DNA of 24,553 nt from positions 1 through 24,553 of IMG/VR virus record IMGVR_UViG_3300042401_000531; one strand, written 5' to 3'. This document shows, piece after piece, positions 1 to 24,553 of this stretch. The notes under the pieces were generated by a model. The model was not told the origin of the DNA and did no database searches. It saw nothing but the letters and a program-made list of their open reading frames with translations. The position numbers and the translations under genes were made by a program. This DNA comes from a virus. Position 1 is the first letter of the stretch. Each line of letters begins with the position of its first letter.

Positions 1-858
1 ACTCTTCATGGATCTCCAGAGCTTGTATATTTTGTAAGTAATGCTTACAATAAAGTGAAAGCTGTGTGGAAGAAGAACCCAGATGATTATACAATCTTCT
101 TAGAAGAAGGAGAATACAAACTTGTACATAAAGATAATCTAACCAAGATTGTACCTCATACAACAACCACATGTCCTGATTGCTTAGGTGATGGTGGATG
201 GGAAGATGAAGATGCTTGGGAAGATGGAGAATGGGTAGAGTGTGAAAGATGTGATGGAACAGGTGAAGTGGCAGAATACACTTATAATGAAGAATGGCCT
301 ATAGACCATGGACAAAGAATTGGTACACTTACAGAAATCTATTTAGATCTTCCTAATAGAGAAGAGAATAGATTCACTGATAACTGGACTCAAACATTTG
401 ACATTCGTGTAGGACAAGTTGTAAGCATGCCTAAAGAAGAATGTAACTGGAGTACACAAGATTGTGCTACAGCAGGTCTTCACTTTGCAGGTTATACAGC
501 TCCTTATGTTCTTTGTGGTGATACTACAGTTATGACTCTTCATAATCCTATGAAGGTGGTTGGTATTGGTACAGAGAAAGGTAGATGTTGGGAATATCTT
601 CCATTCATGTTAACCACTGTTGCTGAAGCTGATCAAATCATGAATGATAGAAGCTTTGATTTCTTACAACTGGATGAGCAATATGCTATTCGTGAATTGG
701 AAAGCTTAGCTGAAAAAGCAAAAGAAGGATTTGCAACTGAAGCTAAGAAACATGAGTTCAATATGCCTTCTATATCAGCAGCAGAGATTAATGCTATTGT
801 ATTGAATCTTAATGAGATGAAAGCCAAGATTACCAATCGTGTGAACACGATTAAGTAA
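1..858 (+). CDS. rIIB-like phage protein with DnaJ-type zinc finger (5' truncated)
   Basis: The frame is open to the left edge of the window (it begins TLHGSPELVYFV), so this is the 3' part of a longer gene; the GTG at 55 is only an internal candidate start. The C-terminal half carries the pattern of T4 rIIB-type proteins: a VGQVVSMPKEE segment, then CATAGLHFAGY, then a GTEKGRCWEYLPF segment, matching the family's G-K-V-x-x-M-P, GLH and K-x-R-x-x-x-Y landmarks. Upstream of it is a CPDC...CERC pair with CxxCxGxG spacing (about nt 172-270), like half of a DnaJ zinc-binding domain and rich in Asp/Glu. In T4, rIIB is a membrane-associated lysis-timing and exclusion factor; the role here is inferred only. 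Its stop at 856-858 is followed by a perfect inverted repeat. Confidence is good for the family and low for the function. Confidence 0.65.
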   Translation, partial: TLHGSPELVYFVSNAYNKVKAVWKKNPDDYTIFLEEGEYKLVHKDNLTKIVPHTTTTCPDCLGDGGWEDEDAWEDGEWVECERCDGTGEVAEYTYNEEWPIDHGQRIGTLTEIYLDLPNREENRFTDNWTQTFDIRVGQVVSMPKEECNWSTQDCATAGLHFAGYTAPYVLCGDTTVMTLHNPMKVVGIGTEKGRCWEYLPFMLTTVAEADQIMNDRSFDFLQLDEQYAIRELESLAEKAKEGFATEAKKHEFNMPSISAAEINAIVLNLNEMKAKITNRVNTIK

Positions 859-872
859 TAATAATATAGTTG

Positions 873-901
873 TGTCGCAAATTTATGCTATATTTGCGAC
901 A
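873..901 (+). promoter_or_regulatory. 10-bp perfect inverted repeat overlapping a TATATTTG -7-like element
   Basis: TGTCGCAAAT (873-882) and ATTTGCGACA (892-901) are exact reverse complements around a 9-base loop. TATATTTG (889-896), a match to the Bacteroidota -7 consensus TAnnTTTG, overlaps the right arm. No T-run follows, so a simple intrinsic terminator is unlikely. An ATAG at 866-869 gives only a weak -33 box. It sits between the rIIB-like stop and the HNH gene start at 921. Operator-over-promoter or a leader hairpin are both possible. Confidence 0.5.
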
Positions 902-920
902 TAACTTAATTATAAACAAT

Positions 921-1304
921 ATGGCGAAGAGAGTGTTAGTCCCAAAGACAAGATGCAGTGGTACAATGAGTGAGGCAGCCTTCTGGAGCTTCATAAGAAG
1001 TGCTTTGAGACAAAAGAGTAGATGGTGGAAGCCTATATCAGTATGTAAATTAAATGCACGCAGAGATTACAAAGGACCTAGTAAGCGTCAGAAGTATGAA
1101 TATCAATGCAACAAGTGCAAGACTTGGACTACTGAAAAGAATATTAATGTAGATCATATCATTCCTGCAGGAAGCTTAAACACATCACAAGATCTACCAC
1201 TATTTGTGGAGAGATTGTTCTGTGAACAAGATAACCTACAAGTGTTATGTACTACATGTCATGATAAGAAAACATTAAAAGAGAAACAAGCTAAAAAGAA
1301 ATGA
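921..1304 (+). CDS. HNH endonuclease
   Basis: A 127-aa basic protein beginning MAKRVLVPKTRC. The ATG at 921 is preferred over upstream non-ATG codons because those would fall inside the inverted repeat. The core has a zinc-binding pair CNKCKTW, then VDHIIPAG (the H-H of the HNH), then LFCEQDNLQVLCTTCHDKKT (the N, second CxxC and final H). This is the usual order of a compact phage HNH nuclease: zinc-ribbon, DHIxP, NLQ-LC-xCHxxKT. It lacks NUMOD modules, so it could be a resident phage nuclease or a free-standing homing enzyme. The stop overlaps the ATG of the next small gene (ATGA), suggesting translational coupling. Substrate is unknown. Confidence 0.8.
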   Translation: MAKRVLVPKTRCSGTMSEAAFWSFIRSALRQKSRWWKPISVCKLNARRDYKGPSKRQKYEYQCNKCKTWTTEKNINVDHIIPAGSLNTSQDLPLFVERLFCEQDNLQVLCTTCHDKKTLKEKQAKKK

Positions 1305-1399
1305 TAACATTATATCAATACTGTGACAAGTGTAAGGACACAAAAAACTTTGATCCAGAGACACTAAAATGTAAAACCTGTAATAAACAAAACAAATGA
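1301..1399 (+). CDS. Small zinc-ribbon protein (32 aa)
   Basis: A 32-aa frame begins ATG at 1301, overlapping the HNH stop (ATGA), and ends TGA at 1397-1399, overlapping the next gene's ATG at 1396. The product starts MITLYQYCDKCKDTKNF and has two CxxC pairs (CDKC and CKTC) about 14 residues apart, the size of a minimal four-Cys zinc ribbon. Tight overlap on both sides and the regular cysteine pairs argue that it is a real gene. No function can be assigned; it might bind nucleic acid or a protein partner. Confidence 0.6.
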   Translation: MITLYQYCDKCKDTKNFDPETLKCKTCNKQNK

Positions 1400-1818
1400 G
1401 TTTAGACGTAACATTATATAGAAATTACCATGTCACTTATGACGAGGGTAAAACATTAGAACCACAAAGAGAATCTTTGTATAATGCAAACATTACACAT
1501 AATCTAGGAAAGATGGCTGAAGCAGCTGGTTTGTATGAAGCACTATGGAGACCACATAGATTAAAAGAAGGATATGATATTCCTGAAGATGAGTATGATG
1601 AAGAATATGATTTTGAAAAAGCTAACCCTGTAAAAGCAAATGAAATAATTGACATTATAGAGAAAGGATTAGAAGATATGATAGCTAGACCAAAACATTA
1701 TGAAAAGTTTAACAGTCCAAATGGTTGGGGAATGTATCATAACTTCGTACCTTGGATAGAAGAATACCTTAAAGCATTAAAAGAGTACCCAGAAGCATTT
1801 GTTGAATGTGATAGATAA
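1396..1818 (+). CDS. Conserved phage hypothetical protein (140 aa)
   Basis: Starts MSLDVTLYRNYHVTY and contains YNANITHNLGKMAEAAGLYEALWRPHRL in its first half and a PNGWGMYHNFVPWIEEYLKALKEYPEA block near the end. From memory, this NITHNLGKMA...LYEALWRP...NGWG-Y architecture recurs in phages of many hosts, but I know of no experimental function. The protein is acidic overall, with a run of Asp/Glu around residues 63-72. It is coupled to the upstream small zinc-ribbon gene by an ATGA overlap and lies 4 bases from the next start. It is likely an early accessory gene. Confidence 0.7.
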   Translation: MSLDVTLYRNYHVTYDEGKTLEPQRESLYNANITHNLGKMAEAAGLYEALWRPHRLKEGYDIPEDEYDEEYDFEKANPVKANEIIDIIEKGLEDMIARPKHYEKFNSPNGWGMYHNFVPWIEEYLKALKEYPEAFVECDR

Positions 1819-1822
1819 AATT

Positions 1823-2230
1823 ATGGAGAAACAGATAATACTCAATAGAGTACAATGTAGAGAATGTGGAGAAGTCTTAACATCATATCATAGACATGAT
1901 TACAAAACATGTGGCTGTACTAATGAAACAATGATAGATGGAGGAACAGATTATCAACGCTATGGAGGATTAAATCTTGATTTAGTTGATACTAGTTCTA
2001 CTATATATCTATCAGATGATCATGAAATGAACAGAAGTGCTGCACATTGGGGCAATAGAGGTAAAGATGGTAAATCACCACTATCCTATAAATCAGTAGC
2101 AGATATGTCAAACCAACATATCATTAATATACTTTTAGATATGAATGGAAGAATTGCTCCATGGATAGAAAAAATTATGGATGATGAAATGTTACATCGT
2201 ATAAACAATAATATAATAATAAATGACTAA
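1823..2230 (+). CDS. Conserved phage zinc-finger protein (DUF7695-like)
   Basis: The ATG at 1823 (MEKQIILNRVQC) lies 4 bases after the previous stop and is preferred to an upstream TTG inside the preceding gene. The N-terminal third has VQCRECGEVLTSYHRHDY, then CGC, then MIDGGTDYQRYGG: a CxxC...HRHD...C-x-C...DGG-DY pattern that resembles the small phage family DUF7695 (recalled, not searched). A linker with HWGNRGKDGKSPLSY follows, then a helical C-terminus (SNQHIINILLDM). Metal binding by the Cys/His set is likely; function is unknown. It overlaps the next gene by 8 bases. Confidence 0.65.
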   Translation: MEKQIILNRVQCRECGEVLTSYHRHDYKTCGCTNETMIDGGTDYQRYGGLNLDLVDTSSTIYLSDDHEMNRSAAHWGNRGKDGKSPLSYKSVADMSNQHIINILLDMNGRIAPWIEKIMDDEMLHRINNNIIIND

Positions 2231-2453
2231 CGCAATAACAATAAACAAAGAGCCTGCTTTTCATGAAATATTTCATGAGGGACATGTTGAACATGAAGGA
2301 AAATATCATCATTTCTGGCTAGTGCATCCACAAGGATTGGATGTTAATGGACATCATTACGAAATAGAAATTAGATGGTTCTTCAGTAGAGTACCAAGGG
2401 AGATACGAGCTTTGTATCCACAAATTATAGAAGCATTTAAACAAACATTATGA
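2223..2453 (+). CDS. Small hypothetical phage protein (76 aa)
   Basis: The ATG at 2223 overlaps the end of the upstream gene, and the TGA overlaps the next ATG at 2450 (ATGA). The protein is His- and aromatic-rich in its first half (HEIFHEGHVEHEGKYHHFWLVHP) and continues with YEIEIRWFFSRVPREIRALYPQII. The first half could form a beta-sheet and the last 20 residues a helix. I do not recognise the family. The histidine cluster could bind metal, but spacing does not match a known motif. Its position in a chain of overlapping genes supports it as real. Confidence 0.6.
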   Translation: MTNAITINKEPAFHEIFHEGHVEHEGKYHHFWLVHPQGLDVNGHHYEIEIRWFFSRVPREIRALYPQIIEAFKQTL

Positions 2454-2812
2454 ACATATTTAAAGTGATACCAATAGATGTGTATGGGCATGATGTAGTT
2501 GTGTCTATAGGACAATCAGATGAAGATCTTTATGAACATATCAGAGAGAATATATCTAAGAAGAAGTTTGATAAAAGAATGACTAATCAAAAAAGTATAG
2601 CCACTACATTTAAACTTAAAACTGGATGTATTCTTATAAGATTTAAAGATGATATAGATAACCCAGGGATTGTAGCTCATGAAGCCTTTCATGCTATTGT
2701 ATATCTATTTGAAAAGATAGGTATAGAGTTTGCATATGAATCAGAAGAAGCTTATGCTTATTCATTGGAGTATTTAACTAATCAAATATTAAAAATTAAA
2801 ACAGAATCATGA
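2450..2812 (+). CDS. HExxH putative zinc metallopeptidase-like phage protein
   Basis: A 120-aa protein whose central segment IVAHEAFHAIVYLFEKIGI contains HEAFH, a canonical HExxH zinc motif. It is followed about 20 residues later by SEEAYAYSLEYL, which offers a Glu as third ligand, as in gluzincin-like small phage proteins. The N-terminal half (VIPIDVYGHDVVVSIGQSDEDL) is beta-rich. Similar small HExxH proteins are common in phage genomes without known substrates. It has no signal peptide and so presumably acts in the cytoplasm. The stop overlaps a following tiny frame by ATGA. Confidence 0.6.
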   Translation: MNIFKVIPIDVYGHDVVVSIGQSDEDLYEHIRENISKKKFDKRMTNQKSIATTFKLKTGCILIRFKDDIDNPGIVAHEAFHAIVYLFEKIGIEFAYESEEAYAYSLEYLTNQILKIKTES

Positions 2813-2877
2813 TAAAAGGAGTAGCAAAAACAGAAGCTCAATATAGAGCAGTGCTTATGTTTAAAAAAATGTTATAA
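2809..2877 (+). CDS. Tiny frame (22 aa), possibly a remnant
   Basis: An ATG at 2809 overlaps the HExxH gene stop (ATGA), just as with its real neighbours. The frame reads MIKGVAKTEAQYRAVLMFKKML and stops at 2875-2877, immediately before the promoter of the RHH/GIY-YIG cassette. The coupled start and amphipathic, well-formed sequence suggest a real gene start whose remainder was removed or displaced when the nuclease cassette arrived. It could equally be a genuine micropeptide or chance. Confidence 0.35.
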   Translation: MIKGVAKTEAQYRAVLMFKKML

Positions 2878-2881
2878 AAAG

Positions 2882-2913
2882 TTTGGTAGATTAAAATATT
2901 TGTATTACATTTG
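2882..2913 (+). promoter_or_regulatory. Bacteroidota-type promoter for the RHH/GIY-YIG cassette
   Basis: TTTG at 2882-2885, a 20-base spacer, and TACATTTG at 2906-2913 match the Bacteroidota sigma-A consensus (TTTG ... TAnnTTTG). The predicted transcript starts about 20 bases or less before the ATG at 2934. The same TTTG-N20-TACATTTG arrangement is found on the other strand at 16036-16005. Confidence 0.75.
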
Positions 2914-2933
2914 TATAACAAAAACATATACAA

Positions 2934-3068
2934 ATGAAAAATCAAGAAACTATCTTACTTCGTATAAATGGGGAAGTAAAAGAAAAATTAGTTAAAAAAG
3001 CTGAATCATTAGGACTTAGCCTATCAGCGTACATTAGATTAATGATTATTCAAGACTTATTAATATAA
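2934..3068 (+). CDS. Ribbon-helix-helix (Arc/CopG-type) DNA-binding protein
   Basis: A 44-aa protein (MKNQETILLRINGEVKEKLV...). It has a short beta-strand (TILLRIN), then helix 1 (EVKEKLVKKAESLG), then LSLSAYIRLMIIQDLL as helix 2. This is the classic RHH arrangement, with the LSLSAYIR segment typical of the second helix. RHH proteins dimerise to form a two-stranded sheet that reads the DNA major groove. It lies directly downstream of a strong promoter and its TAA overlaps the ATG of the GIY-YIG nuclease by one base, so the two are almost certainly co-translated. An autorepressor of the cassette is the simplest role. An antitoxin-like role is possible but not supported, because no toxin is visible. 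Confidence 0.7.
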   Translation: MKNQETILLRINGEVKEKLVKKAESLGLSLSAYIRLMIIQDLLI

Positions 3069-3724
3069 TGGCAATAGTTTATCAACACATCAGATTAGAC
3101 ACAAATGAAATATTTTACATTGGTGTCGGTGCAACTTTGAAAAGAGCTTATTCTAAAACGTGTAGAAATTCCTTTTGGAAAGCAGTTATAGATAAAACAT
3201 CTTATAAAGTTGAAATTTTACATAATGATATAACTTATGAGGAAGCTTTGTTAATAGAAATTTCTTTAATAGAATTAATAGGTAGAAGAACTTTAAACAA
3301 AGGACCATTAGTAAATATTGATGCAGGAGGTAGAGGAAGTGCAGGACATAAACAATCAAAAGAATCTATTGAAAGGAGAAGACAAAAAATGCTTGGTCAT
3401 AAAGTTTCTGAAGAAACTAAAGAGAAATTAAGAATTTCTAATTTAGGTAAAAAAAGATCTTCAGAAACTAGACAAGCTAATAGAATTGCAAATTTAGGAA
3501 AGAAACTTTCTGATGAGCATAAACTTAAAATTTCAAAAGGTTTATTGAACAATAAAAACAAAGCGTTATACAAAAAAGGAAAAAAAGTTATTAATACTGA
3601 AACTAATGAGATATATAAATCTATGTCTATGGTTGCTAAACTTTTTAATATACCTATAGAAACACTTAGAAGAAGATTAAATAATTCTTCTGAAAAATGT
3701 AAACCCTTTGAGTATTTAACATAA
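3068..3724 (+). CDS. GIY-YIG homing endonuclease with NUMOD DNA-binding modules
   Basis: A 218-aa protein. Residues about 4-21 (VYQHIRLDTNEIFYIGVG) are a variant GIY-YIG signature: the first motif is VYQ instead of GIY and the second is FYIG. LIEISLIELIGR follows, providing the conserved Glu region. Residues about 95-165 hold repeated NUMOD3-like units (KVSEETKEKLRISNLGKK and two similar copies). The end (KKVINTETNEIYKSMSMVAKLFNIPIETLRRRL) is a NUMOD1-type helix-turn-helix. This is the standard free-standing phage homing nuclease layout, which makes a targeted DNA break to spread its own gene. It sits between two conserved genes under its own promoter, behind an RHH gene. Whether the altered first motif is still catalytic is unclear. 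Confidence 0.8.
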   Translation: MAIVYQHIRLDTNEIFYIGVGATLKRAYSKTCRNSFWKAVIDKTSYKVEILHNDITYEEALLIEISLIELIGRRTLNKGPLVNIDAGGRGSAGHKQSKESIERRRQKMLGHKVSEETKEKLRISNLGKKRSSETRQANRIANLGKKLSDEHKLKISKGLLNNKNKALYKKGKKVINTETNEIYKSMSMVAKLFNIPIETLRRRLNNSSEKCKPFEYLT

Positions 3725-3738
3725 CAGAAATTAAAAAT

Positions 3739-4791
3739 ATGATAACAAGTAAAAAAAGAACAGAAGAAGAATATAGAAAAGTAAGTATGGATAGTTCTTC
3801 ATCTTTAAAAATGTTTTCTGAGAACAGAAAAAAATATTATAAACGATATTATTTAAATGAATCTGTAGAAGATAAAGACAATACATCTATTAACATGGGT
3901 AAGTTGGTTGAGTGTATTTTAATGGAACCTCATTTATTTGATGAGAAGTTCTATATGTCATCTTGTGCTTCTACACCAACAGGACTTATGTTAGATTTTG
4001 TTGAAGCATTATATCGTGTAACAAGAGATTGTACAGATGAAAATGGTGTAGTGACAAGAGATTTTACAGAGATATCACAAGAAGCTTATACTATATCGGG
4101 ATTTAAGATTAAATATGAGGCTGTAATAGGTAAGTTCTTTGGATCTGATGCTGAGATCTATTATAATGAAATACGAACTGTTAGAAGCAAGAATTTAACT
4201 GTCATTAATACAATGGAAGTATCTATTGCTGAAAAGATTGTTGAGCAGTTAAAGACTAATAGCACTACAGGACCAATTGTAAATCTAGTAAACAGTAGTA
4301 GATATACAGTGATTGATCAAATGCAAGTAGAAGGATATACAATTGATGGACATTTGTTTAAGAGTATGTTGGATAAAGTGATAATTGATCATGATAAAAA
4401 GATTATTCAACCATATGATTTAAAATGCACATGGAGTGTAGAGAATTTCTATGAAGAGTATTATCTTTACAGAAGAGCATACATCCAAGCTTATTTGTAT
4501 TTTCGTGCAATGTTACATTTAGCAAAAGATCCAGAGAGTGAGTATTATGGATATACAGTGGAGTTCTTACAATTCATTGTGTGTGATTCAACCAACTACT
4601 ATCAACCATTAATCTACACTCTTGATAAGTCTGATATGCTAGCTGCATATGATGGATTTGTACATAAAGGAAGGACCTACCCTGGTCTACAAGATATCAT
4701 TGCTGCACTTATATGGTGTAAAGAAACAGGAACGTGGAACATAAGCCACAAAAACTATTTATCTAATGGAATAGTTAACATTAAGGGATAG
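3739..4791 (+). CDS. PD-(D/E)XK nuclease (exodeoxyribonuclease VIII / RecB-like)
   Basis: A 350-aa protein. The N-terminus MDSSSSLKMFSENRKKYYKRYYL matches the helical lead-in of RecE/YqaJ-like phage exonucleases. GKLVE (residues 54-58) resembles motif I (GxxxHxxL/E). MLDKVIID supplies an Asp at 212. YDLKCTW gives D227-x-K229, the catalytic D-x-K. YRRAYIQAYLY (residues 244-254) matches motif IV (QxxxY). Such enzymes resect double-stranded DNA ends for recombination or degrade DNA, which fits with a RecA encoded downstream. The leader and first codons (3728-3753) are nearly identical to those of the gene at 5979. The frame is continuous. Confidence 0.7.
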   Translation: MITSKKRTEEEYRKVSMDSSSSLKMFSENRKKYYKRYYLNESVEDKDNTSINMGKLVECILMEPHLFDEKFYMSSCASTPTGLMLDFVEALYRVTRDCTDENGVVTRDFTEISQEAYTISGFKIKYEAVIGKFFGSDAEIYYNEIRTVRSKNLTVINTMEVSIAEKIVEQLKTNSTTGPIVNLVNSSRYTVIDQMQVEGYTIDGHLFKSMLDKVIIDHDKKIIQPYDLKCTWSVENFYEEYYLYRRAYIQAYLYFRAMLHLAKDPESEYYGYTVEFLQFIVCDSTNYYQPLIYTLDKSDMLAAYDGFVHKGRTYPGLQDIIAALIWCKETGTWNISHKNYLSNGIVNIKG

Positions 4792-4794
4792 AAC

Positions 4795-5346
4795 ATGGAA
4801 GTTAAAAAGAATATAACTAGTATCTTTATGGTACCCACTCTTCGGGTACCAAAGGATGCTTTAAGAACTAATGGATTTATAAATGGATACATTAAAGATG
4901 AAAGAATGCAACATGATTATAAAGATTCTATATATCTGCTATTTAAGCCTGATAATTTGGATAAGTTTAGGGAGTTCTTAGATGGAGAATATGAAAGAAC
5001 TAAATCCATAATAGAAGATTATGATTATGAAGATGGATTTGTTGTAGTTGTATATCAACTCAATGAAAGATTCAAGCAAGACTTTGAACTTGTTAAACAA
5101 GGTAAGTATTCTAAAACATCAAAAGCATTCCAAAGTGAATTCCCTAAGTCTGTTAAGATTATCAAATCAGGACTAAGCAAAGATGAGATAAGTCTTCAAT
5201 TGAGAATATTTAAGAAGAGCGCAGATCTTATAGAGTTCTGGGAAGATAAAATAGGTATTACGTTTGAAGATGATTTTGAAGTGTGGAGTGGTTGGGAAGA
5301 AGAAAATGAAGTATTAATAATTGATAAACTAAAACAACATGTATAA
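4795..5346 (+). CDS. Hypothetical phage protein (183 aa)
   Basis: Begins MEVKKNITSIFMVPTLRVPKDAL three bases after the upstream stop and overlaps the next gene by 8 bases. The sequence has a charged central region (KPDNLDKFREFLDGEYERTKSI), a beta-like FVVVVYQL, and an acidic C-terminus (FEDDFEVWSGWEEENEVLII). I recognise no catalytic motif. It probably forms one globular mixed alpha/beta domain. Near its 5' end the DNA has a small perfect inverted repeat, GGTACCC (4830-4836) and GGGTACC (4844-4850), inside the coding sequence. Its place between the nuclease and small genes suggests DNA metabolism, but that is only context. Confidence 0.6.
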   Translation: MEVKKNITSIFMVPTLRVPKDALRTNGFINGYIKDERMQHDYKDSIYLLFKPDNLDKFREFLDGEYERTKSIIEDYDYEDGFVVVVYQLNERFKQDFELVKQGKYSKTSKAFQSEFPKSVKIIKSGLSKDEISLQLRIFKKSADLIEFWEDKIGITFEDDFEVWSGWEEENEVLIIDKLKQHV

Positions 5347-5542
5347 TAAAGAAATATTAGATTTAATAATAAAAGAACACGGTGTAGAGAAATCTGCTAT
5401 ATTCTGTGAAATAGCTGCAATGATGTATGATATCAAATATCAAGCATCTAAAGCAAAGGAACCGTTAACTGAGTTTGATTTTGAAAGAGTGTGGTGGATA
5501 GAAGCTGCAGCATTATTACATGAACAATTAATAGAAGAATAA
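5339..5542 (+). CDS. Small hypothetical protein (67 aa)
   Basis: The ATG at 5339 overlaps the upstream gene by 8 bases, and the next gene begins 4 bases after its stop. The protein (MYNKEILDLIIKEHGVEKSAIFCEIAAMMYDIKYQ...) is predominantly helical, with an aromatic FERVWWIEAAALLHEQLIEE C-terminus. There is no signal peptide or clear membrane segment. The family is not recognised. The tight spacing within the operon is the main support. Confidence 0.55.
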   Translation: MYNKEILDLIIKEHGVEKSAIFCEIAAMMYDIKYQASKAKEPLTEFDFERVWWIEAAALLHEQLIEE

Positions 5543-5546
5543 TAAT

Positions 5547-5930
5547 ATGAAAGGAATCGATTTATTAAATAAGCATACAGCATCAGCTGAAGTGATTAGA
5601 GCGTGGTTTTTAGAAAAGATGATTGAATCATTACAGACATCAGATGTTCCAGATGATTTTAAGAATATGATGAGAGAAACAGGTATAGAAGATGACAAAC
5701 TAGCAATAATGATTGATGCCAATCCTAGAATGTTATTAGATGTATTTGATGATAATGATATCATAATAGAGAACTCTTTATATCCAGATGGGACATTTAC
5801 AATCAAGATAGGTAATCAAGCTACTACACAATCTTGGAAGACAAGAAAAGAAGCAGAATTGTTTGCTATAGAAGCTGCATTTGAAATCTTAGAGAACAAA
5901 CTATCTCCAAAAATAGAAGAGAATAATTAG
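5547..5930 (+). CDS. Hypothetical phage protein (127 aa)
   Basis: Starts MKGIDLLNKHTASAEVIRAWF. The first two thirds are helical and acidic (MIESLQTSDVPDDFKNMMRETGIEDDKLAIMI). The end reads GTFTIKIGNQATTQSWKTRKEAELFAIEAAFEILENKL, a beta-hairpin followed by a helix reminiscent of small single-domain folds that scan alignment pairs (T-R-x-E-A-E-x-x-A-I-x-x-A-F). No catalytic residues are evident. It ends just before the hairpin and promoter-like element at 5927-5964, so it likely closes a transcription unit. Confidence 0.55.
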   Translation: MKGIDLLNKHTASAEVIRAWFLEKMIESLQTSDVPDDFKNMMRETGIEDDKLAIMIDANPRMLLDVFDDNDIIIENSLYPDGTFTIKIGNQATTQSWKTRKEAELFAIEAAFEILENKLSPKIEENN

Positions 5931-5964
5931 GAATAATCAGGGAGATGAATTATATTTGTCTCCC
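5927..5964 (+). promoter_or_regulatory. Promoter-like element inside a 6-bp inverted repeat
   Basis: TTAG (5927-5930), a 20-base spacer and TATATTTG (5951-5958) fit the same promoter geometry seen elsewhere in this window. The -7 box lies in the 13-base loop between GGGAGA (5940-5945) and TCTCCC (5959-5964), which are exact reverse complements. The ATG of the downstream gene is at 5979. It is likely a promoter with an overlapping operator or attenuating hairpin. Confidence 0.5.
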
Positions 5965-5978
5965 TATAAATTAAAAAT

Positions 5979-6317
5979 ATGAGAACAAGTAAAGAATTTA
6001 ATGATAAGTATGCGGCTTATTTAGAAGAAGGACATTATGGAATGTCTATTGATGAACCTTCTATATTAACTTATGTTGATCAGGTGTTTAATGATCTTAC
6101 ATGGATCCCTGGATTTCAATTTAGTCAAATCAAAACTAAATATGGATTAGCTAGGGTGTATACAAATCTTTATGAACTAATGCCTTTTGTAGGTAGAATC
6201 ATTGATCAAGAACTCGAAGACAAGATCAACTTTATTCTAAAGGTGGAATATGAGTTAGAAAATAGATTAGCAAGTTTAAACCTAGACAAAGATGGAAAAA
6301 GTATTCAACCAGTTTAA
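5979..6317 (+). CDS. Conserved phage hypothetical protein (112 aa)
   Basis: A short N-terminal region (MRTSKEFNDKYAAYLEEGHYGMSID) is followed by a segment I recall from many phages: EPSILTYVDQVFNDLTWIPGFQFSQIKTKYGLARVYTNL, then a helical coda (EDKINFILKVEYELENRL). The FDLxxIPGFxxxQIKxKFGxARxY pattern is a recurrent but uncharacterised phage family. Its translation start region is a near copy of that of the gene at 3739. It overlaps the next gene by 26 bases if the ATG at 6292 is used. Confidence 0.6.
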   Translation: MRTSKEFNDKYAAYLEEGHYGMSIDEPSILTYVDQVFNDLTWIPGFQFSQIKTKYGLARVYTNLYELMPFVGRIIDQELEDKINFILKVEYELENRLASLNLDKDGKSIQPV

Positions 6318-6549
6318 GAATATGTTGATAGTGCACCCTAAGTATAAGGGATATGTATGTGGATATAACGATAGTCACATCATTCTAGCTATAGAGAGCA
6401 CCAGCAAAGACTTCTTCAGAAAAATGCATAATCCAATCATCATGGAAGAATATAAAGATGCTAAGTATAGATATGCATTTGAGGATGAAAGAGAACTTAT
6501 AAAACAATCTCAAGATGGGGAATACAAGAAAGCTAGCTCTAAAAACTAA
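6292..6549 (+). CDS. Small hypothetical protein (85 aa)
   Basis: Begins MEKVFNQFKNMLIVHPKYKGYVCGY. An alternative ATG at 6322 (MLIVHPKYKG) would remove most of the overlap with the upstream gene and is equally plausible. HPKYKGYVCGYNDSHIILAIES looks like a small beta-barrel segment (a P-x-Y-x-G-x-V-x-G-Y motif seen in compact phage proteins), followed by a charged helix. The function is unknown. It overlaps the next small gene, starting at 6515. Confidence 0.5.
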   Translation: MEKVFNQFKNMLIVHPKYKGYVCGYNDSHIILAIESTSKDFFRKMHNPIIMEEYKDAKYRYAFEDERELIKQSQDGEYKKASSKN

Positions 6550-6694
6550 ACTTCTTATATATGAGTTCAAAGAAAGATATCCAGCATTATCTCCAGAGGA
6601 AATAATTGATATATTCAGTTTAGATCCAAAGAGAGTGCATCAATTATTTGATGAGGAATATATAATAGTTCCTTCTAAAATGAATAGACAATGA
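6515..6694 (+). CDS. Small hypothetical protein (59 aa)
   Basis: Read directly from the DNA: ATG at 6515 inside the 3' end of the previous gene, TGA at 6692-6694. The product (MGNTRKLALKTKLLIYEFKER...) is basic at its start, then has YPALSPEEIIDIFSLDPKRVHQLF, which looks like a small helix-turn-helix (S-P-E-E-I-x-x-x-F-x-x-x-P-x-R-V). It ends four bases past the start of the next gene (overlap 6691-6694, ATGA). The frame overlap chain and orderly helical pattern support a genuine gene. DNA binding is a guess. Confidence 0.6.
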   Translation: MGNTRKLALKTKLLIYEFKERYPALSPEEIIDIFSLDPKRVHQLFDEEYIIVPSKMNRQ

Positions 6695-6870
6695 GTGAAG
6701 ATAAAAAAGAGTTTATAGAGTTTAGAGACTATTACTTAGAGGATGGAAGAATTCATTTCACTAAGGAGTATCTATTAAAGACTAAGAAGCAATGCTGTGG
6801 TAATGAATGCAGACATTGTCCGTATGACAAGTGTGAAAAAGGTAATACATCACTTAGAACAAGTGAATAA
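6691..6870 (+). CDS. DUF5522-like cysteine-rich protein (59 aa)
   Basis: ATG at 6691 overlaps the upstream TGA (ATGA), with TAA at 6868-6870. The protein has DYYLEDGRIHFTKEYLLK followed by CCGNECRHCPYDKC. This is the hallmark of the small bacterial and phage family DUF5522 (D-Y-Y-x-E-x-G-x-x-x-F-T-x-x-Y-H-x-x-R-x-x-CC-x-x-x-C-x-H-CPY). The Cys/His cluster probably binds zinc or an Fe-S cluster. No biochemical function is known to me. It is the last gene before a strong terminator at 6914. Confidence 0.75.
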   Translation: MSEDKKEFIEFRDYYLEDGRIHFTKEYLLKTKKQCCGNECRHCPYDKCEKGNTSLRTSE

Positions 6871-6913
6871 AAGTTCTGTTCTGTTATGTTTTTTTTAAAT
6901 TGTGAAGAAAGAG

Positions 6914-6938
6914 CCCTATAGCAATATAGGGTTTTTTT
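6914..6938 (+). terminator. Intrinsic terminator
   Basis: CCCTATA (6914-6920), a GCAA tetraloop and TATAGGG (6925-6931) form a perfect 7-bp stem followed by seven T residues (6932-6938). It ends the small-gene operon 43 bases after the DUF5522-like stop. Confidence 0.9.
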
Positions 6939-6961
6939 GACTATTGACTATTAATAGTCAA
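6937..6961. promoter_or_regulatory. 18-bp palindrome preceded by a tandem heptamer (operator-like)
   Basis: TTGACTATTAATAGTCAA (6944-6961) is a perfect palindrome. The heptamer TTGACTA also occurs immediately before it (6937-6943), so the sequence reads TTGACTA twice in tandem. The palindrome is typical of a dimeric repressor site, and it lies in the gap upstream of recA. No binding protein can be named. Confidence 0.5.
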
Positions 6962-7026
6962 ACCTACTTTTCACCAGAACATATCAGAAATACCTATTTT
7001 TCACCAACAATACCTATTTTGTCCCA
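6962..7026 (+). repeat. Three phased direct repeats (core CCTAYTTTTCACC)
   Basis: Copies begin at about 6962 (ACCTACTTTTCACCA), 6992 (ACCTATTTTTCACCA) and 7012 (ACCTATTTTGTCCCA, degenerate). The offsets are 30 and 20 bases, so all copies would face the same side of the helix. They lie between the terminator and the recA promoter. They could be activator/repressor binding sites or iterons; nothing else in the gap distinguishes these. Confidence 0.5.
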
Positions 7027-7055
7027 AATTTACAGAATATAAGGGACCAATTGTG

Positions 7056-7086
7056 GATAGATAAACCCTAATTTATGGGGTCTATC
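7056..7086 (+). promoter_or_regulatory. Interrupted stem-loop upstream of the recA promoter
   Basis: GATAGA (7056-7061) pairs with TCTATC (7081-7086), and inside it CCC (7066-7068) pairs with GGG (7077-7079), with a TAAA bulge on the left side and an 8-base loop. It ends 14 bases before the TTAG box. No T-run follows. It is a possible regulator site or simply local symmetry. Confidence 0.3.
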
Positions 7087-7099
7087 TTACCACAAAAGG

Positions 7100-7131
7100 T
7101 TAGGAAATAACACAAAAATTTATTATCTTTA
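7100..7131 (+). promoter_or_regulatory. Promoter of the recA operon
   Basis: TTAG (7100-7103), exactly 20 bases, then TATCTTTA (7124-7131), one mismatch from TAnnTTTG. The ATG of recA is at 7153. Geometry equals the other promoters in the window. The A/T-rich leader without a Shine-Dalgarno sequence is normal for Bacteroidota. Confidence 0.6.
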
Positions 7132-7152
7132 AACAATTAAAACAACTAAATA

Positions 7153-8238
7153 ATGGCAGGAAAAAAAGTAGTAAAAGAAACTAATAACAAGTTTCAAGAA
7201 GCAGTTGACAACCTTAATAAAAAATATGGGGTTGGTTCAATATTAGCGTTAGACTCTAAAGCAGGAGGTGATTATGATGTAATCAGTACAGGAAGTATTG
7301 GTTTTGATCACATCACACTTGGTGTAGGAGGATTTGTAAAAGGTAAGCTGTATGAGCTTATGGGATGGGAAGGTACAGGTAAATCTACAATATGTGGACA
7401 TGCTGCAGCTGAATGTCAAAAAGCAGGAGGAACTGTTCTATATATAGATGGTGAGCATGCTGTTGACAAGAACTATTTCAAGAAACTAGGAGTGGACACA
7501 ACAAAGATGTTGATTGCTCAACCATCATGTGGTGAGGAGGGATTCAACATTGCTATGGAAATGATTAACACTGGAGAGATTGATCTAGTAATCATAGATA
7601 GTGATAGTTCACTTATACCTAAGAAGATGCTTGATGGTGATGTAGGAGACTCTACAATCGGTAGAAAAGCATTATTGAATAGTAATGCTTATCCAAAACT
7701 AAAAGGTGCTTTATCACAACATAATGTATGTGTTATCGTAATATCACAATATAGAGAGAAGATTGGTGTTATGTTCGGTAATCCTACAACAACACAAGGA
7801 GGACATGCTCTTAAATTCTACAGTGATGTAAGAATAGAAGTGTCTAGAACATTAGCTAAAGATGGTGATGTAAACTATGGTAATATCACTAAGCTAAAAG
7901 CTATCAAGAATAAAATGTCTCCTCCATATAGAAAATCAGAGTTTGAGATTGTATATGGTGTAGGTATAGACAAACTTGATGAGATGATGAGTCTTCTTAA
8001 TGAGTTTGAACTAGGACGTAAGTATGGTAAAACTATGACAGTGGATGGAACTAAGTATGACTTAGAAGAATTCAAACAGTTGGTAGTTGATAATCCAGAG
8101 TTCTATGATGAACTTAAAGAGAAGATTGTAGCTGCAATCAATCAAACTGATATTCCTGTTGAGGAAGATGTTGTAGAAGAAAAAGAATTAATAGCACCAT
8201 GTGCAAATCACAGTTTGTTTAACGAAGAAGAACTATAA
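7153..8238 (+). CDS. recA: RecA-type recombinase
   Basis: A 361-aa RecA-fold ATPase that forms filaments on single-stranded DNA and catalyses strand exchange in phage recombination and repair. The order of motifs is that of bacterial RecA: GSIGFDHITLGVGGFVKGKLYEL before the P-loop GWEGTGKST (residues 71-79), IDGEHAVD (98-105) for the DAEHALD block with the catalytic Glu, LVIIDSDSSLIPK (Walker B) and a loop-2 region ISQYREKIGVMFGNP...GGHALKFYSDVRIEV. The P-loop carries Trp-Glu-Gly in place of Pro-Glu-Ser. It is thus RecA-like rather than T4 UvsX-like. The C-terminus is acidic. It heads an operon with its own promoter, immediately after a regulatory gap. Confidence 0.92.
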   Translation: MAGKKVVKETNNKFQEAVDNLNKKYGVGSILALDSKAGGDYDVISTGSIGFDHITLGVGGFVKGKLYELMGWEGTGKSTICGHAAAECQKAGGTVLYIDGEHAVDKNYFKKLGVDTTKMLIAQPSCGEEGFNIAMEMINTGEIDLVIIDSDSSLIPKKMLDGDVGDSTIGRKALLNSNAYPKLKGALSQHNVCVIVISQYREKIGVMFGNPTTTQGGHALKFYSDVRIEVSRTLAKDGDVNYGNITKLKAIKNKMSPPYRKSEFEIVYGVGIDKLDEMMSLLNEFELGRKYGKTMTVDGTKYDLEEFKQLVVDNPEFYDELKEKIVAAINQTDIPVEEDVVEEKELIAPCANHSLFNEEEL

Positions 8239-8239
8239 T

Positions 8240-8368
8240 ATGAAAACATTTAGAGTGATATATCTTCCTTATGGTAGAGAAGATAAAGAGTGGATGGATG
8301 TAGAAGCTGTTTCAAAAGAAGCAGCTATTAATAACTTCCGTGCAGGAATAATACTTAGAGTAGAATGA
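8240..8368 (+). CDS. Small hypothetical protein (42 aa)
   Basis: ATG at 8240 is one base after the recA stop, and TGA at 8366-8368 overlaps the dNMP kinase ATG at 8365. The product is MKTFRVIYLPYGREDKEWMDVEAVSKEAAINNFRAGIILRVE in two segments: a beta-like lead (FRVIYLPYG) and a helix (SKEAAINNFRAG). The layout V-x-A-x-S-x-x-x-A-x-x-x-F resembles small phage proteins that pair a beta-strand with a helix, but no family is recognised. Its coupling to both neighbours supports it. Confidence 0.6.
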   Translation: MKTFRVIYLPYGREDKEWMDVEAVSKEAAINNFRAGIILRVE

Positions 8369-9138
8369 TAATAGGTATAAATGGAAAGATAGGTGTAGGA
8401 AAAGATCTTACAGGTAAAATTATTCAATATTTAACATCTGACTACAAAGATAAATATAATTTTGTAGAATGGATTGATAGAGTAGAGAATTATGGATCAA
8501 ATACATATTCAAAATTTGAAGTGAAAAAGTTTGCAGGGAAGCTAAAACAAATAGCTTCCCTTCTCACTGGTATTCCTGTAGAGGATTTTGAAGATCAAGA
8601 ATTCAAGAAATCATATCTTGGAGCTGAATGGGGAACAGTGCAACAAGTACCACTTAACTCAATACCACCATTTGCTGACATACAGTTTAATGCATTAATG
8701 TCTGTAAGAGAACTTCTTCAGAAGCTTGGTACAGAAGCTATACGTGATGGATTACATCATAATACTTGGGTGAACGCATTGATGTGTGATTATAAAAGAC
8801 CAAAGATGAGTGAGTACAATCCAAGCAATTGGATTATTACAGATGTTAGGTTTCCTAATGAATTAGAAGCTGTTGTAGAGAAAGGTGGAATCACTATTAG
8901 AGTGATAAGAAATCCAATTATAGTAATAACTCTTGATGGAGAAAAACTAACTTTAGATTATAATGAATGGTTAAAGCAAAAACAATTTTATGAAAATCAA
9001 GGTTGGCAATTTACTGAACACCCATCAGAAACAGCTCTTGATGATGCTAAGTTTAATTATGAAATTATCAATGATGCTGGAATACCAGAATTAATAGAAA
9101 AAGTTAGACAAATATTAATAACAGAAAAAATTATATGA
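8365..9138 (+). CDS. Deoxynucleoside monophosphate kinase (T4 gp1-like)
   Basis: A 257-aa kinase that would convert dNMPs (in T4: dGMP, dTMP and 5-hydroxymethyl-dCMP) to diphosphates for phage DNA synthesis. The P-loop IGINGKIGVGKD is at residues 3-14. Downstream landmarks are RELLQKLGTEAIRDGLHHNTWVNAL, the WIITDVRFPNELEAV block and EHPSETALDD (about 218-227) followed by FNYEIINDAGIPELIEKV. This set is diagnostic of phage/bacterial dNMP kinases. The start overlaps the upstream small gene (ATGA), and the stop overlaps the HAD phosphatase start at 9135 (ATGA). Confidence 0.9.
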   Translation: MIIGINGKIGVGKDLTGKIIQYLTSDYKDKYNFVEWIDRVENYGSNTYSKFEVKKFAGKLKQIASLLTGIPVEDFEDQEFKKSYLGAEWGTVQQVPLNSIPPFADIQFNALMSVRELLQKLGTEAIRDGLHHNTWVNALMCDYKRPKMSEYNPSNWIITDVRFPNELEAVVEKGGITIRVIRNPIIVITLDGEKLTLDYNEWLKQKQFYENQGWQFTEHPSETALDDAKFNYEIINDAGIPELIEKVRQILITEKII

Positions 9139-9500
9139 CTTTAGCAATAGATTTTGATGGTACAATCTGTGAACAGAGCTTTCCTGAAATAGGAAAGCTT
9201 AAACCAGATGCTGATCTATACATTAGAAAACTTTTTGAAGAAGGACATAAGATTATCATTAATACATGTAGATCTGGTAAATATGAGGGATGGGCTCAAG
9301 ATTTTCTTGATGTAAATAAGATTCCATATCATTATATAAATAGTAACTTACCAGAGCTTATTGAACATTATGGACAAGATTGTAGAAAGATATCTGCAGA
9401 TATATACATAGATGATAAATGCTTAATGGGACTACCAGGTAGTTGGGAAATGATTTACACATTAATAAAAATAAAACAACAATTAAAACTAATCGTATGA
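9135..9500 (+). CDS. HAD-superfamily phosphatase/hydrolase (121 aa)
   Basis: HAD motif I is IDFDGTIC (Asp6 and Asp8, with Thr10). Motif II is NTCRSG (43-48). A late acidic motif is ADIYIDDKCLMG (Asp93, Asp94). These are the Mg-dependent phospho-transfer residues of a small cap-less HAD hydrolase, as in BT0820-like proteins. The substrate is unknown; a nucleotide or sugar phosphate would fit its place beside the dNMP kinase and mazG. Its stop TGA overlaps the ATG (9497) of the next gene, originally perhaps the start of mazG. Confidence 0.8.
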   Translation: MTLAIDFDGTICEQSFPEIGKLKPDADLYIRKLFEEGHKIIINTCRSGKYEGWAQDFLDVNKIPYHYINSNLPELIEHYGQDCRKISADIYIDDKCLMGLPGSWEMIYTLIKIKQQLKLIV

Positions 9501-10057
9501 AAAGTTACAATGAATTAGAGGCCCTTGTTATAGCATGGGCAGAAGAGGAAATATTTAAACCTGTTAAAGATTACGAAGATCATTATAAAATAAGTAACCT
9601 AGGAAGAGTAATGTCCATAAACTATAGAGGGAATGGAAGAAGCTGTATTCTAAAGACTAATATAAATAAAAATGGATATGAACAAGTAAGACTAAATGTA
9701 AATAAAGTTGGAAAAAATAAAAAAGTGCACAGATTAGTTGCAGAAGTGTTCATAGATAATCCTGAGAATAAAAAATGTGTAAATCATAAAGATAGTAATA
9801 AAACTAATAATAATATTAGTAATTTAGAATGGTGTACACATTCTGAAAATACAATTCACGCATTTAAAAATATAACAATATTTAGAGCAACTGGAGAAGA
9901 TAATTATATTTCAAAATTAAACAATGATAATGTTATTGAAATATATAAATCTATAAAATCTCATAGAGAATTAGCTAAAGAATACGGAGTTACAAAATAT
10001 ACTATAACGTCTATAAAATCAAAAAAGACATGGAAACAAATAACAAAAAATTTATGA
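9497..10057 (+). CDS. NUMOD4/HNH homing endonuclease fused to a MazG N-terminal fragment
   Basis: I take ATG 9497 as the start; codons further upstream lie in the HAD gene. The first 18 residues (MKSYNELEALVIAWAEEE) match the start of the MazG protein encoded next (MKNYQELEKLVIDWSREK), with MK-Y-ELE-LVI-W conserved. Then comes a NUMOD4 module (IFKPVKDYEDHYKISNLGRVMS) and an HNH core: KKVHRLVAEVFIDNPENKKCVNHKDSNKTNNNISNLEWCTHSEN. The C-terminus has a HTH (HRELAKEYGVTKYTITSIKS). This is a self-propagating homing nuclease. Its stop overlaps the mazG start (ATGA). See the finding on mazG start takeover. Confidence 0.82.
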   Translation: MKSYNELEALVIAWAEEEIFKPVKDYEDHYKISNLGRVMSINYRGNGRSCILKTNINKNGYEQVRLNVNKVGKNKKVHRLVAEVFIDNPENKKCVNHKDSNKTNNNISNLEWCTHSENTIHAFKNITIFRATGEDNYISKLNNDNVIEIYKSIKSHRELAKEYGVTKYTITSIKSKKTWKQITKNL

Positions 10058-10362
10058 AAAATTATCAAGAATTAGAAAAATTAGTCATTGACTGGAGTAG
10101 AGAAAAAGGTATTCTAGAGAATGGTACTACAATAGCACAAGCTGGTAAGACCATGGAGGAATGTACAGAACTTATGGTAGCAATTGCAAGACACGATGAT
10201 GATGAAATTATTGATGCTCTAGGAGACATTCTGGTAACAATCATTATACAAGCAGAGATGCAAGGAGTGAGCTTGACAGAATGTTTAGAGAGTGCATACA
10301 ATGTAATTGCTAAGCGTACAGGTAAGATGGTAGATGGTCAATTTGTAAAAGATGGAAACTAG
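10054..10362 (+). CDS. MazG-like nucleotide pyrophosphohydrolase
   Basis: A 102-aa single-domain MazG, starting at the ATG at 10054 that overlaps the HNH stop; an upstream in-frame ATG (10030) would fall inside the nuclease gene. Landmarks are MKNYQELEKLVIDW, then GKTMEECTELMVAIARHDDDEIIDALGDILVTIIIQAEMQG. The E-E-x-x-E and D-x-x-x-D residues of the metal-binding helices are present (EECTE, DALGD). MazG-type enzymes hydrolyse NTPs to monophosphates, and in phages may clean the nucleotide pool or modulate ppGpp. It overlaps the next small gene (10352) by 11 bases. Confidence 0.85.
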   Translation: MKNYQELEKLVIDWSREKGILENGTTIAQAGKTMEECTELMVAIARHDDDEIIDALGDILVTIIIQAEMQGVSLTECLESAYNVIAKRTGKMVDGQFVKDGN

Positions 10363-10561
10363 TTTATCATTACAGAACATGTGTAAGAAATGTGGAGGGT
10401 ATAAGTTTGCTCCCTACAATTCTAATACATCAGCTACGGTGAAATTGTGTCATTGTCCTAAATTACCAATAGGTTTTAAACTTAAAAAATTTAATCCTAA
10501 AGATCCAAGTCCATTTCCTAAAAGATATAACAGTGATGGCAGTGAGTGTAATGAAGTGTAA
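10352..10561 (+). CDS. Small cysteine-rich zinc-finger protein
   Basis: A 69-aa frame from the ATG at 10352; an internal ATG at 10379 (MCKKCGGYKFAPY) is an equally good start that avoids overlap with mazG. It contains CKKCGGY...LCHCPKLP, i.e. CxxC and CxC pairs about 20 residues apart, typical of a compact zinc ribbon. The remainder is rich in Lys, Pro and Asn (GFKLKKFNPKDPSPFPKRY). The start of the next gene lies within its last codons. Nucleic-acid binding is plausible; no family recognised. Confidence 0.55.
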   Translation: METSLSLQNMCKKCGGYKFAPYNSNTSATVKLCHCPKLPIGFKLKKFNPKDPSPFPKRYNSDGSECNEV

Positions 10562-10991
10562 AACATGTGGAAAGAATTCTGATAGTGAATTCTGTTTTAT
10601 ACATAAACCTAAAAAGATCTTACGATCAACTGGTAGGAGTTTAACTGGTAAAAAACCACTCAAACCTAAAAATAAACTTCTAGCATATAGGCCTAAAGGA
10701 TACGAAGAAGTCTATAAAGAAGTATTAGAAATGAGACAGTTCTTTGTATCTATATGGAATAAAAGACCACATAAATCAGAAGTATCAGAAGAATATCTAG
10801 GATCTGAACCTATGAGTACATACTTTCATCATATTTTACCAAAAGAAAAGTATCCAGAAGCTTGTTTAGATGAAGAAAATATCGTATTATTGTCCCTTCT
10901 TGAACATAGCAATGTAGAAAATGATATGTATAAGTATGAAGAGATTAATGACAGACGTAAACACTTATTAAAAAAATATGAAAGATCCTAA
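10551..10991 (+). CDS. HNH-like nuclease with N-terminal zinc finger
   Basis: Start taken as ATG 10551 (MKCKTCGKNSDSEFC); alternatives at 10536 (ATG) and 10533 (GTG) add only a few residues. The N-terminus is CKTCGKNSDSEFCFIHK, a CxxC...CxxH zinc knuckle. The C-terminus carries YFHHILPKEKYPEACLDEENIVLLSLLEHSNVENDMY, in which HHILPK, N-IVLL and H follow the HNH order. A basic Lys/Pro-rich stretch (TGKKPLKPKNKLLAYRPKGYEEVY) joins them. The overall plan resembles the phage recombination-nuclease type (NinG/Rap-like), which resolves recombination intermediates, but I cannot confirm this. It overlaps phoH by 14 bases. Confidence 0.55.
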   Translation: MKCKTCGKNSDSEFCFIHKPKKILRSTGRSLTGKKPLKPKNKLLAYRPKGYEEVYKEVLEMRQFFVSIWNKRPHKSEVSEEYLGSEPMSTYFHHILPKEKYPEACLDEENIVLLSLLEHSNVENDMYKYEEINDRRKHLLKKYERS

Positions 10992-11628
10992 CAGAGCAAG
11001 GAAGAGTGAGATTAAATACAATGTTATTCTTAACGAAGAACAAAAACAAGCTAAGCAATTAATAATAGACAATCAAATTGTTATTGTTACAGGTAGAGCA
11101 GGTTCTGGAAAGAGTTTAGTTGGAGCTATTACAGCGTTAGATTTCTTAAATACTAAACAATGTGATAAAGTGCTAGTAGCTAGAAGTGCCATTGAGGTGG
11201 GTAAATCATTAGGATTTCTTCCTGGAGATCTTAAAGAAAAATTCAACCCTTACATGGAAGCTTTAGTAGAAAATCTTTACAAATGTACAGATAGACTTAA
11301 AATAGATGAATTTGTAAAGAATGGAAAAATACAAGCTCTGCCTATACAATTCATTAGAGGAAAAACTATAGATGATATTCTTATTGTAGAAGAAGCTCAA
11401 AACTTAACTAAAGGAGAAATGGAAGCTATTCTAACTAGACTTGGTACAACAGGTAAAATAGTTATTAATGGCGATAGTTCTCAAAGAGATACAAGTGAGT
11501 CTTATACAGGATTAGATTTTGCCATAGAACTTTCTAAACACATTGAAGGAATACAATGGATTAAATTACAAGCTAACCATAGAAGTGGATTAGTAGGAAA
11601 AATATTAGATTATATATATGGAAAATAA
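10978..11628 (+). CDS. phoH: PhoH-like P-loop ATPase
   Basis: A 216-aa PhoH-family protein. Walker A is TGRAGSGKS (38-46), then VARSAIEVGKSLGFLPGDLKEKFNPYMEAL (the family's P-x-G-x-L-x-x-K region), then IQFIRGKTIDDILIVEEAQNLT with Walker B; the acidic pair is VEEAQ rather than DEAQ. GKIVINGDSSQRD is the sensor-like block and QANHRSG the terminal Arg motif. PhoH is a putative ATPase, often found in phage genomes, with possible RNA helicase/nuclease association and no settled role. The next gene starts within its last codons. Confidence 0.85.
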   Translation: MKDPNRARKSEIKYNVILNEEQKQAKQLIIDNQIVIVTGRAGSGKSLVGAITALDFLNTKQCDKVLVARSAIEVGKSLGFLPGDLKEKFNPYMEALVENLYKCTDRLKIDEFVKNGKIQALPIQFIRGKTIDDILIVEEAQNLTKGEMEAILTRLGTTGKIVINGDSSQRDTSESYTGLDFAIELSKHIEGIQWIKLQANHRSGLVGKILDYIYGK

Positions 11629-11890
11629 AATAGAAGTATTAAAATTTAGTGCCACATGGTGTGGTCCTTGTAAAGTGTTAGCATATACATTAAAGGATGT
11701 AATTGGTATAACTAACATAGATATTGAAAAAGATATGGAAACAGCTAGAAAGTACAATGTACGTAGTGTTCCTACATTAGTTTTCTTGAGAGATGGCAAA
11801 GAGGTGCACAGATTGTCTGGAGCTATGCCATTACAGCAATACAAAGATGTTATTACAGAAATAAATGATGCAAAAGAACTTAACAATTAA
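11618..11890 (+). CDS. Thioredoxin
   Basis: A 90-aa thioredoxin fold. The catalytic WCGPC occurs at residues 14-18 (FSATWCGPCKV), with the cis-proline loop SVPTLVF at 50-56 (Pro52) and the GAMP segment near the end. The active site is complete, so it should exchange dithiols for disulfides. In phages, thioredoxins can serve ribonucleotide reductase or glutaredoxin-like roles; no RNR is visible in this window. It is slightly short compared with a typical 105-aa bacterial thioredoxin because the N-terminal helix is missing. It overlaps phoH by 11 bases, indicating coupling. Confidence 0.85.
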   Translation: MENKIEVLKFSATWCGPCKVLAYTLKDVIGITNIDIEKDMETARKYNVRSVPTLVFLRDGKEVHRLSGAMPLQQYKDVITEINDAKELNN

Positions 11891-11900
11891 ATAAACAATC

Positions 11901-12083
11901 ATGATTAAACAATTATTATTAGCTCTATTAGAGCTATTTAGTGAAAACATCACTTCAAAAACAGGTCAAAGAACAAAAGTTAGTGGATTGTTCAGAAGTG
12001 GCAAAGAATTTATAGCTTTGACAAAAGGGGAAAAGTTCCCACCATCAATATCTAATGTTTGGACATTAGTAGTAAGTGTATAA
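11901..12083 (+). CDS. Small YjzC-like hypothetical protein (60 aa)
   Basis: MIKQLLLALLELFSENITSKTG is followed by a compact segment QRTKVSGLFRSGKEFIALTKGEKFPPSISNVWTLV. The latter fits the SGxYR...EIxLxKGExFPPxxxxxxWxLV consensus I recall for YjzC-type and phage/bacterial small proteins. The N-terminus is hydrophobic but too short and interrupted by acidic residues to be a clear transmembrane segment. The function is unknown. It is separated from the thioredoxin gene by 10 bases. Confidence 0.55.
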   Translation: MIKQLLLALLELFSENITSKTGQRTKVSGLFRSGKEFIALTKGEKFPPSISNVWTLVVSV

Positions 12084-12099
12084 CAATTAAAAAATCAAT

Positions 12100-12378
12100 A
12101 TGAAACTATTAGGAAATCGTATCTATTTAGAGATACCAAAGAAAGAAGAAAGCAAACTTATTGTAGATGAGAATACAAAAGAAGCTTTAGAGAAAGAAAT
12201 GTACAAGAAGATGTCTAGATTGACAGTGCATAGTGTAGGAACAGCCAACATGGATGTTAAAGCAGGAGATGTTGTTCTTATAGATCCACAAGCTTTACAA
12301 AAAGCTCCATTAATTCCACTATCAGATGATGAGAACGTATTGTTAGTTTCTCCATTTGATGTAATAATGGTGTGGTAA
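12100..12378 (+). CDS. GroES-like co-chaperonin
   Basis: A 92-aa protein with the landmarks of the GroES fold: LLGNRIYLEI (the first strand, GroES L-x-D-R-V), a variable mobile-loop region (KEESKLIVDENTKEALEKEM), RLTVHSVGTANMDVKAGDVVLID (V-x-x-V-G-x-x-x-x-V-K-x-G-D-x-V) and VLLVSPFDVIMVW (the last strand). Phage GroES analogues such as T4 gp31 replace the host co-chaperonin to fold capsid or other phage proteins. The identity in the mobile loop cannot be tested by eye. It shares one base with the start of the glycosyltransferase-like gene. Confidence 0.65.
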   Translation: MKLLGNRIYLEIPKKEESKLIVDENTKEALEKEMYKKMSRLTVHSVGTANMDVKAGDVVLIDPQALQKAPLIPLSDDENVLLVSPFDVIMVW

Positions 12379-13244
12379 TGAATATTCATAGTGCATCATA
12401 TGGAGGTGTAGATTGTACAGAAATAGTAAAATTAAGAGTCAGAAATGGTTCTTTGATTTTGCGTTCTGACAATAACATAATTGGTGATACAAATCATGGT
12501 AAGGTTAAATCATTAGTGATTAATATTGATGGTAAAGAATATAGCACTCCAGAGGGTGAATTATTTATATATCCTCCTTCTAATAATAAAAAGTTAGGTA
12601 TATTCTATTCAAACAATACAAATCCACAGACTTTTCCTGCTATTAGAGCATCATTAAAAAGTATTGAAAAAGCAGCAAATGGTAAAGCAGACATATTAAC
12701 TTGTATGTGGAACCATGATGCAGAAAATCCATTCACTGAATATATTGCATGGACTAAAACTTTTTCACACCTGAACCAACTATTGCAAATAATGCAATTG
12801 TTATATATAGCAAGAGAACTTAATCAGTATGAAACAGTTTCTTTCTTAGAACATGATGTTTTGTATCCAGAAGGATATTTTGATTATCCTGATATAGCAC
12901 CAGGATCTGTAATTACAAATATGAATTACATGGGATTGAATAAAGATGGATGGCAAGGAGTTCCAGTTAAACATGAACCATTTCATCAAATGACAATGAG
13001 ATTTGATGAAGCAATTGCACACTGTGAATCTATATTAGCAAATGCATTAGTTACGAACAGTGGATTAATTGAACCACAGATTCCAAAGATAACTAGATTA
13101 AAATGGGAATGTAAACATTCTGCAGTACACGTTAATCATGGAGGACACTTCACATCACATTTCAGTATATATTCAACTACTGATTTGAAAGAACATGATC
13201 CTTATTGGGGATACAGTAAAGATTATTTGAATCTATTCTATTAA
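12378..13244 (+). CDS. Glycosyltransferase-like protein with N-terminal beta domain
   Basis: Start taken as ATG 12378 (MNIHSASYGG), in TAATG overlap with the GroES-like stop. Residues about 5-65 (ASYGGVDCTEIVKLRVRNGSLILRSDNNIIGDTNHGKVKSLVINI) follow the YG...DVT..V......L.. NN..GDP..G..K.L.V pattern, a beta-rich domain that I recall being found in many phage and bacterial proteins. Residues about 73-200 look like a GT-A type glycosyltransferase: LGIFYSNN, ILTCMWN, and the SFLEHDVLYPEGYF block in which EHD (158-160) would be the metal/nucleotide-sugar DxD equivalent. It is the final gene of the left block, ending at the bidirectional terminator. No donor or acceptor can be assigned. Confidence 0.6.
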   Translation: MNIHSASYGGVDCTEIVKLRVRNGSLILRSDNNIIGDTNHGKVKSLVINIDGKEYSTPEGELFIYPPSNNKKLGIFYSNNTNPQTFPAIRASLKSIEKAANGKADILTCMWNHDAENPFTEYIAWTKTFSHLNQLLQIMQLLYIARELNQYETVSFLEHDVLYPEGYFDYPDIAPGSVITNMNYMGLNKDGWQGVPVKHEPFHQMTMRFDEAIAHCESILANALVTNSGLIEPQIPKITRLKWECKHSAVHVNHGGHFTSHFSIYSTTDLKEHDPYWGYSKDYLNLFY

Positions 13245-13247
13245 ATA

Positions 13248-13283
13248 AAAAAGCCCCTCTTAATAGAAGGGCTTTCTTTTTTT
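13248..13283. terminator. Bidirectional intrinsic terminator between convergent operons
   Basis: AAAGCCCCTCT (13250-13260) and AGAAGGGCTTT (13265-13275) form an 11-bp stem with one C/A mismatch around a TAAT loop. A plus-strand T-run (13277-13283) follows, and an A-rich flank before it would be a T-run on the minus strand. It separates the plus-strand and minus-strand gene blocks. Confidence 0.88.
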
Positions 13284-13285
13284 AA

Positions 13286-13325
13286 AAGACCAGTAGTCTT
13301 AGGTCCTAACGAACTAACATTAGGA
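13286..13325. repeat. Two short inverted repeats downstream of the terminator
   Basis: AAGAC (13286-13290) and GTCTT (13296-13300) flank 5 bases; TCCTAA (13304-13309) and TTAGGA (13320-13325) flank 10 bases. They lie in the gap between the terminator and the last minus-strand gene (13339) and could be secondary structures at the end of the minus-strand mRNA. No other feature is visible between 13284 and 13338. Confidence 0.35.
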
Positions 13326-13338
13326 GGGGCACATTAAA

Positions 13339-13500
13339 TTATTTTGATAATCTCTTTTGCTTCATTGGTTGTTGAGGAGAAGTTCTGATAGCTTTATCAT
13401 CCATAGACTTAGTCTTTGAAAAAGGTTTGTCCTTTTTAGGAATACCAACCTTTGGAGCTTTTCTTGGTGCTCCTGATTTCTTTGCTTTACCAGAAGTCAT
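13339..13500 (-). CDS. Basic 53-aa protein (last gene of the Lys-rich array)
   Basis: Read from the DNA: ATG at 13500-13498, TAA at 13341-13339. The sequence MTSGKAKKSGAPRKAPKVGI... is dominated by Lys, Arg, Pro and Ser and lacks aromatic residues except one Phe (residue 27). The T of its start codon overlaps the stop of the preceding basic gene. Low complexity and high charge suggest a disordered DNA- or RNA-binding or packaged protein, as with its neighbours. There is no KKAQxG motif in this one. Confidence 0.6.
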   Translation of the reverse strand: MTSGKAKKSGAPRKAPKVGIPKKDKPFSKTKSMDDKAIRTSPQQPMKQKRLSK

Positions 13501-13850
13501 TATTTACAACCAGTTTTACATTTCTTCATTTTACCACCATTTTTAAAACCTGCACTTAATGCTGGTCTAGGTCCTGTACCAGCTCCATAAGCTTTATAAT
13601 CTTTTGCTGCTTTATCTACAATAACGTTACCAGTTTGTGCTTTCTTAATTGTAGCACCTTTCTTAGCTTTTGTCATAGTTTTACCATTCTTAGCACCACC
13701 CATTTTAGTAGGTGCGTAAGGCATCCCTTTTCTTCCATTTGGGAAAGGAGGATTTCCAATTTCTCCACCTAGATTTTTAAATCTATCTTTTTTAGCCATA
13801 GGTTTTATGACTGTACTTTCTGCCTTTTTTGCAGGTTTTTGTTGTGACAT
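13500..13850 (-). CDS. Lys/Gly-rich 116-aa protein with KKAQxG motif
   Basis: Starts MSQQKPAKKAESTVIKPMAKKDRF; the central GRKGMPYAPTKMGGAKNGK is Gly/Lys-rich, and GATIKKAQTGNVIVDKAAKDY gives the array motif KKAQTG. It ends with a basic, Cys-containing tail (KMKKCKTGCK). No enzyme motif is present; it is predicted to be mostly disordered. Similar Gly/Lys-rich short proteins occur in tandem in some phages and are thought to be virion or nucleoid associated, but this is inference. It follows a minus-strand gap of 68 bases containing a tiny frame. Confidence 0.6.
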   Translation of the reverse strand: MSQQKPAKKAESTVIKPMAKKDRFKNLGGEIGNPPFPNGRKGMPYAPTKMGGAKNGKTMTKAKKGATIKKAQTGNVIVDKAAKDYKAYGAGTGPRPALSAGFKNGGKMKKCKTGCK

Positions 13851-13871
13851 AATATATTTATTTTTTAGTTG

Positions 13872-13931
13872 TTATAATCCAGGAGGAGGGGAGGGAGGAC
13901 TAGGCTTCCCATTTTTGTTTAACAATTCCAT
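13872..13931 (-). CDS. Tiny Pro-rich frame (19 aa)
   Basis: ATG at 13931-13929 (overlapping the end of the gene at 13919), TAA at 13874-13872. The product is MELLNKNGKPSPPSPPPGL, with a Pro-rich C-terminus ending PPGL. The overlap with its upstream neighbour and the tight packing argue for a gene, but length and low complexity leave it uncertain. Confidence 0.3.
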   Translation of the reverse strand: MELLNKNGKPSPPSPPPGL

Positions 13932-14197
13932 TTTCTTAATGATTTATTGATTCTACTATTAGGATCTTTAGCTGTCTTAGCAGATGTATTTTTCTTCTTC
14001 ATCCCAGACATTCTACTACAAAAAGATGCTCTACGTTTAGCATCTTTACTCCCAGCTTTAAGTTTGGAAGGTTTAGTCGTAACAGCTTTTTTGAGCTTGC
14101 TTCCTGGGTTTGCAGCTCTGTATGATGCTATTCCTTTAGCGTTTAATCCACCACTCTTACTTTTTCCTTCAGAGCGAGTCCATGCTGCTGTTGCCAT
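13919..14197 (-). CDS. Conserved small basic protein (DUF6321-like)
   Basis: A 92-aa protein. AAWTRSEGKSKSGGLNAKGIASYRAANPGSKL and then KRRASFCSRMSGMKKKNT...DPNSRINKSLRKWNC form a pattern I recall from phage and bacterial genomes: W-x-R-x-E-G-K-x-x-x-G-G-L-N-x-K-G-x-x-S-Y, then RRxSFCxRMxGMKxxxTSxxTxxDPxSRINxSLRxWxC, likely Pfam DUF6321 (not searched). It is highly basic with two Cys residues and a conserved C-terminal Trp-x-Cys. DNA-binding or virion-packaged protein is the probable role. It shares one base with its upstream neighbour. Confidence 0.7.
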   Translation of the reverse strand: MATAAWTRSEGKSKSGGLNAKGIASYRAANPGSKLKKAVTTKPSKLKAGSKDAKRRASFCSRMSGMKKKNTSAKTAKDPNSRINKSLRKWNC

Positions 14198-14661
14198 TAT
14201 TTATTAGTTTTAGCTTTAATTTTCTTCTCTTGTACAAGCATTTGCTTTGTAGGTTTCTTTCCACTTCCCTTATTCTTACGGATATTATCCCAAAGACCAG
14301 GTTTAGACATAGAACCATCAGCACGTTTAATCATTGCACCAGCTTTAGCTTTTTTAACAGGTCCACCGTTTTTTTTAATTTTAGGAGTGGTTGTTCGTAA
14401 AGAATCACTTGGTGTAACTCTTGATTTAAAGTTAGCTATTTTCATAGCTGTTGATTGATCAATAGATTTACCTTGATAACTTCTTTTGCCCTCAGGTCTA
14501 TTTACTTGCTTAGTATAAGTGTAACCTTCATCATCTTTAGTGAAAGATTCTCCATCCTGAGCTTTCTTAACCACACCACCAGTTTTCAATGTGCTTCCTT
14601 TGAATGGACCCTTCTTCTTAATGAGAGGACCATCAGGAACCTTTGTTATATTCTTAGCCAT
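14197..14661 (-). CDS. Lys-rich 154-aa protein with two KKA(Q/K)xG motifs
   Basis: Starts MAKNITKVPDGPLIKKKGPFKG. GGVVKKAQDGESF is near residue 30 and GGPVKKAKAGAMIKRADG near residue 100: two copies of the array motif. The intervening part (TYTKQVNRPEGKRSYQGKSIDQST) is polar and disordered in character. The C-terminus is basic (KQMLVQEKKIKAKTNK). No recognised enzyme domain. It shares a base with neighbours on both sides, so the array is a single operon. Confidence 0.6.
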   Translation of the reverse strand: MAKNITKVPDGPLIKKKGPFKGSTLKTGGVVKKAQDGESFTKDDEGYTYTKQVNRPEGKRSYQGKSIDQSTAMKIANFKSRVTPSDSLRTTTPKIKKNGGPVKKAKAGAMIKRADGSMSKPGLWDNIRKNKGSGKKPTKQMLVQEKKIKAKTNK

Positions 14662-15110
14662 TATTTCTTTTTGTTAGATTTAGCAATTTTTTTGAATGTA
14701 AGAGCTAGAGTCTTGGCTTTGCCTGTACAACCAGGTTTAGTGATTGGTGTACATTTACCTTCAGTTCCTCTACGTTTAATAGAAGCAGAAACTTTCTGCA
14801 TCCACTTACCATCTTTAGCTACAGAACCACCAGATTTTAATTTTTTCTTAGGACGTTTGTCTGAAACACCTTCTTCATTACCTGAATTCCAAGCTTTATT
14901 ACTAGATAGTCCTCTATATAATTCACTATTTTTTGGAGATTCAACACCAAAATCATAACCTTTTTTATACTCAGTACTATCTTTTTTAGTAGCATTAGAA
15001 TTTATTCCACTATATGTAGGTTTATTTCTAATAGTACCTTTAACTTTAGGTTTTGCAACAGAAGTTTTGTCTACTTTTACACCAGTCTGAGCTTTCTTAA
15101 GCGTAGTCAT
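14661..15110 (-). CDS. Lys-rich 149-aa protein, N-terminal KKAQTG motif
   Basis: The start MTTLKKAQTGVKVDK places the motif at residues 5-10. The middle (YKKGYDFGVESPKNSELYRGLSSNKAWNSGNEEG) is aromatic and less basic, and a C-terminal segment KDGKWMQKVSASIKRRGTEGKCTPITKPGCTGKA contains KWMQK and two Cys residues. KWxQKxxxxIKxRGTxGxCT recurs in similar small proteins from other phages, as I recall. Function unknown; virion or nucleic-acid binding is suggested by composition only. Confidence 0.62.
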   Translation of the reverse strand: MTTLKKAQTGVKVDKTSVAKPKVKGTIRNKPTYSGINSNATKKDSTEYKKGYDFGVESPKNSELYRGLSSNKAWNSGNEEGVSDKRPKKKLKSGGSVAKDGKWMQKVSASIKRRGTEGKCTPITKPGCTGKAKTLALTFKKIAKSNKKK

Positions 15111-15469
15111 TATTTATTGGACATTTTAGTTCCACATTTAGCCATCTTTGTAGCACCAAGTTGTTTGTCTTTGGTAAGAGAAGCTTTTCCTTTAGCACCA
15201 GTTAATGTTTTCTTTTGCACCTTTGTATATGCTCCTTTAGGATCTACAGGACCAACTCTTTTGTTGGAGGCTTTAAGTCCAGATAGACTTCCACCATTTT
15301 TCATTTTTAATTTTTCAGCTCTATTTTCTAATTTCTTTTTTGCAAAATCATCAGAAATTTTATTTAAAGCATCTAAGTTTATTTTTCTTTTTTTAACTAA
15401 AATTGAGTCATTTTTAGTTTTAACTGAATCTTGTTTGATACCAGCTTGTGCTTTTTTAATTGTTGCCAT
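15110..15469 (-). CDS. Lys-rich 119-aa protein, N-terminal KKAQAG motif
   Basis: Starts MATIKKAQAGIKQDS, so the array motif is at residues 5-10 as in the neighbouring gene. A helical, charged middle (LDALNKISDDFAKKKLENRAEKLKMKNGG) gives way to a Gly/Lys/Thr-rich tail with KTLTGAKGKASLTKDKQLGATKMAKCGTKM. No catalytic motif. It overlaps the upstream gene (15456-15659) by 14 bases. It is the most upstream KKAQ protein of the array and probably paralogous to the gene at 14661. Confidence 0.62.
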   Translation of the reverse strand: MATIKKAQAGIKQDSVKTKNDSILVKKRKINLDALNKISDDFAKKKLENRAEKLKMKNGGSLSGLKASNKRVGPVDPKGAYTKVQKKTLTGAKGKASLTKDKQLGATKMAKCGTKMSNK

Positions 15470-15659
15470 AGCGTTTAAATGTTATATTGGGTTTTACAAT
15501 TAGATCCTTATGACAATATTGCCATAGCTCTCCAGTTTGATTAATAATAATTGTATAGATGGTATCAGTTTCATGTCCATAATCTGTAACAAGAAATATT
15601 ACCCCCTCTCCCTTAGGTGTTATAACATCTAGTCTATTCTTTGGTTCGTATATTCTCAT
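15456..15659 (-). CDS. Conserved small phage protein (67 aa)
   Basis: A compact, beta-rich protein: MRIYEPKNRLDVITPKGEGVIFLVTDYGHETDTIYTIIINQTGELWQYCHKDLIVKPNITF. From memory, VxTPxGEGxIxLVTDYGHDTDTIxTVIxNxTGExWQ...NITxGR recurs in Bacteroidota phages, with unknown function. It begins 57 bases after the preceding gene's stop and overlaps the next. It is not basic like the following array and likely belongs to the same transcription unit because both follow the promoter at 16005-16036. Confidence 0.6.
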   Translation of the reverse strand: MRIYEPKNRLDVITPKGEGVIFLVTDYGHETDTIYTIIINQTGELWQYCHKDLIVKPNITFKRYGNN

Positions 15660-15716
15660 AGAGAAGAGCTTTTGTTTGAAAACAGCTGTTATTCGTCTCC
15701 CAACAGCTACGTTGTG

Positions 15717-15971
15717 TTATTCCATAACCTCAGCTTCTAGAGCTTCTGTAGGAGTGTCTGACACTTCCTTGATAACATCAGCTTCAACACCAGCTTTCAT
15801 AATCTTCTCAATTGTTTCATTAGCTTGAGACATTAATTGAAAACGTGCGCCATCTTCTGATGCTAAATAAGATCTAACCATGTTAAGGAATAGACCAAAC
15901 TCTTGTCCTGTTAACTCAAATCTGTCTTCAGGAGTCCATGTATACCTACTGTTAGGATTATACTCTGCCAT
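15717..15971 (-). CDS. Conserved small phage protein (84 aa), first gene after the promoter
   Basis: MAEYNPNSRYTWTPEDRFELTGQEFGLFLNMVRSYLASEDGARF resembles small conserved proteins of Bacteroidota phages, with a helical middle (NETIEKIMKAGVEADVIKEV) and an acidic C-terminus. No catalytic motif. It lies just downstream of a TTTG-N20-TACATTTG promoter with a predicted leader of about 25 bases and is therefore the first gene of the final minus-strand operon. Confidence 0.6.
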   Translation of the reverse strand: MAEYNPNSRYTWTPEDRFELTGQEFGLFLNMVRSYLASEDGARFQLMSQANETIEKIMKAGVEADVIKEVSDTPTEALEAEVME

Positions 15972-16004
15972 AATGTAAAATGTTTAATTGGTTTATAATT
16001 GTAA

Positions 16005-16036
16005 CAAATGTAGAAAGAATTTATTACACTTCCAAA
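16005..16036 (-). promoter_or_regulatory. Minus-strand Bacteroidota promoter
   Basis: On the minus strand: TTTG (16036-16033), exactly 20 bases, TACATTTG (16012-16005). It is identical in both boxes and spacing to the plus-strand promoter at 2882-2913. It overlaps the 3' end of the gene at 16024-16311 and drives leftward transcription into the gene ending at 15971 and the Lys-rich array. Confidence 0.78.
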
Positions 16037-16311
16037 CTTATTTCAAAAGTTATTACACTTGATGTTTTAATACTCTTACTCATATCCACTCTAATGTTGA
16101 ACATGTTACAAAACTTTAATACTTCTTCTATGAGCATATTGTTATACTTAGGAAGACTTGCTGCTATTCTGAATCTGTAAGAATCTGATAACTTTGTTAT
16201 CTCTAGACTACATAGTTCATCAACAGAGCTTATTACACCTTCCAAATGAGCAAGAAATGTTTCATCATTATCTTGCATCAATTTTGGAAAATGTTTTTTA
16301 TTTATTTGCAT
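16024..16311 (-). CDS. Conserved phage hypothetical protein (95 aa)
   Basis: Starts MQINKKHFPKLMQDNDETF. Then comes a helical segment (VDELCSLEITKLSDSYRFRIAASLPKYNNMLIEEVLKFCNM) and a terminal beta region ending SIKTSSVITFEISLEV. The pattern I-R-I-x-x-S-L-P-x-Y...IIEEILKxxNxxxI...SKSIKTSxxIxF recurs in related phage genomes, in my recollection. The start codon lies directly beside the GIY-YIG stop, so the nuclease gene is inserted immediately in front of it. No function known. Confidence 0.6.
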   Translation of the reverse strand: MQINKKHFPKLMQDNDETFLAHLEGVISSVDELCSLEITKLSDSYRFRIAASLPKYNNMLIEEVLKFCNMFNIRVDMSKSIKTSSVITFEISLEV

Positions 16312-17064
16312 CTATAATAAGTATATTAATGATGTATCATTAGTTCTAGTACCTATCAACTTAGCTCTAAGTGTACCCATAGGTATTCTAAGTTTATCAG
16401 AAGCTTCTTTTCCAGAGTTAAATATCTCACCAGTAACTGTATTAATTACTTTTCTTGATCCTGGATTTAAACTTCCAATTCTTTTTTTATTTGATTCTGA
16501 AATTGCTAAACTTGTTTGTTTAAGTATTTTTAAACCTTTTCTACCATGTGACTTACCTTCATTAGACTCAGATATTTTTAGTTTAGTTTCTTTTGAAAGT
16601 ACTCTACCTTTACTTGTTTCTTTTATTTTAGCTTTAGTTTCATCAGATACTTTTCTACCTAATGCTTTTTGTCTGATCTTTTCTTTTGTTTCAGCTGAAT
16701 GAAAAAAGTAATTACTATCATTAACTAAAATATTGTTATATTCTGGTTTATATATTTTAATCCACTTATTTTCTCTAATTAATCTATTTTCAGGTATTGA
16801 TATTTTTTCTACATGTAATAATACAAAATTTTCTTCTCCATATTTATTCCAAGCTGCTTGTAAATGTGAATTAGGATGCTTATTTGTATTAAGTAAATTT
16901 TGATGACTGTTAAATCTTTTCTTAACATTAATACTACTACCTATATAAATATGATTGTTTATATTATTCTGTATAATATATATTCCACAGTTTCTAAGTG
17001 TTTTTATTTTAAGCTCTCTTTCCTTAAGACCTTCTTTAGAATAAAATAATTCTTCTGTTTGCAT
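16312..17064 (-). CDS. GIY-YIG homing endonuclease with NUMOD3/NUMOD1 modules
   Basis: A 250-aa nuclease. After a 26-residue N-terminal extension, CGIYIIQNNINNHIYIGSS carries the GIY and YIG motifs. INVKKRFNSH has the catalytic Arg region, and HPNSHLQAAWNKYGEENF with LIRENKWIKIYKPEYN completes the fold. Several NUMOD3-like repeats follow (KVSDETKAKIKETSKGRVLSKETKLKISESNEG) and a NUMOD1-type HTH ends the protein (KVINTVTGEIFNSGKEASDKLRIPMGTLRAKL). The last domain resembles the end of the GIY-YIG protein at 3068, so they share ancestry there. It sits between the ferritin-like gene (4-base gap) and a conserved gene, with no promoter of its own visible. Confidence 0.85.
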   Translation of the reverse strand: MQTEELFYSKEGLKERELKIKTLRNCGIYIIQNNINNHIYIGSSINVKKRFNSHQNLLNTNKHPNSHLQAAWNKYGEENFVLLHVEKISIPENRLIRENKWIKIYKPEYNNILVNDSNYFFHSAETKEKIRQKALGRKVSDETKAKIKETSKGRVLSKETKLKISESNEGKSHGRKGLKILKQTSLAISESNKKRIGSLNPGSRKVINTVTGEIFNSGKEASDKLRIPMGTLRAKLIGTRTNDTSLIYLL

Positions 17065-17068
17065 ATTG

Positions 17069-17491
17069 CTATGTTAGAGTTAATCTATATTTTATTTGTG
17101 CAATACTTCCACTTAAAGATTGACTGATGTTTTCTATATCAGGCATATTTGATAACTTTCCATATTCTTCAAGTTGTTTAGCAAACTCAATTACTTGAGT
17201 TGCTAATACAGTAGATGCCCCTGTAGAATAATCTTTTATAGAATCTATTTTAAAAGATTTAATTCTTTTACCTTGATAACCCATTATTTTTTCTACAATC
17301 TCATCTTTTAAAGAGAATAAAAGTTCATACATTTCTCCTAAAGCAGTGTGTTCAAATCCTCCAAAGGTTTGCCAATGGAGGAGATGTGCTTGTAAGTGAA
17401 AATAAGTTAGCTTCCCTGCAATAGTCTCTAATGTAAGACCAGAGCCTTTATCTCCCATCATTTCTTCTGGAAATAGTGATTTTAGTGCCAT
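17069..17491 (-). CDS. Ferritin/Dps-like phage protein (DUF5856-like)
   Basis: A 140-aa protein. THLQAHLLHWQT-like text (FHLQAHLLHWQTFGGFEHTALGEMYELLFSLKDEIVEKIMGYQGKR) has the H-W-Q-T/E-H-x-A-L-G-x-x-Y/D-E-I-V-E spacing typical of T4-type DUF5856 and Dps-like four-helix proteins. The glutamates and histidines in HLLHWQT and EHTALGEMYE could be metal ligands. Enzymatic ferroxidase activity is not demonstrated for this family. It is placed among tail-module genes, so a virion role is also possible. Confidence 0.65.
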   Translation of the reverse strand: MALKSLFPEEMMGDKGSGLTLETIAGKLTYFHLQAHLLHWQTFGGFEHTALGEMYELLFSLKDEIVEKIMGYQGKRIKSFKIDSIKDYSTGASTVLATQVIEFAKQLEEYGKLSNMPDIENISQSLSGSIAQIKYRLTLT

Positions 17492-17501
17492 AATTTAAAT
17501 A

Positions 17502-17741
17502 TTAAAGTGCAGGCGTGGTTGTTGTAGTTGTTGTAGGAGCTACTGTAGTAGTTGTACTAGTTGTAGGTGCTGCTGTTGTTGTTGTGGTGGTAGTAGGTGT
17601 ATAGTTACAACATTCGTATGCTGTAATTTCTTGCCATTTACCAACCTTTGGTTTACTTCTTCTTAGAACTAAACTTCCTGCTACAATTCTGCCAGATCCA
17701 TCGAATCTTACATAGGCCTTAAGGTCTCTCTTGTTACTCAT
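17502..17741 (-). CDS. Small virion-like protein with Thr-rich C-terminal tail
   Basis: MSNKRDLKAYVRFDGSGRIVAGSLVLRRSKPKVGKWQEITAYECCNY forms a compact beta domain, in a pattern I recall as conserved in related phages. The last 32 residues (48-79) are Thr/Pro/Ala-rich (TPTTTTTTTAAPTTSTTTTV...). The Thr tail shares the TTTTVAPTTTT unit with the 607-aa adhesin gene. A role as a small surface decoration or linker protein is plausible. Its stop lies 10 bases before the ferritin-like gene. Confidence 0.6.
   Translation of the reverse strand: MSNKRDLKAYVRFDGSGRIVAGSLVLRRSKPKVGKWQEITAYECCNYTPTTTTTTTAAPTTSTTTTVAPTTTTTTTPAL
17505..17600 (-). repeat. Thr-coding microsatellite-like tract (32 codons)
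   Basis: A GTT/GTA/GTG-rich tract on the plus strand, which on the minus strand encodes Thr residues of the 79-aa protein (aa 48-79). Two T-rich blocks are separated by Ala-Pro. It shares a unit (GTAGGAGCTAC) with the tract at 21334-21423. Confidence 0.7.
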
Positions 17742-17758
17742 GATAATTGTTTTTGTTA

Positions 17759-18775
17759 TTAATAATTAAGTTTATATTTTTGTTTTATGTTGTTAAGCTC
17801 GTTTGCATAGAACCATGTGCAGTACTTCTGTGATTCTATATTATTTAATACATCATCTAAGTGAGGATCTTTTGTAGGATCAGTTCCTTGATGATATTTT
17901 CCTTTGTAGAAACAAGGATATCCATTCATTGATACTCCTGTTATTCCTGCATTATGAAAGATAGGGTATGTTTCTAGTTTAGATATGGGATCTGTTGCCC
18001 ATGTAAAATTTAATTCTTTTGTTACCTTACTTTGTTTATTAAAAAACCAAAGATTAAATTGCACTGCCCAAAGATCTGCACACCATGATTGTATGCCACT
18101 ATTTTCATCTTTAAAAAGATCTTTATTTATTTGTTGAAGATACATTCTTATTTTAAGAACATCTGTTTCAACTTTTTTCCAAAAAGCAGCATCTATATCT
18201 TTTAGAATATATTGTACACCTCCTGTATTAGTATTATTGTCTACTACAATTTGTTTATCTATTCCAACTATAGCACAAACTCCTTTTAAAAAATCTATTG
18301 ATCTAGCTTCTTCTAATTTTTCAGGAAGTACATCTTTATATTTACTCTCAAAGTATGAATAGTTTAAATAGGAATTAGCATCACTTACATAATTTATATC
18401 ATCTTCTAATAAATGATTTATATTTAATGATTTTAACCAAAGAATATCACTATCTGTATATATAATAGTTTTATCCTGTAGTTCTGGAAAAGCTTCAAAA
18501 TGTTGCCAAAGTATGTGAGGTCTTAATATAGGAATATAAGTTCCTAGAAATTGTTGAACCCCTTTATCTTCATAAACAAATATATTTAGCTTTGGATAGC
18601 AGTCTTTTAATTTATCCCAACTAGTATTATAAGCTCTTCCTATAGGATTGTATAATAGGATATGTATTTGTTCTTCTTTAAACCCTTGCTGTAAACAAGA
18701 TTCTATATATAGATGATTTTGCCATACAAAGTATGTATCTGTAGGTTGACATGTAATTAAAATTGGTTTAGACAT
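17759..18775 (-). CDS. GT-A type glycosyltransferase
   Basis: A 338-aa protein with a Rossmann-like start (KPILITCQPTDTYFVWQNHLYIESCLQQGF) and the metal-binding DxD, DSD (residues 108-110), in KTIIYTDSDILWLKSL, as in nucleotide-sugar-dependent enzymes. A NTGGVQYILKDIDAAFW block follows (acceptor/donor region) and a W-rich, His-containing C-terminal part (PIFHNAG, YPCFYKGKYHQGTD). The expected role is transfer of a sugar to an unknown acceptor. It overlaps the HNH gene by 8 bases and lies among Thr-rich surface proteins, so these may be its substrate. No signal peptide is seen, so it acts in the host cytoplasm during virion assembly. Confidence 0.75.
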   Translation of the reverse strand: MSKPILITCQPTDTYFVWQNHLYIESCLQQGFKEEQIHILLYNPIGRAYNTSWDKLKDCYPKLNIFVYEDKGVQQFLGTYIPILRPHILWQHFEAFPELQDKTIIYTDSDILWLKSLNINHLLEDDINYVSDANSYLNYSYFESKYKDVLPEKLEEARSIDFLKGVCAIVGIDKQIVVDNNTNTGGVQYILKDIDAAFWKKVETDVLKIRMYLQQINKDLFKDENSGIQSWCADLWAVQFNLWFFNKQSKVTKELNFTWATDPISKLETYPIFHNAGITGVSMNGYPCFYKGKYHQGTDPTKDPHLDDVLNNIESQKYCTWFYANELNNIKQKYKLNY

Positions 18776-19310
18776 GGTTCCATATTTTGTTGTTAATAAT
18801 GTATCCTATTAATGTTAATCCAACATTATATTTATAGGCAAGTTGTTTGTATGTAGTTTTTGTACTTTTATATTCTTTTCTAATATTTATAACTTGTTCT
18901 TCTGTTAACTTAGAGTTTTTATTACCACTACCTTTATAAGTTTTAGGATCTCTATGTATGTAAGAATGTTTTATATTATCACTTCTTGTGATCCATTCTA
19001 AATTATTTAAAGCATTGTTATGTTTATTGTGATCTATGTGATTAACTTCTATTAATCCTTTTGGGTTATCTAAAAAAGTTAAAGCAACTATTCTATGTGT
19101 AGTTAAAGATTTACATTTACCAAAACCATTGTATAATTTTACATGAAAATATCCACGATGGTCTTCAAATTGTGTTAATGTTTTTTGTTTCTTTAAATAC
19201 TGATGTGTTGACAGTACAATAACTCTTTCAATAGTTCTAATGTTTCCTTGACTGCTTACTTCATAATAAGATTCATAATCTTTTACTGGTTTCCAAATTT
19301 CTATTTCCAT
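18768..19310 (-). CDS. NUMOD4/HNH homing endonuclease
   Basis: Start taken as ATG at 19310 (MEIEIWKPVKDYE); an upstream non-ATG start adds a weak 15-residue segment and overlaps the promoter boxes. NUMOD4: EIWKPVKDYESYYEVSSQGNIRT. HNH: HRIVALTFLDNPKGLIEVNHIDHNKHNNALNNLEWITRSDNIKHS. The C-terminus has a HTH segment (TTYKQLAYKYNVGLTLIGYII). The enzyme should cleave a homologous site in phages lacking the gene. It overlaps the glycosyltransferase by 8 bases and has its own promoter at 19331-19362. The N-terminal module matches that of the nuclease at 9497. Confidence 0.85.
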   Translation of the reverse strand: MEIEIWKPVKDYESYYEVSSQGNIRTIERVIVLSTHQYLKKQKTLTQFEDHRGYFHVKLYNGFGKCKSLTTHRIVALTFLDNPKGLIEVNHIDHNKHNNALNNLEWITRSDNIKHSYIHRDPKTYKGSGNKNSKLTEEQVINIRKEYKSTKTTYKQLAYKYNVGLTLIGYIINNKIWNHV

Positions 19311-19330
19311 ATTAATGTTATTTATAATAA

Positions 19331-19362
19331 CAAATGTAAAATAAATATTTGACATATCCTAA
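19331..19362 (-). promoter_or_regulatory. Promoter for the HNH/glycosyltransferase segment
   Basis: On the minus strand: TTAG (19362-19359), 20 bases, TACATTTG (19338-19331). The ATG of the HNH gene is at 19310. This matches the spacing of the promoters at 2882, 5927, 7100 and 16005; only the third base of the -33 box differs from TTTG. Confidence 0.6.
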
Positions 19363-19420
19363 CATCTGATTGATTATTTTTTACTATCTTTCATATGTAG
19401 TTGGTTTAATATTATAGATT

Positions 19421-19597
19421 TTACACTATGGTTGTAGTGGTGGTGGTAGTTGGAACTACAGTGGTGGTAGTACTAGTGGTGGTTGGGTAAACATTACCTT
19501 GTGATACCACTTTGATTAAATGATCTAATTGCTTTGATATATTCCAAAGTAAATTAGCTTCTGCTGATTGTCCGATTTGTTTAGCTGGTATTGCCAT
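19421..19597 (-). CDS. Small protein with Thr-rich C-terminus (58 aa)
   Basis: Read from the DNA: ATG at 19597-19595, TAA at 19423-19421. MAIPAKQIGQSAEANLLWNISKQLDHLIKVVSQG is a well-formed helical N-terminal half, a motif I recall from other Bacteroidota phages (MAIPAKQIGQSxEANLLWEISKQLDRLxKV). The C-terminal 20 residues are a Thr-rich tail (PTTTSTTTTVVPTTTTTTTIV). It parallels the 79-aa Thr-tailed protein and is probably a small virion protein. Confidence 0.65.
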   Translation of the reverse strand: MAIPAKQIGQSAEANLLWNISKQLDHLIKVVSQGNVYPTTTSTTTTVVPTTTTTTTIV

Positions 19598-19683
19598 AAT
19601 TGATTGTTTATTTGTTAGTTACAAAAATATAATAATTTTTGCAAACATTTATGATTATAAATAAATTAAAATAATCAAAAAGA
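19598..19683. other. 86-base AT-rich gap
   Basis: A very AT-rich spacer between two small minus-strand genes. On the minus strand TATTTTTG (19629-19622) matches TAnnTTTG, but no TTTG or TTAG box lies 20 bases upstream, so I do not call a promoter. Nothing else is seen. Confidence 0.3.
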
Positions 19684-19809
19684 TTATCTTCCTTGTCCTC
19701 TATAAGCTTTAGGTCTTTCTTCTTTAGGACCATAAGATTTTTTATGTCTTCCTGACACTTTACTTCCAAAAACTATTTTTTTAGAAGAATCTGTTTTAAC
19801 TTTTGCCAT
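19684..19809 (-). CDS. Small basic protein (41 aa)
   Basis: ATG at 19809-19807, TAA at 19686-19684. MAKVKTDSSKKIVFGSKVSGRHKKSYGPKEERPKAYRGQGR is strongly basic, and the ending KSYGPKEERPKAYRGQGR is of a kind I recall in small phage proteins (K-S-x-G-P-K-x-x-x-x-x-x-Y-R-G-Q-G-R). The stop of the 607-aa adhesin lies 9 bases before it. No domain or enzymatic motif; possible nucleic-acid or virion binding. Confidence 0.55.
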   Translation of the reverse strand: MAKVKTDSSKKIVFGSKVSGRHKKSYGPKEERPKAYRGQGR

Positions 19810-19818
19810 TGGTTTATA

Positions 19819-21642
19819 TTATGTGGTTATTATTGTTACAGAATTATTAGCTTGAAGATATTGAATATCACCATCTGGCAATCCTCCATTACAAGTCATG
19901 AGAGCTGCTGGAATTGTTAGTGTAATATTTTGACCTGCTATACTGTCAAATACATGATCATATCCTGTAGTATTTCCCATATTTTCTAAACTTGGTAAGT
20001 AAATATTATATATTGGCATAGTATTATTAAAACCATAATTCCCTATAGAAACTAATTTAGGTAATAAAAATTGAACACCAGATCCTGCAAAAGTAAATGT
20101 ACCTGCAGTTACTAAATTTGGAAAATTATAGTTAGGCACACCATCTATAGAGACAAAACAATAATCTCCTGCAGTTTGAAGTAAAGGTAATTTTAAAGTA
20201 TTTATACTATTACATGAATTAAAAGCACTATCTCCTGCAGTTATAACTCCATTTAATATTACATAATTTAATGCATAACAATCTAAGAAAGCACCTCCTT
20301 CTAATACAGTTACTACTCCTGAAATATCTACTATTTCTAATACACTATCTTGTGAACCATTGTTAAAATAAAACAATTCATTTTTAATAGTTATATTAGT
20401 TGCTCCTATTAAACTAACTATATTTCCTGAAATACTTACACTTGTAAATGGTGTACCAAAAGTTGGCAAATCAAAGAAAGTATTCCAATCTGCTACATTA
20501 CTAGCACTTCCAGATACTAAAACATCCGCATTAGCTATATCATCAAAGGTTATTTCAATAGTTTGTTCTGTATCACATGCTACATCATTGTAAATATCTA
20601 ATGTTTTATTAGCAATATTTAAAGCTTGTTCTTCTGTAAGACCAGGTGTCCCTTGTTCTGTAGCCACTACTATTGTAATTATAGTTAAGTTATCAGAATT
20701 AAGTCCTTGTATACAATGATCATCATATTCTCCTAGGTTATCATATAATTGTGTAACTCCTGATATATCCCCATGAATTAAAATAATGTGATTTATAGAA
20801 GGATCTTCAAGTGCATTATCTACATTAGTTTTAACATAGGCGGTCCATCCTGGATGTGCTGTTGCTATATATACTGCATTTGTAGCATCACCATCTGATC
20901 CTAAACTTCCTGTAATACTAAATTCTGTAATATTAATATTATTTGCTGCTAATATAAACATACCAGGATACATATTAGTAAAATATGTACTTCCTGTACC
21001 AAAATAATCTGTTCCTGATGCTATATAACCATCTATAGAAGGATTAGTATAATTACATTCTATAAGGTAATCACCATTTTGAGAATGTGTATAAGGAATA
21101 CTTAAATTATAATTTACATTATTTTCACTAATATCTGCATATAATTGTGTTAAATTAGTATTGAATAAATTACCACCATCATACATGTCACTACATCCAT
21201 CATCTATATTAGTATATGGTCCTTCTAGATTAGTGTAATCACTAAAATAAATTATATTAGGAATAAGTGTGGTTACTTGTTCATAGCAAGAATTCATAGA
21301 ATTAACAAATTGTGGTAAACTAAAACTAAATATAGTAGTAGTAGTTGTTGTGGTAGTAGGAGCTACGGTTGTAGTTGTAGTGGTAGTAGTAGGTGTAGCT
21401 GTTGAAGTAGTGGTGGTTGTAGTTAAACCACTTATAGGCATATCTGTATAACTCGTACAAGTTCCTGTAGCCATCACTCTTATTGTAGTTGCACCATCTG
21501 GAACAGGAGATAAATAATATCCTGCTAATAATGCCATTTTTGATATTCCTGATGCAATAGGAGTGACATTATCAAAATTTGAATAGATGTCAAATGTTGT
21601 TGTATTTATTCCTACTGCTGATAATGTTATTAATACTGTCAT
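19819..21642 (-). CDS. Large tail adhesin-like protein with Thr linker and LRR-like region (607 aa)
   Basis: Three parts. Residues 1-73 form a small beta domain (LITLSAVGINTTTFDIYSN...DGATTIRVMATGTC) that is homologous to the N-terminus of the protein at 21683, consistent with a shared anchoring module. Residues 74-103 are a Thr-rich linker. The remainder is beta-rich, ending with a repetitive stretch (about 400-590) such as GGAFLDCYALNYVIL, AGDSAFNSCNSINTLKL and TAGDYCFVS, resembling BspA/TpLRR leucine-rich repeats (x-x-A-F-x-x-C-x-x-L-x-x-L-x-L). A receptor- or surface-binding role is likely. There is no signal peptide; it is presumably a tail-tip or fibre component rather than secreted. 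Confidence 0.65.
   Translation of the reverse strand: MTVLITLSAVGINTTTFDIYSNFDNVTPIASGISKMALLAGYYLSPVPDGATTIRVMATGTCTSYTDMPISGLTTTTTTSTATPTTTTTTTTVAPTTTTTTTTIFSFSLPQFVNSMNSCYEQVTTLIPNIIYFSDYTNLEGPYTNIDDGCSDMYDGGNLFNTNLTQLYADISENNVNYNLSIPYTHSQNGDYLIECNYTNPSIDGYIASGTDYFGTGSTYFTNMYPGMFILAANNINITEFSITGSLGSDGDATNAVYIATAHPGWTAYVKTNVDNALEDPSINHIILIHGDISGVTQLYDNLGEYDDHCIQGLNSDNLTIITIVVATEQGTPGLTEEQALNIANKTLDIYNDVACDTEQTIEITFDDIANADVLVSGSASNVADWNTFFDLPTFGTPFTSVSISGNIVSLIGATNITIKNELFYFNNGSQDSVLEIVDISGVVTVLEGGAFLDCYALNYVILNGVITAGDSAFNSCNSINTLKLPLLQTAGDYCFVSIDGVPNYNFPNLVTAGTFTFAGSGVQFLLPKLVSIGNYGFNNTMPIYNIYLPSLENMGNTTGYDHVFDSIAGQNITLTIPAALMTCNGGLPDGDIQYLQANNSVTIITT
21334..21423 (-). repeat. Thr-coding tract in the 607-aa adhesin (30 codons)
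   Basis: Encodes residues 74-103, mostly Thr with Ser, Ala, Pro and Val (TTTTTTSTATPTTTTTTTTV...). Degenerate GTAGTA/GTTGTA triplets on the plus strand make the tract repetitive and prone to slippage. It joins the conserved N-terminal domain to the variable C-terminal part. Confidence 0.7.
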
Positions 21643-21682
21643 ATTTTTATATATGTTAATTTATTATAATTGATTTTTTATA

Positions 21683-22549
21683 TTATACAAGTTGTGTAAC
21701 TGCGTTTACTTCATATAGATACATTGATGGATCAATAGCATACCAAGTTCCTATTGTTACAGGAATTTGTGTACTAACAAAACTACCTGTAACAGTTTGT
21801 GTTTCTACAGTAGTATAACTTGAGACAGCTCTTAAAGTTCTTTGTAAATCTAGTGTAAGCTGAACAGTACCTCCACCACCAGGAATTTGTGGACTTGAGT
21901 TAGCTGTTATTTGAATTTCATCACCTACCTGTAAATTATCTGGATATATATTACTAATTGAATTTAATCCATTATAATATTCAGTAGTTGATACTCCAGA
22001 ATTTTGTTGTGCTGCAGCAACATCATATGTTATAACACCATCTCTTCTACGATTTATTTTAAAGTTTATAGATGTATATGTACCAACAACAGCGTGCCAA
22101 TATAAAGCTACCCCTGGTGCAATATCTGGTGTAGTAGTGGTTGTAGTGCTTGTAGTGGTGGTACTACTAGTTGATGTAGACGTACTAGTAGAAGTTGATG
22201 TACTAGTACTCGATGATGTTGTAGTAGTACTCGATGATGATGTTGTAGTAGTTGTTATTGGAGCTGTAGTAGTGGTAGATGTTGTAGGTGGAACATCAAC
22301 TGATGCTGTACCTGCTATTAAACAAGGATCATCATTAATTACTATATCAATTTGATTACCACATACACCCATAGATACCACTCTAATAATTGTTGCATCA
22401 TTAGGAACAAATGGTGTTGTATATCCAGCTATCAAATCAGCAGCACTTATATCTGTGTCAAATGGCTGATCATAATCATCTGCATTTGAATAAAGATTAA
22501 AAGGACCTGCGTCACTTCCTACATTTGTTAATGTTATTAATGTTGTCAT
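21683..22549 (-). CDS. Tail adhesin-like protein with Ser/Thr linker (288 aa)
   Basis: The N-terminal domain (about 1-74, LITLTNVGSDAGPFNLYSNADDY...NDATIIRVVSMGVCG) is homologous to that of the 607-aa protein. Residues 88-140 form a Ser/Thr linker (PPTTSTTTTAPITT then long SSS/TSTS runs). The C-terminal domain (about 141-288) is beta-rich with aromatic and Asn/Gly content (VALYWHAVVGTYTSINFKINRRRDG, IQITANSSPQIPGGGGTVQLT), like a small carbohydrate- or receptor-binding jelly roll, but I recognise no specific family. The modular plan is anchor, flexible stalk, variable head. Confidence 0.6.
   Translation of the reverse strand: MTTLITLTNVGSDAGPFNLYSNADDYDQPFDTDISAADLIAGYTTPFVPNDATIIRVVSMGVCGNQIDIVINDDPCLIAGTASVDVPPTTSTTTTAPITTTTTSSSSTTTTSSSTSTSTSTSTSTSTSSTTTTSTTTTTTPDIAPGVALYWHAVVGTYTSINFKINRRRDGVITYDVAAAQQNSGVSTTEYYNGLNSISNIYPDNLQVGDEIQITANSSPQIPGGGGTVQLTLDLQRTLRAVSSYTTVETQTVTGSFVSTQIPVTIGTWYAIDPSMYLYEVNAVTQLV
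22130..22288 (-). repeat. Ser/Thr-coding microsatellite tract (about 53 codons)
   Basis: Encodes residues 88-140 of the 288-aa protein, with alternating Ser and Thr (TSTSTSTS) encoded by ACT/AGT-type codons. On the plus strand it appears as GTA/CTA repeats with tandem ACTAGTA units. It creates spurious Val-rich antisense frames. Confidence 0.75.
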
Positions 22550-22569
22550 TATTATATATTTTATATTAT

Positions 22570-23421
22570 TTAATCTTTTATTAATCTTACAGACCTACCA
22601 TATGAAGTATTACCAAAATTCCATTGAATATCTCCATTTAAATATAATAGAGTACGAGAAGATAAATAATTAATATTTCCAGTGGCACTCCACCAATACC
22701 CATAATTTTGGATAAATGCAAAAAGTCCTGTGTAATCTCTATATCCTCCTGCCAAGGCAGTGAAACCAGTTTCATTTGTTACTAAATAACTAGTACTTGA
22801 CCAATGACATTTTCCAACTTCTTTTAATTTAACCCCTACGTTATAAACTGTACCTGCAAAAGTAGGAACATTTCCACCTATGTAGGTTGTCAATGCAATC
22901 CACTCAGAATCAGTAGGGATGTGATAACCAATAGGAGCTAAGCCTCTTGGGTTATTAACAGCGTACCCATTATAAAGTTTTCCATAAACTGCCCCATTTA
23001 AAGGGTCATTATCGTAATAGCACCACGCACCTTCAGTTAAGGCAGCCCATTGTTGGTCTGTGTAACTACTTGCGTCAATGAGTGGTGTTCCATCTCTATA
23101 TGTTGTTACATCTAAATTACAAACTGTCCATATTTGTGTACCAATAGTTACTTCTGTTCCTGATATACAATTTGCACAAATAGTTGTTGTGGTTGTTGTT
23201 GTTGTTGGTGGTAATGTAGTGGTAGTAGTGGTTGTGCTACTACTAGTGGAAGTGCTTGTTGAGGTACTAGTAGAAGTAGAAGTACTAGTAGATGTAGAAG
23301 TACTAGTTGAACTACTTGTAGTTGTTGTGGTTGGAGATAATGTAGTTGTTCTAGTTGTAGTAAAACAACTAGTGGGATAGTAAACAGTTACTATTTCATA
23401 TATCTCATCACATCTTCTCAT
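22570..23421 (-). CDS. FISUMP / C-type-lectin-like tail adhesin with Ser/Thr linker (283 aa)
   Basis: A short leader (MRRCDEIYEIVTVYYPTSCF), a 60-residue Ser/Thr linker (aa 21-80, with a TSTSTSTS run) and a C-terminal domain from about residue 88. The latter has TEVTIGTQIWTVCNLDVTTYRDGTPL, GAWCYYDNDPLNGAVYGKLYNGYAVNNPRGLAPIGYHIPTDSEW and ETGFTALAGGYRDYTGLF, then YWWSATGN and GRSVRLIKD. This is the FISUMP (Fibrobacter succinogenes major paralogous) domain, an FGE/C-type-lectin-like fold. Comparable folds are the ligand-binding heads of variable phage and bacterial adhesins, in some cases diversified by retroelements. No reverse transcriptase is in this window. It shares one base with the endolysin gene. 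Confidence 0.8.
   Translation of the reverse strand: MRRCDEIYEIVTVYYPTSCFTTTRTTTLSPTTTTTSSSTSTSTSTSTSTSTSTSTSTSTSSSTTTTTTTLPPTTTTTTTTICANCISGTEVTIGTQIWTVCNLDVTTYRDGTPLIDASSYTDQQWAALTEGAWCYYDNDPLNGAVYGKLYNGYAVNNPRGLAPIGYHIPTDSEWIALTTYIGGNVPTFAGTVYNVGVKLKEVGKCHWSSTSYLVTNETGFTALAGGYRDYTGLFAFIQNYGYWWSATGNINYLSSRTLLYLNGDIQWNFGNTSYGRSVRLIKD
23182..23361 (-). repeat. Ser/Thr-coding microsatellite tract (60 codons)
   Basis: Encodes residues 21-80 of the FISUMP protein. The central part alternates Ser and Thr and is flanked by long Thr runs and two Pro-containing breaks (LSP, LPP). The plus-strand DNA is a degenerate repeat of ACTAGTAGAAGT-like units. Confidence 0.78.
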
Positions 23422-23840
23422 TATATAGTTTTAAGCTCAAAATGCATCCCATCGACTCTACCAGTCCAATTTCCCCCCCAATTAAATCCTGCTACAACAA
23501 AACAATTCACAAACTCTTTTGATAAAGTTGGTGTCATGTTTAATTGATTCCAAGCAGCGTTCACATCAATAGCAATTCCCCAGGAATGTAAAGACATCGA
23601 TTTAAGTCCTCTCTTCTTACGAATGTTAAAACATCCATCCCAAGTTTTTAATTCTTTAACACATCCTGTAGATATAAGATTTTTAAAAGCTTTTGTCAAT
23701 GGTAGGATCATATCTTTATTACAATATAATCTTTTAGGAATTACACCTATTTCTAATTCTTTTGGTACATCCCATAACACCATTGAAGATTCTTTAGTTG
23801 GATCACCGTATTTCTTTAAAGCTTGTGCACTTGTTACCAT
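23421..23840 (-). CDS. M15 peptidase endolysin (L-Ala-D-Glu or D,D-carboxypeptidase-like)
   Basis: A 139-aa lysin of the M15 (VanY/VanX-like) family. The core SMSLHSWGIAIDVNAAWN gives the zinc ligands His85 and Asp92 in the S-x-H-x-x-G-x-A-x-D motif. The final GMHFELKTI gives His133. The size matches single-domain phage endolysins. It would cleave peptide cross-links in peptidoglycan to release virions. It has no signal peptide, so it needs a holin. The holin-like frame at the right edge and the virion-like gene between them fit a lysis cassette, unusually embedded in the adhesin module. It overlaps the FISUMP gene by one base. Confidence 0.88.
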   Translation of the reverse strand: MVTSAQALKKYGDPTKESSMVLWDVPKELEIGVIPKRLYCNKDMILPLTKAFKNLISTGCVKELKTWDGCFNIRKKRGLKSMSLHSWGIAIDVNAAWNQLNMTPTLSKEFVNCFVVAGFNWGGNWTGRVDGMHFELKTI

Positions 23841-23853
23841 TGGTTTGTTTTAT

Positions 23854-24288
23854 TTAATTGTATACTCTTATTTCTATTGAATCTGGTTGCCCTTGTGAAT
23901 CTATATAACTACCATCATAATAATTAAAAGTCATCCAGACTGTATTAGAATCATTTCTTTTTAAACCACCATATCCTGTAGCTCCCTCTAAGCCGTCATG
24001 TGTATAAAAACACGCAGTTTTACCAGCGGTAAATGCACCGTTTAAAGTACCTATGTAATTTCCAATACTATCTCTGGTCCAAGTAACTGTTCCGCCTAAT
24101 GTGTTTTCCAATATAGTAGGAACTGGAGCTGTTTCACCAGTCTGTGTTAACAAAGCTGTATACACTTTATATGTTAACCCAGAAGGACTATCAGCTATTA
24201 AATCTGTTATATATCTTGTTAAATTGAACTCACCTTTAAATCCTGTCTTTTTCTCAAGCCATAGACCTGCTTTTATAAATATGCTCAT
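23854..24288 (-). CDS. Virion-like hypothetical protein (144 aa)
   Basis: MSIFIKAGLWLEKKTGFKGEFNLTRYI starts the protein. A beta-rich region follows: GLTYKVYTALLTQTGETAPVPTILENTLGGTVTWTRDSIGNYIGTLNGAFTAGKT. LTYKVYTALLTQTGxxAPxxxxLENTLGGxxxWxxxxxGxYxGTLxGAF is a segment I recall from related phage tail-module proteins. The C-terminus is Ser/Asp/Tyr-rich (YYDGSYIDSQGQPDSIEIRVYN). It is placed between the holin-like gene and the endolysin. A structural role is likely; none is proven. Confidence 0.55.
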   Translation of the reverse strand: MSIFIKAGLWLEKKTGFKGEFNLTRYITDLIADSPSGLTYKVYTALLTQTGETAPVPTILENTLGGTVTWTRDSIGNYIGTLNGAFTAGKTACFYTHDGLEGATGYGGLKRNDSNTVWMTFNYYDGSYIDSQGQPDSIEIRVYN

Positions 24289-24290
24289 AG

Positions 24291-24553
24291 TTAATCTATT
24301 TCTGTGTTTGAATTTTTATTTGCCACCATAGTTGAATATGTGGTGAGTGATAGGAGAGCAGCTATAAGAGCAGCCTCTAGTCCTAGTAACATAGCTACAT
24401 CAGAATATGATTTACCTATTTCCCAGTTATGTATTGTATGTGATATGTTCTTTATTAAATCAATAGAAAAAGCCAACGATAAGATCTTGCGTATAGATAT
24501 CTTACTGTTGGTCCCTAACCATAATGGTTCTATGTATTTAAATAGTTTTATTG
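24291..24553 (-). CDS. Holin-like membrane protein (5' truncated at the window edge)
   Basis: The frame is open to the right edge; codons before the TTG at 24476 read IKLFKYIEPLWLGTNSKISIRKILSL, so the real start lies beyond 24553. Two hydrophobic stretches are visible: KILSLAFSIDLIKNISHTI and DVAMLLGLEAALIAALLSLTTYSTMV, separated by NWEIGKSYS. The C-terminus is polar. Size, two membrane segments and placement upstream of an endolysin gene with one gene between suggest a holin or antiholin. A tail or membrane-anchored protein cannot be excluded. Confidence 0.6.
   Translation of the reverse strand, partial: IKLFKYIEPLWLGTNSKISIRKILSLAFSIDLIKNISHTIHNWEIGKSYSDVAMLLGLEAALIAALLSLTTYSTMVANKNSNTEID

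Follow-up and report, generated by a model that had tools for sequence, protein, structure and literature searches.

A NUMOD4-HNH endonuclease gene that begins with a captured mazG start in a phage, with probable restoration of mazG as a hybrid gene

How a nuclease gene can come to begin with what looks like the start of the gene that follows it is the question raised by a locus in a viral DNA of 24,553 nucleotides (IMG/VR virus record IMGVR_UViG_3300042401_000531, positions 1 to 24,553), which we refer to in its full length as the window. The genes of this region are arranged in the order RecA, dNMP kinase, HAD, HNH, mazG, HNH-like ORF and PhoH. The TGA stop codon of the HAD-like hydrolase gene (9135..9500, + strand) overlaps the start of the HNH ORF (9497-10057, +), which begins MKSYNELEALVIAWAEE, in an ATGA at 9497-9500. 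A second ATGA overlap (10054..10057, +) joins the stop of the HNH ORF to the start of mazG (10054-10362, +), which begins MKNYQELEKLVIDWSREKG. A preliminary description of this DNA had given these coordinates and overlaps correctly. It had further proposed that the two starts are related, that the nuclease had entered a mazG gene after about codon 18 while keeping its old start, and that mazG had been rebuilt with a fresh start by recombination.

The first 17 residues of the HNH protein, MKSYNELEALVIAWAEE, indeed resemble the start of the downstream mazG product, MKNYQELEKLVIDWSRE: the start-anchored similarity of the two N termini gives a score of 59, against a 99.9th percentile of 24-33 among mismatched pairs of HNH and downstream genes used as the null. 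At the DNA level, the two starts within the window are just 62% identical over 45 nt. The same 45 nt at the 5' end of the HNH ORF are 96-98% identical to the intact mazG starts of about 14 related contigs among 80 viral mazG loci, with 44 of the 45 nt matching in L059 and L014 and further mazG starts in this range in L048, L036 and L015. This segment also has the resident state at 12 of 14 diagnostic sites. Thus, the nuclease retains an old mazG start, as had been proposed, in the form of a captured resident mazG 5' end of about 17 codons, MKSYNELEALVIAWAEE (9497..9547, +), which is now the nuclease start and N terminus. As the resident mazG DNA that encodes this N terminus has hardly changed, the insertion is not an old event. 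Among the fetched loci, 40 of the 41 DNA matches to the HNH/mazG start pattern continue into mazG (KGI...), and the remaining one, that of the window, continues into the nuclease; HNH proteins with the MKSYNELE start away from mazG, which would have spoken against a mazG origin, were not encountered among them. Only one contig, that of the window, has the codon-17 form, and no second copy turned up when viral contigs were searched with a degenerate pattern for the fusion of a mazG start to NUMOD4.

Related phages preserve the site without the insertion, as the preliminary description had anticipated. In L043, a HAD gene whose product is 86% identical at the amino acid level lies directly before mazG, with its stop overlapping the mazG ATG in the context ...AATCGTATGAAAA, and in the window the same AATCGTATGAAAA HAD context leads into the HNH ORF. 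HAD also directly precedes mazG in L015, L023, L049, L050 and L072, so that the window HNH is optionally present at a site that is empty in L043 and these five loci. In seven other loci it is a dNMP kinase gene that directly precedes mazG, and an HNH gene of this kind was found upstream of mazG in none of the 80 viral mazG loci. The blastn alignment of the window with L043 consists of two blocks, 8827-9541 matching 2373-3045 and 10028-10353 matching 2975-3300, which overlap on the mazG start. As both blocks cover this start in L043, it is represented twice around the insert.

The HNH protein passes the curated cutoffs for the NUMOD4-HNH endonuclease family, with NUMOD4 (residues 18-67; 3.7e-11, 43.5 bits against a Pfam cutoff of 23.4) followed by HNH_3 (residues 75-118; 2.6e-10, 40.2 bits against a Pfam cutoff of 24.8), and it matches PHROG 59 at 8.6e-54. 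In domain order and sequence family, it corresponds to the NUMOD4/HNH_3 homing endonucleases (Pfam PF07463 and PF13392; PHROG 59), from which it differs by 17 additional N-terminal residues from the invaded gene. Because these domains start only at residue 18, they do not include the mazG-like piece. The endonuclease body (9548..10057, +), comprising NUMOD4 (9548-9697), HNH_3 (9719-9850) and a C-terminal helix-turn-helix-like part, is without a start codon of its own ahead of Met39. A scan of genome contigs returned only distant relatives of the HNH protein, and a megablast search of the whole window against phage records gave no match.

The left junction (9542..9550, +), at which the resident mazG GCAGAA is fused to NUMOD4 GAAATATTTAAACCT, falls at mazG codon 16-18, close to the codon 18 originally suggested; its exact base, placed by comparing the mazG genes of L015 and L002 with the HNH gene of L081, is ambiguous on account of a short GAA/GAG microhomology. 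The mazG gene behind the nuclease is a hybrid. Up to nt 50 its state is foreign (about 15% resident), and from nt 56 onward it is resident (94%); a maximum chi-square test on the sites separating resident-type mazG from other types places a recombination break at nt 50-56 (10104..10110, +; permutation p = 0.0002). Past this right junction, the resident state is found at 33 of 35 scored diagnostic sites, and the resident-type body (10110..10362, +) codes for the MazG nucleotide pyrophosphohydrolase domain (Pfam MazG, 1.4e-8). The foreign replacement 5' end of about 17 codons (10054..10104, +) shares 84% identity with L016 and 80% with L081, compared with 62-67% with the resident-type relatives. 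This stretch of about 51 nt follows immediately 3' of the HNH ORF, in the manner of a co-converted flank; no donor came to light when its start, MKNYQELEKLVIDW, was sought with a degenerate pattern. Within mazG, the left junction at codon 16-18 coincides with the right break at codon 17-19, and joining their outer sides yields MKSYNELEALVIAWAEEKGILENGTTIAQAGK, an ordinary resident mazG. Because of this coincidence, the cassette would consist of the HNH gene from NUMOD4 onward plus foreign mazG codons 1-17. These results agree with the proposed rebuilding of mazG by recombination. They also separate two explanations that had been offered for the divergence of the two N termini: the donor did differ, as the second start came from another mazG lineage, whereas the suggestion that the event is not recent does not hold for a captured start that is 96-98% resident.

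The closest relatives of the window HNH, with 74-76% amino acid identity, are encoded by the viral contigs L081 and L082. In L081, the stop of the HNH gene overlaps the mazG start in the same ATGA, and the contig ends about 66 nt into mazG. Homology between the HNH proteins of the window and L081 (74% from NUMOD4 onward) starts at the same point as the NUMOD4 body, and the N terminus of the L081 protein, MTNQNNTLHANLVYN...KLIING, differs from that of the window. The first 45 nt of the L081 and L082 HNH genes are 100% and 95% identical, respectively, to the N-terminally extended mazG start of a related phage, L080, and the ...GITPFGYNPKYKLTIT part ahead of MKYNELEALV is common to L074 and L076. 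This N terminus, for which a tblastn search against phage gave no match, was at first read as coming from an unrelated gene, a reading that was discarded when local comparison identified it as a mazG N-terminal extension. The L082 HNH gene is truncated and has a variant start (MKNQNN...), and its DNA is 97% identical to that of L081 over the whole shared stretch. Given these different N termini, one HNH family has captured two distinct mazG starts in two phage groups. The presence of the same HNH family in the mazG genes of L081 and L082 strengthens the case for mazG as the probable homing target, a role that the preliminary description had assigned to it.

Two further observations concern these genes. 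In L082/L171 (3890-4321), the HNH is truncated at about residue 104 and runs on as RGWDMQKIIETPINKKHTKK, which represents the C terminus of a different HNH-like gene (compare L068 3921-3977); the result is a decayed or recombined nuclease. The mazG genes of L074, L076, L070, L062 and L080 have very different short extensions before a constant MKYNELEALV core; these extensions are possibly scars of past start captures.

On the basis of the above, we consider it probable that a start-less NUMOD4-HNH homing cassette was inserted in the mazG frame, where it captured the resident start and supplied a divergent 5' end that restored mazG as a hybrid. The window HNH would be a free-standing homing endonuclease of the NUMOD4-HNH type, carried by a mobile cassette without its own start codon. 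This cassette would enter the resident mazG in frame at codon 16-18, as a consequence of which the nuclease would be translated from the old mazG start, still coupled to the HAD stop. Behind the nuclease stop, it would bring mazG codons 1 to about 17 from another lineage, with their own ATG in the ATGA overlap, and this foreign start would rejoin the resident body at codon 18-19. The HNH nuclease is predicted to cut or nick uninterrupted mazG near the insertion site, and repair from a donor with the L081-like order (HNH, ATGA, mazG) would rely on mazG homology to the right and on little or none to the left. The 45-51 nt that match on the left are a short stretch, a point that counts against the model. 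The L081 order would make a natural donor because mazG can restart there at an existing Met without duplication. Further, the recoded start probably shields the new allele from recutting.

A screen of some 130-170 HNH ORFs for N-terminal repeats (about 170 in one round, 134 distinct ORFs in another) left three gene contexts that are backed by empty sites, namely mazG and, as independent parallels to it, the portal and tape-measure genes. In the portal gene, the upstream region plus ATGCAGCAGCAAACAAAT of L283 is of the resident type of L250, and the upstream region plus ATGCAGCAACAAACGAAT of L284, whose HNH is 91% identical to that of L283, is of the type of L246. In L283 and L284 alike, the portal gene begins anew with the same recoded sequence, ATGCAGCAACAGACAAA(C/T)ACATAT, and the portal alignments show two clean blocks with an 18-nt overlap on the empty relative. 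A third HNH, that of L287, is only 50% identical and is inserted after codon 2 of the portal gene; the restarted portal gene is 83% identical to the empty L260 over 90 nt and 96-100% identical thereafter, a divergence with the shape expected of a co-conversion tract. In the tape-measure gene, L291 (on the same contig as L093) is about 98% identical to the empty L292 over the upstream region and first 5 codons (280 nt). L291 keeps the MAGLE of L292 and continues into NUMOD4, and its tape-measure gene restarts as MANLE with altered codons. Across these loci, the insertion is in frame after 2-17 codons, the recipient start is used and the restart is divergent. Further short repeats (L143, L184, L187, L236 and L152) occur at about the chance rate and were not counted. 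As just three gene contexts with empty sites emerged from the screen, start capture is, to judge from these comparisons, recurrent but not general. We lean slightly toward regarding these loci as members of a recurrent class of phage homing cassettes, in which a start-less NUMOD4-HNH gene lies a few codons into an essential gene, makes use of the recipient's promoter, ribosome context and start codon, and is accompanied by a fixed, recoded 5' end of the target gene that would provide for repair and resistance to cutting.

An HNH annotated as a dUTPase in Staphylococcus phage IME1318_01 (L169, 2495-3418) was set aside, being the front of one long ORF and thus a different arrangement. This dUTPase ORF starts with NUMOD4-HNH and may represent an in-frame nuclease insertion at the front of the dUTPase. 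The window itself has at least six nuclease-like genes, counting the HNH-like ORFs at 870-1304 and 10533-10991. One is a second NUMOD4-HNH gene (18768-19355, -), whose last codons share 8 nt with the start of the downstream glycosyltransferase-like gene (ATGTCTAAACC); an HNH gene with the same overlap is present at this glycosyltransferase-like gene in L187 and L197. A GIY-YIG gene (16312-17064, -) separates a Dps-like gene (17069-17491) from the following gene (start at 16311), two genes that adjoin each other in L187; this GIY-YIG gene shows no evident captured start. A further GIY-YIG-like gene is located at 3068-3724 (+). The region 17502-23421 (-) codes for several proteins with long Thr/Ser-rich tracts (TTTTTTST...), which are likely variable structural or tail proteins.

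The arrangement in the window could also have arisen in two separate events, with the HNH gene inserting in frame at mazG and an unrelated phage recombination swapping the mazG 5' end later or earlier. Since mazG is generally mosaic across the phage group, the foreign 5' tract could be the gain of such a separate event. We nevertheless regard this as improbable: the swap abuts the HNH stop in four contexts (the window mazG, the L283/L284 portal gene, the L287 portal gene and the L291 tape-measure gene), and a target gene not yet supplied with a new start would have stayed broken between the two events. A marginally lower probability attaches to a simple insertion in which the mazG start was duplicated locally, in tandem and within the same genome, and the second copy then diverged. 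The same gene order would be expected from it, and the two starts are homologous. However, the captured copy is 96-98% resident, as opposed to 62-67% for the second, which is instead 80-84% like L016 and L081. Moreover, the break at nt 50-56 is sharp and the divergence in L287 ends at nt 90 before identity rises to 96-100%, and drift would not stop at such boundaries.

HNH nucleases with NUMOD4 are frequently found in introns, and the ORF here continues the frame of the upstream exon; both points would suit a group I intron or intein in mazG that encodes the HNH and is spliced to restore MazG. Of the 557-nt insert, however, the HNH uses about 510 nt, leaving little non-ORF sequence. An Rfam search of the insert gave no match, so that no catalytic RNA was detected around the ORF, and Pfam revealed no splicing domain of an intein. 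The HNH frame ends at 10057 and mazG begins again in a different one, which interrupts the frame of the host protein, and because mazG has its own start right after the HNH stop, no exon is left for splicing. This origin thus appears very improbable, far more so than the preceding two.

The start-less cassette that we favor resembles the mORFs of fungal mitochondria, known from gene hybrids of Allomyces atp6 and Glomus atp6, atp9, cox2 and nad3 (PMC3630166). In these, too, an endonuclease ORF with a foreign terminal segment replaces the native one to give a hybrid gene, and the native remnant is nearer to relatives than the inserted segment is (PMC3630166). The fungal mORFs replace the C terminus and leave the native 3' remnant behind (PMC3630166), whereas in the window the situation is mirrored at the 5' end: it is the N terminus that has been exchanged, and what is left of the native 5' end, start codon included, lies upstream, where it now serves as the nuclease start. 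The systems also differ in that the window is from a phage and has an HNH nuclease, whereas the fungal enzymes are of the LAGLIDADG or GIY-YIG type (PMC3630166). The free-standing homing endonucleases of T4-like phages (SegF, MobE and others) are intron free, variably present and next to a conserved gene, and they are promoterless cassettes that join an existing transcript (PMC2988022). Those in Aeh1 nrdA (mobE) and T4 gene 60 (mobA) split the gene into two polypeptides (PMC2988022). Unlike these intergenic or gene-splitting cases, the window nuclease depends on a borrowed start codon, and a second, foreign start restores the gene that it invaded. Start capture with restoration is not described in PMC2988022 or, where searched, in PMC10448857 and PMC12724721. 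More broadly, the open-licence full-text literature yielded no phage report of the arrangement seen in the window.

Homing endonucleases are generally considered to require an intron, an intein or an intergenic site for the harmless invasion of a conserved gene. The loci described here show a simple alternative, in which the nuclease takes the start of the host gene and gives it a new one. That two further phage genes show the same trick suggests a repeatedly used route by which a coding gene can be entered and yet left intact. Start capture accounts for the odd tails at the N terminus of HNH proteins annotated in phages and offers a searchable sequence signature, namely, an empty site, a captured start and a recoded restart. 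It also means that homing can exchange the N termini of MazG, portal and tape-measure proteins between phage lineages. If true, start capture would give nucleases a third way, in addition to introns and inteins, of residing inside a coding gene.
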